Shown here piece by piece: positions 1-53,562 of a DNA stretch of 53,562 nt; the stretch's first letter is position 1; each line of letters begins with the position of its first letter. A model generated the notes under the pieces. It was not told where the DNA came from. It was given only the letters and a program-made list of their open reading frames with translations, and searched no databases. The position numbers and the translations under genes are program-made. Source of the stretch: a virus; the IMG/VR virus record IMGVR_UViG_3300010413_000045, positions 1 through 53,562 of that record; one strand, 5' to 3'.

Positions 1-144
1 ATGCTAGAGGGGCATCAAACTTGATAGTAGCCACACACCACGGGAAACCCACGTAGGACAAAATGATAGAACCGATTGAATCAATGCGGTTCCGTTGAAA
101 GAGTTGATAAAAGCCATATAGAGATAATGCAATTAAGGAATAAA
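1..144. repeat. Terminal direct repeat, left copy
   Basis: These 144 bases are identical to 53419-53562. A reading frame entering from the right end continues through the repeat to a TAG at 54-56, so the two ends are contiguous in the real molecule. The short length suggests the overlap left by an assembler on a circular or circularly permuted genome rather than a biological terminal repeat, but the sequence alone cannot separate the two. Confidence 0.95.
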
Positions 145-146
145 AA

Positions 147-260
147 ATGAAAATATTCTGCTACCACTGCCGGACAAAAAGAATAATGACTGAACTAATC
201 CGCACTGAAAAAGGCTGGTATTGCCCTAAGTGCGACAAGGAAAAGGAGGTTGTGAGGTGA
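147..260 (+). CDS. Small zinc-ribbon-like protein (37 aa)
   Basis: A 37-residue protein with two CxxC pairs (CYHC near the N-terminus, CPKC near residue 30), the pattern of a minimal zinc ribbon. Function is unknown. It lies in the plus-strand train of tiny early genes that starts at 52156 and crosses the circular join, and it overlaps the next gene's GTG start by 4 bases (GTGA), which implies translational coupling. The ATG at 147 follows an AAGGA sequence with good spacing. Confidence 0.6.
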   Translation: MKIFCYHCRTKRIMTELIRTEKGWYCPKCDKEKEVVR

Positions 261-472
261 AAAGAGAACCGATTGAAGATAGATGGAAAAGTCCGTTATG
301 GGAGAATAATCCCGAGCTTTTGGAATACACATCATCCCTTGAGCGCAAACTCAAGATTGCGGAGGATATTTTATACGCAATAAAAAGGACTGAAAGATAT
401 TTTCTGAAAGATGGGTATTATGAGTTGATCAATTCTACCAATGAAGCCCTGTCAGCTATAAAAGAGGAGTGA
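257..472 (+). CDS. Hypothetical early protein (71 aa)
   Basis: A charged, probably helical soluble protein that I do not recognise. I chose GTG at 257 because an AAGGAGG Shine-Dalgarno lies 7 bases upstream and the start overlaps the preceding stop. An upstream in-frame GTG at 230 would lie inside the previous gene without a ribosome site. The spacing to the next gene is 3 bases, so this is part of a tight early operon. Confidence 0.6.
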   Translation: MKREPIEDRWKSPLWENNPELLEYTSSLERKLKIAEDILYAIKRTERYFLKDGYYELINSTNEALSAIKEE

Positions 473-475
473 GAG

Positions 476-658
476 ATGGAATGGATTTTTATGTTATCCG
501 GGGTAAATAATATAATAATGGGTATCATTGGAGTATATAAAGGAGCAACGCAATTTACATATCTTAATCTTGTGACCGGTCTTATCTGGTTGGTCGTTGC
601 GTTTATTATCCAGAATTACAAAATTAGTCATATACAGGATGAAAATGATGAAGTGTGA
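476..658 (+). CDS. Small membrane protein (60 aa)
   Basis: Two hydrophobic stretches (about residues 4-20 and 28-46) followed by a charged C-terminal tail suggest a two-pass inner-membrane protein with a short cytoplasmic end. No family is recognised. It starts 3 bases after the previous stop, behind GAGGAGTGAGAG, and overlaps the following gene. Small early phage membrane proteins often act on host physiology or superinfection, but nothing in this sequence shows that directly. Confidence 0.6.
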   Translation: MEWIFMLSGVNNIIMGIIGVYKGATQFTYLNLVTGLIWLVVAFIIQNYKISHIQDENDEV

Positions 659-1316
659 GAGATGCGGAGGAAGCGGAAAATATTTTCAGGAAAATCCTGA
701 TTGTTCCAATTGCCCATCTAAAGATGAATGTGATGATTTTGGAAAACAATTTTGTACTGTTCCATCAGACTGCCCAAACTGTCTCGACACAGGCACCAAG
801 CCAGAACCGGGACAGGATGAGAGGATCAGGGATGATTTTGAAGAAGTAAATCCAGACGTTATATTGAATGAACATGACAAAGAATATTACAGCATTGAGG
901 TGCGGGCTTCGTTTGAGCATTTCAAAGCCGGCTACACCTCCCGCAATGCCGAAATCGAAGCGAAAGATAGGACAATAACTGATCTACAGAAACTCAGTTC
1001 AGAGCATGTTAGTTATCTTTCTGAGTTGTCGAAAAAAGAAACCGAAATCGAAGCCCTGAAAGCAGAGATTAAATCAATGCGCGATTTTCTAGAGCTTGTT
1101 GAAAGATGGAAAGATGCCTACCCAGAAGATGTTTTTCCTCCAATTGGAAAAGATCCATATTTTATGATGTGCAAAGTTGCAGGATTTTCTGTTGATAGGG
1201 TTTCGGCTCACGTCTTAAGGGGGATTGTTAAGAATTATTCAGATCAAGCATCAATATTTCTAAATAAATCACAGACTCAACCCCGCAATAATCCCCCCAA
1301 TAAATCCAATAACTAA
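648..1316 (+). CDS. Cys-rich protein with coiled coil (about 222 aa)
   Basis: The N-terminus carries a DnaJ-type CxxCxGxG motif (CERCGGSGK) and further Cys pairs (CSNC, CPNC), so a zinc-binding head is likely. Residues 85-150 are a charged helical region with heptad-like Leu and Ile spacing. The frame opens at 597; ATG codons at 639, 645 and 648 are all possible, and 648 is best spaced from AGGA. Its 3' end overlaps by 48 bases, antisense, the end of the minus-strand coiled-coil gene that terminates at 1269. It is the last gene of this early operon and is followed by a terminator. Confidence 0.6.
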   Translation: MKCERCGGSGKYFQENPDCSNCPSKDECDDFGKQFCTVPSDCPNCLDTGTKPEPGQDERIRDDFEEVNPDVILNEHDKEYYSIEVRASFEHFKAGYTSRNAEIEAKDRTITDLQKLSSEHVSYLSELSKKETEIEALKAEIKSMRDFLELVERWKDAYPEDVFPPIGKDPYFMMCKVAGFSVDRVSAHVLRGIVKNYSDQASIFLNKSQTQPRNNPPNKSNN

Positions 1317-1748
1317 TCCTGAAGCGGTCCCGATAATGGCCGCTTTTTTCCATCTATTCAGCTTGATCAATATACGATTGTATTCTTCCTCTAATTTCTG
1401 ATACTGATCCGATATCGTCTGAAAGTCCGTTTGCAGTTTCTGAAAGTCCTGATTCAATCCCTGATAATCCAGATTCAATGACTGAAAGTCCTGATTCAAA
1501 GATTGATAGTCTGTTCTCCATTTCTGTATATCGATTTTCAAGGTCTGAATATTTACTTTCAAGCTCTCTATTTCGCTCGATTGCGCTGTCAAGCTCTGCT
1601 GTTTTAGACTCAAGCTGATCTCCAAGTTCGCCAACTTCTGATCTAAGCTTTTCAGCTCGTCTACCAGGACCAATACTTCCTGCGAAAAAGAAGACAGCAC
1701 ACAGAACAATAAGAACAACAATGTAAATAATCGTTTTTTTATCCACAT
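1269..1748 (-). CDS. Spanin-like coiled coil with hydrophobic segments at both ends
   Basis: The 159-residue product from ATG 1748 has a basic N-terminus, a hydrophobic signal-like stretch ending near SSFSQ, a long coiled coil with clear heptads (for example LNQDFQS, LNLDYQG, LNQDFQK), then a basic RWKK and a C-terminal hydrophobic segment. Hydrophobic ends joined by a coiled coil match the architecture of unimolecular spanins, which link the inner and outer membranes. The Cys in LLFC would be a poor lipobox because Phe sits at -1. The start overlaps by 3 bases (ATGTG) that of another coiled-coil gene read in a different frame. Upstream are the holin and amidase. A longer reading from 1784 would run into the holin gene and is unlikely. 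Confidence 0.6.
   Translation of the reverse strand: MWIKKRLFTLLFLLFCVLSSFSQEVLVLVDELKSLDQKLANLEISLSLKQQSLTAQSSEIESLKVNIQTLKIDIQKWRTDYQSLNQDFQSLNLDYQGLNQDFQKLQTDFQTISDQYQKLEEEYNRILIKLNRWKKAAIIGTASGLVIGFIGGIIAGLSL
1322..1349 (+). terminator. Intrinsic terminator of the early plus-strand operon
   Basis: AAGCGG pairs with CCGCTT across a short interior, and six T residues follow on the plus strand. It ends the early operon 6 bases after the stop at 1316. The hairpin lies inside the coding sequence for the C-terminal membrane segment of the minus-strand gene 1269-1748, just past the stop of the gene nested in that one. Confidence 0.8.
1354..1746 (-). CDS. Putative inner-membrane spanin, nested gene (130 aa)
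   Basis: Starting at GTG 1746, the protein has a short basic N-terminus, one membrane segment (about residues 6-23) and a long helical domain with heptads such as IESGLSG. This is the type II topology of Rz-like inner-membrane spanins. It lies entirely within 1269-1748 in another frame, and the two starts share the bases ATGTG. The usual phage arrangement nests the outer-membrane partner inside the inner one; here both products carry a coiled coil. The stop at 1354 falls just before the opposing terminator, which supports this as a real 3' end. Confidence 0.65.
   Translation of the reverse strand: MDKKTIIYIVVLIVLCAVFFFAGSIGPGRRAEKLRSEVGELGDQLESKTAELDSAIERNRELESKYSDLENRYTEMENRLSIFESGLSVIESGLSGIESGLSETANGLSDDIGSVSEIRGRIQSYIDQAE
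1395..1520 (-). repeat. 21-nt repeat array encoding heptads in two frames
   Basis: Six degenerate 21-base units lie in tandem, the best copies built on TTGAATC, AGGACTTTCAG or close variants. Because 21 bases equal seven codons, each unit adds one heptad in both overlapping reading frames (LNQDFQS-type in one, IESGLSG-type in the other). Expansion or contraction by whole units would lengthen or shorten both coiled coils together. Confidence 0.8.
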
Positions 1749-1750
1749 TG

Positions 1751-1996
1751 TCAGCCCTTTAGATCTTTGAGTATTTCCAGCCATTTAATAGCCTCTCGAC
1801 CGAATACGACTATCAGAAATGTTACGAGAAGAAGAACAACGGCGTACCATCCTGTAATTTTCCCAGTCCAGACAAGCCAACCGGAAAAAGCCATGCCAGC
1901 GAACTTTATAGATAACATTTTCCATATCAGAGTCGTTATCCTATTTGGGAGGTCCTTTACTGTCTCGACGAAGTTCATTTCCTTAATATCTTTCAT
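1751..1996 (-). CDS. Putative holin (81 aa)
   Basis: A small protein with two predicted membrane segments (about residues 29-45 and 50-66), an amphipathic N-terminus and a charged C-terminal tail, which is the usual holin build. It sits directly after the amidase (4-base overlap) and 2 bases before the spanin-like pair, so the order is endolysin, holin, spanins. An AAAGGAG site precedes ATG 1996. It would permeabilise the inner membrane and release the amidase. The assignment rests on topology and context, not a recognised family motif. Confidence 0.65.
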   Translation of the reverse strand: MKDIKEMNFVETVKDLPNRITTLIWKMLSIKFAGMAFSGWLVWTGKITGWYAVVLLLVTFLIVVFGREAIKWLEILKDLKG

Positions 1997-2622
1997 TCTA
2001 TAGCTCCTTTTCCCTTATATACCTTTTCATTGCTCCATGAGCTATTTACCATAGCATTGGAAACCCAGCTTTTAAAAGACCTCCACAGGTCATCGGGGTC
2101 GTTATCATCCTCAAAAAAAGCGCGCGGACATGGAATAGCTTTTTCGTTGGTCAGATCGGAATGACGGAGTAAATCTGTTTCAGGATTGAGATTATATTTA
2201 TTGCATAGATTAGCTGCGATCTGAATTAGAGAGTTCATAGTGTCGGCATCGTACCCGCCTGTGTCCTCGATGTCATGGAGTCCGCATACACCGATAGTGT
2301 AATTGTTCGGAGAATCCTGGCTACTGCATACACGATCGCCGAAGAACTCCTTCGCCTTTTTCCGATATGTTTTGTGGCCGCAATGAATAGCCCTGTTCGG
2401 AGATTCGCATGTCTCGTAGATTTTATCGTGGGAAACAAGAAAATGATAATATGGCGCTGTTTCTCCGTTTGCTTTCATGGCTCTACCCCTGTTATCCATC
2501 CACCGCCATAGAGAATCGATATTCGGCAGACCCCGCGAAGCATCCCAGTGCACAATAATGGCCTTGACGGACTTCAGTTTTCTTCCGCCGGTCCAGGAAA
2601 ATAATTTTTTTTGGTAATCCAT
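1993..2622 (-). CDS. Endolysin, N-acetylmuramoyl-L-alanine amidase (Amidase_2)
   Basis: A 209-residue protein of the T7 lysozyme / PGRP amidase fold. The N-terminal strand IIVHWDAS supplies a first zinc His (about residue 25), AIHCGH lies near 79-83, and the C-terminal block LRHSDLTNEKAIPCP supplies the second His (about 154), a catalytic Lys (161) and a zinc Cys (165). It should cut the bond between N-acetylmuramic acid and L-alanine. There is no signal peptide or binding domain, so export depends on the holin next door. The start has AAGGGGGT about 10 bases upstream. It is the first enzyme of the lysis cassette. Confidence 0.9.
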   Translation of the reverse strand: MDYQKKLFSWTGGRKLKSVKAIIVHWDASRGLPNIDSLWRWMDNRGRAMKANGETAPYYHFLVSHDKIYETCESPNRAIHCGHKTYRKKAKEFFGDRVCSSQDSPNNYTIGVCGLHDIEDTGGYDADTMNSLIQIAANLCNKYNLNPETDLLRHSDLTNEKAIPCPRAFFEDDNDPDDLWRSFKSWVSNAMVNSSWSNEKVYKGKGAIE

Positions 2623-2643
2623 GGCGTTCGACCCCCTTTAGGA

Positions 2644-3036
2644 TTAAATAAAATATACTACTATTCCGGTTACAGTAGCTACGACAGCACACATCCCGGC
2701 AACTTTACCCCATGTCAATTCTGATTCGGCCCTTTTGATTCCTCCGACGGTATCCCTTCCGGATCGATCTCCTTCATCTCTCGATTGTCTTTGCTCAAGA
2801 GCGCCAACACGATCACGCATTGATCTTTCTTTTTCATACAGATCCGCTACGTCATTACGAAGCCTGGTGACATCATCTTTAACCGGAGAGACGTGTAGGT
2901 TGATATATTCTTTGATATCTAATGTCGTATTGGCGAGCATGGAGCTCATCTGCGATATGACTTCTTTATTGCCTTCTTGTATGGCAAGCAATGTTTCAGC
3001 ATCCACGTTGCTAATCCCCTTTTTTGGCACTGACAT
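2644..3036 (-). CDS. Tail-anchored coiled-coil protein of the lysis block (130 aa)
   Basis: The central region (about residues 45-95) is a charged helical segment, and the last 20 residues form one membrane span with almost nothing after it, giving a C-terminally anchored protein. This resembles XhlA-type haemolysin-like proteins that accompany phage lysis enzymes, but I cannot confirm family membership. It lies between a terminator and the amidase gene and is the first gene of the lysis block. Confidence 0.55.
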   Translation of the reverse strand: MSVPKKGISNVDAETLLAIQEGNKEVISQMSSMLANTTLDIKEYINLHVSPVKDDVTRLRNDVADLYEKERSMRDRVGALEQRQSRDEGDRSGRDTVGGIKRAESELTWGKVAGMCAVVATVTGIVVYFI

Positions 3037-3063
3037 ATCGTTCGTTCCCCTTGAGTCTCAATA

Positions 3064-3107
3064 TAAAAAATCCGGGCAGAACGTGGTAAAAACGAAGCTG
3101 CCCGGAC
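3064..3107 (-). terminator. Intrinsic terminator between gene 3120-3842 and the lysis block
   Basis: Read on the minus strand, TCCGGGCAG and CTGCCCGGA form a perfect 9-base-pair stem with an 18-base loop, followed by TTTTTTAT. It would separate structural transcripts from the lysis genes, or act as an attenuator controlling how much late message reaches lysis. Confidence 0.85.
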
Positions 3108-3119
3108 GGGATCGAACAA

Positions 3120-3842
3120 CTATAATTTATCACGTCTATTCGCCACCTTTTCGCATTCTGTCTTTTCCGACGTAATTATGCCGTTTTCAAACAACCAGAA
3201 CATAAACTGATCCTGGGTTTTGAATCCATGTTTATTTCTTTCATCCCTCACTTTCCTCGGTAGATTCTGATCAGTTACATTTAATTCTAGTTTATCATTG
3301 ATTTCTGGCCAATCAAAGCCCTTTGATCTCAGTTGTAGGATATCGACGACATCGGAGTTAACCATTGAGGGGTATGGCGTTTTATGTTCAGTATACTTTT
3401 TATCCGCGTTTTTCGACGGATGTATGTAATGGTGGTATAGGACAAAAAGAAATGAGGATCCAGCTAAATATGTCGCTGCCTGAGCGGGATTTTGTCCAGT
3501 AAATGTAAACCTTATAATAAAAAGAAGTAACGATACCCCGGAATATAAATAGATTCTTTTTGGGTTTTTTGACAAATAAATTGAATATGTGAGCAATGAT
3601 GTTCCGGCCAAGCTCGAATCCCCATTAAACCAAAATCCAACCATCGACAAGATCAATAAAATCAAAGATATTTTTTCATTTTTTAATTCTTTCTTTACAA
3701 ACCAAAACAGGAATATTATAGGAATGAAAATTATCGAGTAAAATAAATAATACTCGAAATCTTCACCCCTATATAATCCATTAACGAGATTCCCTACCGA
3801 AATTATTGATAGAGGTATACTGAGTTTTTGTCCGATCCTCAT
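3120..3842 (-). CDS. Polytopic membrane protein with C-terminal helix-turn-helix-like domain (240 aa)
   Basis: Five or six hydrophobic segments fill residues 8-145. A charged soluble C-terminal domain follows, containing DVVDILQLRSKGFDWPEI, which reads like the first two helices of a sigma/LuxR-type DNA-binding unit, and a second helix-rich stretch near KTQDQFMFWLFENG. No known phage protein with this arrangement comes to mind. It lies between structural gene 4213-5055 and the lysis block and ends at a strong terminator. It could be a membrane-tethered regulator or a superinfection factor; both are guesses. Confidence 0.55.
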   Translation of the reverse strand: MRIGQKLSIPLSIISVGNLVNGLYRGEDFEYYLFYSIIFIPIIFLFWFVKKELKNEKISLILLILSMVGFWFNGDSSLAGTSLLTYSIYLSKNPKRIYLYSGVSLLLFIIRFTFTGQNPAQAATYLAGSSFLFVLYHHYIHPSKNADKKYTEHKTPYPSMVNSDVVDILQLRSKGFDWPEINDKLELNVTDQNLPRKVRDERNKHGFKTQDQFMFWLFENGIITSEKTECEKVANRRDKL

Positions 3843-3855
3843 ATTTCCTCATAGC

Positions 3856-4194
3856 CTAGCCCTTCCACCAAGCCCTTGATGATACTTTAGCACCGGAAGC
3901 CTTTAAAAGTCCATCTATTTTATTCAATTCTTCACTTCTGTCCTCGTGGTGATTCTTTATCCTATGGGATGCAATCATGTATGCGAACACTCGAATTGCT
4001 GTTTCAATCGCTTCGTGCATCATGTCCTTGGCTCTATCCATGCACGTAGAAAACGATTCCTGAGACATATATCCAGGCTCTTTGACTTCCCTCATTAGTG
4101 TTTTCCATAGTCCTTTCCGAATCCATTTCATCAATACGACGAAAATTATTAAGATATGAAAGAACTCCAGAATATTGTTGATAATTTTTTTCAT
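3856..4194 (-). CDS. Hypothetical protein with N-terminal membrane segment (112 aa)
   Basis: A hydrophobic stretch at about residues 10-25 follows a basic start (MKKIINN), giving a signal anchor. The rest is charged and probably helical, with a His-rich patch (HRIKNHHED). I recognise no family. It lies 18 bases downstream of the structural gene 4213-5055 on the same strand, so it is co-transcribed with late genes. Confidence 0.5.
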   Translation of the reverse strand: MKKIINNILEFFHILIIFVVLMKWIRKGLWKTLMREVKEPGYMSQESFSTCMDRAKDMMHEAIETAIRVFAYMIASHRIKNHHEDRSEELNKIDGLLKASGAKVSSRAWWKG

Positions 4195-4212
4195 TTTATT
4201 CTCCGTGTGTGT

Positions 4213-5055
4213 TTAATATCCGGGCTGACCTATTGCCGTCAGATAGGCATCGCTAAAACGGTCTTCGTTTACAAGCATTATATCAAATGTTCCCCACGCC
4301 CCCATGTTGTCGGCACTGACGCTGACTACTGTTAGTTTTATATCGGTCTTTGCCGGTATGACATCAGCAAACGACCTCCTGTCTTTATAGTTGCTACTAC
4401 CGGCCAACATCAAAGTGATTACTTTTTTAACTGTAAATACCTTGCCAAACCTTCTGCTTTTATAGTGTGCTCTCAATAATTGTTGATCTGTTGACGGTAA
4501 AGTGTCAAGTTCCATTCCGATCTCGCCACGATACAAAAATCCTACTTTACCGGCAGGTATGGTATACACAGCCATAAGGGTCTGATTATTCCCATCGTCC
4601 ACCACCGCCTTTACTACCGATGCGCCGGATGGTACTCCTAAAGTAGCTTCTGTTCCCGAGTACACATAAACCGTTCCTGCAAAATTAGAAATACCATTAT
4701 TTTCAATTCTATAAACACGGATCAGTGGTGTGCTTAAAGCAACTCTAGTTTGCCCCTGTAAAGTGACTACCTGTCTCGTGTCTGCCCAGTTCTCATCTAA
4801 TCCATAAACGACTATTTCTTGAGTGTCTGAATTATTGCTAGAACTTGCTGATACTATATCAGCTGTCGAGCTGAATGGATATTCGCCTCCACCCTCCCAG
4901 ATATCTTCAGGGACTGACGCTATATCAATATCAAGATTTACTCCAAACTTGTCTATGACGCTGTACCCCGGAAGAAATCCCATATTGACCGCAGTAACAA
5001 TATCAAAACTAGACTCAATCGAAGGCAATTGAGCCCTTATTATTTTTTCACCCAT
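4213..5055 (-). CDS. Putative virion structural protein (280 aa)
   Basis: A beta-rich, Thr/Ser/Gly-rich soluble protein. Its early segment DKFGVNLDIDIASVPEDIWEG matches a phrase I associate with a widespread phage structural family (DKFG, then a PEDIW-EGGG block), generally annotated only as hypothetical or structural. It begins after the weak hairpin behind the tail tube gene, and its position suggests a late virion accessory protein. No enzymatic motif is visible. Confidence 0.5.
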   Translation of the reverse strand: MGEKIIRAQLPSIESSFDIVTAVNMGFLPGYSVIDKFGVNLDIDIASVPEDIWEGGGEYPFSSTADIVSASSSNNSDTQEIVVYGLDENWADTRQVVTLQGQTRVALSTPLIRVYRIENNGISNFAGTVYVYSGTEATLGVPSGASVVKAVVDDGNNQTLMAVYTIPAGKVGFLYRGEIGMELDTLPSTDQQLLRAHYKSRRFGKVFTVKKVITLMLAGSSNYKDRRSFADVIPAKTDIKLTVVSVSADNMGAWGTFDIMLVNEDRFSDAYLTAIGQPGY

Positions 5056-5093
5056 AAATCACTCCATATGGATTGTCCGACCCCATACAAAGT

Positions 5094-5112
5094 GAAAACC
5101 GCCCGAAGGCGG
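5094..5112 (-). terminator. Weak terminator or attenuator after the tail tube gene
   Basis: On the minus strand CCGCC-TTCG-GGCGG forms a five-pair stem with a stable tetraloop, followed by TTTTC. It lies 9 bases past the tube stop. The short T run suggests partial readthrough into the downstream genes, probably reducing their level relative to sheath and tube. Confidence 0.6.
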
Positions 5113-5120
5113 CCCCGAAA

Positions 5121-5516
5121 TTAGGTGTTATCCCCGAGAGGATCACCCTGGAACTCGACGGTTACAACACCATCGGCTGAATCTTCAAAATCAGGATCGT
5201 TTGTCACACTCATAAAAGTACCGACAATCGGACCGATACCGGACTGAACGCCCTTAACGACATTCGCCCCGATATTCTGTTTCCATCCTCTGATCAAAGA
5301 CTCTGTATCCGGCGTGTTGTACATATCGAAGGAAATCATGGAGACTTTTGTCTCTGCATCCTCTGTATGAATTGTTCGACCTCCACCGCCCCCTGTAGAG
5401 GCAAATCGGACAGTCGTCTCACCGGCTCCTATTTTATGTTTGGATGAGTTGGGAACAATCTCTATAGGGACATCATTCACCGACCATCCTGGTGTGCTTC
5501 GTGCAATATTAGACAT
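5121..5516 (-). CDS. Tail tube protein (131 aa)
   Basis: A small beta-rich protein directly downstream of the sheath gene (3-base gap), the standard sheath-tube order of contractile tails. Features include the Gly-rich run near residue 40 (TGGGGG), a segment with MISFDMYNTPDTESLI, and an acidic C-terminus with VTVEFQGDPLGD, similar to Mu-type tube proteins that stack into the inner tail tube. The strong context makes the assignment safe even though the sequence is divergent. Confidence 0.75.
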   Translation of the reverse strand: MSNIARSTPGWSVNDVPIEIVPNSSKHKIGAGETTVRFASTGGGGGRTIHTEDAETKVSMISFDMYNTPDTESLIRGWKQNIGANVVKGVQSGIGPIVGTFMSVTNDPDFEDSADGVVTVEFQGDPLGDNT

Positions 5517-5519
5517 TTA

Positions 5520-7094
5520 TCAGCCTCCCACAGAAAACGCCAGCTGGAATGTGACGTTGCCTTCTCTAAATTGCGTTACAATCGGGAGATCCCCGCTTGA
5601 TGTTACAGAACCTGTCGCCAGATCGAGCGTTACCGTCAGGTTGGAAAAGAAATATTTTTCAGCCTCACCGCCTGCCTGAGTAAGAGTGTAATCGGGACCG
5701 GCCAGAAGGTTGTAAATCTCGGCGTATTTCGCTTTCATTCCGTCCTGATTTTCAATCGCTCTTCCGGCAACCTTAACGCCGCTTGTCAACCTGAATTGTT
5801 TGTATGTGGCTTTCAGTGTCTTGAAGAAAATCTCCAAAGCAAGGAATCCCGTTCGGATATAGTTAAGATATTTGAAAGAGGTATTCGGCAGCCCCTGGGC
5901 GTCGAATTTATAGGTGCTGATAACCTCACCCATGATCGTAGTCGCGGCATTTTCATCCACACCGATAATGGTGTATCCATCGTCAGCCAGGTTCTGCTGC
6001 TCCTGCTCATCAAAAAGCAAATCGGGAGGAGTCGAAGAAGTCTGCGCAAGAGGGGTACTGTAGTATCCCAGTGAAGCCGTACCGCCGCCGCCTACCGTAT
6101 CGAGAGGCGCTGATGTTGCGACATACTGTCCTATAGGAACACCGTCAGTAAGCCTCAATCCTTCAATGGCCGCAAACTCGACAGTCATCCAGTCATCAGG
6201 CTCAATAATCGCCCGCGCTCCGTCTACAACCCTGTTACCCATAAAGAACAGGTTCGGGGAGTTGAGAGGCGTTACGCCGTTAACCTTACTTGATATATTC
6301 GCCTCGGTATCGGAATAACCGATGTATGCGACTCCATGGAGAAAGGCGTTATTGATAACGTTTCTACCCTCAAGAAAGCTCTTGACTTCTGTGAAATTAT
6401 CCTGCCACGGCCACGCTATAACATGAAATCTCGTTGAAGACACATTGTCGAAAATCCCTGTAACAGTCGGGTCGGTAGCGCCAGAAGCGAACTGTGAGCG
6501 GTCTTCTTTGGTGTTTCCGTTAACTGTGATACCAGCAGGCACGTTGGTGTGCTTAACCGTATATTTATTTCCGAGCGTACCGGAATCTGTCGCTGTCAGA
6601 GTAACGGTTCCAGAAAGGTTGTCAACCGAAGTCGCGGGGAATGTTGAAGCGAGAGCGTCAAGCCCGGCTTTTACTTTGGTAGCAACATCCGTTCCGGTAT
6701 CGCCTGTCTCGATGGAAACATTGAAAGAATACTGATATTTACTGATCGCCTCGACGGTCATCACTCTGTCTTCGTTCGCGGCTCCGGCGTATACAATCGC
6801 ATTGGAAGCGGCTGTTCCGGCAACTGGATCGAGAGCTATAACCCAAATCGTGAATCGGGATTTACAGATACTTCTTGCTTTGACGATCTGATGAGTCAGA
6901 TAAGACTTGCTCCCGAAAAGGCTTTTTACTTCGGCGTCGGTCATAGACTCGACATCTTGGTAAGTTGCCCCCGAAGTGGCTCCCCCGTCAGATCCGATCT
7001 GACCTGTGATCATCATCCGAAAAGGATCGGGACCGATCAGGCCAGCGGCAGCGAGGAGCTGCATAAATAAACGTGGTACTGAGGTAACACCCAT
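5520..7094 (-). CDS. Tail sheath protein (524 aa, Mu gpL-like)
   Basis: The length and layout fit the contractile sheath family related to Mu gpL: an N-terminal domain with LFGSKSYLTHQIVKA, a central insertion of repeated beta strands (about residues 130-215), and a C-terminal region with GVDENAATTIMGEVISTY and conserved Asn/Tyr segments before the tube gene. The sheath contracts to drive the tube through the cell envelope. The start overlaps the stop of the preceding small gene. This gene, with the tube and baseplate genes, fixes the myovirus morphology. Confidence 0.85.
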   Translation of the reverse strand: MGVTSVPRLFMQLLAAAGLIGPDPFRMMITGQIGSDGGATSGATYQDVESMTDAEVKSLFGSKSYLTHQIVKARSICKSRFTIWVIALDPVAGTAASNAIVYAGAANEDRVMTVEAISKYQYSFNVSIETGDTGTDVATKVKAGLDALASTFPATSVDNLSGTVTLTATDSGTLGNKYTVKHTNVPAGITVNGNTKEDRSQFASGATDPTVTGIFDNVSSTRFHVIAWPWQDNFTEVKSFLEGRNVINNAFLHGVAYIGYSDTEANISSKVNGVTPLNSPNLFFMGNRVVDGARAIIEPDDWMTVEFAAIEGLRLTDGVPIGQYVATSAPLDTVGGGGTASLGYYSTPLAQTSSTPPDLLFDEQEQQNLADDGYTIIGVDENAATTIMGEVISTYKFDAQGLPNTSFKYLNYIRTGFLALEIFFKTLKATYKQFRLTSGVKVAGRAIENQDGMKAKYAEIYNLLAGPDYTLTQAGGEAEKYFFSNLTVTLDLATGSVTSSGDLPIVTQFREGNVTFQLAFSVGG

Positions 7095-7303
7095 CAGTTA
7101 TCCCCCTTGTTTTCAGCGGAAAAATCCGGCTGCATTTTATTTTTGGCGTCGTCTTTCGCCTTTTTGGATTTGGAGGATTCAGGAGCCATTTTCTCAAGGC
7201 AGCCGCCCTCCCTCAGTTTTCTGCGAACTTCACGGGACTCTTCGAGGATTTCTCCTACAGTGTGTTTGCCCCATGCTTTCGTGACTTTGTATTTATCTGC
7301 CAT
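7094..7303 (-). CDS. Small basic protein upstream of the sheath (69 aa)
   Basis: ATG 7303 is preceded by AAGGAG; an earlier in-frame start at 7339 lacks a ribosome site. The protein is very basic and Lys-rich in its C-terminal half. The phrase KVTKAWGKHTVGEI at the N-terminus fits small Mu-like head-tail genes that sit immediately before the sheath gene. Stop and sheath start overlap, so they are translationally coupled. Role unknown. Confidence 0.6.
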   Translation of the reverse strand: MADKYKVTKAWGKHTVGEILEESREVRRKLREGGCLEKMAPESSKSKKAKDDAKNKMQPDFSAENKGDN

Positions 7304-7362
7304 TTTTAATGACTCCTTATGGTTAATTCGATTATACACCTATAAAAATCACGTTTCAAGTG

Positions 7363-8460
7363 CTATGCGTCTTCATCCAAGTCCTCACTTGATCCGGCCT
7401 GAATCTCGTTAAAGACAATACCTGTGTCACGATAGGCTCTGGACTCAATAAATGTTGTCAGGAACTCCTGCTCTGTTGTCACTTCGAAATTGTATTCAAA
7501 ATCATACACGTGGGAATAATAGGCTTTATCATACCGACCGGCATCATGGCCTATAAGTGACGTGAGGTATTCAGTATTCCCGAAATCGTCAAAGGAAATA
7601 CCAGAGGCAACGGAGAGCATAAGCTGGTATATTTCATCATATGACAACTTGACAGCTAAAGCCGCCGCCGTTTCATTCGCCGTAGGGTAAAATACCACTA
7701 TTGAAAAAGTATTGATATTCAGCGGTCTGTCGGTCTGTCCGGCGACATTTAATTGATTCGCATCATTTTTCAGCGTCCTGGATTTTGATGTAACTGAGCC
7801 TCCCATAATTACATACATCCATAATTCATCTTTGGAGGCTACGGGCGTGTAAAGGGAAACGGCGCGATCAGCATCAACCGCTACGGCTATACGGAAATCT
7901 TTAGACCGGATATACCCCGGAGGGACAGTGCCCGGTGTTAATTCAGCAATTCCGATAAGATCGATTTCATAGGTATCCTGATCAATTACTCGGGTAATAT
8001 TCTTTAACCCATTGATCCCGATTTCTCTGATTTCCCGTAAAACTTCATTGCCATTCAATACAGGCTGTGAGGTTCCCGATATTTCAAAAGTTTTTCTATC
8101 TGGAACAGACAACAAAGGGAACTCACCATTAAATTGTGAATCGGTGAATCCTTCAAGTGTTATAGTCTCAATATTTATGTAATCCTCAGTCAGATCGTGA
8201 GGCAGAGAAGTTGTGAAGCGTATCGTATCATCAGCCGAATTATATACCGCCGCCGTGATAGGATTATCGACTCGGCCACGAGACAAGACAACCGGATCAC
8301 CGGCAGATAGTCCGTGAAGAGTATCGGTAATTCTCAAAACCTGTGGATCCCCATCAACAATGACAGCCGTTATATCAAGGTTCGTTGAGAATCGGCTCGA
8401 CAGCACAGGAACGTACTTCTGTAAATGCGTTAAAATATCATAGGGAGAATAAAAGCTCAT
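7363..8460 (-). CDS. Putative head-tail joining / tail terminator-region protein (365 aa)
   Basis: A large beta-rich protein between the gp10-like gene and the sheath. Its C-terminal part (about residues 240-350) has the helical and strand pattern found in neck or tail-completion proteins, while residues 20-180 contain repeated short strands (for example ITDTLHGLSAGDPVVLS) like bacterial Ig or carbohydrate modules. A similar phrase, IPHTLSTGLQVTISG, occurs in the gp47 homologue at 41995-43323, so a small shared beta module may be present in both. ATG 8460 overlaps the preceding stop (ATGA). Confidence 0.5.
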   Translation of the reverse strand: MSFYSPYDILTHLQKYVPVLSSRFSTNLDITAVIVDGDPQVLRITDTLHGLSAGDPVVLSRGRVDNPITAAVYNSADDTIRFTTSLPHDLTEDYINIETITLEGFTDSQFNGEFPLLSVPDRKTFEISGTSQPVLNGNEVLREIREIGINGLKNITRVIDQDTYEIDLIGIAELTPGTVPPGYIRSKDFRIAVAVDADRAVSLYTPVASKDELWMYVIMGGSVTSKSRTLKNDANQLNVAGQTDRPLNINTFSIVVFYPTANETAAALAVKLSYDEIYQLMLSVASGISFDDFGNTEYLTSLIGHDAGRYDKAYYSHVYDFEYNFEVTTEQEFLTTFIESRAYRDTGIVFNEIQAGSSEDLDEDA

Positions 8461-8879
8461 GCGATACTCCATAAATCACGCTCTAAAAGCATGTGTAAAT
8501 CTTCAATTGTGTTCGTCCAGTAGGGTCGTGGCGACATTTTACTGGTTCCTTCCTCAAGGAATAGGGGATATGGTGCGCCATTCTGTGAACGGGCATTGTT
8601 GTAAAGCAATAATTCCATAGGGCGGGAGGTATACCGGAAACTTTTTGCCAACATCCCCGATCTTTTAGCCGGTGGTTCGCCCGGTGCGGAAGCCCTGTAT
8701 TTACGGCCTCGGTAGGAATAAACACGGCCAGAGCGGGGTCCGGTGGTTACAACTTTCTCAAGTTGCGTTTTAACCTCCTTCCCGTGCCTCCTGAGTGACC
8801 GACCTATATTCTCTTCGTGCTTATAGATTTCTTTGCTAACGAGAATAGTGGTTTCATTCTTGCCGGTAGCGTAAGCCAT
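8457..8879 (-). CDS. HK97 gp10-like head-tail connector (140 aa)
   Basis: The central motif YSYRGRKYRASAPGEPPA followed by KRSGMLAKSFRY is characteristic of HK97 gp10 / Mu gpG-type connector and tail-completion proteins, which act at the neck. The C-terminal segment PYPLFLEEGTSKMSPRPYW also fits this family. It overlaps the genes on both sides by 1 and 4 bases. I regard the family assignment as solid and the exact neck position as inferred. Confidence 0.75.
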   Translation of the reverse strand: MAYATGKNETTILVSKEIYKHEENIGRSLRRHGKEVKTQLEKVVTTGPRSGRVYSYRGRKYRASAPGEPPAKRSGMLAKSFRYTSRPMELLLYNNARSQNGAPYPLFLEEGTSKMSPRPYWTNTIEDLHMLLERDLWSIA

Positions 8880-9328
8880 TATCCCTCACTTGCCGCGTTT
8901 TCAGTAAATCCGGTTTCGGCTAATCGTAAGATCATCCATTCATCATCGGTTCCGTAAGCCTCAGGAGCATATTTCAGTTTAAACCGGCGTGTTTTTCCGG
9001 ACGGTCCTTCAACTTCAACGTAACAGCGGTTTATATCCAGCTCGTAAACAGTATCGTCATAGGCGATATACCCGACATGAGTGTAATTCTCTGCTGACTG
9101 ATCAACCATAGAAACGCCATTCCAGCGGCGTGTAGGGCGAACTCTTTCAAGGTATCCATCATAAACACCTACGGTAGTAAATTGCTCGGAGGGTTGATAA
9201 GTATGCCCCGGATTTGTTCCTTGCTGCGTCCTGGTTTTAACGGTCAGAATATCGTCTAGCGTTCCAGCGCAAAGAGTTTCTTTATCGAACATGGTGTAAA
9301 CACACCGGCCTTTTCTTTTTGTTGCCAT
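8879..9328 (-). CDS. Putative head-closure (head-tail adaptor) protein (149 aa)
   Basis: A small beta-rich protein with a cluster of Arg and Tyr (for example YLERVRPTRRWNG), located between the connector gene 9768-10517 and the gp10-like gene, the slot usually held by the head-closure protein. I assign it by synteny and size only. The GNAT gene on the opposite strand separates it from the upstream connector. Confidence 0.5.
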   Translation of the reverse strand: MATKRKGRCVYTMFDKETLCAGTLDDILTVKTRTQQGTNPGHTYQPSEQFTTVGVYDGYLERVRPTRRWNGVSMVDQSAENYTHVGYIAYDDTVYELDINRCYVEVEGPSGKTRRFKLKYAPEAYGTDDEWMILRLAETGFTENAASEG

Positions 9329-9379
9329 AGGATAATAATAACAGGTTTGAAATTATTTGCAATATTATTAAATTAGTGC

Positions 9380-9408
9380 TTGCATTGTGTGATAGTGTGT
9401 GGTATATT
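9380..9408 (+). promoter_or_regulatory. TTGCAY-family promoter of the acetyltransferase gene
   Basis: TTGCAT at 9380-9385, a 17-base spacer rich in GTGTG, and TATATT at 9403-9408 preceded by TGG, an extended -10. The same layout recurs at 31578 and 34039. Transcription would begin near 9415, about 17 bases before the ATG and through a GGAG ribosome site. Confidence 0.75.
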
Positions 9409-9431
9409 AAATATAGATAGGAGATATAGAG

Positions 9432-9740
9432 ATGACAAAAACAGGATACAGCCTGGATGTATATGACAATAGCGAAGAGGATATGATCGATGATTGTAGA
9501 GCCGAAAAGTACGTTAGAATCGATTATATTACAGTAGCAGAAGAAGATCGCGGACAGGGCAAAGCAAGGCAGCTCCTCAAGGATGCTATCTCCGAAGCAA
9601 AAACTTACGGCCTCCCCATTTACATGGTAGCTTGTCAACTTGAAAAAGACACAGACCTTGAAAGGCTTGTTGCTTTCTATGAGTCGGAAGGTTTCGACGT
9701 TGTCGGCCAAGCAGGTGACGGCGTTTTGATGAGTCTGTAG
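9432..9740 (+). CDS. GNAT-family N-acetyltransferase (102 aa)
   Basis: A compact GNAT fold: a beta strand IDYITVAEEDRGQGKARQLL carries motif A, in which RGQGKA is the acetyl-CoA pyrophosphate loop, followed by a helix, then the strand IYMVACQ and the C-terminal VAFYESEGFDVVG, which is motif B. It likely transfers an acetyl group to a small molecule or protein; the substrate is unknown. It is the only plus-strand gene in the minus-strand head-tail block and has its own promoter and weak terminator, the organisation of a moron. At 102 residues it is near the minimum for a GNAT. Confidence 0.8.
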   Translation: MTKTGYSLDVYDNSEEDMIDDCRAEKYVRIDYITVAEEDRGQGKARQLLKDAISEAKTYGLPIYMVACQLEKDTDLERLVAFYESEGFDVVGQAGDGVLMSL

Positions 9741-9746
9741 GTTATC

Positions 9747-9769
9747 AGCCCTCACGCGATGGCTTTTTT
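9747..9769 (+). terminator. Weak terminator after the acetyltransferase gene
   Basis: AGCC and GGCT flank a ten-base loop and are followed by six T residues on the plus strand. The stem is only four pairs, so efficiency is uncertain, but its place between the convergent genes at 9740 and 9768 supports it. Confidence 0.45.
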
Positions 9770-10517
9770 AATCAGCAAACCCAAAATTAAACTCAGATCC
9801 AAGTATACCATTTTTCACAGAATACTGATTCGCAATAGACACCGCTTCGCAGGGAATTGGCGTCCCGTTCATATCGCACTCACAGCCCCCGCAGTCTCCC
9901 CGGTTGGTGTAGTAATAAGCTATCGCAACGAGCATAGCGTGAATCAACGGCTGTGGTATATCAGTAACGAGAGGCGTTACACCGTCGTAAGTCGTGTATC
10001 CAGCGGTATAAGTCACGCGCATCCTGAACACATTCGCTCTATCAGCATCGAAAGGAGCCGCCTCACGAAGATACACCGAAGCCCATCCCCGCTGTTCTTT
10101 CCGTTCGGTTACATTTTCAAATAACCCCGTTGCCGCCTCCGTTCCTTTATCCAGAGTCTGATAAACACCGTTTGTATCCAAGTACTCGATTATCCCGATA
10201 TCGTCAAGCGACAGGACAGGAGATCGGTTTAACTGTAATTTGACATTAGAATCAAGGAAAGCAGAGAATAGGCCATCTGACAGCTCATATTCGGCAATAT
10301 AGGTCTTACGGCGGAGATCAACCCACATATAATTTTCAAAAGTCTCGACCACCATTTTAATCAGCCGGTCAATAGTGGCCTGATTCCGTGTTTTCTTCTG
10401 GTCGGATAAGCGAAGCCATGAAGCCACATCGTCAACGGTTATAGGGTATCCAGCTGCGACACTGGAAAGATTTGTGATAAGCGGAGAAATTGTAACCGCT
10501 GGATTTTCGTATGACAT
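9768..10517 (-). CDS. Head-tail connector, gp6-like (249 aa)
   Basis: The N-terminus has the phrase ITVDDVASWLRLSD and a following run of helices, typical of HK97 gp6 / SPP1 gp15-type connector proteins; IPQPLIHAMLVAIAYYYTNRG near the C-terminus fits the closing helix of this family. It binds the portal ring in related phages. An unusual Cys cluster (CGGCECD) follows this helix. The gene comes just after the tRNA-Thr on the minus strand. Confidence 0.75.
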   Translation of the reverse strand: MSYENPAVTISPLITNLSSVAAGYPITVDDVASWLRLSDQKKTRNQATIDRLIKMVVETFENYMWVDLRRKTYIAEYELSDGLFSAFLDSNVKLQLNRSPVLSLDDIGIIEYLDTNGVYQTLDKGTEAATGLFENVTERKEQRGWASVYLREAAPFDADRANVFRMRVTYTAGYTTYDGVTPLVTDIPQPLIHAMLVAIAYYYTNRGDCGGCECDMNGTPIPCEAVSIANQYSVKNGILGSEFNFGFAD

Positions 10518-10533
10518 TTATTCCTCCACAAAA

Positions 10534-10606
10534 AGCCCTCAGTGGGACTTGAACCCACAACATACGGTTTACAGGACCGCAACTCTGCCAATTGAGCTAC
10601 AAGGGC
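10534..10606 (-). tRNA. tRNA-Thr (UGU) with C33
   Basis: A full cloverleaf: acceptor GCCCTTG pairs with TGAGGGC, the D arm contains AGCTCAATTGGCAGAG, the T arm has GTGGG-TTCAAGT-CCCAC, and the discriminator is U. The anticodon stem GCGGT/ACCGT closes a seven-base loop CCTGTAA, placing UGU at 34-36. Position 33 is C rather than the near-universal U. No 3' CCA is encoded. It lies between a terminator and the connector gene in the head operon and is transcribed with it. Confidence 0.9.
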
Positions 10607-10612
10607 GTGTTC

Positions 10613-10638
10613 AAAAAAGACGAGCCTTTCGGCCCGCC
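10613..10638 (-). terminator. Intrinsic terminator between head genes and tRNA-Thr
   Basis: On the minus strand GGCGGGCC pairs with GGCTCGTC (two G-U pairs) across a GAAA loop and is followed by TTTTTT. It sits 5 bases after the stop of 10643-10966 and just before the tRNA, so transcripts of capsid genes partly end here. Confidence 0.85.
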
Positions 10639-10642
10639 TCAT

Positions 10643-10966
10643 TTATGCCTCAAGGGCGTTCTGGATCACTTCCAGGATTTCAGCCTTTTTACTGGCCTCT
10701 CCGAGATCAATCGGAGGATCATGCTTTTCAGCGAACTCTTTAAGCTCACCGACTTTCATATCTTCCAATCCAGCAGAACTGAATCCGGCGGTCGGTTCCT
10801 CTACGGGTTTCCCACCAGCTTTGGCAACTCCGGCCTCAAGAAAATATTTAGCGTATCCGTCAGCGATAGGGTAGACTTTTTCAGCCTTCACATCTTCGAC
10901 AGTTACCTCAACAGATTCTTTCGGAGCGGATCCATATTTACCGGCCTTCGTGAATATAATATTCAT
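10643..10966 (-). CDS. Hypothetical head-region protein with HeH/LEM-like C-terminus (107 aa)
   Basis: The N-terminal half is a small beta-rich segment. The last 40 residues, beginning LEDMKVGELKEFAEKH and ending KKAEILEVIQNAL, match the helix-extended-loop-helix pattern of the phage HeH/LEM family, frequent near capsid genes. It lies 10 bases after the putative decoration gene and before a terminator. It could be a capsid accessory protein; the exact role is not evident. Confidence 0.55.
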   Translation of the reverse strand: MNIIFTKAGKYGSAPKESVEVTVEDVKAEKVYPIADGYAKYFLEAGVAKAGGKPVEEPTAGFSSAGLEDMKVGELKEFAEKHDPPIDLGEASKKAEILEVIQNALEA

Positions 10967-10976
10967 CGGCTACCCC

Positions 10977-11450
10977 TTATCTCTTAGGAGCAGTTACATC
11001 AGCATCGGCAAGAGGTCCGGGAGCGATCATGTCAGCATCAGCCACTACAGAAGACTCTTTAACCTGGGGTTTAACCATGGAATCCTGAAGGAGTCCGACT
11101 CCGGCAACGGTTCCGGTAGGTCCTGTACATGTCAGCACTGGGCGAACATATCTTTCTTTGGCTACACAGCCGATATGGATGTTTCCGTCTGCTGAGATCG
11201 GGAAGGATCCTGGGTAATACAGATTTTCGCTTTCTGGAATGTCTGCCCATGCATCAGCTACGCCGTTATCGCTGGACTCCTGCCATTTTACAGAGTCAAC
11301 TGAACCGGCGGAAATGGCGATAACAAGAGCGAGTGTAACGCTTCTATAGTTGAGTGTATCAATACTGTTCCCTGTCACTGAAGCCGCGAGGGCTGTTGCA
11401 GGATCGAATCCTACCGCGGGAGCACTGTTTGAAAACTGTTCTTTATCCAT
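10977..11450 (-). CDS. Possible capsid decoration protein (157 aa)
   Basis: A small beta-rich protein directly downstream of the major capsid gene. The middle contains SVKWQESSDNGVADAWADIP, a pattern typical of phage proteins that measure or decorate capsid surfaces and are found after HK97-type capsid genes. I infer the decoration role from position and size. A D/A-rich C-terminal tail is noticeable. Confidence 0.5.
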   Translation of the reverse strand: MDKEQFSNSAPAVGFDPATALAASVTGNSIDTLNYRSVTLALVIAISAGSVDSVKWQESSDNGVADAWADIPESENLYYPGSFPISADGNIHIGCVAKERYVRPVLTCTGPTGTVAGVGLLQDSMVKPQVKESSVVADADMIAPGPLADADVTAPKR

Positions 11451-11509
11451 TTTAATCTCCTATTATGGATTTAGCCGGATATTTCACCGGCTATAAAATC
11501 ACGCCAGAA

Positions 11510-12844
11510 TTAGGCTTTAACCTTCATTCTGACACCGGCTTCATGAATCTTCACTTTACCGACACTGTATTTGTGAGTTGCATATTCGGTTATAGCAGCA
11601 GCTTTCTGAGTTACTTCGTCGATAATGATGGAAATATCAGCACGGTCAACGATCTGGTAGAACTTTCTCATGTCTGCGAACAGAACAGGGAACTTACCAG
11701 CACCAGCGTCAGCATCGTCGAACTCTATAAACTCAGAAGAATATCTGTAACCGTTGATCGTTGCCGGAGCTCCGGAGGCGGCATCACCGAAAGCGGGGTT
11801 CCATAGGTAACGACCTGATCCATCCTGAAGCAGTCTGAAAAATACAAGGGATTTCCGGTTGAACATATACATCGGATCGTATCCGCGTTTCAGCTCGCCT
11901 GTGATTTTAATCATATCGTCAAAATCGATTGCTCCGGATGCAGCGGTTGTGAACTCAGGCACGTTCGCGTCAACTGACCATCCCAGACCTTTATTTACTC
12001 CGTCGCCATCAAAAAACTCCTGACCTTCGAGTACTGCGAACTGCTCAGCAGAATCCATCATAATTTCATTAACGATATCATAGGCGTTGAACAGAAGCAT
12101 ATCCTGAGTTACGGGAGTGATCGAAGTCATTCTCTGAGGGCTGAAATCGTTTTCGCCGTATTTGGATGTAGAGCTATCAGCGCTTCTGGCCTCACCTGGT
12201 CTAAATGCTTTACCGATAGAAGTTCTAATAGGCTCAGTATAGGTTTTGGAAGAAACCTGTTTAACCGTTGCGAATCTTCTGATAGGTCCAGATTCGATAA
12301 TAACTTTATTGAGCATATCCGCATATTCGGGAGGACATAGGAAACTGCCATATTCACCGATATCTGTCCTGAGCAGATCGGAAGATGCCTTCTCATTATA
12401 CCGTTTAACGAACTGACCCATTGTTTTAGCGTCAGCACTCTGGAAATCGAAGTTCTTCATTGAACCGAATACTCTGGCGGCTTTCTGCTCGTTCTGGGGA
12501 TCGCTGATAAACTCAGGCCAGCTCTTAACGAGCATAGCACCCATAACTGCCATAGCGTCTTTCTTCATGGCTTCGCCATCGGATCCAGTGGAAGCGCCAG
12601 CAGCGGCGAGACCTTCAAGGCCTTTAATTCGGTCTTTCAATTCTTCAGAAGCTTTCTGAGCTTCAGCATATTTTTGGTTAGCTTCTTCGTTCGCTTTCTC
12701 GAATCTTGCCTCGATATCAGCGGACTTTTCAGCCAATGCTTTAAACTCAGGGGAGTTGACACCATTTTCCTCGGCGAACTTCCTCTGCTTGTCAGTGACC
12801 TGCTTCATTTCTTTGATCAGATCATCAAGTTTTTCATCTGCCAT
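11510..12844 (-). CDS. Major capsid protein, HK97 fold (444 aa)
   Basis: The first 100 residues are a charged coiled coil, equivalent to the HK97 delta/scaffolding domain removed by the protease. The remainder has typical HK97-family phrases such as DIGEYGSFLCPPEYADMLNK, GPIRRFATVKQVSSKTYTEP and MFNRKSLVFFRLLQDGSGRY. I take ATG 12844, behind AAGGAGAATGAA, rather than an in-frame TTG at 12859. It overlaps no neighbour and follows the protease gene by one base, the standard protease-capsid order. Confidence 0.9.
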   Translation of the reverse strand: MADEKLDDLIKEMKQVTDKQRKFAEENGVNSPEFKALAEKSADIEARFEKANEEANQKYAEAQKASEELKDRIKGLEGLAAAGASTGSDGEAMKKDAMAVMGAMLVKSWPEFISDPQNEQKAARVFGSMKNFDFQSADAKTMGQFVKRYNEKASSDLLRTDIGEYGSFLCPPEYADMLNKVIIESGPIRRFATVKQVSSKTYTEPIRTSIGKAFRPGEARSADSSTSKYGENDFSPQRMTSITPVTQDMLLFNAYDIVNEIMMDSAEQFAVLEGQEFFDGDGVNKGLGWSVDANVPEFTTAASGAIDFDDMIKITGELKRGYDPMYMFNRKSLVFFRLLQDGSGRYLWNPAFGDAASGAPATINGYRYSSEFIEFDDADAGAGKFPVLFADMRKFYQIVDRADISIIIDEVTQKAAAITEYATHKYSVGKVKIHEAGVRMKVKA

Positions 12845-12845
12845 T

Positions 12846-14012
12846 TCATTCTCCTTCAAATGACTTTTTCAAATCCGCAAATGCTTTCCCGAGTTTATCG
12901 CCATCACTTGACACCGAACCTTCCGAAACCGGAGAGCGAAGCGCCTCGACAATCACCTCTTTCGCACCTGTCGAAAGAATTACATTTTCATTACCTAGGA
13001 TGTATTCAACATCTTCCGGATACATGGACTTCAAGGTCATTTTATCAACAAAGAACTTCCCTGCTGATTTAAACGGCTCCTCTCTGCCCAATTTCTTGTA
13101 TACTCTGTTAATATATCCCTTAATTGCGCTCTTGTCACCCTCCGGGATATTCACACCGCCACGGGAACCGGCCAGAACTCCGGCAATCGCGTAAATGGCG
13201 CGGGGAACGATTTTGAAACCTCCGTCCATGTAATAGACATAGGGGAGTTTATACCCGCCGAACTTATCCGCATTTTCGGGATCGTAGTACATAAACCCCT
13301 TGCGGTAATTCTTGCTCGGGTTTTCTTCCGATCCGGTATTTGCGCGGATATCCGATACGGATTTATTCGAATCCCATTTTGTCGCCTCGTCAGCAAAGGG
13401 ATACATTGTGAAGTTGGTTGATTTTGATTGAACCTCGCTATCGAGAGTTATTTCACCAGATTTGATAAAATCCATAACAGCCGATTTGACACCATCATCC
13501 ATGTCTTTCGTGTTTCCAGACATAATACTTTTCGCCTGTTTTCGGACAGAAAAAACGGAAGCTTTTGGGTTCATCGGAAAAGTTACAAATGATGACTCGC
13601 GTAATGCACCCTTTATCAAATCGTTGCACTTATCAACCACGTTATACTTCTCTTCAAATGTCCAATATCCGATAGATGCCGCCTTAACTGATCCGACTCT
13701 CATTTGAGGATACACTCTACCCATTACAAAAGTATCATCCATCGGCATTTTTGCGATAAATCTCAAACCATTATTATCTGATTCGTAAAACTTAATACCA
13801 ATAGGCTCTGAAGAGTTATGTTGCCACAGCGCAGGCCGCTGGTTACCGTTTTCTCTCAGGTCATCTACAAAAAAAGAAGGGAGTACACGATCACCGCCAA
13901 GGTCTATGTTGTTGTAAAAAGAAGCATACCCTTCCACGATTATCATATTTTCTCCGGAATCTTCTTTTACGCTCTTTATCTCGCAGGGAACGAGCATATA
14001 ATCTTTTTTCAT
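12846..14012 (-). CDS. Prohead protease with long C-terminal extension (388 aa)
   Basis: The N-terminal 180 residues show the HK97 U35 protease signature: VEGYASFYNNIDLGGDRVLP, the catalytic His in LWQHNSSEPIG, and the catalytic Ser in VKAASIGYW. About 200 further residues follow, including a second domain with NYRKGFMYYDPENADKFGGYKLP and a helix-rich tail, so the protein is longer than minimal proteases and may carry an added domain with scaffold or other function. It would process the capsid delta domain. Two bases separate it from the capsid start. Confidence 0.8.
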   Translation of the reverse strand: MKKDYMLVPCEIKSVKEDSGENMIIVEGYASFYNNIDLGGDRVLPSFFVDDLRENGNQRPALWQHNSSEPIGIKFYESDNNGLRFIAKMPMDDTFVMGRVYPQMRVGSVKAASIGYWTFEEKYNVVDKCNDLIKGALRESSFVTFPMNPKASVFSVRKQAKSIMSGNTKDMDDGVKSAVMDFIKSGEITLDSEVQSKSTNFTMYPFADEATKWDSNKSVSDIRANTGSEENPSKNYRKGFMYYDPENADKFGGYKLPYVYYMDGGFKIVPRAIYAIAGVLAGSRGGVNIPEGDKSAIKGYINRVYKKLGREEPFKSAGKFFVDKMTLKSMYPEDVEYILGNENVILSTGAKEVIVEALRSPVSEGSVSSDGDKLGKAFADLKKSFEGE

Positions 14013-14064
14013 TATTCCCCCATTGATTTAATATTATCGGTTGATTTGTCGGTTGTCAATTGCA

Positions 14065-14922
14065 TCACAATATCACCTCACTACACCGGCAATTAGCCAC
14101 ATTAGCCATAGATGCGCCCATAGACGTATCGCCAGGGTACCGCAAATACTCCCCGTTCACGATAAACGGCTCTGTACGTGGAACAGTCTGAAAATTAGCC
14201 GCCTGATGCCATGGCCTAACCTTCGCATCACCCATAGTCACCCATGTGTGAGAGACCACAGCCAGTAAAGCGAATAAATCAGCATTATCAACACGGCCTA
14301 TATCGTCAGCGATTTCCTGATGAGTCAACGAACCGGATAAATCGGCAGCTTCCCGGGCAAGCGCTCTATTGCCGTCAACAATGGCATCATTCATCATATC
14401 ATCGGCGATAGACTGCATCGTCTTTTTCACTTCCTCGGTCAGCATTTGGGTTTCAGTAACAGAAATATTGCCGACACGCCCGCCGTTTTTCACTTTGAAG
14501 ATATTCGCCGCCGTCCGGTTTATCGCTCCCTGATCGGGGTTAATCATCCCTTCGGCTATAAGCTGTTGTAACGCTTCCTCTCGTGATTCCCTGATGAGCT
14601 TTTTTGTGGTCCGGTCTATAATTCCCGATTGCCTTACAGCTCGACCGGCAAGAATAGCTAGTATAGCCTCTTCCAGTCCGTACTCATCCTCTTCCTGTTT
14701 TAATCTGACCCCTGTCAGATTGCGCACAACTCGCCTGTAATTCTTATTCAGTAAGGGCTCGATTGGGTCCGGAAATCCTCCGGAAGCTACTGAGCGCCTC
14801 GCCTTGGCAAAGTACGAAATAAGATCACGCTTGAAAGGTTTTTCCGATTGCAGTTTTATCCGCAGGAGTTTGCGGGCTTGCTTTAGGGCGTGTTGTTTTT
14901 GGCGGGGGGTTAGGTCAGGCAT
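14065..14922 (-). CDS. Mu gpF-like minor head protein (285 aa)
   Basis: The C-terminal third contains VSHTWVTMGDAKVRPWHQ, and the end has a Cys pair in ANVANCRCSEVIL; both are hallmarks of the phage Mu F / SPP1 gp7 head morphogenesis family (toxin-like fold). The N-terminal part is basic and helical. It is placed between portal and protease, as in Mu-like and SPP1-like phages, and is probably packaged in few copies or involved in portal and DNA ejection events. Confidence 0.85.
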   Translation of the reverse strand: MPDLTPRQKQHALKQARKLLRIKLQSEKPFKRDLISYFAKARRSVASGGFPDPIEPLLNKNYRRVVRNLTGVRLKQEEDEYGLEEAILAILAGRAVRQSGIIDRTTKKLIRESREEALQQLIAEGMINPDQGAINRTAANIFKVKNGGRVGNISVTETQMLTEEVKKTMQSIADDMMNDAIVDGNRALAREAADLSGSLTHQEIADDIGRVDNADLFALLAVVSHTWVTMGDAKVRPWHQAANFQTVPRTEPFIVNGEYLRYPGDTSMGASMANVANCRCSEVIL

Positions 14923-15228
14923 TTATATTAAAGTTTTCTCACTTTCTGGTATTGACTCTATTTCTCCATTCTCGTTTGTATACAATTCAGGAGGAGGAAT
15001 ATATTCCGTTTTTTCAAAACGCTTACAGCTACAATCTTTGTTCCATTTTCGGTTAACCCCAAGTCCAGACTTGATTAATTTTATCGTTTTATGTCCATAA
15101 ACAGGGTCTATGCTCAAAGATTTTATATTGTCAGGATGTATACAACCTTTCGGGCTGTTTCTTAAATAATTGCCCGCGTTCACCATTCCCATATGTACAT
15201 GTTTGCACTTTTCACAAATATTATTCAC
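14923..15228 (-). CDS. Hypothetical Cys-rich protein between portal and gpF genes (101 aa)
   Basis: Five Cys residues: CEKCKH at residues 5-8, a Cys in GCIHPD, and CSC near residue 67, which could make one structural zinc site. Its acidic C-terminus ends ESEKTLI. No family is recognised. It overlaps the portal stop by 4 bases and its own stop abuts the gpF-like start, so the three are translated together. Confidence 0.55.
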   Translation of the reverse strand: MNNICEKCKHVHMGMVNAGNYLRNSPKGCIHPDNIKSLSIDPVYGHKTIKLIKSGLGVNRKWNKDCSCKRFEKTEYIPPPELYTNENGEIESIPESEKTLI

Positions 15229-16520
15229 AACTCATCCTCCAAATCATCCCCAGTCAAATTATCTTCCTCGGCATCCATATTGTCCGGCATCCATGTTGTC
15301 TGTTTGAAAGTCATATTCCCCATTCCGTCAGGTCTATCTCCGTGTCCGGTTGTCGCCCTGATTTCATCGTCAGTGTATGCCTGAATCTCCCGCATTTTCT
15401 TCGCTGTTTCCATCATACGGAACCGGAGAGCGGGGAGGGTCTTCTCGTCAAATGTCAGTTCAAATCTATCCCCGTCTTTATACCGAGGGAGAAGGAAATC
15501 CCCCAGACGCTTTAACACGATATAAGAGTTCGGAATAACAGACAGGTCAAACAGTGCCAGAATAGCATTTTCCATATTCGCCATGGTCATTGTCTTTTCA
15601 GATACCAAAGGCATTGGGATTTTATAGACTTTGAAAATATCCTTTTCGGATTGGTCTATCAGGTTAAAAAAGTCCATGTCCTGCGGTGTAAGCATGAAGT
15701 TTTCGTACTTTACAGCTACCGGGGCAATAATATCACGTCCTGAGTTGGACGGGCCGGTAAACTTATCCTGAACCTCTTTTTTGAACGCTTCAAACTGCCA
15801 CTGGCTCATATCGTTACCGGGAGCCCATAAACCACCTGGGCGGGAGCCGTTCTTCAGAATCGATGAATTATGCTGATTGCCGAAGTATTTGGAATACACC
15901 TGATAAACAACACGCGATAACGGAGATGTTCCCTGAACACCGGACCTAGTTTTCGCTTTTAATATCTGTATCGTTTCAGCCATTCCGTTTTGAGCTTGAT
16001 ACACGGCTGTCTTCCTTTTCGGTATCATCTGACGGATGTAGTTGTTGGAATCCTCGTTATCGGAAAAAGTAATAGCTTGGATATAGTTATTTTTATCAGG
16101 GATAAGATTGACTTTGTTCGGATAGACCTGTCTTAATTCATTCGGCTCATACTTCACATTTCCGATAGCTTTCGGGTAAGCAGCCCCGCAAGTGAGAAAG
16201 GAAGTCATGAGAGAGTACATCATTTCCGTACTGTCCATGAGATAACCAGGATTATCCAATAGATTCAACAGTGGGTGAGCGTCGGCACCAGATATATATT
16301 CGTGAGTCTTTTTGTCCTTAAGTGCATAGGTCATTTGGGAGAATGGCGTAGCGATATAGTCTACTGCAGTAAATATACTATCGGATATGCTCCAAAGAAA
16401 CAAACTGGAGCTAGCACTTATCAATCCAGTGCTACTTTGACCGAAAAGCATATTGATCACATACGGGCTTAATCCTCCGGCTGATTTCGTTCTGATATTG
16501 GACGCTGATTTTATTTCCAT
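15225..16520 (-). CDS. Portal protein, HK97 type (431 aa)
   Basis: The length is typical. Recognisable phrases include ATPFSQMTYALKDKK, HPLLNLLDNPGYLMDSTEM (the common HPLLxLLxxPN block), GAAYPKAIGN, GTSPLSRVVYQVYSKYFG, and IPMPLVSEKTMTMANMENA before the closing helix. The portal forms the dodecameric vertex ring through which DNA is packed and ejected. It comes after TerL in the operon, with a small insertion of early-type genes (16761-17669) between. Confidence 0.9.
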   Translation of the reverse strand: MEIKSASNIRTKSAGGLSPYVINMLFGQSSTGLISASSSLFLWSISDSIFTAVDYIATPFSQMTYALKDKKTHEYISGADAHPLLNLLDNPGYLMDSTEMMYSLMTSFLTCGAAYPKAIGNVKYEPNELRQVYPNKVNLIPDKNNYIQAITFSDNEDSNNYIRQMIPKRKTAVYQAQNGMAETIQILKAKTRSGVQGTSPLSRVVYQVYSKYFGNQHNSSILKNGSRPGGLWAPGNDMSQWQFEAFKKEVQDKFTGPSNSGRDIIAPVAVKYENFMLTPQDMDFFNLIDQSEKDIFKVYKIPMPLVSEKTMTMANMENAILALFDLSVIPNSYIVLKRLGDFLLPRYKDGDRFELTFDEKTLPALRFRMMETAKKMREIQAYTDDEIRATTGHGDRPDGMGNMTFKQTTWMPDNMDAEEDNLTGDDLEDEL

Positions 16521-16699
16521 GATCTACCGGTCCTTTCCCATCCAGTTACGGAAATATTCTCCCCGATAGACTCGGAAAGCGACTTCTCGATGGCTCTGAT
16601 ATTTTCTATTTTACTCGGCAGCTCTGATCTTTTTAGAATCAATTCGCTGTTTCCGTGGCCGTTTGCGCTGGCATAAAAAACGATATATCGATATTTCAT
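16511..16699 (-). CDS. Hypothetical protein preceding the portal (62 aa)
   Basis: A short alpha/beta protein with Tyr-rich first strand (MKYRYIVFYAS) and a segment NGHGNSELILKRSELP. Its stop overlaps the portal start by 10 bases. It lies just downstream of the terminator at 16735. No function can be assigned. Confidence 0.5.
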   Translation of the reverse strand: MKYRYIVFYASANGHGNSELILKRSELPSKIENIRAIEKSLSESIGENISVTGWERTGRSWK

Positions 16700-16734
16700 A
16701 AATTGATTGTATATCCTTTGCGGCTAAGAATCAA

Positions 16735-16754
16735 GAAAAGCCCCGGATGGGGCT
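16735..16754 (-). terminator. Intrinsic terminator after the 16761-17669 gene group
   Basis: AGCCCC-ATCC-GGGGCT on the minus strand, six pairs with a tetraloop, then TTTTC. It closes the small four-gene unit driven from the promoter at 17701-17729 and lies 6 bases after the stop at 16761. Confidence 0.75.
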
Positions 16755-16760
16755 GGTGTG

Positions 16761-16994
16761 TTACGATCCTCCACCGTAATATTTTAGTTTGTAATAATTA
16801 TCTCCATTTGTCTCTAGTATTTCAAACTGTTCAAATGCGGTAGAATGATCTTCCCGAAATAAAGTTACCAATTCTCCTTTTGAGTATTTGTTCATTTTGA
16901 AATCTTCCAAAAGTGATTGTATTACTTTGTCTTTCATGTCTTCATTACCTAAATCTTCTAAATAACAATTATTCCAATATATCTGCATTTGCAT
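16761..16994 (-). CDS. Hypothetical protein (77 aa)
   Basis: An acidic protein beginning MQMQIYWNNCYLEDLG with a helical middle (MKDKVIQSLLEDFKMN). I chose ATG 16994 because GGGAGGAAGT lies just upstream; an earlier GTG at 17015 would sit inside the previous gene. It is the last member of the four-gene insert between TerL and portal. Function unknown. Confidence 0.5.
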   Translation of the reverse strand: MQMQIYWNNCYLEDLGNEDMKDKVIQSLLEDFKMNKYSKGELVTLFREDHSTAFEQFEILETNGDNYYKLKYYGGGS

Positions 16995-16996
16995 AC

Positions 16997-17209
16997 TTAT
17001 ACTTCCTCCCACCACTCACTAAGATTTTTCATGTTAATCCCGAGATACGCACTCAGCTTCAAACAGCTTTTTATACTCATTTTCATAGTCTTTTCCTGGC
17101 TTCCGACGTAATTGTACAGAGCGGCGCGGCAGATACCTGTTGAATTGGATACCGCTTCGACTCCGTTGTTCCGTATAGCTTCCTGTAGTTTTTTTCGGGC
17201 TTTGGTCAC
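16997..17209 (-). CDS. Small helix-turn-helix protein (70 aa)
   Basis: A helix-turn-helix of the XRE/Cro type: LQEAIRNNGVEAVSNSTGI supplies the first two helices and CRAALYNYVG the recognition helix, followed by a dimerisation-like helix KSCLKLSAYLG. It is likely a DNA-binding regulator of phage genes. It overlaps the preceding gene by 4 bases. Its targets might be the inverted-repeat operators at 24918-24949 and 52087-52116, but that is inference. Confidence 0.7.
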   Translation of the reverse strand: MTKARKKLQEAIRNNGVEAVSNSTGICRAALYNYVGSQEKTMKMSIKSCLKLSAYLGINMKNLSEWWEEV

Positions 17210-17505
17210 AACTCCACCTCCATAACTCTCTTGAAAAATGTCCCGTTCGGTTTCTTATCAACCAGCTTCCCATTCTGCAAATCATCCAGCCGGTACATAT
17301 CTTCAATCCCGAACTTCTTAACAACCTTCCGCGCCTGTTCGACCGTCAGCGGCGTGGATAAGGCCAGCGATACGGCAACCGCTTTACGATAGATAATACG
17401 CTTGAAAAACCCCCTGTGAGGATAATCTTTCAGTACACAAAGATAACAGCTATGCCCTACGATGTAGGACGGTGGATAGTCTTTTTGACAGGTTGGGCAG
17501 GTCAT
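17206..17505 (-). CDS. Zinc-ribbon protein (99 aa)
   Basis: MTCPTCQKDYPPSY and CYLCVLKD provide two CxxC pairs, giving a zinc ribbon at the N-terminus; the remainder is basic and helical (LTVEQARKVVKKFGIEDMYRL). ATG 17505 lies in the overlap with the upstream gene's stop (TCATGA). It resembles small phage proteins with nucleic-acid-binding roles, but no specific family is recognised. Confidence 0.6.
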   Translation of the reverse strand: MTCPTCQKDYPPSYIVGHSCYLCVLKDYPHRGFFKRIIYRKAVAVSLALSTPLTVEQARKVVKKFGIEDMYRLDDLQNGKLVDKKPNGTFFKRVMEVEL

Positions 17506-17669
17506 GAGTTGACCTCTTTGCATTTATCGCAAACACATTTTTGTTTTTTTGATTTAAAATCCTGATAACCCTTATTTCTATCTCCGGAATACCAATAATC
17601 CTGCCTATGGCCACACTTCATTGTAATTCCGAAAAGACCAGAAATAACATTTCCGCTTACAGTTCTCAT
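17502..17669 (-). CDS. Small Cys/His protein (55 aa)
   Basis: A short gene with a conserved-looking zinc layout: MKCGHRQDYWYSGDRN near the middle and CVCDKCKE at the end (Cys, His, Cys, Cys, Cys). It starts at ATG 17669, eight bases after AAGCGAGG in the leader AAGCGAGGTATTTTT that recurs elsewhere in this genome. It is the first gene of the small unit transcribed from 17701-17729. No function is assigned. Confidence 0.6.
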   Translation of the reverse strand: MRTVSGNVISGLFGITMKCGHRQDYWYSGDRNKGYQDFKSKKQKCVCDKCKEVNS

Positions 17670-17700
17670 AAAAATACCTCGCTTAATCTTTATATTGTCT

Positions 17701-17729
17701 ATTGTAATGGAATTAAGAAAGATTGTAAA
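17701..17729 (-). promoter_or_regulatory. Promoter of the small gene unit between TerL and portal
   Basis: Minus strand: TTTACA (17729-17724), exactly 17 bases, then TACAAT (17706-17701). Transcription would start near 17694, giving a leader containing AAGCGAGGTATTTTTATG. It lies in the gap just after the TerL stop, so the structural operon has an internal promoter here. Confidence 0.65.
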
Positions 17730-17737
17730 GGATTATT

Positions 17738-19282
17738 TTAGACAGCTGCCCATGAAATCCAGTCGGGGGTGACTTCGGCGCGGCAGATCACATAAGCGTC
17801 CGCAAGGTTTGGTGATTTTGTCCCTTTCGGCTTTTTATCTATCATGAGTTTTCCGGATTTACTGGTCGTGTATTGAGGCTGTGATAATTCAAGTAAAAGT
17901 TTTTCCATCTTCTGGCTTGTTTGCTCACATATGGAGATCAATTCACCGGCTTCATAATCTTTACCGTTCAGAAATCGGTAGGTGTTCAACATTTCATGGC
18001 GGACAGACCACCAAGCTTGAGCTTTGGCGTTTTCAAAGAAATCTTTATTGTTCGTTTCGGCGTAATCCTGATCAGCAGGACGGACAACAGCACCGCCAGA
18101 ATTCCACGGTACAATACGCATTTTTCTGACAGGGTGATTTTCCGGTAAATCTCCGCCCTCTGATGGCATTCTCAAAATCTCTTTTAATCGGACAGCAACA
18201 GCAGCACCAACACCAATCGGGTCATAACGAAACTCTTTACAGCCCATCTCGTGAGCTTTCCAGAAATATTTATCCGTAGCGTCTCCAGGATCTCCCTCTC
18301 CTGATTCATCAGCATAGATAAACTGATTCCCGTCAATAACACAGAATCCATGAGTGTCCCCGCCCTCGTTTGCCGGGTCAAGTGCCGCTATTCTGGCGCC
18401 GTTGATGATATTATCATTCCGTTTAATCGACGATACCCATTCAGGAGGACAGCAGACAGATTCAAGAGAAGCGGCAGCGTTACGCTCAACTTCCTGCATG
18501 AAGATATGGAGCGTTCCTTCTGCTTCGGCTTTGGCTCGTTCAGCGTCGTACCACTCCTGATTGTACATAGGGATTTCCCACCAGTCGAATACGTAGACCG
18601 GATTAACCCCGCTTGTCGTTTTCCTGTAAAAAAGTGTACTAGTCCCGTGATGAGTTGATCCCCAGATCTTACAATCGGCGTTCCGTGATACGGCAGCTTC
18701 AATAGAATCAGCTCGGGGATAAAAAGCGCACTCATCTAGGAAATAAATTGAAGAACGGCCGCCACGCCCTGGAGAGTCCCCGGACTTACCGACGATAATA
18801 GAGCCATTGCGATGATTTTTAACCTGCATCAGCTTATCATCAACGCCCTCAGTGAATAATTTCGGGAGGTGAGCGCAGATAAAAATACATTTTTCAAGTA
18901 ATGTGTCGATATTTCCTTTCTCGTGGCATTCGTCAGCTTTGTACGTGTACATGGAGATCGTGACAGATTCGTGAAACAGGAACAGGAACACAGAAAAAGC
19001 CGCATTCATCCAAGACATTCCAACTCCACGGCATTTATCTACTACACCATCTTCCCGATTGGTATACCGATCCCATAGCCACCGGATATACTCTTCCTGT
19101 TTATCGAAAAGCTCGAAAGGGATAACACGGTCATCAGTCCGGCGCGGGTCCATCGTAAAGCACCAGCGATTGATAAAATCGATAGCCGCTTCTGCCGTAG
19201 GAATATGGTAGGCTTCGTAATATTTTTGTATTTCAGATGGCGAATTGATTAAGTGGGCGCGTTCTGACCAGGGGTGTTTCAT
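17738..19282 (-). CDS. Terminase large subunit, Mu gp28-like (514 aa)
   Basis: The ATPase domain has a Walker A variant in DKCRGVGMSW (about residue 82), then a Walker B segment SSIYFLDECAFY. The C-terminal nuclease domain shows the acidic triad context in AALDPANEGGDTHGF, RYDPIGVGAAV and SPNLADAYVICRA. It cuts concatemeric DNA and pumps it into proheads. The start overlaps the C5 methyltransferase stop by 4 bases (ATGA). The Mu-type subfamily is suggested by the KxRGVGMSW motif and length and is not a proof of Mu-like packaging. Confidence 0.9.
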   Translation of the reverse strand: MKHPWSERAHLINSPSEIQKYYEAYHIPTAEAAIDFINRWCFTMDPRRTDDRVIPFELFDKQEEYIRWLWDRYTNREDGVVDKCRGVGMSWMNAAFSVFLFLFHESVTISMYTYKADECHEKGNIDTLLEKCIFICAHLPKLFTEGVDDKLMQVKNHRNGSIIVGKSGDSPGRGGRSSIYFLDECAFYPRADSIEAAVSRNADCKIWGSTHHGTSTLFYRKTTSGVNPVYVFDWWEIPMYNQEWYDAERAKAEAEGTLHIFMQEVERNAAASLESVCCPPEWVSSIKRNDNIINGARIAALDPANEGGDTHGFCVIDGNQFIYADESGEGDPGDATDKYFWKAHEMGCKEFRYDPIGVGAAVAVRLKEILRMPSEGGDLPENHPVRKMRIVPWNSGGAVVRPADQDYAETNNKDFFENAKAQAWWSVRHEMLNTYRFLNGKDYEAGELISICEQTSQKMEKLLLELSQPQYTTSKSGKLMIDKKPKGTKSPNLADAYVICRAEVTPDWISWAAV

Positions 19283-20373
19283 TTTATCCCTTTAAAAATA
19301 TGACAAATAACGTCTACCGTCCATCCGTCACCGAGGCAAGAATAAATCTGGTTATCTGAAATATCAGCACCTTCAAAAAAATCATCAGGCACTGTTTGAA
19401 GCCTACAGCATTCTATTGGTGTTAACTTCCTTACTCTCATTAAGTCTAGATCGTAAGCTATTGATTGTCTGTCTACCGTATTAAGAGTGTACGACTTGTC
19501 CGGGTCAACCTTCATCCCCATTCCGTTTTGATTTTTGTTTATGAATTGGTCAGAGATTAGATAATATGCCTTGTTGCCAGACTCAACGAGCGTTGCAGCT
19601 TTTCCCTCTATCCCGTATACACGGTTAGTGCTTTGATCTTTTTCGTTTAAATTGAACAGCTTTCCTGATATAAAAGTCCCATTCCATGACTCACTATATC
19701 TTTCCTGCAAAGCCCTGGCCTTTTCTGGGTTTAAATTACAAAACTTTTCATTCTCAAGAATACGCTTTTTTACATATTCCCATGCTTTATCTTTCAGGTA
19801 GTATTTTTCATCAACTTCACTTTCGGGCTGTAAAACATCTTTCAGTAAAATACCTTTATCTTCTGGTTGCTGTATTTCATTTCCAAAAAGATCATCTCCC
19901 AATCCGGGTATGTTTGTCCAATAAATCCGCTTTCTATTCTGAGCAGAAACGAGAGCTGAATTGATTTTTACAGGAAGAACACCAAGACGCCTGGAAATCT
20001 CAATCTCACACTGTTTATCCATTGGTACATTTTCAAGCAAAAATAAAACATCAGGATTCTTTTCCTGCAATTCTTCTAATATTCGGAAATAATCCATTAT
20101 CAATCCTGAACGAGGATCGTCAAAATTAAGACGGTCTCCCATTATAGAAAAACCTTGGCAAGGACTGCCACCTATAAGCATATCAATATCGTAATCATGT
20201 CCGCAAACTTCTGTTACAGATCCGATGTGGATATTGTCTGGATAATAATTTTTACTGGCTTTTATTTTTGATTCGGATATTTCCGAAGCATAGTATTTAT
20301 CAACTTTGATTCCTGATCTCTCAAGAGCTAATCTACCACACGACATACCGTCAAATAAGCTTAATACTTTCAT
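19279..20373 (-). CDS. C5-cytosine DNA methyltransferase (364 aa)
   Basis: Canonical motifs in order: motif I VLSLFDGMSCGRLAL, motif IV with catalytic Cys GGSPCQGFS, motif VI ENVP, motif VIII NRKRIYW, a target-recognition region between about 180 and 300, motif IX RKLTPIECCRLQTVPDDFF, and motif X GDGWTVDVICHI. It should transfer methyl from SAM to C5 of cytosine and protect phage DNA. It lies between TerS and TerL, an unusual insertion. I start at ATG 20373; a TTG at 20379 is in frame but worse placed. The start is preceded by the structured RNA leader at 20374-20455. Confidence 0.95.
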   Translation of the reverse strand: MKVLSLFDGMSCGRLALERSGIKVDKYYASEISESKIKASKNYYPDNIHIGSVTEVCGHDYDIDMLIGGSPCQGFSIMGDRLNFDDPRSGLIMDYFRILEELQEKNPDVLFLLENVPMDKQCEIEISRRLGVLPVKINSALVSAQNRKRIYWTNIPGLGDDLFGNEIQQPEDKGILLKDVLQPESEVDEKYYLKDKAWEYVKKRILENEKFCNLNPEKARALQERYSESWNGTFISGKLFNLNEKDQSTNRVYGIEGKAATLVESGNKAYYLISDQFINKNQNGMGMKVDPDKSYTLNTVDRQSIAYDLDLMRVRKLTPIECCRLQTVPDDFFEGADISDNQIYSCLGDGWTVDVICHIFKGIK

Positions 20374-20455
20374 AGACAAGTCCTTAGTCCTGTAAAATAA
20401 TCTGGATTGGGAGAGAAGGACTAAAACTCTCCCCAGGGTGGCCGCCCTGCCAGAT
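20374..20455 (-). ncRNA. Structured leader upstream of the C5 methyltransferase (three-way junction plus loop-tail pairing)
   Basis: On the minus strand: P1 is ATCTGG (20455-20450) with CCAGAT (20405-20400); P2 is CAGGG, six-base loop CGGCCA, CCCTG; P3 is GGGAGAG, 11-base loop, CTCTCCC; then linker AAT. The tail TATTTTACAGGACTAAGGACTTGTCT leads to the ATG without gap; it is given here in two parts: TATTTTAC, then two tandem copies of AGGACT. TAGTCCT in the P3 loop can pair with either copy, and the second includes the Shine-Dalgarno AAGGA. The leader before gene 30775-31551 has the same layout with different bases but preserved pairing. Confidence 0.75.
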
Positions 20456-20469
20456 ATTGAATAATATCA

Positions 20470-21120
20470 TCAATCGCCGTTATTGTCAGCACCGGAAATC
20501 TTATCAAAGAAAAGTTTCTTCGCTTCTTCGGGAGGGAGATCGGTGTAGTTGATAGTTTTATTTTCGGTTTCCAGTTTGCCCTTAACGGTAATTTCCTGCT
20601 TATCAGTCCACAGTCCACCATGACGGCCCAAAAGCTCAAGGGCGGACTTTTTATCATGAAACTTGATTTCAATAGCTCCCTTTGCGTCCTGCTTAATGCT
20701 GGCAATTCCCCGCCGCTGTTCCGTAGTGAGATTTTTTGTATCGGCAATTTCGACAATCTGCCGAGTTTTGGTTACGGTATCGATTATGTTCCCGTCAATG
20801 TCACGGATGTTCTCTTCATACTCTTCAGTTCTGACATTCACAATATCGGTAATATCGCTTGTGGCTATCGGTATAAGCTCGGAAAGTACTTTATGCCGTA
20901 TTTGAGACTTCATTGCGCCGAGAGACTTGTCCACACATTCGTCTAAATATCTGACCACCTTGTCATTTTTAAGCATACGAGAGGCGGTTGTAGCTGCTGA
21001 TTTCGGACTGTATCCGGCAGCTATGGCGGCATTCGTTTGGTTCCAATCCAGCTCTATGAGTTTATGGCAAAAAGCCTGTTGTTTCGGTGTCAGTGATTCC
21101 ATATTGCTTTTCTTTGGCAT
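20470..21120 (-). CDS. Terminase small subunit (216 aa)
   Basis: The N-terminus LTPKQQAFCHKLIELDWNQTNAAIAAGYSPKSA is the classic TerS helix-turn-helix signature, read here as LTPKQQAFCHKLIE, then AAIAAGYSPKSA; RMLKNDKVVRYLDE follows. The middle is charged and the C-terminus has ITVKGKLETENKTINYTDLPPEEA. It recognises packaging sites and recruits TerL. ATG 21120 is chosen because GGGAGGATTGAAT precedes it; a TTG at 21126 also opens the frame. The methyltransferase gene, not TerL, comes next. Confidence 0.9.
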   Translation of the reverse strand: MPKKSNMESLTPKQQAFCHKLIELDWNQTNAAIAAGYSPKSAATTASRMLKNDKVVRYLDECVDKSLGAMKSQIRHKVLSELIPIATSDITDIVNVRTEEYEENIRDIDGNIIDTVTKTRQIVEIADTKNLTTEQRRGIASIKQDAKGAIEIKFHDKKSALELLGRHGGLWTDKQEITVKGKLETENKTINYTDLPPEEAKKLFFDKISGADNNGD

Positions 21121-21156
21121 ATTCAATCCTCCCTATCAGGATAACGATTTGCATGG

Positions 21157-21261
21157 TTAATCGTCAAGGTTCTCCCCCTTATCGTACAACTCCTGATTTT
21201 TACAGACAATACAAGCTCCGGTCAAAAAGTGTTTGCATTTGTAGCAGTCTTTATCGCGCAT
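21157..21261 (-). CDS. Tiny Cys-rich protein (34 aa)
   Basis: Encodes MRDKDCYKCKHFLTGAC, then IVC and an acidic end; Cys at 6, 9, 17 and 20 make a CxxC-x7-CxxC zinc knuckle. ATG 21261 is preceded by GTGAGGGA. Very small, but start, ribosome site and Cys spacing argue that it is translated. Function unknown; it lies between the replication and packaging genes. Confidence 0.5.
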   Translation of the reverse strand: MRDKDCYKCKHFLTGACIVCKNQELYDKGENLDD

Positions 21262-21273
21262 AATCCCTCACTA

Positions 21274-21432
21274 TCAAAATGGAGCCAATTTATCAACAGG
21301 CTCTAATCTGTAATCGTGTGATTTATCTTCAATCACGCCATAGACAACACATTTACCGGATCTTTTATGCCGGCAACCAGCTGATGATCTACATTGGTCT
21401 TTAAATCCGTTGTAGTGTGTGCATTTGCTCAT
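21274..21432 (-). CDS. Small Cys-rich protein (52 aa)
   Basis: Begins MSKCTHYNGFKDQCRSSAGC and continues with CVVYG, so Cys at positions 4, 14, 20 and 28 with nearby His could bind zinc. The ATG overlaps the preceding stop (TAAATG-type junction with gene 21429-22142). I do not recognise a family. It is placed directly upstream of the 34-residue Cys-rich gene, as a pair. Confidence 0.5.
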   Translation of the reverse strand: MSKCTHYNGFKDQCRSSAGCRHKRSGKCVVYGVIEDKSHDYRLEPVDKLAPF

Positions 21433-22142
21433 TTATACTCCTTTGGACTGAAAACCTCATATTTTATTGGCTCTGGATTTTTCCGCTTATCAATATCCTT
21501 AACCATCAATTCAACTGTTTTATTGAGAGGATCGACACTATAAAGCCATGGTTGCGCCAATTCTCCTGTATGATATTTTTCTATAGCTTGCCTGGGATCT
21601 GCATTGTAAAGCATCATTTGCTTACAACACTCTCTGCATTGGCACGGCCTGCACTCTGGTGTCTGTTTTACGCCATAATCTCCGCAGTCTTTGAAAGTCA
21701 TCCATTTAGGATTTTTTTTGATCTCTGGATATATAGTACAATAAGCGCAATCTTCTTTTACATCAACAAATGACTCTGGGTATACATCTGATTTCCATAC
21801 TGTAGCTTTTTTTTCTCTACACCTAGGACACATTCTTCCTCTTGTAGAATAATGAGTTCCACAACTAACGCATGTAAACCAAGAAACTTTATGATCCTGT
21901 TGCTTTTGCTTTGAAATGTATCCCTGTTCTTCTGCATAATCGTAGATTTTATACAGCTGAAAAGGGGTTGAGTATTTGTGATTGATCGATACCCACCGGA
22001 AAACATCTTCAAGGTGCTGTTCTGGACATTTTGAAGTGAAGTAAAAAAGATCATCAACAAAAGCTCTATTCCTTTCATCGTCATCTTTGGCTCTGAACTT
22101 GGCAGACAACAGGCTTATGAAATCTTCAGATGATATCGGCAT
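21429..22142 (-). CDS. Zinc-ribbon protein following the replication initiator (237 aa)
   Basis: The N-terminal 90 residues are helical (FVDDLFYFTSKCPEQHLEDV and similar), resembling replication-module proteins that act as loaders or modulators of helicase. A zinc ribbon follows: CVSCGTHYSTRGRMCPRC, and a second Cys cluster CRPCQCRECC lies near residue 165. It overlaps the initiator gene by 17 bases. I infer a replication role from position; no ATPase motif is present, so it is not a DnaC-type loader. Confidence 0.5.
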   Translation of the reverse strand: MPISSEDFISLLSAKFRAKDDDERNRAFVDDLFYFTSKCPEQHLEDVFRWVSINHKYSTPFQLYKIYDYAEEQGYISKQKQQDHKVSWFTCVSCGTHYSTRGRMCPRCREKKATVWKSDVYPESFVDVKEDCAYCTIYPEIKKNPKWMTFKDCGDYGVKQTPECRPCQCRECCKQMMLYNADPRQAIEKYHTGELAQPWLYSVDPLNKTVELMVKDIDKRKNPEPIKYEVFSPKEYK

Positions 22143-23160
22143 GTTCTTTCATCCACTCCTCTCGTTGTTTTCTAATATTCTCTACGCTATAGGGATTGTC
22201 TTTTTGTGGCTGAAAATACTTCTCTATTGTAACTGGTGATAGCCAATTCTCAATATGTTTCATTTTCATAAAATGTGTGAACGTCGGAGGCTTCCAGTCT
22301 TTTTCCTGATCGATTTTATCATAGCATTTTGAAAGATTGTCAATTGCTATGAAAATATCTTCATTCGGGAAAACTGTCATTATTTCCAGAACTTCACTAT
22401 CGACGCTTGTATTAACATAAAGTCTTTTTGATTGAGGAAGATTCGGTTTTGATTTCCAGTATTCTTTGATTTCTTTAAATCTCTGTCCGGTTACATTTTG
22501 GTTTCTATTAGGCTTTGACGAATCGGAGAAAGTCGGAAGTGTTTCATAATTTGGATTGTAAATTGAAAATGATTCGAACTTTTGAGATTGAAAATTGTCC
22601 GTCATGATTTTGTCATGACTATTCTCTTTCTTATTCTCTTTCTTATTCTCTTTCTTATTCTCTTTCTTATTCTCTTTCTTATTTCTAATTTCTTCTTCTT
22701 GTTCTTCTTCTTTCATGACTGCATCATGACCTTGCCATGACGGTATCATGACGGTATCATGATTATTGTCTGAAAGTGCATTTAATTGCTGTTTCACGTC
22801 CTGAATCTGTTTTCTGAATGCTGTGTTTGAAGTCATGCTAGAATCAAGCCTTGCGGCCAATTTAAAGCAGAAGATTCTATTTGATGATGATTCAAAAAGC
22901 CTCAACTCGATAATCGTAGCCATTATTTTGTTAACTATATCGACTCCGGCTTCTGTTCCCGATCCTGTTATTTTTAAATTGTCAGCAATTATTTCAGCAT
23001 CATGCTCAAGCTCAAAAGTGATATTATCTTTCCCTACATCACTCATAATAAGTTCAAGGCAGTGAAAGTATACGGCATATCCAACCGCACCATGCTTCAT
23101 AATTAGTTTACGTATTCTGGCGTCTGATGAGGCATCAGAGTCGTGTTTAAACCATTCCAT
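22126..23160 (-). CDS. Replication initiator with N-terminal Lin1244/DUF4373-like domain (344 aa)
   Basis: The N-terminus MEWFKHDSDASSDARIRKLI and the following winged-helix pattern (KHGAVGYAVYFHCLEL) match the Lin1244/Lin1753-type domain of phage replisome organisers. A low-complexity linker (KKEN repeated five times, about residues 160-180) separates it from a C-terminal domain with FPNEDIFIAIDNLSKCYDKI and KPPTFTHFMKMKHIENWL. The linker DNA carries the repeats 22602-22763, which may be the origin, as in lambda O. It would bind these and recruit the host helicase. Confidence 0.7.
   Translation of the reverse strand: MEWFKHDSDASSDARIRKLIMKHGAVGYAVYFHCLELIMSDVGKDNITFELEHDAEIIADNLKITGSGTEAGVDIVNKIMATIIELRLFESSSNRIFCFKLAARLDSSMTSNTAFRKQIQDVKQQLNALSDNNHDTVMIPSWQGHDAVMKEEEQEEEIRNKKENKKENKKENKKENKKENSHDKIMTDNFQSQKFESFSIYNPNYETLPTFSDSSKPNRNQNVTGQRFKEIKEYWKSKPNLPQSKRLYVNTSVDSEVLEIMTVFPNEDIFIAIDNLSKCYDKIDQEKDWKPPTFTHFMKMKHIENWLSPVTIEKYFQPQKDNPYSVENIRKQREEWMKEHADII
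22602..22763. other. Candidate replication origin: TCATGAC iterons
   Basis: The palindromic hexamer TCATGA recurs at 22602, 22613, 22713, 22724, 22746 and 22757, most often as TCATGAC, with one variant CCATGAC at 22735. Two copies form the tandem 11-mer CGGTATCATGA (22741-22762). They flank an AT-rich pyrimidine tract of 12-base repeats. Iterons beside a skewed, easily melted tract inside an initiator gene is the layout of lambda-type origins. Inference from sequence layout only. Confidence 0.55.
22621..22680. repeat. Five perfect 12-bp tandem repeats
   Basis: ATTCTCTTTCTT occurs five times without a mismatch. On the minus strand it encodes KKEN repeats in the linker of the replication initiator. 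One strand is almost pure pyrimidine, which favours strand separation. Copy number may vary between relatives without breaking the frame, because each unit is four codons. Confidence 0.9.
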
Positions 23161-23169
23161 TACTGATCC

Positions 23170-23475
23170 TTATTCAATTATTTCTGCGTCGATTCCAACA
23201 CTGTTAAGAGTTTCTTTTAATTCAGATACTTCCCTATCTCCGTAAAGGCATAACGTATATTGCATTCCGTTTAAAGAACATATTACAGTCCTTTCATTAG
23301 GATCATGATTTTTAAAATCAATTCCTATTTCTGAGCAAAGCCATTCAATTAAAGTCGGTATCTGGTCTTTAGTGAAGAATACATAATCCTGACCATCTTC
23401 TGCGTTAGGATTATCCTGTGCAAAATAAAGCCCGTTATCACCATTTCCAAACTCAACATGTTTCATCTCTTTCAC
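23170..23475 (-). CDS. Hypothetical protein upstream of the initiator (about 101 aa)
   Basis: An acidic alpha/beta protein (for example YVFFTKDQIPTLIEWLC and YGDREVSELKETLNSVG). The first start is GTG 23475; ATG 23466 is an alternative with no clear ribosome site of its own. The stop lies 10 bases before the initiator start. No known family; its place in the replication operon suggests a regulatory or accessory role. Confidence 0.5.
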   Translation of the reverse strand: MKEMKHVEFGNGDNGLYFAQDNPNAEDGQDYVFFTKDQIPTLIEWLCSEIGIDFKNHDPNERTVICSLNGMQYTLCLYGDREVSELKETLNSVGIDAEIIE

Positions 23476-23476
23476 T

Positions 23477-23650
23477 TCAAACTACCTTAATTTTATCGTT
23501 GTAATATTTATTCCCGGAACCCTTCCGCCGAATACCAGCCTCATCGATCAACTTCATTAAGGTTGGATAGGATATACCCAATTCCTTGCAAAGATCATCG
23601 TTGCTCATAGAGTTGTATTTTAACTCTAAATCTTTCTTTGAAATCTCCAT
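23477..23650 (-). CDS. Small helix-turn-helix protein heading the replication operon (57 aa)
   Basis: The product has the pattern of a homeodomain-like or resolvase-type HTH: SMSNDDLCKELGISYPTLMKL, with ELGISYPTL as turn and recognition helix, followed by a basic IRRKGSGNKYY. It is preceded by GAGGAG and the promoter 23678-23705, so it is the first gene of the replication and packaging transcript. It probably controls that transcript or binds its DNA. The N-terminal KKDLELKYN adds positive charge. Confidence 0.65.
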   Translation of the reverse strand: MEISKKDLELKYNSMSNDDLCKELGISYPTLMKLIDEAGIRRKGSGNKYYNDKIKVV

Positions 23651-23677
23651 AATTCTCCTCTTAGCTTTGTTTAGTTT

Positions 23678-23705
23678 AGTATATCATATATGAAATAACA
23701 ATCAA
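23678..23705 (-). promoter_or_regulatory. Promoter of the replication operon
   Basis: Minus strand: TTGATT (23705-23700), 16-base spacer, TATACT (23683-23678). Transcription would begin near 23671, about 20 bases before the HTH gene start, and should run through the initiator, TerS and beyond. Confidence 0.7.
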
Positions 23706-23724
23706 GTCCCACAAAATAAAATCC

Positions 23725-23919
23725 TCACCTCTTCCTCCCCATACTGGTTAGATGCCACATCCCACATTCCGGACACCTATACGGAGATTTTAACTTATCG
23801 CCACGAGGACACTTTCGCATCCTCATGAATTGATTGATCTCCTGCATAGCCGTGTGAGCGTGTTGATAGCTGTCATAGCATTGTTTGCCAGTAGGGCATG
23901 ATTTATCTGATTGGATCAT
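23725..23919 (-). CDS. Small zinc-ribbon protein (64 aa)
   Basis: Two Cys pairs, CPTGKQC near residue 8 and CPECGMWHL near 51, and basic residues throughout. The motif PYRCPECGMWHLTS is common in tiny phage proteins of unknown role. It overlaps the next upstream gene's stop by 4 bases and ends just before the promoter of the replication operon. Confidence 0.6.
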   Translation of the reverse strand: MIQSDKSCPTGKQCYDSYQHAHTAMQEINQFMRMRKCPRGDKLKSPYRCPECGMWHLTSMGRKR

Positions 23920-24113
23920 TGGTAACCCTCATACATAATCCTCCATAAAATAATAATCCTGGGATTGAACACATCACCGGATATGAAAGTCCACTGGCTA
24001 CCATCAAAGTATACAGGCAACCATGGACCGCGAATCCATCCTATTCGTACAAGATATTTACCTGGTAATTGCGGGGTTAATTTGTCCATGCGGTGGATTT
24101 TTTCGAAGTTCAT
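23916..24113 (-). CDS. Hypothetical protein (65 aa)
   Basis: A Trp- and Pro-rich beta protein with PGKYLVRIGWIRGPWLPVYF, a pattern typical of small phage proteins (WxPVxFDGxQW type) frequently found beside methyltransferases and replication genes. Overlaps 23725-23919 by 4 bases. Function unknown. Confidence 0.5.
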   Translation of the reverse strand: MNFEKIHRMDKLTPQLPGKYLVRIGWIRGPWLPVYFDGSQWTFISGDVFNPRIIILWRIMYEGYQ

Positions 24114-24123
24114 GGTTCAGTCC

Positions 24124-24870
24124 TTAAAAATCCAGCATATTCTGAAGACACTCTATGTCGTATCTTTCAACACCGGCTTTAAAATAATCGGGGTCTTTTT
24201 CACAGCCTAGCCACTTGAGGCCGTAATGATGACAGGCAACGGCTGTTGTAAAGCTACCAAGGAAAGGATCGAAGACTATTGCATTTTCAGGTGCGTATTT
24301 TTCTAGGCACCATTTGAAGAGTTTTAATGGTTTTTGGGTTGGGTGGAACTTTGTCTCTGAATTGGATCCACCTGTGTTTGAAAGCCTATAAATAGATGCC
24401 GGTTTATCAAAAGAAGTATAAGCAAGCTCAACCTGAGAAAAGTTTTCCCACGGCTGACACTTATCCCAAACAGCAATACCCCTTGTTGGAGGTAAATTGA
24501 AATAATTATATCCCCAAATTATTTGATTCTTTGATATTCTAAATATTTGATCGAACACTTCTTTTGATGGTGCTATATCCCAAGAACAATCCGAATTATT
24601 CAAAACTCTATCTTTAAGTTTACCGGATCCGGAATTAAGCCGGTTCTTTTTTGCTTTTACTGCGGTTGATGTTCCTGGATATTGACCTTTTCCTTTTCTG
24701 TTTGGCGCGGATCCCATTTGCATGTTGTCGGCACCTATCCCATAAGGCGGATCGGTCAAAACAAGATCAATACACTTATCCGGCAACTCACGCATGAAAT
24801 CAAGACAATCTCCTTCATAAGCTGTATTTAAAGGCCACACCTTACCCGATTTCAATATTATACTTTCCAT
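24124..24870 (-). CDS. DNA N6-adenine or N4-cytosine methyltransferase (248 aa)
   Basis: Motif IV DPPYGIGADN occurs near residue 41, early in the chain and before the target-recognition part; the SAM-binding motif I DPFLGSFTTAVA is near the C-terminus, preceded by FHPTQKPLKLFKW. Motif IV before the target region and motif I last is the beta-class order. The usual DPFxGSGTT has Phe instead of the second Gly here. It methylates an unknown site in phage DNA. It is the first gene of the leftward transcript from the divergent promoter region. Confidence 0.85.
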   Translation of the reverse strand: MESIILKSGKVWPLNTAYEGDCLDFMRELPDKCIDLVLTDPPYGIGADNMQMGSAPNRKGKGQYPGTSTAVKAKKNRLNSGSGKLKDRVLNNSDCSWDIAPSKEVFDQIFRISKNQIIWGYNYFNLPPTRGIAVWDKCQPWENFSQVELAYTSFDKPASIYRLSNTGGSNSETKFHPTQKPLKLFKWCLEKYAPENAIVFDPFLGSFTTAVACHHYGLKWLGCEKDPDYFKAGVERYDIECLQNMLDF

Positions 24871-24896
24871 ATCTACCTCGCTTAAAAATATACTTC

Positions 24897-24970
24897 ATCC
24901 TAATATCACCATTCGATAATGTCAACACAATAAATATATTATTGACATTTTTTGTAATACGTGCAAAAAT
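24897..24970. promoter_or_regulatory. Divergent promoters with inverted repeat AATGTCAA / TTGACATT
   Basis: A perfect 8-base inverted repeat (24918-24925 and 24942-24949) encloses 16 bases. Leftward: TTGACA (24925-24920), 17 bases, TAGGAT (24902-24897), start near 24890. Rightward: TTGACA (24942-24947) with a weaker -10 AAAAAT at 24965-24970, which would place the start almost on the ATG at 24976. The overlapping -35 boxes and the repeat form a likely operator shared in design with 52065-52138. Confidence 0.65.
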
Positions 24971-24975
24971 GGGTT

Positions 24976-25152
24976 ATGGCTAAGAAAAAGAAAGAAACAA
25001 AGAAAAACATTATTCCCCTAAGGATGTCAGACGACCTGTATTCGAAAGTTTGTAAATCTGCTGAAGAAAGACAACAGAGTTTAAGCGACTGGATACGTCA
25101 GACTATTATTAACAGGCTGATTGATGAGGAAAGATGTGAGAACAAAAGATAA
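24976..25152 (+). CDS. Ribbon-helix-helix protein, CopG/Arc-like (58 aa)
   Basis: After a Lys-rich N-terminus comes NIIPLRMSDDLYSKV (beta strand and first helix), then QQSLSDWIRQTIINRLI (second helix), the classic RHH pattern. It is the first gene rightward of the divergent promoter region, so autorepression through the inverted repeat 24918-24949 is likely. I use ATG 24976; a GTG at 24961 is in frame without a ribosome site, and a leaderless start is possible. Confidence 0.75.
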   Translation: MAKKKKETKKNIIPLRMSDDLYSKVCKSAEERQQSLSDWIRQTIINRLIDEERCENKR

Positions 25153-25861
25153 TGTAATCGGTGAAGTTTACGGAGAACTGAAAATAGTAGATGATGCTGA
25201 AAACGAAATAATTAAAGTCAGCTACCGAAAGTGTGGATATGCCGTAAAAAGACAAGTTGTCTGTAAATGTTTAATATGCGGAGCAATAGGAAAAGTAAGG
25301 CTTTCATCTCTTAGGTATGGAAACACGTCTTCTTGTCAAATGTTTCATAACAGAACAGAGATGATAGGCGATACTGTTAAAATCTTTTTCCACGATGGAG
25401 GATACGGTCTTATCGACGCTGAAGATCATGACATTATTTCCGGAATGCGTGTTGTTCACGAGAAAAAGAACCACGGCTATGTAAGACTAATGATTAACAG
25501 CAAAAAAATAATGCTTCATGTTTTAATTATGAAAAAACATCATGGAGATATTTCTGGGCTTTCCGTAGATCACATAAATCACATAACTTCTGACAATAGG
25601 AAGTGTAATTTAAGACTAGTAACTCATGCAAATAATATGAAAAACCTATCAATTCGAAAGGCTAAAAAAACATCAAAATATAAAGGCGTTTATTTCGACA
25701 AATCAAACAACAAGTTTGCATCTAAGATAAGTTCAAACAATAAAGAATATTGGCTTGGGTATTTTGTTAATGAAATAGATGCCGCTTTCGCTTATGATAA
25801 GGCCGCATTAAAGCATCATGGCGAATATGCTTTAACAAATAAAATGTTGGGGTTGTTATGA
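25124..25861 (+). CDS. HNH homing endonuclease with AP2 domain (245 aa)
   Basis: The N-terminal part has a CxCxxCG-type block (CKCLICGAIG). The HNH core has LSVDHINHITSDNRKCNLRLVT (given here as SVDHINHITSDNRKCNLRL), and the C-terminus is an AP2 DNA-binding domain: YKGVYFDKSNNKFASKI and WLGYFVNEIDAAFAYDKAA. Such genes are mobile and cut target sites in related phages. Start is ambiguous: ATG 25124 or GTG 25136 with AGGAAAGAT before it. It overlaps the RHH gene by 29 bases, which suggests insertion. Confidence 0.85.
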   Translation: MRKDVRTKDNVIGEVYGELKIVDDAENEIIKVSYRKCGYAVKRQVVCKCLICGAIGKVRLSSLRYGNTSSCQMFHNRTEMIGDTVKIFFHDGGYGLIDAEDHDIISGMRVVHEKKNHGYVRLMINSKKIMLHVLIMKKHHGDISGLSVDHINHITSDNRKCNLRLVTHANNMKNLSIRKAKKTSKYKGVYFDKSNNKFASKISSNNKEYWLGYFVNEIDAAFAYDKAALKHHGEYALTNKMLGLL

Positions 25862-26886
25862 AAAAAATACTCGGCTCCTCACCTCTCGTGGTTTTATGCC
25901 TATCCGCAATCATTGCCAACGGTGGATATTACCAGAAATCTTTCACTGATTCAGGTTATCCACTTTTTTACACGTGGCTTCTTTCCGCTATCTTTATATC
26001 GATGGAAGCTGTTTTGTGGTATTACCCTAGTAAAAAATGGTATCTGGTTATCCTTAAGTTCTCACTGGTGATTTACAGTGTCCTCATTACCCTGGGTGCA
26101 CAGTATTTCAGCACTTCTCAACTTGAGTCATCCATATCGGAAAAGGTTTACGATAGCATCGATGTCGGCGGAGAGATTGAATATTACCGAGAGCAAATCA
26201 AAATACAGGATGATCGAATTAACCAGATTTACCGGCAGCGGGAAAATGATTTCGTCTTTACAAAAACAGAGGATTCTTTAAAAAGTGCGGAAGAGGCAAA
26301 GGCTAAATACGAGGCCAAAATTGACCAGTTGACATCAAAAAAAGAGACAGCTATTGAAGAGATTGAAAAACCCTTAAGTGTCTATAGTTGGTATGCCTAC
26401 GAATTGCCTAAAATCTTTAAAGGCGAACTGAATGATAATTTTATTCGGGTCATGTTTCAGTTTTTTAGCTCAATGCTTCTCGCTCTCGTTGCGCCTATCA
26501 CTCTGACGATGTTAAGAGGCATGAATCTACCATCCGCCCCGGAAAAGCCTGTCAGCGAAGCTCCTACGCAACCTGAGAAGGAAATAAAGCCGGAGCCTAA
26601 AAAGGTAGAGCGTAAACCGGCTAAAAAGAAAACCGCATATGAAAAACTATCGGATCATGAAGTGTCTGATATTTTAAAAATGATGTTCTGGCCGGTTGTG
26701 CAACGAACAGGGGAACCCATGGAGCCGGAAGCTATGGTATCAGGATTTCACAAAGTGCGCGAGACACAGCCTTATGTGAAAGAGTATTCCTTGGAGGAGT
26801 GTAAGGCTGTTTATGATGAGGTTGTACGGCGTGAGTTGATGGATAGTGAGAGTGATAAAGTTGTTATGAAGGAGTTGAGAGTATGA
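25858..26886 (+). CDS. Membrane protein with long coiled coil and basic C-terminal domain (342 aa)
   Basis: Hydrophobic segments lie at about 7-21, 40-53, 64-83 and 197-220. Between them is a coiled coil (about 105-175). After the last span a Pro/Lys-rich linker (KPEPKKVERKPAKKKTAYEK) leads to a C-terminal domain containing VVQRTGEPMEPEAMVSGF. No family is recognised. It starts 4 bases inside the HNH gene's end. Possible roles include superinfection exclusion or membrane tethering of replication, but nothing seen is decisive. Confidence 0.55.
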   Translation: MKKILGSSPLVVLCLSAIIANGGYYQKSFTDSGYPLFYTWLLSAIFISMEAVLWYYPSKKWYLVILKFSLVIYSVLITLGAQYFSTSQLESSISEKVYDSIDVGGEIEYYREQIKIQDDRINQIYRQRENDFVFTKTEDSLKSAEEAKAKYEAKIDQLTSKKETAIEEIEKPLSVYSWYAYELPKIFKGELNDNFIRVMFQFFSSMLLALVAPITLTMLRGMNLPSAPEKPVSEAPTQPEKEIKPEPKKVERKPAKKKTAYEKLSDHEVSDILKMMFWPVVQRTGEPMEPEAMVSGFHKVRETQPYVKEYSLEECKAVYDEVVRRELMDSESDKVVMKELRV

Positions 26887-27029
26887 TAGTTGAATTGAGT
26901 AAAATAACTTACATGGAACTTTTTAAGCTTCAAAGACAGATTGGGCTTGAGATGTTTAAACGGTCTTGGTGGGTTCTGATTATTGTTGCGATAGTAATGG
27001 TTGCTTTGTGGTTGTGGGCTAACCGATAA
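26883..27029 (+). CDS. Small single-span membrane protein (48 aa)
   Basis: A short gene with a charged N-terminal half and one hydrophobic segment at the C-terminus (SWWVLIIVAIVMVALWLW). It overlaps both neighbours by sharing stop and start bases (GTATGA and TAATG), which strongly implies translation. Function unknown. Confidence 0.6.
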   Translation: MIVELSKITYMELFKLQRQIGLEMFKRSWWVLIIVAIVMVALWLWANR

Positions 27030-27379
27030 TGCCTAAATCAGAAACCCAAATATCAAAAGAATGTGGCGATTTCCTCAGCCTTAACCACATTCCAAACTGG
27101 CGGACGGGCGTTTATCACGGAAAGTTTACACCATTCGGAAGTAAGAAATCCAGGGTAATTAAAACAGGGGTTGCCGGTCTCTCAGATCGTCAATTCTTAA
27201 TGCCTGATGGAAAGACTGCTTACCTTGAAATTAAAACAGAAAAGGGCAAACAGAGCCAAGAGCAACGTGATTTTGAGACTACCTGCATAAAGTGGAATGC
27301 GCCCTATTTTATCGTTAGAAGCGTGAATGATCTTGCTGAAATATTGCAGGAATTAAATATGTTGAAAGTGAGGTTTTAA
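27029..27379 (+). CDS. VRR-NUC family nuclease (116 aa)
   Basis: The catalytic core matches VRR-NUC: early Glu, then GVAGLSDRQFLMPDGKTAYLEIKTEKGKQSQEQ (core seen as TAYLEIKTEKGKQSQEQRDF), with the D/E-x-K triad in LEIKTEKG and the Gln-rich following helix. It probably cuts branched or flap DNA and works with the recombination module further right, possibly resolving Holliday-type intermediates. Confidence 0.85.
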   Translation: MPKSETQISKECGDFLSLNHIPNWRTGVYHGKFTPFGSKKSRVIKTGVAGLSDRQFLMPDGKTAYLEIKTEKGKQSQEQRDFETTCIKWNAPYFIVRSVNDLAEILQELNMLKVRF

Positions 27380-27724
27380 ATGGACAATAAAGATTTTTAT
27401 GAGAAGATGACAGAGTGTATTGAAAATAGCCTTTTTAAGTTTATTTCTAAGGGTGAGTTTTTCCAGAACAATTACAGTGACAGAATAGATGTTATGCCAC
27501 TAGTAAAAAACGTTTACAAAAATATGGATCATGAAAGGCTTGAGAAGCTTATTGTTTCTAATTTAGAAGAAGCTGTTGCTAAAAAAATTGTAGACAAACT
27601 TACAACAGAAATGGGTACTGACATAAAGCAATTAATGTCTAATGCTACAATAAGAGACGATTTTAGGTTTTATATGAGAACTGAAGTTCAGAATATTTTA
27701 GACAAGGTGAGAGAGGAACAATGA
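27380..27724 (+). CDS. Hypothetical helical protein (114 aa)
   Basis: A charged, all-helical protein (for example ERLEKLIVSNLEEAVAKKIV and RTEVQNILDKVREEQ) that I cannot assign. It starts directly after the nuclease stop and overlaps the next gene by 4 bases (ATGA), so it belongs to the same operon. Confidence 0.5.
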   Translation: MDNKDFYEKMTECIENSLFKFISKGEFFQNNYSDRIDVMPLVKNVYKNMDHERLEKLIVSNLEEAVAKKIVDKLTTEMGTDIKQLMSNATIRDDFRFYMRTEVQNILDKVREEQ

Positions 27725-27903
27725 GCAACAAAACAGCAAAAAAGTACAGGCGAATAGCCAAAAAGGTTATGATCGGTGAACATCATGAAGTCATAAAGCG
27801 GTATCTTGACGGGTATTGTGATATGAAACTGAAAAACCGGATCCGTTTTGCATGGATGATTGTAAAAGGGAAAAATCCTATTCGGATAATGGAGGAAATA
27901 TAA
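27721..27903 (+). CDS. Small basic protein (60 aa)
   Basis: Very basic (many Lys and Arg), helical, probably nucleic-acid binding: KTAKKYRRIAKKVMIGEHHE and KLKNRIRFAWMIVKGKNPIR. It overlaps both neighbours (ATGA and TAATG junctions). No family recognised. Confidence 0.5.
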   Translation: MSNKTAKKYRRIAKKVMIGEHHEVIKRYLDGYCDMKLKNRIRFAWMIVKGKNPIRIMEEI

Positions 27904-28193
27904 TGGCGGCAGCGGACTATATTTTGTGTGATAACTGTGATCAAAAAGTTATTTACGATGGAAATGACAACGCAAGGGATTCATTAGAGAATAAATATGG
28001 AGAAGAGTATATTTTTTATTGCCCGAAATGCTTAAAAGAGCTTTTAGAAAAATATGAATCTTTGAGGAATATTGCCAATAAATCTTGCTTCAAATTGAAG
28101 CCACTTTCTCTTGGAATTGTGGATGAAAACGAAACTCCTTATGATGTCGCTGATTCAATTATGAGAGATCTTTACGAGGAGGCAAACAAATGA
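27903..28193 (+). CDS. Zinc-ribbon protein (96 aa)
   Basis: Two CxxC pairs, CDNCDQK and CPKCLKE, separated by about 35 residues, with an otherwise acidic helical body. I start at ATG 27903, which shares bases with the previous stop and follows GGAGGAAA; an upstream ATG at 27852 would overlap the previous gene by 50 bases. Role unknown. Confidence 0.55.
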   Translation: MAAADYILCDNCDQKVIYDGNDNARDSLENKYGEEYIFYCPKCLKELLEKYESLRNIANKSCFKLKPLSLGIVDENETPYDVADSIMRDLYEEANK

Positions 28194-28375
28194 AAGACCT
28201 ATGCCCTCATTGCTCAAAAAGCATCGACCCAGATTCCATAACATGGAAATACAACGCCAAAGTAGGGCGGGAAGGAAAGTGTCCTCATTGTAAAAAGCGC
28301 ATCTACCTACACCGACAACCCCGCGGACTCGTAAACGGAAAGGACGGCAATCTAGTGCGGAGGTTTCGGAAGTGA
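28190..28375 (+). CDS. Zinc-ribbon protein (61 aa)
   Basis: CPHCSKSIDPDSI and CPHCKKRIYLH give a canonical pair of knuckles, with a basic C-terminal tail (LVRRFRK). It overlaps both neighbours by 4 bases. The size and charge suggest nucleic-acid binding. Not assignable further. Confidence 0.6.
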   Translation: MKDLCPHCSKSIDPDSITWKYNAKVGREGKCPHCKKRIYLHRQPRGLVNGKDGNLVRRFRK

Positions 28376-29007
28376 GTGAAGAAACAATTAAGAGGTTTAT
28401 CAAAGAAGCGCATGACAATGCTATTAAGAAAGGGTTTTATGATTGTCCGGAGTGTGGATGGTTAGGACGTATAGATTCAGAGCCTTTAGAAGGCGTTGGA
28501 AGAATGATACAAATGACAAAAGAATGCCCCTCATGTGGTGGCCTAAAAATCGACCCCAACAAAAATATCGGCGAACTTCTCATGTTGATTGTCTCTGAGC
28601 TTGGAGAGGCTTTAGAGGCGCATCGGTGTGGACGGTTTGCCGATTGGGATAATTATAATATCAAATATCCAATATCAAAATATGACAAAACAGAAAGGTT
28701 TGAAAAATATATCAAAGACACATTCGAAGACGAAATAGCCGATGTATTTATCCGGATCTTTGATTTGTGCGGGTATCAAGATAGAAAATTGATGATACTG
28801 AGTTCCGAGGAATGGATAACCAAATCGGACAATATTGGCAGGCTTTTGCTCGAAATAACTAAATATGTATGCAATGGACATATAAATGAAGCATTAAACG
28901 GGCTCATCCAGTTTTGCGATAGATTCAACATCCCAATCGAAAAACACATTGAAGCAAAAATGGCATATAACCGGACACGGCCACATAAGCACGGTAAAAA
29001 ATATTAA
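28372..29007 (+). CDS. MazG-like nucleotide pyrophosphohydrolase with zinc ribbon (211 aa)
   Basis: The N-terminus has a zinc ribbon (CPECGWLG and CPSCGG). The next domain is MazG-like all-alpha: LIVSELGEALEAHRCGR supplies the ExxE metal motif and DTFEDEIADVFIRIFDLCG supplies the ExxD motif. Such enzymes hydrolyse dNTPs or alarmone-like nucleotides. The GTG start at 28372 overlaps the previous stop and has GGAGG upstream. The domain fusion is slightly unusual. Confidence 0.8.
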   Translation: MSEETIKRFIKEAHDNAIKKGFYDCPECGWLGRIDSEPLEGVGRMIQMTKECPSCGGLKIDPNKNIGELLMLIVSELGEALEAHRCGRFADWDNYNIKYPISKYDKTERFEKYIKDTFEDEIADVFIRIFDLCGYQDRKLMILSSEEWITKSDNIGRLLLEITKYVCNGHINEALNGLIQFCDRFNIPIEKHIEAKMAYNRTRPHKHGKKY

Positions 29008-29012
29008 ATCCA

Positions 29013-29090
29013 GTCTCCCAGCTCATAACCTCATTGGCACGGTAAATAACCGGAGAAGTGTGCATGCTGTCAAGTCAGCGGTTGGGAGGC
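29013..29090 (+). ncRNA. Candidate structured leader of the helicase gene
   Basis: GTCTCCCA (29013-29020) can pair with TGGGAGGC (29083-29090), with one G-U. Within it are CGGT-AAATA-ACCG and GCTG-TCAAGT-CAGC hairpins. The 78-base size and multi-branched shape are tRNA-like, but conserved D, anticodon and T-loop bases are missing, so it is not a tRNA. The leader motif AAGCGAGG follows, then the ATG at 29108. Confidence 0.5.
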
Positions 29091-29107
29091 TTTAAAGCGA
29101 GGATAAA

Positions 29108-30673
29108 ATGCCACTCCGTCCACACCAACAACGCTTTTCAGAAATATGCCAACAAATTAACGACGGTGCCAAAATTACAGATGTTATAGCATTCGTCGTT
29201 CCAGGTGGAGGAAAATCAACTTATTGCCCGATAGCCTCACAGCTTATTCATGATGATTATACAAAAATATTATGGGTATGCCCGCGAGAATCTCTTATGA
29301 AGCAAGCCGAACAGGGATTCAGAGGAGACGGGATAGTCGATGTCGGAAACCATGATATAAGGCTGGCGAATAATTCGGGAGACGATCCTTTCCGAGGATG
29401 TTCCGGCGCTGTCACATCCTATCAGGGAATTGTCGCACGCCCTGAATATTGGATAAAAATATCTAAGAAATATAAAATTATCCTTTTTCTCGACGAGTAC
29501 GATTCTTTGATCGAAGAAGGGGCATGGTCCGAACCAATAAAGCAGATTTACGGAAACGCTTTTTTTAGGGTATGCGCTACAGGTACAATCGACCGATCTG
29601 ACGAACTGCCTTTACTGTTTACTCCGTACAACGATGACGGATCAATCGATTTCAGAGATACGGAATCAAGAAAGTGGATCATCTACGGCAAAGAGGAATC
29701 AATCCGTGATGGTTCAACAGTACATTTTACAGCCACTCTGATATCAGGATCTGGGAAATATGTCGATCTTGACGGTATAACGAGAAGTTTTAAAAAGTTT
29801 ACCGGGAAAGGTGATGAACTGATTACAGCTTTCCGCACCGACTTTGCCTATCAAATGTTTTTGCTATGCCTGAAAGACTGGAACGAATACAGAAAAGATC
29901 ACCCATGGGCGAAAATAATCATACTGGCAAACAATATTGACATAGCTGAAAAATATAACAGATGGTTCAAAGAAAACGGTTATGATTTTGACATAGCCAC
30001 ATCGGGAGATGAAAAGCTATCAGCTGAAACTATCAGACGTTTTAAAATGCCTAACGGTTATTTCGGAGCGTTAGACGGGATGGTTGGCATCGGCAAGGTA
30101 TATAAGGGCCTTGATATAAAACCGGCCACATTCCTTGTTTTTCTCACTCGCATCCGTGGTAAATCCTGGGTTGATCAGGCGGTCGGAAGGGTTCAGCGGG
30201 CATTCAAAGGAAAGACTGAGGCTTTTGTTTATGCTCCAGATGATCCAAAAATGAGGAAAGTATTACAGGAAATATCAGATTGTGTTATCCGTAACGCCAC
30301 AGCCGACCCACCAGAGAAAAAAGGAACCTACACATCAGATGAAGAAGCCGGACCGGCACGAACTATCCAGGCTTTATACTCAAAAGCAAATATAGACATT
30401 CCTCAACCCGACCTACCGCTAATTACCGAACATCATGAAACTCAGTCCGAGATCGAGAAGAGGCTTAGAGTAGAAATAAATCACACAATATCTAGGATAA
30501 TATCAAAAGAAGATCAAGGTAACATCAAAACAAAACAAAGAATTATATTTATGAGAATAAGACAAATTGTGAATAATGGAAGAGACGAAAATGGCAAACT
30601 TATTAAAAAATCATTTGATGAGATGTCTATAAAAGAGCTTAAAGCTGTTAAGTTATTTGTTGAAATGTTTTAA
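29108..30673 (+). CDS. SF2 DNA/RNA helicase (521 aa)
   Basis: Motif I lies in VVPGGGKSTYCPIAS (about residue 31), motif II is LFLDEYDSL (DEYD near 129), motif III is CATGT near 152, and motif VI is QAVGRVQRAF near 358. The C-terminus is a Lys-rich helical extension. This is a type III restriction-like or UvsW-type ATPase. It probably remodels recombination or replication forks. It stands between the MazG-like gene and an HNH gene. Confidence 0.85.
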   Translation: MPLRPHQQRFSEICQQINDGAKITDVIAFVVPGGGKSTYCPIASQLIHDDYTKILWVCPRESLMKQAEQGFRGDGIVDVGNHDIRLANNSGDDPFRGCSGAVTSYQGIVARPEYWIKISKKYKIILFLDEYDSLIEEGAWSEPIKQIYGNAFFRVCATGTIDRSDELPLLFTPYNDDGSIDFRDTESRKWIIYGKEESIRDGSTVHFTATLISGSGKYVDLDGITRSFKKFTGKGDELITAFRTDFAYQMFLLCLKDWNEYRKDHPWAKIIILANNIDIAEKYNRWFKENGYDFDIATSGDEKLSAETIRRFKMPNGYFGALDGMVGIGKVYKGLDIKPATFLVFLTRIRGKSWVDQAVGRVQRAFKGKTEAFVYAPDDPKMRKVLQEISDCVIRNATADPPEKKGTYTSDEEAGPARTIQALYSKANIDIPQPDLPLITEHHETQSEIEKRLRVEINHTISRIISKEDQGNIKTKQRIIFMRIRQIVNNGRDENGKLIKKSFDEMSIKELKAVKLFVEMF

Positions 30674-30694
30674 TAAAAAATATATAATTTATAT

Positions 30695-30774
30695 ATCAGG
30701 CGGTAGGCATACCGGGGGGAGTTCAACACCTTCTCCCCCAAACCTGATTATTTTACAGGTGTTAGGTGTTGTCT
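30695..30774 (+). ncRNA. Structured leader upstream of the HNH gene (three-way junction plus loop-tail pairing)
   Basis: P1 ATCAGG (30695-30700) with CCTGAT (30743-30748); P2 CGGT, six-base loop AGGCAT, ACCG; P3 GGGGGAG (30715-30721), 11-base loop TTCAACACCTT, CTCCCCC; linker AAA. The 26-base tail begins TATTTTAC and contains AGGTGTT twice. AACACCT in the P3 loop is complementary to both copies; the second is the ribosome-binding site. It is the same fold as 20374-20455 with compensatory base changes. Confidence 0.8.
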
Positions 30775-31551
30775 ATGTCAAATAAAATCTGTTCAGTTGA
30801 TGGTTGTTTTTCTAAAGTTTTATGCAAAGGTTTTTGTGTCAAACACTACCAGAGGAACAAAAGGCACGGAGATCCACTTTATTATGAATACAAATCAACA
30901 TGTTCTATTGATGGTTGTAATAATAAGCATGTTGCTTTTGGATATTGCATGAAACATTATTCAAGGTATAGAAATAATGGAGATGCTAAAATATCTTTAA
31001 TAAACAAAGACCATGATGAATTATGTTCTGTCAATGGATGCAGTAATAAGTATTTCTCTAAAGGTTTATGCAAGAAACATTATGAAAGGTTTAAAAAATA
31101 TGGAGATGTAAATTATACAAAGTTAGGAAGAGATCTTGAATGTCATGGAATGACTAGCTCTCCAGAATATGTATCGTGGAGAGAAATGAAGAATAGATGT
31201 ATAAACAAGAAGTCAAATAGGTATTATAGATATGGTGGCAGAGGGATAAAGGTTTGTGATAGGTGGTTAGAGTCGTTTGCAAATTTCTATGAAGATATGG
31301 GTCCAAAGCCTTTTCCTAAAGCTCAAATAGACAGGATAGACAATGATGGAAACTACGAACCTAGGAATTGCAGATGGATAAGCTTGCTTGAAAATATGCG
31401 TCATACATCTAGAGTAAAGTTGTCTATTGAGAAAGCTAGGAGAATAAGAAGTCTATGTAATAGCGTTTCTACTAAGGATTTAGCTAAAATGTATGGAGTT
31501 TCTGAATCTTTGATATCAAAAGTAATAAAAAACGAAATATGGATAGAGTGA
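30775..31551 (+). CDS. HNH-type endonuclease with three zinc repeats (258 aa)
   Basis: Three consecutive modules follow C-x4-C-x9-C-x2-H-Y-x-R and a Gly-Asp pair: CSVDGC, CSIDGC and CSVNGC begin them at roughly 40-residue intervals. The C-terminal HNH-like region has RYGGRGIKVCDRWL, KAQIDRIDNDGNYEPRNCRW and a DNA-binding tail resembling helix-turn-helix (CNSVSTKDLAKMYGVSESL). It is likely a homing endonuclease or mobile nuclease. The ATG at 30775 directly follows the structured leader; a GTG at 30766 would lie within it. Confidence 0.8.
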   Translation: MSNKICSVDGCFSKVLCKGFCVKHYQRNKRHGDPLYYEYKSTCSIDGCNNKHVAFGYCMKHYSRYRNNGDAKISLINKDHDELCSVNGCSNKYFSKGLCKKHYERFKKYGDVNYTKLGRDLECHGMTSSPEYVSWREMKNRCINKKSNRYYRYGGRGIKVCDRWLESFANFYEDMGPKPFPKAQIDRIDNDGNYEPRNCRWISLLENMRHTSRVKLSIEKARRIRSLCNSVSTKDLAKMYGVSESLISKVIKNEIWIE

Positions 31552-31577
31552 TTTAGTGAAAATGTTTTAATTTATTA

Positions 31578-31606
31578 TTGCATTGTGTGGTATGGTGTGA
31601 TAGTAT
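31578..31606 (+). promoter_or_regulatory. TTGCAY-family promoter of the tRNA-Leu-like gene
   Basis: TTGCAT (31578-31583), spacer of 17 bases with GTGTGG and GGTGTGA, TAGTAT (31601-31606) with TGA ahead as extended -10. A start about seven bases later falls on 31613, just before the tRNA 5' end at 31615, which supports both calls. Confidence 0.75.
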
Positions 31607-31614
31607 TGATATTA

Positions 31615-31765
31615 GGCAAGGTGGCGAAATTGGTAGACGCCGTTGACACCTTTAACGAAAATGCTGGGGATATGAGCCATCCGCCTGAACCGAGTGGTGT
31701 AGGTCACATAAAGTGGGTAATGCTGATCCTTAACCGGCTTGTAGGTTCGAGTCCTGCCCTTGCCA
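31615..31765 (+). tRNA. tRNA-Leu-like gene with an oversized central region
   Basis: Acceptor GGCAAGG pairs perfectly with CCTTGCC; the D arm GCGAAATTGGTAGACGC is the tRNA-Leu type; the T arm is GTAGG-TTCGAGT-CCTGC; discriminator A. The region between D and T arms is 100 bases rather than about 32-35 for tRNA-Leu, so about 65 bases are extra. I cannot place the anticodon with confidence; the clear arm CGTTG-ACACCTT-TAACG has no U33. It may be a tRNA with insertion or a tRNA mimic. Confidence 0.55.
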
Positions 31766-31794
31766 TCACTATATTTTTATTAAGCGAGGTATTT

Positions 31795-32217
31795 ATGACC
31801 AAAGAAACTCTTATCGAACTGAGAGACGCTCAGAAGGAAGCCGATAAACTGGCTGAAACTCTCAAAGAAAAACGGGACGCATTCGCAAAGACCATTGAAT
31901 CGGAATCGGCGAATTATGCGGAACTCAACAATCTGATTTCTTCCCTGAAGCTGGAACTCACCGCCGAAGCTCTTTCCGACTACGAAGCGAATCCGGCAAG
32001 CAAAACTCTGAATGGTGGGATTAAAATCCGGTCAAGCCAGTCCGTCGAGTATGATGATTCTGACGCTCTGAAATGGGCAAAAGAAAAGGATATGTTCCTG
32101 ACTCTGGATAAAAAAGCCTTTGAAAAAGCGGCTGCCGGTATGGATCTGGATTTCGTGAAAACCGTCACGGTCAATAAAATAGCTTTCCCGACTGCTGGCG
32201 TTGTGGTGGAGGATTAA
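31795..32217 (+). CDS. Hypothetical phage protein of the recombination module (140 aa)
   Basis: The N-terminal half is a helical coiled coil (AQKEADKLAETLKEKRDAFA). The C-terminal half has GGIKIRSSQSVEYDDSDALK followed by WAKEKDMFLTLDKKAFEKAA, an arrangement I recognise from a widely distributed phage family of unknown function that is encoded near recombinases. Start ATG 31795 follows AAGCGAGGTATTT. It is transcribed with the tRNA-like gene. Confidence 0.6.
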   Translation: MTKETLIELRDAQKEADKLAETLKEKRDAFAKTIESESANYAELNNLISSLKLELTAEALSDYEANPASKTLNGGIKIRSSQSVEYDDSDALKWAKEKDMFLTLDKKAFEKAAAGMDLDFVKTVTVNKIAFPTAGVVVED

Positions 32218-32218
32218 G

Positions 32219-32785
32219 ATGGTTGCGGAAATCGGTGATTCTGGAAAGGTGTGTAATGGTTGCGGAATATATTTACCATTAAAAAACTTTTCAAAGCACA
32301 AATACAGTAGAGATGGTTACAAATCTACATGTAAAAAATGCATTGCTGCGAAAAGAGCAGAAACTGCTGATTGCGAGAATGCAAAAAGAAGATCCGATTA
32401 CGCATCAGATCCAGAAAAGTATAAAAAAAGATCAAAGGATTATGCAGAAAGAAACCAAGAAAAGGTCAGGTCAAGAAAGAGACGGTATTCCGAGCTGAAT
32501 AGGGAAAAGATTTTAAGAAAGCATAGAGAGTACAATAAATCTCACCCTGAAAACAAAAGAAAACGGTACACAGCATATCCTGAAAAATCAAAAGCAAGGT
32601 CAATTCTTCAACACGCAATAAGGAGAGGAGAAATAAAAAGATTGCCATGTTGTGTGTGTGGAAACATCAAATCTGAAGGGCATCATGATGACTATTCAAA
32701 GCCTCTTGAAGTTGTTTGGCTTTGTAGGAAACATCATTCTGAAAGACATATTGAAATAAGAGACAAGGAGAATAAATATGAGTAA
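32219..32785 (+). CDS. HNH endonuclease (188 aa)
   Basis: N-terminal zinc motif KVCNGCGIYLPL with CKKC; a Lys/Arg-rich spacer (residues 55-130) rich in RKRRYSELNREK; then the HNH core CCVCGNIKSEGHHDDYSKPL and VVWLCRKHHSERH. The organisation matches small mobile HNH nucleases of phages. The ATG 32219 follows GGAGGATTAAG. It overlaps the putative annealing protein gene by 8 bases and separates it from the preceding gene, suggesting late insertion. Confidence 0.85.
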   Translation: MVAEIGDSGKVCNGCGIYLPLKNFSKHKYSRDGYKSTCKKCIAAKRAETADCENAKRRSDYASDPEKYKKRSKDYAERNQEKVRSRKRRYSELNREKILRKHREYNKSHPENKRKRYTAYPEKSKARSILQHAIRRGEIKRLPCCVCGNIKSEGHHDDYSKPLEVVWLCRKHHSERHIEIRDKENKYE

Positions 32786-33791
32786 TATCATAGAAGAATA
32801 TAAAGACAAAGCTCTTGTTCTCACACGCCGTGAAGAGCAAGTTGATAATGACATATGGAAGACATTAAACACAATTATTCCTGTAACTCCAGACATGTTC
32901 CATAATATGGGATCGGATAAAAAGCCCCAGTACTACCCGTCCAAACAGCTAACCAATCTTATTGGTTCAGCCATGGGAATCGAGTTTTCTTCCGACATTC
33001 GTGTGGAATACGTTTACGGAACCGAAACAATTCATCCCGACGGAACAAAAACAAGAGAGCCTGTCGGAATCCGCTGTATTAAACAGGGGAAACGCCGTAG
33101 ACCTGATGGGACATGGCAGACATCTTCCCCTTGCTCCTACACTTTTAACTGGGCTGACCGCGCCGAAGAGGATTTCCTGAAAGATATGGATTATATCGGT
33201 CAGAAGTGGCCTGACGGAAACGATAAGGCAAAATACAACTTTCCCGATAATCCCCAGAAGGAGAAAATCGCACAGCGGCGTCATGTCCTGGAACTGAAAA
33301 AACACGCTGAGCAGAGAGCTTCTACAGGTGCAGAGCTTATAGTCATCCGTGAGCTTTCCGGTATGCAGACCTCTTTCAAACCGGGAGACCTCAAGCAAGG
33401 GATTATCGTTGTTTCTCAGATTGCCAAGTCTGAAGAGTACCAGGCTCTTGAGGCACGTGCTAAGTTGGATAGTCTCCGGCTCGGTGGTAAAGTTGCTGAA
33501 TCTGTCAATGAAGCGTCAAACCTACTGACTGGTAATGGGTTCAACATCCACGAACCGACCGAAAACCATGAAGAGCCAGATCAGCCAAGCGGGGAAGTGC
33601 CTGAGTATTCGGAGAGCGAAGAGAGAACTCCACTCGAAACAGAGTACTATGAACTCATCGAGAAGGTTTCTGAAGACCTTAAAAACTTTTTGGAAGAGCA
33701 GCGCAAGACTAACGCCGACGCGATAAAGGACCCTGAAAAGTACTACAAATGGGCTGTCGAAACTCACGGGAATCAGGCAAAAGGAGCGTAA
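32778..33791 (+). CDS. Putative single-strand annealing protein (337 aa)
   Basis: The central region has KKHAEQRASTGAELIVIREL, a phrase shared with phage recombinase and annealing proteins, and FNWADRAEEDFLKDMDYIGQ upstream. The C-terminal 90 residues are acidic and helical, possibly for SSB or nuclease binding. It lies next to the SbcD-SbcC fusion and the SSB-like gene, the usual composition of a phage recombination module. I am not sure of the family (RecT, Rad52-like or other); a structural comparison would decide. Confidence 0.5.
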   Translation: MSNIIEEYKDKALVLTRREEQVDNDIWKTLNTIIPVTPDMFHNMGSDKKPQYYPSKQLTNLIGSAMGIEFSSDIRVEYVYGTETIHPDGTKTREPVGIRCIKQGKRRRPDGTWQTSSPCSYTFNWADRAEEDFLKDMDYIGQKWPDGNDKAKYNFPDNPQKEKIAQRRHVLELKKHAEQRASTGAELIVIRELSGMQTSFKPGDLKQGIIVVSQIAKSEEYQALEARAKLDSLRLGGKVAESVNEASNLLTGNGFNIHEPTENHEEPDQPSGEVPEYSESEERTPLETEYYELIEKVSEDLKNFLEEQRKTNADAIKDPEKYYKWAVETHGNQAKGA

Positions 33792-33792
33792 G

Positions 33793-33999
33793 ATGGCAGA
33801 ATTAACAGGACTTGAAATCAAAACCATCAGGGGAATGACTGGATTAACTCAAAGAGAGTTTGCCGAAAAGATGAAAGTAAGCTATTCCCTTTTATCAAAA
33901 GTGGAAATTGACCAGAAAAAGCCCCGTCCCGTTTTCTATGAGCTTGTCCGGCTTATTTTCCCCGAAGAATACAAGAAATTGATGGACAGCAAAAAGTAA
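33793..33999 (+). CDS. XRE-family helix-turn-helix protein (68 aa)
   Basis: Typical Cro/C1 HTH: LTGLEIKTIRGMTGLTQREF, AEKMKVSYSLLSKVE as turn and recognition helix, and a short tail EEYKKLMDSKK. It follows the annealing protein gene by one base. It could repress the neighbouring TTGCAY promoter (34039-34067) or the divergent operators. Binding sites are unknown. Confidence 0.8.
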   Translation: MAELTGLEIKTIRGMTGLTQREFAEKMKVSYSLLSKVEIDQKKPRPVFYELVRLIFPEEYKKLMDSKK

Positions 34000-34038
34000 T
34001 TATAGGGCTGAAATATGCCCTATTCTATAATATTATTG

Positions 34039-34067
34039 TTGCACGTTGTGTTGCGCTGTGATATTAT
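34039..34067 (+). promoter_or_regulatory. TTGCAY-family promoter of the SbcD-SbcC operon
   Basis: TTGCAC (34039-34044), 17-base spacer GTTGTGTTGCGCTGTGA, TATTAT (34062-34067) with TGA ahead. A start near 34074 gives a short leader containing AAGCGAGGTATTTAT before ATG 34093. It is the third member of the promoter family. Confidence 0.75.
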
Positions 34068-34092
34068 AAGATATATTAAGCGAGGTATTTAT

Positions 34093-34275
34093 ATGAAGAA
34101 AAATTGGATTCATTTATTCATAAAGTCTGTATTTTCAGCTCTTGCTATTTTTGGATTTATTTCAGCTTTTCTTGTTGCTTTCGGTAAAACAGAATATAGC
34201 AAATGGATTTATTCTATAGCCCTGTTTTATGCTGGTGGATATTTTTTAAAAGAATCTGAAAGGTACAAGCCATGA
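34093..34275 (+). CDS. Small membrane protein (60 aa)
   Basis: Two hydrophobic segments (about residues 10-27 and 38-51) and short charged ends. ATG 34093 lies 8 bases after AAGCGAGG; the same frame opens earlier at 34015 without a ribosome site and before the promoter. It overlaps the SbcD-SbcC start by 4 bases (ATGA), so it may help couple translation. Function unknown. Confidence 0.55.
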   Translation: MKKNWIHLFIKSVFSALAIFGFISAFLVAFGKTEYSKWIYSIALFYAGGYFLKESERYKP

Positions 34276-37200
34276 ATAAACTACTCGAACTTTCAGACAT
34301 TCACCTTGACGCTTCGTGGATCGATGAATCCGAAGCGGATATGAATAGAGCTTGTGAAGTAGCCTTACAGGAAAAGATTGACGCTTTTACCATATCCGGT
34401 GATTTCTTCAACAAGGCTCCTATGGCTACAGAGCATTCAAAGTGGCATAGAATGTTAAGAATTGCCAGAAAACTACAGCAGACTGCACAGGTGTTCTATG
34501 TCAAAGGAACTCCGAGCCATGACGCACCAGGAGTCTATGAAGCTCTTGAGGATATCGGATGGAAAGAAATCAATATCGGGAAATCCCATGAAGTCGGAGA
34601 TCTGCTGATTATGGGAATCCAGGAAATTACACCGGCTTTTATCATGGCGAAATATCCGGAACTGAGCAAACAGGATGCAATTGCCAAACAGTACGATCTT
34701 GTGAATCAGATTATTTCTGATTATTACATTCCCGTATCAACCGGCCATGATGGCCCTGTCCATTTCATGCTCCACGGTCATGTCTCCGGCGCAAAGTTCA
34801 AATCGGACCAGAAGCCCCGGACAAGCGAGTTCATGTTCTCGGAGCAGCTTTTATCCACAATCGGAGCGGATAGAATACAGGCTGGACACATTCATTTCCC
34901 GCAGGATTTCAAAGAGATTTCAGGCGGTTACGTCGGTTCCTCTCACCTAACATGGGGAGATACTGGATTTATTCCCGGTTTTAATGTCGTGACATACTCA
35001 CAGCACGAAGAACCTACCGACAGACCATTTGATGACGACGGTTTTAAAATGGTATGGAAAACCGATGTTAAAAGATTTGACTACGGAAAACCGGAACGCC
35101 AGAAAATTGTTGTTGATGATCTCGATATCTTCGTTGATATTCGCGGAAAACTCAGAGAAGGCGTTGATACTTGGATCGAGGTTAAATGTGATCGAGCCTT
35201 TGCTGACCAGTTCGATTGCAACGAATCTCTTTCTCAGATTATGAGAGACGTAAAGCTCGGCCAACTCTCAAAAATCACCTGCGACGTTCAGCACGAAGAG
35301 CACACCAGAATTGACACGGAGACTTACGAAAAAGCGAAAACCGTTGAAGAGCTGTATAAACTCTACGACCCCGATGTAACAGATTCTATCCTCCTGAAAG
35401 TCCTGGAAGCGGAAGAGGCTACATCTCAGGATAAAGCATCAGCCGTGCAGCATACTTTTGAGCTTATGGATGTATATCTGAAAGGATCAAAAGCCGGACA
35501 TGAGAACGGCGTTGAAGAAATCCGAATGGACTGTGATGAAGTCGCCAATGGTTTAACATTGCTCACAGGCCCCAATGGTATAGGGAAATCATTCACTCTC
35601 GGTTTTTGCACCCCTTTTTCTGTACACCTACCTACTGGCATAGACCTTAAAAAACTGTTTGAATCAAAAGATTCTCAGATTATCAGACGTTTCCGTATGG
35701 ATGGCAACAAGGTGATTACTCAAAAGATCGTCATAGACCCCACTCTGGCCAGTCCTACGGCGAAATGGTACATGGATATTGACGGAGCGCCTTGCGATAA
35801 TGTAACGGGCAACCTGGCACCATTTAACGATGCTGTTATTGACCTATTCGGCTCTCAGGAAATGTTTATGACATGCGCTTTCCGAGGGCAGAAAGACAAC
35901 CCGAAAATCCCGAGCCTTGAGAAAGCATCAGAATCGGACTTGCGCGGTATTTTTATGAGCCTGGCCGGGATTGACCGTGGACCGATGAAAGATTACGCTC
36001 ATGGGAAGGTAGTTGATTTGAATCGGGAATCTGAACTGAATGCCAGGGAGATTGAGACTATCGGCGGTATGATTATTGATGAATCAGTAATCGAAGCAGA
36101 TATCTACAACACTGAATGCAATATTGATAAATCGAAGACTGATAAAGACAATCACTCACAGTCTCTTGAATCTCTACGCGCGAAACTCTCATCCATGGAT
36201 CGGATAAAATCTGAAAACGAAATAAAGCAGAAACAGATTGACGGACTGAACCAGGAGCTAAAAACCATAGAGTCCAGAATCTCAGAACTTACATCAGAAA
36301 GATCCAGACTGCAAGCCTCAGCTGATTCCTTAGAATCAAATCAGAAAAAACGAAACGAGCTTATTGTAATTCGCAACGATTACACCGAAACAAGCCAACA
36401 GTATTTTAATCTGCAGGAAAAACACAACCAAGCTATAAATGATTATCGGGTTAAGCGTGAGGCCATAGAAAAGCAGCTGAACGAGATTAAGGAAAATGGG
36501 GCGAAACTTCGGGAGACTGAGAAAGATTTAAATATGGCTTACGGCTCAATCGGCCTCACAATCACCCATCTTAAAGAAGCAAAGGAAAGAGAAAATCAAC
36601 CTTGTGAGCATTGCGGTAAACTGTCAAGTAATTCGGCTCAGAAAATGACAGAATATCAGAATCAGATAATAGAGAATCAGAAGAAACTCGAAAAGACTGA
36701 TAAGCAGATAGATGAAGTCAAAGAGTTAATCAATAAAGCCCTGTCTGAATACCGTACCACCGAAGCAACTCTACCAACAGAACCGCCCGAACCTTACGGA
36801 TTATCTGACCTGAAAGCCAAATATCAGAACGCACCGGATTTATCAAAGCTGTCCACTCTTGAAGCTGAAATAAAAGCCGCTGAGACATCCGCATCAGAGA
36901 TAATGAAGATTGACACGGAAGAACGGGAGAAAGTCGCGCAGGCATCCAATATTAAGTCAAAAATTGAGGAATTGACTGTTTCTGTTGTGGAGTTCAACGA
37001 AAATACATACTCTTCTGTAAAATGGAGCATCACAGAAGCTGAGAACGCCATCAAGGAGGCTGACAGGCTCATCACTCAGTCAGAATCCGAAATCAAAAAT
37101 CTCAGATCTAAACTGGAAGAGAACGCAGGACGTAAAGCGAAAATAGCCGAACTGGAAAAAGTTAACGGTAAGATTACGGCGGATATATCGGAATGGAAAG

Positions 37201-37703
37201 CTGTGGAAGCGGCATTTGCACCAAAGGGAATAAGTGCTATGGAACTATCAATGGTTGCCCCTATCGTCTCCAGAAAGGCAAATAGCCTTCTTAAAATCTA
37301 CGGCACGCGATTTTCTGTAGAGATCGTGACTCGGGATTTGGACTCAAAGAATAATCTGGCAGAGCGCTTCCGGATCTTCGTGCACGATTCTAAAGCATCA
37401 GATGTGAAACTTCTCACTGATCTCTCCGGTGGTCAAGCTGTATGGGCGACTACGGCAATCAGGGAGGCAATAGCTGATTTATCTTCTGAGCGTTCCGGTC
37501 GGTCGTTTCTATGGTCTATGCTCGATGAAGCCGATGGTGCATTGGATCATGATACAGTTAGTGTATTCTACGATTTAATGAATAAATCTGCAGATGGAAA
37601 GAAGAAAGTAATATCGGTATCGCACAGCCCAGCAGCCAAAGAGGTTGTGGATAATAACATCAGTATAACGGATTTTTTCGTTGATTATGAAGGAGATAAA
37701 TAG
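34272..37703 (+). CDS. Single-chain SbcD-SbcC (Mre11-Rad50) fusion nuclease (1143 aa)
   Basis: Residues 1 to about 370 are a metallophosphoesterase: LSDIHLD (D9, H11), ISGDFFN, GTPSHD, LHGHVSG and AGHIHFP. After a linker comes an SMC-like ATPase: Walker A GPNGIGKS near 433, a central coiled coil with zinc hook CEHC at about 778-781, signature LSGGQ near 1051 and Walker B WSMLDEADG near 1085. T4 gp46/gp47 and bacterial SbcC/SbcD are two chains; here they are one continuous frame. The Rad50 part is shortened relative to SbcC, so the coil arms are short. It should process double-strand ends for the annealing protein. Confidence 0.9.
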   Translation: MNKLLELSDIHLDASWIDESEADMNRACEVALQEKIDAFTISGDFFNKAPMATEHSKWHRMLRIARKLQQTAQVFYVKGTPSHDAPGVYEALEDIGWKEINIGKSHEVGDLLIMGIQEITPAFIMAKYPELSKQDAIAKQYDLVNQIISDYYIPVSTGHDGPVHFMLHGHVSGAKFKSDQKPRTSEFMFSEQLLSTIGADRIQAGHIHFPQDFKEISGGYVGSSHLTWGDTGFIPGFNVVTYSQHEEPTDRPFDDDGFKMVWKTDVKRFDYGKPERQKIVVDDLDIFVDIRGKLREGVDTWIEVKCDRAFADQFDCNESLSQIMRDVKLGQLSKITCDVQHEEHTRIDTETYEKAKTVEELYKLYDPDVTDSILLKVLEAEEATSQDKASAVQHTFELMDVYLKGSKAGHENGVEEIRMDCDEVANGLTLLTGPNGIGKSFTLGFCTPFSVHLPTGIDLKKLFESKDSQIIRRFRMDGNKVITQKIVIDPTLASPTAKWYMDIDGAPCDNVTGNLAPFNDAVIDLFGSQEMFMTCAFRGQKDNPKIPSLEKASESDLRGIFMSLAGIDRGPMKDYAHGKVVDLNRESELNAREIETIGGMIIDESVIEADIYNTECNIDKSKTDKDNHSQSLESLRAKLSSMDRIKSENEIKQKQIDGLNQELKTIESRISELTSERSRLQASADSLESNQKKRNELIVIRNDYTETSQQYFNLQEKHNQAINDYRVKREAIEKQLNEIKENGAKLRETEKDLNMAYGSIGLTITHLKEAKERENQPCEHCGKLSSNSAQKMTEYQNQIIENQKKLEKTDKQIDEVKELINKALSEYRTTEATLPTEPPEPYGLSDLKAKYQNAPDLSKLSTLEAEIKAAETSASEIMKIDTEEREKVAQASNIKSKIEELTVSVVEFNENTYSSVKWSITEAENAIKEADRLITQSESEIKNLRSKLEENAGRKAKIAELEKVNGKITADISEWKAVEAAFAPKGISAMELSMVAPIVSRKANSLLKIYGTRFSVEIVTRDLDSKNNLAERFRIFVHDSKASDVKLLTDLSGGQAVWATTAIREAIADLSSERSGRSFLWSMLDEADGALDHDTVSVFYDLMNKSADGKKKVISVSHSPAAKEVVDNNISITDFFVDYEGDK

Positions 37704-37704
37704 A

Positions 37705-38148
37705 ATGGCAAACGAAGAAAAGATTTATATCGGAAGTGGGAAATCTTTCCGGTTTGATAATGGCGGTGGTATCGTAAGAATTACGGTAGATGTTGACAGT
37801 ATTCTCAAATACTTTGATCAATACGGATTTACAACAGATCAGGGTAAGCGGAAGATTAAACTGAATGTAACGGAAAGAAGGGAAGCGGACAGTTACGGGA
37901 ACACTCATGCTGTTACAGTCGACACATGGAAGCCTGATGGAAATAGACAGTCTTCAGGCGGTTCCAATTTCGGCGGTCAATCATCCGGTGGATTCGGAAG
38001 TCAGCAATCCGGTCAGTCTTTCGGGCAAAGTCAACCGGCTCAAAATAAATCTTTCGGCGGCAATAGCGTTCCGAAGTTTGAAGGGTTTGGGAGTCAGAGC
38101 GGAAATGATAAGGGGCCAGAACCATTTGAAGACGAAATCCCCTTTTGA
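37705..38148 (+). CDS. SSB-like single-stranded DNA-binding protein (147 aa)
   Basis: An N-terminal beta-rich core (GSGKSFRFDNGGGIVRITVD and KIKLNVTERREADSYGN) is followed by a Gly/Ser/Gln-rich flexible linker and the acidic tip PFEDEIPF, the signature of SSB C-termini that recruit replication and repair proteins. ATG 37705 follows AAGGAGATAAATAG. Located directly after the SbcD-SbcC fusion. The core is divergent from E. coli SSB, so I rely on the linker and tip. Confidence 0.7.
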   Translation: MANEEKIYIGSGKSFRFDNGGGIVRITVDVDSILKYFDQYGFTTDQGKRKIKLNVTERREADSYGNTHAVTVDTWKPDGNRQSSGGSNFGGQSSGGFGSQQSGQSFGQSQPAQNKSFGGNSVPKFEGFGSQSGNDKGPEPFEDEIPF

Positions 38149-38151
38149 TAT

Positions 38152-38179
38152 AAAAAAACCCGTCTACATTGTAGGCGGG
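38152..38179 (-). terminator. Antisense intrinsic terminator between plus-strand genes
   Basis: On the minus strand CCCGCCTAC-AAT-GTAGACGGG (written here by its halves CCCGCCTAC and GTAGACGGG, one G-U) is followed by TTTTTTTAT. The plus-strand direction has no T run after the hairpin. It lies in the gap after the SSB-like gene and would stop antisense readthrough, for instance from the leftward tail operon; in the sense direction it may protect the 3' end of mRNA. Confidence 0.6.
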
Positions 38180-38213
38180 CCAAGCGTGGTATTTTCCTTA
38201 TGACGAGAAAATG

Positions 38214-38242
38214 TTGATATAAGGATAATACGGATTTAAAAT
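38214..38242 (+). promoter_or_regulatory. Promoter of the 38264-39704 operon
   Basis: TTGATA (38214-38219), 17 bases, TAAAAT (38237-38242); start near 38249, giving a short leader with AGAGAGGTATTTTT before ATG 38264. A conventional sigma70-type promoter without the TTGCAY hallmark. Confidence 0.6.
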
Positions 38243-38263
38243 AAAAGCAAGAGAGGTATTTTT

Positions 38264-38602
38264 ATGAGTGATATTATTGAGAAATTGGGGATTACGCCGG
38301 GGCCGTGGGAGAAATCAGAAAAGGTTTGCGACGTTGTTATTTCTAAAAATGTGAAAGAGCTTGACGATGAAGCAAAAAGACGCGGACATGCAGATATAGA
38401 TTATTATGGAGGATTTTGTGTTGCTGAAAGCATATTTGAAAAAAACAGAGGAGTTATCGCCGCCGCTCCCGAAATGCTTGAGACATTGATAAAGCTATGT
38501 GTTGATCCTCCATTAGACAGCTCTGTTATAGTAGAAATAATAGAACCAATCATAGAGAAATCTATAGGGATGTCTATTCATGAGATCAAGGAGCTATTAT
38601 GA
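38264..38602 (+). CDS. Hypothetical protein of the TPGPW...AAAPEML family (112 aa)
   Basis: The start ITPGPWEKSE and the later RGVIAAAPEMLETLIKLC are conserved landmarks of a small protein family widespread in tailed phages, with no assigned function. It lies first in the operon of the lipoprotein gene and overlaps its start by 4 bases (ATGA). Confidence 0.6.
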   Translation: MSDIIEKLGITPGPWEKSEKVCDVVISKNVKELDDEAKRRGHADIDYYGGFCVAESIFEKNRGVIAAAPEMLETLIKLCVDPPLDSSVIVEIIEPIIEKSIGMSIHEIKELL

Positions 38603-39525
38603 AAAAACTATCAATCCTAATTATTTTAATCACTATCACCCTATCAAGCTGTGATCAGATCGCCGCTTTTTTCGCCACCCTTACTGCCAATCGTACCGAG
38701 GGGAGCGTTGAGGACGAGTTTACATTCACTGTAGACACCAATGATACTATAATCGGATGGTATGTAGACGATCAGTCTATTCCTTACTCATCTCGTTCGG
38801 CAGTATCCGAATCATTTACCTTTGAACCGGGGAATCATACAATTACGGTCGAAACGGAAAATGTCGATCCGGTCAGCATAGAGGTTTATGTTTATGAACC
38901 GCAGATTATATTCAATGTAACGCTTGAAGAGTGGGGAGGTTTTGTCTCGGTTTCATACGATCATCCCATATTGAAATATGAAATGGTTCAAGGCAATCTA
39001 TACGAAATATCTGATTCTATGGCAAACGGCCTTGTAACGGTAGATGATAACGGAAGCATTATATCTGTTGATGTAAAGATAAAAGCATGGTCATGGGCTG
39101 TCAATGGGATGGCCGGTATCAAAGCTACAGGATTGTCAGAATCAGAGTTTATAGATTATCTGGACACTTTATACTCTATCGAAGAGCCGATTGAATCATG
39201 GAGCTCTACGGTGTTCTATTTGCGGGGTATAACATCAACCAGTCCTGATAGCTTTTATATTTATGATAATTATCTGGTAATTTCTGGAATATTAACAAGT
39301 TTTGAAAACGTACCTTATACTGTTGCGGCCGATGTGCGAACTCTAAACATCGAAATCAAGGTTGATACCAGTGATGCTACAATTTTTACAGGAAACAATC
39401 TGATCAATATTTTCGGTATGGATTATAGAAATCTGACACTGGAAGAATTGAAAGATGTTGCGGAGATATTGAGGCGATTTCCTGAAGAGGGGATATGGGA
39501 TCTGGCGATGGAGTTTAATTCATGA
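38599..39525 (+). CDS. Lipoprotein with Ig-like repeats (308 aa)
   Basis: A lipobox LSSC follows a basic, hydrophobic signal, so the mature protein is a periplasmic or outer-membrane lipoprotein. The first about 75 residues of the mature part form a PKD/Ig-like beta domain (EDEFTFTVDTNDTIIGWYVD), and the rest is a beta-rich domain of unknown type. Phage lipoproteins commonly alter receptors or exclude superinfecting phages. Its gene is near the end of the rightward operon, where such accessory genes often lie. Confidence 0.75.
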   Translation: MKKLSILIILITITLSSCDQIAAFFATLTANRTEGSVEDEFTFTVDTNDTIIGWYVDDQSIPYSSRSAVSESFTFEPGNHTITVETENVDPVSIEVYVYEPQIIFNVTLEEWGGFVSVSYDHPILKYEMVQGNLYEISDSMANGLVTVDDNGSIISVDVKIKAWSWAVNGMAGIKATGLSESEFIDYLDTLYSIEEPIESWSSTVFYLRGITSTSPDSFYIYDNYLVISGILTSFENVPYTVAADVRTLNIEIKVDTSDATIFTGNNLINIFGMDYRNLTLEELKDVAEILRRFPEEGIWDLAMEFNS

Positions 39526-39704
39526 TAAGTAAAAAGAAATATATCAGAAAAGCTGCAAAAATATTCAGAAGAAAATACAAGCTGAATAAAAGGTTTGCAA
39601 GAGAAACTGCAGAAATATTGTACGACAATAATTTTGATGATGACAATATAGACGATGACGTTGAATATGCTGTTGATCAAGAAATGAGTGTTTGGGGAGA
39701 TTAA
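39522..39704 (+). CDS. Hypothetical protein (60 aa)
   Basis: Basic N-terminal half (KKKYIRKAAKIFRRKYKLNK) and an acidic C-terminal half with a run of Asp (NNFDDDNIDDDVEYAV). It overlaps the lipoprotein stop by 4 bases and precedes a strong terminator, so it is the last gene of the rightward block. Confidence 0.5.
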   Translation: MISKKKYIRKAAKIFRRKYKLNKRFARETAEILYDNNFDDDNIDDDVEYAVDQEMSVWGD

Positions 39705-39714
39705 TGCAACCACA

Positions 39715-39738
39715 GACCGGATTTCTCCGGTCTTTTTT
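39715..39738 (+). terminator. Intrinsic terminator of the rightward block
   Basis: GACCGGA-TTTC-TCCGGTC, a seven-pair stem with tetraloop, followed by six T residues on the plus strand. Its T run overlaps the stop codon of the convergent tail gene 39737-40156. Confidence 0.9.
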
Positions 39739-40156
39739 ACGCTTTACCCTTATCAATCCATTCTTTTACGGTATGTCCCGCATCAAGAAAAGCCTTTCTG
39801 CGCTCAAGCCTGATTTTTCTAGTCTCTTCTTCTGGAAGTGCCAAGAAATCTACCAAACCCATAAACTCATCAAGTTCTAACTGTCCATTATTATTAAGGT
39901 CGTGGATTCTCATAAGGTTTCTGTGAGAAAGATCATCGAATTGATTAGTGTCGGCATGGAAGAATACGAAAATATCAATACCGTCTGTACAAATCGGCCC
40001 ATTATCAGGATTAGGATTTTCTTCTGTAGGCTCAATTTTCTGAGGAAGTGATGAGAGATCGAATAAATCATAATCTATCCCGTTAAAAGCCAGAATATTT
40101 CCCGATCTGGTTATTTTGTCGGCTGTTGCCGATAGTTGGTGTGTTAGTTTTATCAT
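39737..40156 (-). CDS. EF-hand-containing protein at the end of the tail operon (139 aa)
   Basis: Residues 86-97, DLNNNGQLELDE, match the canonical EF-hand calcium loop (D1, N3, N5, G6, hydrophobic 8, E12). The N-terminal half has IDYDLFDLSSLPQKIEP and an acidic region, typical of a small tail or adhesin accessory. It is the last gene after the second fibre. It might be a calcium-dependent fibre-assembly or adhesion protein; this is inferred from position only. Confidence 0.6.
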   Translation of the reverse strand: MIKLTHQLSATADKITRSGNILAFNGIDYDLFDLSSLPQKIEPTEENPNPDNGPICTDGIDIFVFFHADTNQFDDLSHRNLMRIHDLNNNGQLELDEFMGLVDFLALPEEETRKIRLERRKAFLDAGHTVKEWIDKGKA

Positions 40157-40158
40157 AA

Positions 40159-41295
40159 TTAATATCTCCCTCTTGAAACATAAAACGCCTTAATAAACGA
40201 TGATACTGTTGCTCCAAAAACTCTTATCGTAACGCCTGTCGCCGTATTGCTGTAGTAGTGAGTTGCTATAGAATCTTGTTGTCCGCTAAATATTCGCGGT
40301 GTAGCCGCAAAAGGAACTGGATATAAGCGTGAGCTGTCGCCATAATAGACGGTTCCGGAGGAAGTCCCAAAAAAATTATTTACAGCAGAAGTAACTGGTT
40401 GATCAACGAAGGCTTCTTGCTCCATGTTACCAATCGATAATTGTTGGATTCTATAATCCCCACTAACATAATCCGCAGTAAGCGCATAAACAGGAATCCA
40501 CTGACCCAGCTTCTCACTACCTTCTAAATCCAACCGGCTAACCTGATCATCTTTAAACACAGGAGTCCCGAGCGACGAACCGCCGACATAGATACCATCC
40601 TGAATATTATTGACAACAGCCCCTACTCCAGTGACATATAATATCCCGACAGCATCATCAGGAGTTACGAACTGAACTTTCTGGCCATCAAAGATATGGG
40701 TATTGAGAGCTACAGTAAACCCTCCCGCCGAAGTGTCGCAATGTATTCTATGATTCATTCCTGCCTTCGGGGTGAATGTCGTACCGGCTGAAAGATATTC
40801 GTTAAAATAACCAGATCCGTTGATTAGCAATACCCATTCATCATTGGCATTATCCCACTGGACACGACACCGACCATCAACGTCACCCGGCTGACAAACT
40901 GATCCATCGGGACGTACAAGGTTTTTAGCTCCAAGCTCTGATCCGGAAGGCCCGAAGTTGACCGTTACCGATGTTGTCGTGTTCGGAGCTGATTTCTCAA
41001 ACTCCAAAACAGCCCCATCAAGACCTAGGTAGGTAGAACTTACAGCTAGCCCAGAAGATCCAGTAAGCGGGGATAGTATCACGCTGTTCGCGGTTCCCGA
41101 ATCAACTACTGTCTGAGCCGCAACCCCGTTGATAAACATCGCCTGAGCCAGCTGATTCGTTATCAACTCGTTGAGCGACAACCCCGCCCGAGTAACTGAC
41201 AACTGCAGTTCATTTTTGTGGTTGTTATATTCTGCTGCCGTGAGTTCTCCGGTAGCCCCTGCGGTGTTATCCGCTTTATCTGTTATATTAAGCAT
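40159..41295 (-). CDS. Tail fibre protein 2 (378 aa)
   Basis: An N-terminal helical segment (ELTAAEYNNHKNELQLSVTR) is typical of baseplate-attached fibres, followed by repeated beta strands. The C-terminal region resembles the end of the fibre at 43895-45262, sharing a FG(T/S)SSGT phrase and a similar YRIQQLSIGNME-type stretch, so the two are paralogues. It is placed after gp48, the common fibre slot in Mu-like phages. It probably recognises the host surface. Confidence 0.75.
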   Translation of the reverse strand: MLNITDKADNTAGATGELTAAEYNNHKNELQLSVTRAGLSLNELITNQLAQAMFINGVAAQTVVDSGTANSVILSPLTGSSGLAVSSTYLGLDGAVLEFEKSAPNTTTSVTVNFGPSGSELGAKNLVRPDGSVCQPGDVDGRCRVQWDNANDEWVLLINGSGYFNEYLSAGTTFTPKAGMNHRIHCDTSAGGFTVALNTHIFDGQKVQFVTPDDAVGILYVTGVGAVVNNIQDGIYVGGSSLGTPVFKDDQVSRLDLEGSEKLGQWIPVYALTADYVSGDYRIQQLSIGNMEQEAFVDQPVTSAVNNFFGTSSGTVYYGDSSRLYPVPFAATPRIFSGQQDSIATHYYSNTATGVTIRVFGATVSSFIKAFYVSRGRY

Positions 41296-41318
41296 ATATT
41301 CCTATGCCTCCATGCTTT

Positions 41319-42002
41319 TTATACGAAAATAGCCTCGTAATCCCAACGACAAAACGATGGAATAACTCTATCTAATACCTGATCTAACAACTCTATTGTA
41401 GCCTGTGGAATCACCGGTGTAAAGAACGACACAGGAAAAGACAACGGAAAGAAGTTGTTTGATGTATTACCAGCTACTGGAACCTCTATAACAAACAAAA
41501 AGTTTCCTATTGGCGCACCGATACCAAACTGTACAGGGAAACTCCATGGAAATTGACTTCCCGCCCCATCTATCTTCGCCGTTCTTATATTAACTTCGAT
41601 TCCTGTAAGACATTTTACATAATACTCAAAGGTCGTTTCTTCAGGAACAACACCGTTATCTATATTGTACACTGGGACTTTGCTTATTAGGCATTCGACT
41701 GCTTCACGCCGTCCTTCTATAGTTGATCGCCTAGGTATTTCCTCCGGTATTTTGACCGATTTTTCCCAGTCCTCAAGGTATACATCAGCTTTTTGAATAT
41801 CACGCTCTTGAGCGAATATAAAGACCTGACTGGAAATATATGTGATAAATCGCGCAAGAGCTTTTATGTAGTCATATATCTTTGACCCGCCTTTAAATCT
41901 TTTAGCCGTCAATTTACCCTTCGGCCAGTGCTCGGCGAGATAGTTCTGAGCCTCGTCTTCTCTAAAATATTGATAATCTCGGATTGATTTTTTATCAGCC
42001 AA
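41319..42002 (-). CDS. Mu gp48-like baseplate protein (227 aa)
   Basis: The pattern IPRRSTIEGRREAVECLISK and the following helices match the DUF2313/YmfQ (Mu gp48) family. It follows the gp47-like gene with an 8-base overlap. It forms part of the baseplate wedge that supports fibres. Confidence 0.85.
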   Translation of the reverse strand: MADKKSIRDYQYFREDEAQNYLAEHWPKGKLTAKRFKGGSKIYDYIKALARFITYISSQVFIFAQERDIQKADVYLEDWEKSVKIPEEIPRRSTIEGRREAVECLISKVPVYNIDNGVVPEETTFEYYVKCLTGIEVNIRTAKIDGAGSQFPWSFPVQFGIGAPIGNFLFVIEVPVAGNTSNNFFPLSFPVSFFTPVIPQATIELLDQVLDRVIPSFCRWDYEAIFV

Positions 42003-43323
42003 ATGTCACATCTCCTAGTACAGGAAACTCTCCGGAAGATGTCGATATATCTCCCACAGGAGCCGAGTATGTAAAGTCTGTCAAAAAAGCACCAGAAGAA
42101 TCTTGGATGGTTTTAAGAAAAGAGTTCACATCTTCAAGTTTAAGAGTGCTGTTTTGATCTCCATTATCAATAAAGAATGCGGGTAATTGCGCTTTTATGG
42201 CATTTCGCATTGTCACTGTGTTGGGTGTTATTGATGTGAAAAAGAAATCCACTTCTAAAAGATTGGCTGCGATTACGTAGAGTAAATCATCATCTATAAA
42301 CGACGGCCAATGACCATCGGCTATAATCTGATCTTTTGTCTCTTTCAGTCTGGCTGCAGACGGCTGTATGCTTGAATCATTGTCCCTGAATACATATACA
42401 ACTGTCTCGCCTAACTCCGGCTTGTATCCGGCCTGTCCTGCTGTTCCTCCCGATTCACCATTAGGGCGAACGACAAATACTCGGGTATTCCCTGCAATAG
42501 ATTTAGCACTCTGTTTAATACTCTGGGGCGTAGCGATTCCAGGTGTCGTATTGTGCGCTTCTCCTATCCTTTCCCTATACGCTTCCTGATTCTCTTCTCC
42601 CGACCCTCCAAGGATACCTGACACACCGGCCAGAACTGTATTATCAATATCTGTAAGAGATATAGTCAGTGTTCCACCAGAATCAATATTAACGGATTCT
42701 CCTGTTCCGACCGATTCGATTTCTAAAAGTGCGTATTCGGATGAGTAGACTCCTGAGTCTGTCGTCAACGACGCTATGAGGTTGTAGGTGAACGTATTTT
42801 CATCCAGTGCGATAATCTCAAATGTCCCGTTGTAGTCCGCCTGAACAGCTCCTGAGATCGTTACCTGTAATCCTGTTGAAAGCGTATGAGGTATAGTGGT
42901 TACGGCGGTCACAATTCCAAGTTCATAAGACAGACTTATATCTCCTGAAAACTCCTGAACGATAGAATCCTGAGTAACGATATAAGAGTTTCCATTGGCT
43001 ATAAGCGGTGTATCCTGCGGTATTGGTGTTCCGAGCACACCGGTTGCGGCGGCCTGACCTGATGAAATCTGAGGATCGAACCGAAAAACCTTATCGTATT
43101 CCCCTATTTTTTCCAGAAACTCGCCGTCTGCGTCCTGCCAGAATGACTGCCTGAGTGCATCGTCGATCCCATCATCGAGCGATACAGTAGCAGCTGCAGC
43201 CGAGACAACCGAACCACGGGCTAAACTGGCCTTGATAGTCGGGTCTATGGTTGGGACTTCGCTACGGAAAAATCCATTTAGTAATTTAATTATATCCTGG
43301 AACGATTTACGAGTTCGTGCCAT
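41995..43323 (-). CDS. Mu gp47-like baseplate protein J (442 aa)
   Basis: The N-terminal LNGFFRSEVPTIDPTIKASL and the middle GVSGILGGSGEENQEAYRERIGEA, containing the baseplate J motif (seen as EENQEAYRERI), identify the gp47/gpJ family. An extra beta module (about 140-195) contains YNGTFEIIALDENTFTYNL, similar to a module in 7363-8460. The protein builds the wedge of the baseplate. Confidence 0.9.
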   Translation of the reverse strand: MARTRKSFQDIIKLLNGFFRSEVPTIDPTIKASLARGSVVSAAAATVSLDDGIDDALRQSFWQDADGEFLEKIGEYDKVFRFDPQISSGQAAATGVLGTPIPQDTPLIANGNSYIVTQDSIVQEFSGDISLSYELGIVTAVTTIPHTLSTGLQVTISGAVQADYNGTFEIIALDENTFTYNLIASLTTDSGVYSSEYALLEIESVGTGESVNIDSGGTLTISLTDIDNTVLAGVSGILGGSGEENQEAYRERIGEAHNTTPGIATPQSIKQSAKSIAGNTRVFVVRPNGESGGTAGQAGYKPELGETVVYVFRDNDSSIQPSAARLKETKDQIIADGHWPSFIDDDLLYVIAANLLEVDFFFTSITPNTVTMRNAIKAQLPAFFIDNGDQNSTLKLEDVNSFLKTIQDSSGAFLTDFTYSAPVGDISTSSGEFPVLGDVTFG

Positions 43324-43358
43324 TTATACCGCCTTTAGTTCTTCGTTTTCATATCTAG

Positions 43359-43901
43359 TTACAAATCCAAAATATTTGCATATATTATTGGCTCGATTAT
43401 ATCATATCCCTCTTGTATCAAATGGGTTCCGTCGTATGTATACGGATTATTCCCTCCGGGGCCAATCGCTAGAGAGTCGTAGCAGTTGATGAAGTTGCCT
43501 AATTGTAAAAGTAGAGCGTTTGTTTCCTGTATTAACGAATTTAGAGGAGTTGGCTTCTGTACATTGTCTAATGGCAAAATAGAAATAATGTATGTATTTC
43601 GATATTTCACAGCATCCAAAAATAATAGAGCATCATCGCGCACCTCTTCTGCTGTGTCTCCACTGTTTAAATTATTAATCCCTAGCAGAATAAATATGTT
43701 TTTATAGGCGTCTAAATTAGGCAAATTCCCGGCTACTTGGGAAAATGTAGCACCAGGTATCCCGTATGAATCAATTTGCCATGTGCCGGTGAATCGATCC
43801 TGATAATTAATTTTATATTGATATGTAATTGAGTCGCCTATGATTATGCTTTCAGCAGCGTATGCTGGGCGTGAAAATGATTTTTGTAAAAACATTACCA
43901 T
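43359..43901 (-). CDS. SGNH/GDSL-type hydrolase (180 aa)
   Basis: Block I IIIGDSITYQ carries the nucleophile Ser, block III LLGINNL the oxyanion Asn, and block V YDGTHLIQEGY the Asp-His pair. The family removes acyl or acetyl groups from glycans or lipids. Being located between the first fibre gene and gp47, it probably acts on host surface polysaccharide as part of the fibre set. The start, ATG 43901, overlaps the fibre stop by 7 bases. Confidence 0.8.
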   Translation of the reverse strand: MVMFLQKSFSRPAYAAESIIIGDSITYQYKINYQDRFTGTWQIDSYGIPGATFSQVAGNLPNLDAYKNIFILLGINNLNSGDTAEEVRDDALLFLDAVKYRNTYIISILPLDNVQKPTPLNSLIQETNALLLQLGNFINCYDSLAIGPGGNNPYTYDGTHLIQEGYDIIEPIIYANILDL

Positions 43902-45262
43902 TTCCCCACAAAATAAACTGTTGCGTTTGCAGTTTGTCCCGTCAGAGATGTATATAATATTACATTGTATCCGGCTGCTGCACTCACTCCGAGCCTGGCC
44001 GATATTGCAGACACCAAAACCCCTGTCAAATAATCCGGTGCCGATGTAAACGGAACAGAAAACGAATTTATAGCAGTATATGTATAAGTTGTTCCAGAAC
44101 TGGAGCCAAAAATATTAGATGCGGAAGCAGATGAAACACCTGAAAGTGAGCAAATTATTTCCATGTCGCCATTCGAGCTCTGTATTATTCTCTGTTCTAC
44201 ATCTTGGTAATCGGCTGTTACAGCATCGGATACAAGCCATATATTATTATCTTCACTCCATTCAAGTTCAATAATTTTTCCATCAGATATCGGCACCCCG
44301 GTGGAAGATCCACCATCCCATATCCCAGATTTCCTTCCACCTGTTAATGATCCGCTGCCTCGTAAATAAGCAAGATTGGCCCCAGAACAGAAAAGTTTTT
44401 CTTTCTGCCCCTCTTTTGCCCCATCTGATAGCGTGACTGTGACATCTGCTGATGCGGTGTTTATTTTTATGATATGATCATCAACTCCAACATCGAATGA
44501 CCCTGTTGCCGATATAGTTGATTCGACAGGATAAACATACCTCGCGTTTAGGTATGTCGCGGATGTTATCCCATCGGGAAGTGTTGGGGTGTTGTCTAGG
44601 TAGGGTGTAACGAGAGACAATCCAGCACTACTACCAGAAGCCACCGCGGCTAGATTTCTAATACCTGATAATAATTTACCTGAATTGGGATCCATATAAA
44701 GCTGAACTTTAATTCCTGCATTGATAACGTTTGAATATGCAAGACGAATAGAACCTAATGGGACTCCTACAGAGTTTTCTATCGATAATAATTCACAAGA
44801 TGGATTATCAATGCTTGTATCAGCGCAAAACCCAATATGAGCTTTCAGTCTACCCACTCTTGCTGAGCCTCTAAATACAAAAGATAAATCAGAATCTATA
44901 ACTTCATAACTTACAGCTGTACTTTCTGCTACAGTATACCACCCGATATCTGTCCCTAATGTAGATGCCTTCTCCTGTATCGTAATGCGCCCGGAAGTGA
45001 GGGATAATGTTCTATCAATAGGGTCAATTATATCCTCAAGAGCGTCTATATCGCTTGCGTTTTGTGATATATCAGAAGTATTTGTACCTATCTGTACAAT
45101 TTCAGAGAATCCAAGAATCCACGACTTTACAACGCTTGCTAACACGCCTTTTAATCGCCTTGTTCCGGTTTCGTATGTTGGTTTAAGGGCTGCAAACTCA
45201 GTAGAATCTGTTATTTCTGGAGTCGGTTCTAAATTATCCCATTGTACTTCGCCTTTAGCCAT
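43895..45262 (-). CDS. Tail fibre protein 1 (455 aa)
   Basis: An N-terminal segment (TPEITDSTEFAALKPTYETG) followed by a coiled coil (residues 45-75) and long beta-rich shaft. The C-terminus has IFGSSSGTTYTYTAINSFSV, parallel to the phrase in 40159-41295. It lies between the gp46 homologue and the SGNH gene, where Mu has no fibre, so this fibre with the hydrolase is probably an inserted host-range cassette. Confidence 0.75.
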   Translation of the reverse strand: MAKGEVQWDNLEPTPEITDSTEFAALKPTYETGTRRLKGVLASVVKSWILGFSEIVQIGTNTSDISQNASDIDALEDIIDPIDRTLSLTSGRITIQEKASTLGTDIGWYTVAESTAVSYEVIDSDLSFVFRGSARVGRLKAHIGFCADTSIDNPSCELLSIENSVGVPLGSIRLAYSNVINAGIKVQLYMDPNSGKLLSGIRNLAAVASGSSAGLSLVTPYLDNTPTLPDGITSATYLNARYVYPVESTISATGSFDVGVDDHIIKINTASADVTVTLSDGAKEGQKEKLFCSGANLAYLRGSGSLTGGRKSGIWDGGSSTGVPISDGKIIELEWSEDNNIWLVSDAVTADYQDVEQRIIQSSNGDMEIICSLSGVSSASASNIFGSSSGTTYTYTAINSFSVPFTSAPDYLTGVLVSAISARLGVSAAAGYNVILYTSLTGQTANATVYFVGKW

Positions 45263-45825
45263 TATAGCGGTACCTGCCTTTTGGTAAATGTCGTTATTAC
45301 TTCGCCCTGATCGGTAAGCAATATCTCGCCCTGATCGGTAGTTAAAGCGTCTACTGATGTAACAGTTTTAAACTGCTGAACTTTAATCGGACATGGAGTT
45401 GCTTTCCATAATCTACTATATCGGTTTACATCGTTATCGTCCACTATGATCTGACCTTCGATATTACTGCCAAGAATACGGGACGATATTTCTTTAGCGG
45501 CTCCAATGGAGACAAAATACTGTAGAGCCGTCTTGGCAAACTCAGCCGATTCGTTATTATCTTCCCTTCTATCTCTGGCCTGTTGTTTAAGATGAAGTAA
45601 TGATCCTACCTGATATCCTTCTCCACGAGTTTCAAGATCACCTATCCACCCCTGTCGGTCAAGAGCGTTTGCCCTGTCCTCTTTGGTGACTCTCTGGTCG
45701 ATAAATAACTGAAAATCTACGGCGGTATCCAGTCCTTCGCAAACATAATATATCATATTCTCTTCGTCGATCACCAGATCAAAAGTGCCGTCGTTGCTTT
45801 GGAAAACCGCGAAATCCTGTGTCAT
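45262..45825 (-). CDS. Mu gp46-like baseplate protein (187 aa)
   Basis: The phrase NALDRQGWIGDLETRGEGYQ belongs to the phage GP46 family, which contributes to the baseplate wedge. A short tandem repeat near the C-terminus encodes TDQGEILLTDQGEVI. It overlaps the gp45-like gene by 4 bases. Confidence 0.85.
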   Translation of the reverse strand: MTQDFAVFQSNDGTFDLVIDEENMIYYVCEGLDTAVDFQLFIDQRVTKEDRANALDRQGWIGDLETRGEGYQVGSLLHLKQQARDRREDNNESAEFAKTALQYFVSIGAAKEISSRILGSNIEGQIIVDDNDVNRYSRLWKATPCPIKVQQFKTVTSVDALTTDQGEILLTDQGEVITTFTKRQVPL

Positions 45826-46355
45826 AATTCTGGAACCTCTATATCATCTATCTTAGCATTATCAATTGAAGCTGTCGAGCTTGAGCCTGTAATAGTCGGA
45901 GGTGTAGGTGGTCCTGCTGCTGCTGTCGGATGCTGATGCAAATTATATGTGGCCGTTACAAAATTATTGTAGTCTGATTTAAGCTCATCAAACCCCGCTT
46001 TAAGCTCATTAAACCGGGCCATATAATCACCGCCCTCACTATTTGAGTCACGGAATACTATTTTATTACCAGATTTAAATAATACCCTTGATAATTCTTC
46101 TGGAATACCGAGAGCAATTTCCCCCGATTCCAACTCTTCAATCTTGTCAGCCTTAACGGTAAAAGGAATCCCATACAAAGCCGCCTCATTGCACTGATCA
46201 GCCAATACGCCAACCGCCGAATCAACAGATGCATTAGCAAACATGCCATAAGGCAAGATCACGACGACCGGAGTATTTGATTTACCCTGCAAATCCACAA
46301 GGTCAACTTTCTTTGTTTTCTTTCCTGATTTTTTACCTATTCGGAAAGGATTCAT
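45822..46355 (-). CDS. Mu gp45-like baseplate spike (177 aa)
   Basis: VVILPYGMFANASVDSAVGV begins the family-typical oligomerisation domain, and the spike-tip HQHPTAAAGPPTPP lies near 140, a His-x-His pattern that usually coordinates a metal ion at the tip of gp45/gpV-type spikes. It would puncture the outer membrane. The C-terminus is short and Ala/Thr/Ser-rich. Confidence 0.8.
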   Translation of the reverse strand: MNPFRIGKKSGKKTKKVDLVDLQGKSNTPVVVILPYGMFANASVDSAVGVLADQCNEAALYGIPFTVKADKIEELESGEIALGIPEELSRVLFKSGNKIVFRDSNSEGGDYMARFNELKAGFDELKSDYNNFVTATYNLHQHPTAAAGPPTPPTITGSSSTASIDNAKIDDIEVPEL

Positions 46356-47611
46356 GTCGTTGTTCCTCCTACATTTTTAGCCGGTATAGCTATCTGTTGA
46401 TCAGGGAAAATCAGATCGGGATTTTTTATCTGAGGATTAGATGATACCAGAGACGAAAGACTGACCCCGAAGTTAACCGCTATCTGAGAGAGCGTATCAC
46501 CCGACTGTACAATATACTGGCTGTTCTGCTGCATTTTATAGGTGCTGGATGGTACGGCTATTCTATCTGTTGACACGGTCGGACTCGGCTGAGCGGTTGT
46601 TTTATCAGGCAATGATATTTCACAAGAGACATTTTCTCCCCCATCTCCAAAACCCCATTTAACAGAGTTCAGCAAGAATATTCCAGATATTCCCTTTACA
46701 GTATCAATGACTTTAACATTCGGACCGGCTTCCCATAATTCTCCATTGGCTGAGAATCCGGCAATTTCGGCGCTATAGGAAAAGCTCCGCGCTCTTCTGA
46801 TATTCGCTTCCTCTTCCGCCGCCCGTTTACACTCTTCGGAGGTCATAGGCTCTTTAGCTGTTATATCGAGCACTCTGGTTTTCCGAATTTCATTATCAAA
46901 AGCCGATCCTTCGTTATTAAGGCTGTCCACATCGGCATCATCAGAAGCGAGGGAAGAATTACTGTGAACCGTGTATTTATAGAATCTCTGAGTATAGTCA
47001 ATCTTTACGTTTGAGGATTTGACATTATTATTATCGGCACCTGGTACGTTTTGAATAATTGTTTTTAATTTTCCGGACGGCTTCCGGATGAAGATATTAC
47101 CATCTCCGTTATCACCTAAAAATACATTGACAATACGAGCGTTCTCTGTGAGAAAAGACTCGCAGGAATCTCCTGTCTCTGCAGCTTTTATTTTTTCAGG
47201 ATCCGCAAATTTAGCCCCGACTTCATCGATTACTTTTATGGTGTTCCCGAACCCCAGACCATCAACGCACAGCTGAACTAATTCGGCGTAATTGGAGACC
47301 CCCTCCAGATTACGGGCATTTTCCGGCACGGAGGAATCAAGTAAGTCTGCAATCATAGACCGAGCCCTGAACTCTATATCATGGCTGGACCGATCTTCTG
47401 AGTCGGAAATATCATCGATGTACCCGGTAAAATCTTTCACATTATCCCTGTACACCTCAATAAATGACTGAGCACCGAGAACAGATTGATTATTCTGCTG
47501 TTGACTTAATGTAATCCTTACCTCTCGAGCTATCGTATCAATAGAGGATACACCGTCTACCGACTTAAAGAGATTGTAAGTTTGTCCATCAACCCTGAGC
47601 TCACTAGCCAA
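46352..47611 (-). CDS. gpP-like baseplate hub with C-terminal LysM (419 aa)
   Basis: The body resembles late control / gpP (gpD-like) hub proteins: SFIEVYRDNVKDFTGYIDDI early, and WGFGDGGENVSCEISLPD before the end. A LysM domain follows (about residues 365-410: YIVQSGDTLSQIAVNFG, then SLVSSNPQIKNPDLIFPDQQ), which binds peptidoglycan or related glycan. The fusion gives the hub a cell-wall-binding end. Confidence 0.85.
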   Translation of the reverse strand: MASELRVDGQTYNLFKSVDGVSSIDTIAREVRITLSQQQNNQSVLGAQSFIEVYRDNVKDFTGYIDDISDSEDRSSHDIEFRARSMIADLLDSSVPENARNLEGVSNYAELVQLCVDGLGFGNTIKVIDEVGAKFADPEKIKAAETGDSCESFLTENARIVNVFLGDNGDGNIFIRKPSGKLKTIIQNVPGADNNNVKSSNVKIDYTQRFYKYTVHSNSSLASDDADVDSLNNEGSAFDNEIRKTRVLDITAKEPMTSEECKRAAEEEANIRRARSFSYSAEIAGFSANGELWEAGPNVKVIDTVKGISGIFLLNSVKWGFGDGGENVSCEISLPDKTTAQPSPTVSTDRIAVPSSTYKMQQNSQYIVQSGDTLSQIAVNFGVSLSSLVSSNPQIKNPDLIFPDQQIAIPAKNVGGTTT

Positions 47612-48917
47612 TCTCTACCGCCTTGACGATACCATTCAGTCTGTACGCCGGTTGCTGACGATTTAATCCTATCAATATATCGCGCATAAAATTAAGCTGC
47701 GCTTCATTCTGGATGTGCTCACCGTATAGTTCATAAGCGAGGAGTGTTCCCGACATAGGCCGAGGTATTCGGATTTCGATAACCGTGAAAGACTGTTGTC
47801 TTTTAATATCCAATACGGAAAATGTCCGATTTTTCAACTCAGCCAATACATTTTTCATGAAAGGAACAACTTCGGCGTAAATAGAGTTGGCAACAATAGA
47901 CTCATAATACCGGTTCAATTCAGAGACGACCGTATCAATCTGTTCTGTGGTCGTGTAAGTCTGAGCTGCTGCGCTTTCAAACATGCTAATCAGCCCGGCC
48001 AGACGGAAAGTCATAACCAGAGTAACCCTATTCGCATTTCTAGCCTGTCGTTCTGCCGTGTCGTTATCCCATAGTTTGATAGTCGTATCGATGGCATTAG
48101 AGCGCGGAGGCGTAGGATTTGGAATGTAGGCTGACTGAACAGGGATAACTCCGCTTTTAATATCGTTCATCGAGTTCGGTAACGTCTTGCCAATCGTTGA
48201 GAGCTGTTTGAATATGGCATATCCTGCAGTGTTTTGTATGCTCAGTGCAATAGACTGTAAAAACCCTAAAGGCTGACCATCATTTAGTAATAAAGCCGCA
48301 TACCGCTCTACGCTTCGAATTGCCCCGTCAACCTTCCGCACGAAATTGCGAACATCCCTCACTTTGCCAGTTATTTTTTTCACTTGGTCGGCGAGCTCTT
48401 TAGAATCAGATATAGCAGTCTCTATATTATTCAGTTCTGTAGGTGGCGTATAGCTCTCTGCAAAAGACTCCTGTAGGGTGTTCCTCGCTTCCTGCGCCTT
48501 TTCGCTGACATCCTGTTCCGTGATGCTTGTATCGGTCGGTGCTGGCCTCTCTGTGGTCTGCTCAAAGGTGACAGATATTTTTATCTCCCCTAGACTATTC
48601 TGAGACGCTTCCGCTTCAAAGGGGAGACAGATTACATTATTAAAAACCCCGAACGTCGGCATGTACAGTCGCCCTGGAGCCGGATCGTTAACAGCCCGTT
48701 CAAACTTCGCATAATCGTCCCTGTAATTTTCCCCAGCAAAAAATATTTCCATAGGACCGGAAAAAGGCTCTATCCCCATAGGCTCATGATACTGTACGCC
48801 CGATTTAGGGTAAGTGTGCTTTACGCGTGACTGCCCGGCTTTTTTACGCTCTGACCGAGTATAGAACGGAACGCCTTTATATTTACCCTGGATTTGCTGA
48901 TCGAGATATGACGGCAT
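47604..48917 (-). CDS. DNA circularisation-type tail protein, gpN-like (437 aa)
   Basis: The N-terminal domain (GVPFYTRSERKKAGQSRVKH, KSGVQYHEPMG and the Cys-containing VFNNVICLPFEAEAS) matches the DNA circularisation N-terminal family found in Mu gpN-like tail proteins. The name is historical; in Mu-like phages the protein acts near the tail tip. It overlaps the hub gene by 8 bases and directly follows the tape measure. Confidence 0.85.
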   Translation of the reverse strand: MPSYLDQQIQGKYKGVPFYTRSERKKAGQSRVKHTYPKSGVQYHEPMGIEPFSGPMEIFFAGENYRDDYAKFERAVNDPAPGRLYMPTFGVFNNVICLPFEAEASQNSLGEIKISVTFEQTTERPAPTDTSITEQDVSEKAQEARNTLQESFAESYTPPTELNNIETAISDSKELADQVKKITGKVRDVRNFVRKVDGAIRSVERYAALLLNDGQPLGFLQSIALSIQNTAGYAIFKQLSTIGKTLPNSMNDIKSGVIPVQSAYIPNPTPPRSNAIDTTIKLWDNDTAERQARNANRVTLVMTFRLAGLISMFESAAAQTYTTTEQIDTVVSELNRYYESIVANSIYAEVVPFMKNVLAELKNRTFSVLDIKRQQSFTVIEIRIPRPMSGTLLAYELYGEHIQNEAQLNFMRDILIGLNRQQPAYRLNGIVKAVEIG

Positions 48918-50788
48918 TATCTTCTGCTCCTACTGGACATATTGTATCCCAGATTCCCGCGAGGATTAAACGGTCTAGCGCTCATCCCTTCTTCGGTGTA
49001 GACAGATACTGAGGCTTCAGCGTTCGCGTTGGCAGCGTATCCCATAGGAATAGGGGCAGAGGCTGACGGCATCGGGGCGGTTGGGACTTCTCCACCAATC
49101 CCGAAAAAGCCTCCGAGCTTTTCACCTACTCCACCGAAGAAATCTCGCACTTTTCCAACACCGGCACCAATCTTATCAATCAGCATTGTGAAAAAATCCA
49201 TAATTGGCTGCCAGTACTGAAGTATCAATCCAGGTATTGTTTTAGCTATCTCTACAAATGCCTGAAAAACTCCCCAATTTGCTATTTTGTCGGCTATTGA
49301 TTTTAATACATTTAAGAATGACAATGCAGGAGCAATTAGTCCTTCAAGCAGTGCAGAGCCTATAGCTTTTATACCAGCTACAAACCCACCGTCAGTAAAC
49401 GCCGCCTTTATCTCGTCAAAGTTGTTAATCAACGATCTTATCATATCAATAACAGCGGCTATAGCATAAACCATTGGGCCACCATATATAGCTACAACGC
49501 CTTTTATAGTATCATAAAAGTTAACAAACCATGTCCACGCTCTTTTGATGGCTGCCGTTATTTGATCCCAGTATTTTATTACTATAACTACGATGGCTAT
49601 CAGTGCGGCAAATCCGGCAATTACAAGTCCTACTGGGTTCGCTGTCAATAAGGCATTTTGAACTACCTGTACAGCGTTGTATACCAACATCGCGGCTGCT
49701 GCTGTATACATTGTGGCTTGATATGCAGCAAATGCGGCAACCAATGGTATAATTATCGGGGAGAGAATCTTTAAGACTTTTACGATTGTAGACACAACAG
49801 TATACGCACCTATTACGGCCTTTGTTACGCCTGTAAATACTTTCTTTGCCGTTGTCAAATACTCATTTATTTTAGATTTTATCAAATCCCCATTCGCCTC
49901 TGCAAATGCTTTCATATTCTGAGCGCCTATTATCATCTTATCAATTAAAGGTTTTAGAATAGGCAGCAATTGAGCTCCGAGAGCTGCACTGGTTAATGCG
50001 ATATTATCTTTAAGCGTTGACATTTTACCGCTGAAAGTCATCGATGCAATTTCCATTCCTTTGAAGAAAATTCCACCCTCTCCCGTCATTTTCTGGAATG
50101 CTGCCGTTAAATCGCCGGAACTTATCGCCCCTGCAGATGACATTTTCATCATTTCGGAGACAGATACACCCATGGACGAAGCAAGTTCGGAATAAATTGG
50201 GACCCCTGCTTCGGCAATCATGTTGAGCGATTCCATATCGACCTTGCCTTTCAGCATGGCCTTTGTGTATCCACGGGTTATAGAATCAAGTTTCTGAGCA
50301 TTCCCTCCGGCAGTATCTCCTAACATTCGGAACGTATCGACGGTTTTTTCTATATCCTGATTCATTACTGGTAGCAACTGTTTTGCCGCTGCCGATATAT
50401 TAGCGAACTGAAAAGGGGTTGTAGAGGCTGTTTTATTTAATTCATCAACAAGTTGATTTGCTTTTTCAGCTCCACCCATAAGAGGTGTAAATCCGGATAC
50501 AGCGTCCTCTATAAAAGAGGCTTGCCTTATGAATGATCGTATAGCTATGGTTCCAGTTGCAATAGCTCCGACGAATCCAACCTTTATAGCGGTTCCGAGT
50601 CCGTGTTGTATTCGGCTCCCTAGTTGGCTTAATTTCTTCTGATATTTTTCTGTAGCCGCACCGAGATTCTTAAATCCAGCCGACATTCTCGCGTCAAATG
50701 AAGCAGCGGATCTCTTCATTCTTTCAAGAGTAGGGGAGAATCTATCAACGATTCGATATAAATAATCTATAGACCGTGTTCCTGCCAT
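48917..50788 (-). CDS. Tape measure protein (623 aa)
   Basis: Helical throughout, with the N-terminal phage tape-measure domain (FSPTLERMKRSAASFDARMS, MNQDIEKTVDTFRMLGDTAG) and hydrophobic membrane-active segments between about 340 and 420 and again at 440-460. At 623 residues it is short, so the predicted tail is below about 100 nm by the usual 1.5 angstrom-per-residue rule. It follows the tail chaperone in the standard order. Confidence 0.9.
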   Translation of the reverse strand: MAGTRSIDYLYRIVDRFSPTLERMKRSAASFDARMSAGFKNLGAATEKYQKKLSQLGSRIQHGLGTAIKVGFVGAIATGTIAIRSFIRQASFIEDAVSGFTPLMGGAEKANQLVDELNKTASTTPFQFANISAAAKQLLPVMNQDIEKTVDTFRMLGDTAGGNAQKLDSITRGYTKAMLKGKVDMESLNMIAEAGVPIYSELASSMGVSVSEMMKMSSAGAISSGDLTAAFQKMTGEGGIFFKGMEIASMTFSGKMSTLKDNIALTSAALGAQLLPILKPLIDKMIIGAQNMKAFAEANGDLIKSKINEYLTTAKKVFTGVTKAVIGAYTVVSTIVKVLKILSPIIIPLVAAFAAYQATMYTAAAAMLVYNAVQVVQNALLTANPVGLVIAGFAALIAIVVIVIKYWDQITAAIKRAWTWFVNFYDTIKGVVAIYGGPMVYAIAAVIDMIRSLINNFDEIKAAFTDGGFVAGIKAIGSALLEGLIAPALSFLNVLKSIADKIANWGVFQAFVEIAKTIPGLILQYWQPIMDFFTMLIDKIGAGVGKVRDFFGGVGEKLGGFFGIGGEVPTAPMPSASAPIPMGYAANANAEASVSVYTEEGMSARPFNPRGNLGYNMSSRSRR

Positions 50789-50815
50789 ACCTCTATTATA
50801 CGATTTTATAGGGAC

Positions 50816-50842
50816 AAAAAAAAGCCCCTAATAATAGGGACT
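50816..50842 (-). terminator. Intrinsic terminator between chaperone and tape measure
   Basis: On the minus strand AGTCCCT-ATTATT-AGGGGCT forms seven pairs (one G-U) and is followed by TTTTTTTT. It immediately follows the stop of the frameshifted chaperone and would reduce the amount of tape measure relative to the chaperone. Confidence 0.85.
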
Positions 50843-50843
50843 C

Positions 50844-51550
50844 TTATTTCTTCTTTGCCGCTTTATCTCGCTCACGGCCTATCTTTTCCAATTCTTTAAT
50901 TATCACGTTCCTGCGCGCCATAGGTAGGTCGGCGGCCTCCTGAAAGCTGATACCCCCCTCCATGAATATAGAAATCCTTACCGCGTCTTTAGTGCGCCTG
51001 TTCGATCTTTTAAGCCCCGGTCTACCGTCTACTAAGCCATGCTCTGCAGAGTAGCCAAGGGCCGGACGAAAAAAGCGCAGTACCGGAACATAATTCTTTT
51101 TTTATCTTCACGGCTTACAGATTCCCATCTGGGCGCAGTCATAGGAAGATCCCCTTGAGCGTTAACAAGTCCGGCGGCGATAAGCTGAGAGAACTTATCC
51201 ATAAGCTCAGAAGTCTTTCCGGCCATTCTGATAAGTAGCTCATGATTCATTTCCTGGGTTTTCATTTGCTCTTCTGACGGACAGTCAGACTCGTAAAAAT
51301 CTTTCTCGTCTTTCTCATCCTTTTTCAGCTGAGCCTTAGTAGCCTTAGACGCTCCTGTGCTTCGCTCTGCCATATCCATAGCGGAACTTATGAACATATC
51401 CTCAATTTCAAAGACAATGTTCTCCATTTTTGAGGTAGGTTCACGGCAGATAATTTCATGCTTATCATTTTCGAGTCCTCCTTCAATAGCCATTTCATAG
51501 GGTTTAATGGTGTTGATTACCAATATCCCGTCATTTCTGCTTGTTGTCAT
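50844..51550 (-). CDS. Tail assembly chaperone, frameshifted form (gpGT-like)
   Basis: A shift of -1 at the heptamer T-TTT-TTC joins the short form to a second frame that reads FFRPALGYSAEHGLVDGRPG and ends in RERDKAAKKK with a stop at 50844. The zero-frame product would end at 51032. Long-form chaperones of this kind bind tail tube and tape measure and are absent from the virion. The second frame has no plausible start of its own, which favours the shift. Confidence 0.75.
51032..51550 (-). CDS. Tail assembly chaperone, short form (gpG-like, 172 aa)
   Basis: An acidic-helical protein (for example SEEQMKTQEMNHELLIRMAG, SELMDKFSQLIAAGLVN) located just before the tape measure, where tail chaperone genes lie. 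The zero-frame stop at 51032 comes just after a slippery heptamer (51068-51074). It coats the tape measure during tail assembly. Confidence 0.75.
   Translation of the reverse strand: MTTSRNDGILVINTIKPYEMAIEGGLENDKHEIICREPTSKMENIVFEIEDMFISSAMDMAERSTGASKATKAQLKKDEKDEKDFYESDCPSEEQMKTQEMNHELLIRMAGKTSELMDKFSQLIAAGLVNAQGDLPMTAPRWESVSREDKKRIMFRYCAFFVRPLATLQSMA
51068..51074 (-). other. -1 ribosomal frameshift site
   Basis: Minus-strand heptamer TTTTTTC in register T-TTT-TTC (X-XXY-YYZ), a strong -1 slippery sequence. It lies 36-42 bases before the zero-frame stop of the chaperone gene. Confidence 0.8.
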
Positions 51551-51558
51551 GTTCGCTC

Positions 51559-52044
51559 CTATTTCCCATAAAATAAAATTACATTATCACCGTCAAAATT
51601 GGCAGTCATTTCCAGTCTTTCTTTATTGATTATTTCGGCAATATCGGTTCTCGATGTTCCTCGAATCGCCCTCTTTCCGAAATCCCGCTGCGCTTCCGTA
51701 CAATCAAAATAATAAACCTGTTTATCGCCTATTGTATCATATTCCAACGATCTTTGGTGATGCAATTTTTGAACATTTTTACCCTTATCGAATCCGAGCA
51801 CTTTGTAGGTCGGGTAAATATCCTGGAATCTGGTATCATATCCTCCCGCTGAAATATGCTTCGGATTGCGGACTTTATACTGCCGGATCAATTTCAGGAT
51901 AGTCCGCTTATGATGCTGATCACAGTAAATCCAGAGTTTGCCGGATAATTCGATCTCGATTAAAAGCCTGATTTTTAAGATACGGGCTTCATCGATGATA
52001 GATTTAATTTGTGGGATGACGGCTATTTGGTGTTTTGATTTCAT
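51559..52044 (-). CDS. Hypothetical protein opening the tail operon (161 aa)
   Basis: A basic alpha/beta protein with LLIEIELSGKLWIYCDQHHK, RNPKHISAGGYDTRFQDIYP and a C-terminal ANFDGDNVILFYGK. Not recognised. ATG 52044 follows GGAGATATTAAA; the frame also opens at 52062. It is the first gene after the leftward promoter at 52065-52093 and precedes the chaperone by 8 bases, so it could be an early regulator or a tail gene. Confidence 0.5.
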   Translation of the reverse strand: MKSKHQIAVIPQIKSIIDEARILKIRLLIEIELSGKLWIYCDQHHKRTILKLIRQYKVRNPKHISAGGYDTRFQDIYPTYKVLGFDKGKNVQKLHHQRSLEYDTIGDKQVYYFDCTEAQRDFGKRAIRGTSRTDIAEIINKERLEMTANFDGDNVILFYGK

Positions 52045-52064
52045 TTTAATATCTCCTGACAATA

Positions 52065-52138
52065 AATATAAATCTGTTTAATTATTCTGTCAACAGTTAA
52101 AAACATTTGTTGACAGCCTAAAACATATGGATTATGTT
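52065..52138. promoter_or_regulatory. Divergent promoters with inverted repeat CTGTCAACA / TGTTGACAG
   Basis: A perfect 9-base inverted repeat (52087-52095 and 52108-52116) holds both -35 boxes. Leftward: TTGACA (52093-52088), 17 bases, TATATT (52070-52065), close to consensus. Rightward: TTGACA (52110-52115), 17 bases, TATGTT (52133-52138). One dimeric repressor on the repeat would cover both -35 boxes and switch both operons at once. Confidence 0.8.
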
Positions 52139-52155
52139 TAATCAAGAGGTAAATT

Positions 52156-52308
52156 ATGAGTGAAAGATTAGTGATTCAGATGAGTCCGAAGAAAGAAGAG
52201 AAAGAAAAAATTACCCGCATATATAAAGAGCACGGTATCAAAATGGCCGGTAGAGTGTTAAAGCTCATTCTTTCTGATGTGGAAAAATTGGAGGAAATGA
52301 AAAAATGA
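52156..52308 (+). CDS. Small basic DNA-binding-like protein (50 aa)
   Basis: The pattern ERLVIQMSPKKEEKEKITRI and the following HGIKMAGRVLKLILSDVEK resemble a ribbon-helix-helix or plasmid Arc-type protein. It is the first gene rightward of the divergent operator at 52087-52116 and so a candidate autorepressor. ATG 52156 follows AAGAGGTAAA. Confidence 0.55.
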   Translation: MSERLVIQMSPKKEEKEKITRIYKEHGIKMAGRVLKLILSDVEKLEEMKK

Positions 52309-52427
52309 AGAACCGTGAAAAACAAATCCATGAAAGCGAAAAAATAATGATGGCCTGCCTAATGTGTGGTGCCTTTATTTTTACTTTCGCTGTCCTTAAT
52401 GCAATTGTTGAGGTGCTGATAAAATGA
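52305..52427 (+). CDS. Small membrane protein (40 aa)
   Basis: Charged N-terminus and one hydrophobic segment at the C-terminal end (FIFTFAVLNAIVEVLI). It overlaps both neighbours by 4 bases (ATGA). Function unknown. Confidence 0.5.
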   Translation: MKNREKQIHESEKIMMACLMCGAFIFTFAVLNAIVEVLIK

Positions 52428-52603
52428 CTGCCGAAAAAATAAAGCTCGATTGCCCGTGTGAACTCTCCGGGCCGGAAGAGTGTCAGGCTTGCAATGACCG
52501 AAAAAATGCATCGATAATCGAGACTCAACAGGAGCTTATCCAGAAACTATTCTTTGAAAACCAGATGCTTAAGCGGGCGGTTCGGGAGTTGAGAAGTGTC
52601 TAG
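52424..52603 (+). CDS. Small Cys-rich protein (59 aa)
   Basis: Cys pairs CPCELSG and CQACND precede a coiled-coil-like helix (IETQQELIQKLFFENQM). A zinc site near the N-terminus is likely. It overlaps both neighbours, in line with operon translation. Function unknown. Confidence 0.5.
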   Translation: MTAEKIKLDCPCELSGPEECQACNDRKNASIIETQQELIQKLFFENQMLKRAVRELRSV

Positions 52604-52814
52604 CTGGAAATCGAAGGACAGAGGAACCAAAGAGTATGACGCTCCATGTAAAGATTGCCTTGTCCTTGATCATATTGTGTGCCCTATTGCAGAAGAGGCC
52701 TATGAGCGAGGCATAACGATGATAAAATGTGAGTTCGCTAAAGGATTCGGAGAAATGATAATAAGGTCTATTACATCGAAATACGGAAACCATAAAGACA
52801 GGATGGCTATATGA
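52596..52814 (+). CDS. Small Cys-containing protein (72 aa)
   Basis: The segment YDAPCKDCLVLDHIVCPIAE and later MIKCEFAKGFG suggest a metal site. GTG 52596 overlaps the preceding stop by 8 bases. Member of the plus-strand early gene train; function unknown. Confidence 0.5.
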   Translation: MSSWKSKDRGTKEYDAPCKDCLVLDHIVCPIAEEAYERGITMIKCEFAKGFGEMIIRSITSKYGNHKDRMAI

Positions 52815-53032
52815 TAGAAATTAAAAATAGCAAGGGGTTCTATAGACCGAAATACGAAATAGAACAAGATGTCAAAGATTTTGAAAACAATATCCTGGAT
52901 TTTATCGATAACTTGATTGATCAGGTTCGGAAAGCGAAAACAGATTATGCGGAAGGCTTGGATTTAACCGGTAATTTCAGGCAAATGGAATTAAATCTTG
53001 TCATAATGGCGAACGAGATAACGGGGAAGTGA
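52811..53032 (+). CDS. Hypothetical helical protein (73 aa)
   Basis: Acidic and helical (VKDFENNILDFIDNLIDQVR); a possible coiled-coil dimer. ATG overlaps the previous stop by 4 bases. Not recognised. Confidence 0.5.
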   Translation: MIEIKNSKGFYRPKYEIEQDVKDFENNILDFIDNLIDQVRKAKTDYAEGLDLTGNFRQMELNLVIMANEITGK

Positions 53033-53033
53033 T

Positions 53034-53159
53034 ATGAAATTATACTACTGCCCGATCTGCCACAAGCGATACCACGAGATAGTGTACAATAATATCAAGA
53101 ACAACTGCTGCTGTCCCTGTGGTGTGCCGTTAATATATTTTTTGGAGGAAGTGGAATGA
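53034..53159 (+). CDS. Zinc-ribbon protein (41 aa)
   Basis: CPICHKRYHEI and CCCPCGVPLI supply the Cys pairs of a minimal zinc ribbon. ATG 53034 lies just after the preceding stop and behind GGGGAAG; the stop overlaps the next ATG (ATGA). Function unknown. Confidence 0.55.
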   Translation: MKLYYCPICHKRYHEIVYNNIKNNCCCPCGVPLIYFLEEVE

Positions 53160-53474
53160 GAGATAAATTGAGAGAATTTATATGTACAGGCTGTAATAAT
53201 CCATGCATTATCCATGTATTAGAATCTGATGGAATACCATCAAAATGTATATATGGAATAGAAAACAAGGTGGGATGAGGTAGGATATGTTAATGATATT
53301 TTACCAAAATACGAAACAGTAGAACAATGGGAATCGAGAACAGGAGATACTTATCCTGGTGATGGGCCGGTGTGGGCTCGGTATGATAAAAAGTGGCATT
53401 TATATGAATATAATGGATATGCTAGAGGGGCATCAAACTTGATAGTAGCCACACACCACGGGAAACCCACGTAG
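53156..53474 (+). pseudogene. Small protein gene split by a +1 frameshift near 53270, running across the join
   Basis: From ATG 53156 (behind TTGGAGGAAGTGGA) the frame encodes 40 residues with CTGCNNPC and stops at 53276-53278. Another frame open from 53262 reads coherently to a TAG at 53472-53474 (equal to 54-56): VEQWESRTGDTYPGDGPVW resembles a common small phage protein family, but it has no start. Dropping one G at the AAGGTGGG tract joins them as K-W-D-E-V. So this is one gene with a 1-base insertion, an assembly error, or a programmed shift. Confidence 0.6.
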
Positions 53475-53562
53475 GACAAAATGATAGAACCGATTGAATC
53501 AATGCGGTTCCGTTGAAAGAGTTGATAAAAGCCATATAGAGATAATGCAATTAAGGAATAAA
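53419..53562. repeat. Terminal direct repeat, right copy
   Basis: Identical to 1-144 over its whole length. See the left copy for interpretation; features here are the same molecule positions counted twice. Confidence 0.95.

Follow-up and report, generated by a model that had tools for sequence, protein, structure and literature searches.

An apparently undescribed family of structured leaders in front of phage genes for HNH endonucleases and a C5 methyltransferase

Results

Two structured leaders and their genes

The window, i.e., the whole stretch of 53,562 nucleotides of viral DNA that was analyzed, contains two structured leaders, each of which ends at the start codon of a gene for a DNA-acting enzyme. 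Leader A belongs to a gene for a C5 cytosine DNA methyltransferase, which sits between the genes for the small subunit (20470-21126) and the large subunit (17738-19282) of the terminase and whose stop overlaps the start of the large-subunit gene by 4 nt. The features of this locus are:

19279-20373, minus strand: gene for the C5 cytosine DNA methyltransferase (Pfam PF00145, E 9.6e-37; PHROG 116)
20374-20455, minus strand: leader A, a three-way junction of the stems P1, P2 and P3 followed by a 26-nt tail up to the methyltransferase ATG
20374-20399, minus strand: tail of leader A, 26 nt, with copy 1 (AGGACTA) and copy 2 (AGGACTT)
20416-20426, minus strand: P3 loop of leader A, TTTTAGTCCTT, complementary to both tail copies
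20461-20489, minus strand: predicted sigma-70 promoter, CTGACA-17-TATTAT, for leader A; its end lies 5 nt upstream of P1 (shuffle P 0.003)

The stems of leader A are P1 ATCTGG/CCAGAT, P2 CAGGG/CCCTG with the loop CGGCCA, and P3 GGGAGAG/CTCTCCC, which is joined to P1 by the linker AAT. Copy 2 of the tail is the Shine-Dalgarno sequence, 8 nt from the ATG.

Leader B belongs to an HNH endonuclease gene. The encoded protein has N-terminal Cys/His finger repeats and an HTH-like C-terminal end, and it is of the free-standing homing-endonuclease type. The features of the second locus are:

30660-30688, plus strand: predicted sigma-70 promoter, TTGAAA-17-TATAAT, for leader B; its end lies 6 nt upstream of P1 (0/3000 shuffles)
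30695-30774, plus strand: leader B, a three-way junction of P1, P2 and P3 followed by a 26-nt tail up to the HNH ATG
30722-30732, plus strand: P3 loop of leader B, TTCAACACCTT, complementary to both tail copies
30749-30774, plus strand: tail of leader B, 26 nt, with copy 1 (AGGTGTT) and copy 2 (AGGTGTTG)
30775-31551, plus strand: gene for the HNH endonuclease (PHROG 3377, E 2e-41; alignment of relatives)

Here P1 is ATCAGG/CCTGAT, P3 is GGGGGAG/CTCCCCC and the linker is AAA; copy 2 is again the Shine-Dalgarno sequence, 8 nt from the ATG. The original prediction had assigned an identical geometry to both leaders. This was borne out for the stems, the loops, the linker and the 26-nt tail, with the exception of P2 of leader B, which had been drawn with 4 pairs and a 6-nt loop and is better drawn as CGGTA/TACCG, i.e., with 5 pairs and the 4-nt loop GGCA.

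The two leaders can be aligned over their full length up to the start codon with a single length difference, of 2 nt, in P2. The similarity ends at the start codon, and the downstream genes, for a C5 methyltransferase and an HNH endonuclease, are unrelated. A search of the window for additional copies revealed only A and B, and their closeness suggests that one was copied from the other within the lineage.

Further members of the family

A covariance model was built from leaders A and B alone (R1) and was run over loci selected for encoding proteins related to the HNH endonuclease. It matched at three further loci, on other phage contigs, namely L049 (442-523, identical to L050; E 2e-9), L051 (2420-2503; E 1.7e-7) and L045 (2425-2509; E 6e-5), and each of these leaders extends to the start codon of a gene for an HNH endonuclease. 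Four of the five distinct members thus precede HNH genes and one precedes a C5 methyltransferase gene. L049 contains two HNH genes, the first with the leader and the second, located 9 nt behind an SSB-like gene, without it. The compensatory changes between A and B, from which a common fold had been proposed, are therefore joined by three covarying homologues.

Several searches delimited the family. In a scan of viral and genome contigs for the exact tail words, the matches were of coding type or lacked structure, apart from L044/L125, a 99.5% identical phage, and a pattern search based on P1 found nothing beyond L049/L050 and L051. No leader was detected by blastn with the leaders A, B, L049, L051 and L045 against 50,697 phage records, nor by blastn with leader A against plasmids. 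Scanning of 160 loci of HNH relatives with R1, and in part with a second model (R2), yielded no members beyond the five, a pseudoknot descriptor search added none, and there was no match in eight HNH regions of sequenced phages of record. The members score 71-94 bits with R2, which was built from those same members, while the best score in 299 Bacillota genomes was 27.8 bits and none of the hits fitted the fold. In Rfam 15 no family was above the gathering threshold and a relaxed search gave chance hits only, in line with the earlier proposal of a new leader. In summary, the leader is a real and apparently undescribed cis-regulatory RNA family, which is narrow in the collections searched, as the viral scans, the Bacillota genomes and the phage blastn gave no more members.

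The fold is conserved by covariation

The cores of A and B each fold on their own into a tight three-way junction with 6 pairs in P1, 5 in P2 and 7 in P3, and this fold is the MFE or the centroid structure for all five member cores. The folding z-scores are -2.4 for the core of A and -4.0 for that of B. The 18 stem pairs of the five members comprise 90 cells, all of which hold standard pairs, and 11 of the 18 pairs show two-sided changes, e.g., P3 GGGGGAG/CTCCCCC versus GGCTGTG/CACAGCC. Neither value was matched in any of 5000 column shuffles. These counts were made on stems that were set by hand, because MAFFT misplaces P1 and P3 in divergent members, and they lean to the proposed structure, into which the cores also fold alone; the covariation comes from only five distinct members, of which A and B are close to each other.

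The few stem pairs that depart from Watson-Crick pairing are without exception G-U when read on the sense strand, and the molecule under selection is thus most likely the sense RNA, rather than DNA or an antisense RNA. The P2 loop (CGGCCA, GGCA or TAGCT) and the linker between P3 and P1 (AAT, AAA or TTTA) vary among the members. A role of the leader as a coding extension was rejected: an in-frame upstream start is present in L049 and L045, but leader B contains an in-frame TAG.

Loop 3 is complementary to two tandem tail segments

The loop of P3 (loop 3) contains CCTT in every member, and in all five it is complementary to two tandem tail segments of the type AGGNNNN, the variable bases of the loop changing in step with both segments. 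The pairing of loop 3 with copy 1 comprises 8, 7, 8, 7 and 6 bp in A, B, L049, L051 and L045, respectively, and that with copy 2 comprises 7, 8, 11, 6 and 4 bp, the last value rising to 8 with G-U, on which the copy 2 pairing of L045 depends. The loop-tail complementarity claimed for A and B was thereby recovered, with 8 and 7 pairs in A and 7 and 8 pairs in B. The summed pairing of the five members was not reached in any of 20,000 trials with prefix-shuffled loops. A loop-to-tail permutation test has low power; of its 120 arrangements none beat the true pairing, which shared the top rank.

That the second of the tandem segments is the Shine-Dalgarno sequence had been proposed for A and B and holds for all five members, at a distance of 7-8 nt from the ATG. 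By sequence complementarity, the Shine-Dalgarno sequence can base-pair inside the leader in every member. Copy 1 lies too far upstream to work well as a Shine-Dalgarno sequence. According to a crude estimate, which considers free duplexes only, the two registers lie less than 3 kcal/mol apart in each member and the sign of the difference is not consistent: copy 1 gives the more stable register in A and L051, and copy 2 in B, L049 and L045.

A predicted promoter ends directly upstream of the structure

In all five members a sigma-70 promoter with a 17-nt spacer is predicted that ends 5-6 nt before P1, and thus the transcript is predicted to begin at or next to P1. The sum of the promoter scores is 53, compared with a mean of 32 and a maximum of 41 for 3000 shuffles (0/3000 joint). 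Because the promoter is upstream of P1 in all five cases, the predicted transcript keeps the whole structure, without an internal late promoter arrangement. A promoter-like match on the antisense strand of A and B was rejected as a candidate, as its -35 element (TAGACA) is absent in L049.

The leaders appear to travel with inserted genes

Across the virion genes, the window phage is related to the phages G001 and G003. G001 has neither the methyltransferase gene nor the HNH gene at the respective sites: its terminase subunits overlap by 4 nt, other sequence follows the helicase, and an R1 search of G001 found no leader. At the terminase site of G003 there is a different gene, for an HNH/AP2 protein, which overlaps the large subunit by 4 nt and has a different structured upstream region. 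L051 is likewise a relative of the window, and its HNH gene lies between terminase and portal. Two further contigs (G008 and G009) have little or nothing in common with the window apart from the HNH gene, which argues that leader and HNH gene travel together. These comparisons suggest that the leader and the inserted gene are acquired jointly and pass from phage to phage.

The junction between the small and the large terminase subunit was observed as an insertion site with three states, i.e., the methyltransferase gene (window 19279-21126), an HNH/AP2 endonuclease gene (L135 4478-6004) and no insert (L133 5546-7539). Both inserts overlap the start of the large subunit by 4 nt.

Other structured regions

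Upstream of the HNH/AP2 gene (L135 5180-5311) a stem AGTTCAGG/CCTGAACT was seen, the interior of which contains CTTCAG and TTCCTG complementary to the Shine-Dalgarno region CAGGAAACTGAAGG; this is a different leader with the same principle. The regions upstream of other HNH genes, in L046/L047, L052 and L054, are structured in unrelated ways, with a stem TGGACGC/GCGTCCA that has a loop CCCCC..ACTCAG facing a tail CTGAGT..GGGGG, and with a stem CCCCGG/CCGGGG. These sequences suggest that structured leaders may be common in this class of HNH genes.

In addition, the window contains a tRNA-Leu-like element of about 150 nt at 31616-31768 (plus strand; GGCAAGGTGGCGAAATTGGTAGACGCC ... GGTTCGAGTCCTGCCCTTGCCA) with acceptor, D and T arms, which is missed by both ARAGORN and Rfam. 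G001 has such an element at the same place, in a shorter form of about 117 nt (L246, about 9985-10101, minus strand).

Discussion

A and B are probably members of a mobile cis-regulatory RNA family in which loop 3 forms a pseudoknot with either of two tandem segments and thereby controls translation. Transcription would start from the sigma-70 promoter at the first base of P1 or right beside it, and the leader of about 80 nt would fold as a three-way junction that presents the P3 loop as an internal anti-Shine-Dalgarno sequence. Loop 3 would then form a pseudoknot with one of the two downstream AGGNNNN segments: on copy 2 it would hide the Shine-Dalgarno sequence and block translation, and on copy 1 it would leave it free. 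In this way an inserted DNA-acting enzyme, which can be an HNH endonuclease or, in the window, a C5 methyltransferase as well, would be translated at a low level or at a set time. As a best guess, the register would be set by competition between the ribosome, the timing of transcription and RNA folding, without a ligand. The comparison of the members supports the fold, the covariation, the member-specific complementarity of loop 3 to both copies, the position of the predicted promoter and the co-travel with HNH genes. We infer from it that the pairing forms in the cell, that it represses translation and that both registers are used. Control of the Shine-Dalgarno sequence by loop 3 is the likeliest function, and switching between the two registers is plausible.

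The structure could instead be static, guarding the transcript against decay that depends on the 5'-end and/or fixing a low level of translation, with copy 1 as a spacer or a spare Shine-Dalgarno sequence. The stable core indeed begins at the predicted +1, and simple hairpins that hide the ribosome binding site are the documented form in T4-type homing endonucleases (PMC2988022), but a simple repressor would not need the complementarity of copy 1 to loop 3, which is kept in all five members, and this explanation is rather unlikely, though worth keeping in mind. Two-register control of translation is moderately favoured over a fixed clamp, since both registers are possible in every member and nearly degenerate. 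Selection of the register by a metabolite, as in a riboswitch, or by a protein bound to a translational operator would have a precedent in the operator of T4 gene 32, where a pseudoknot in a phage leader takes part in translational control (PMC3014915). It is improbable here, as the differences in the P2 loop and the P3/P1 linker among the five members leave no invariant ligand core, Rfam gave chance hits only even at relaxed thresholds, and the target genes are mobile and not metabolic. For SAM or SAH in particular, a role as ligand is unlikely because the unpaired parts have no conserved aptamer-like core.

It is very improbable that the hairpins act in DNA, be it as a cruciform, as the end of a mobile element or as an operator whose half-sites form inverted and direct repeats. 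In favour of this reading, the module moves along with HNH genes, its tail has direct repeats and its loop an inverted one, and A and B carry the antisense promoter-like match; against it, the half-sites of A and B differ within the same phage, the wobble pairs are G-U on the sense strand only, the fixed spacing to promoter, Shine-Dalgarno sequence and ATG fits an mRNA leader, and L049 lacks the TAGACA of the antisense promoter. Flaviviral xrRNAs contain a three-way junction, and their loop 3 pairs downstream of P1. The order P1-P2-P3-P1' followed by a pseudoknot between loop 3 and a downstream segment is the same topology, and a ring that blocks exonucleases and shields the downstream mRNA could be imagined. 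This appears similarly far-fetched, because the predicted 5'-end is at P1 itself, so that no strand would be left to thread, and because the pseudoknot covers the Shine-Dalgarno sequence. Position, sequence and expected function differ from those of xrRNAs, and no homology is claimed.

A more specific version of two-register control is speculative and on balance improbable, namely a ligand-free switch that times mobile DNA enzymes and was copied onto the methyltransferase and the HNH gene with opposite balance, so that modification would precede cutting. The crude duplex estimate favours copy 1, i.e., a free Shine-Dalgarno sequence, by about 1.5 kcal/mol for the methyltransferase leader, and copy 2, i.e., a hidden one, by about 2.5 kcal/mol for the nuclease leader. 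If true, the opposite balance of the two switches would resemble a dispersed restriction-modification pair.

The put RNAs of HK022 are antiterminators that consist of two simple hairpins, act on RNA polymerase and do not pair with a Shine-Dalgarno sequence; what they share with the leader family is a structure at the +1 of phage transcripts, which is a predicted +1 in the present case. In T4 and Aeh1, RNA structure is known to limit the translation of homing endonucleases: I-TevI/II/III, segB and Aeh1 mobE have RNA hairpins that sequester the ribosome binding site (PMC2988022, PMC3014915). Like these, the present family consists of leader RNAs of phage homing-type endonucleases that could hide the Shine-Dalgarno sequence. 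The T4-type hairpins pair with it directly, whereas here a three-way junction and a loop-tail pseudoknot would do so and the target segment is duplicated. The late promoter of I-TevI is positioned so as to yield late transcripts without the inhibitory structure (PMC2988022), in contrast to the predicted promoter upstream of the whole structure found here, and the T4-type leaders serve endonucleases, whereas one copy here is on a methyltransferase gene. T4 gene 32 also has a leader pseudoknot for translational control, but that one is located about 67 nt ahead of the start codon and serves to nucleate the binding of gp32 (PMC3014915), whereas the pseudoknot partner in the present leaders would be the Shine-Dalgarno sequence itself. 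The leader family was not found in a search of the open-access literature, and, as far as could be found, the new features are the architecture, the placement of the promoter, the tandem copies, the distribution over unrelated phages and the use for a methyltransferase.

For a homing endonuclease gene to spread, its expression has to be tolerated, and little is known about the means by which this is achieved outside of T4-like phages. A self-contained promoter and leader that moves with HNH genes among unrelated phages would be a portable governor of expression. The tandem Shine-Dalgarno copies offer a compact system, of about 80 nt, in which to test whether a single RNA loop selects one of two partners.
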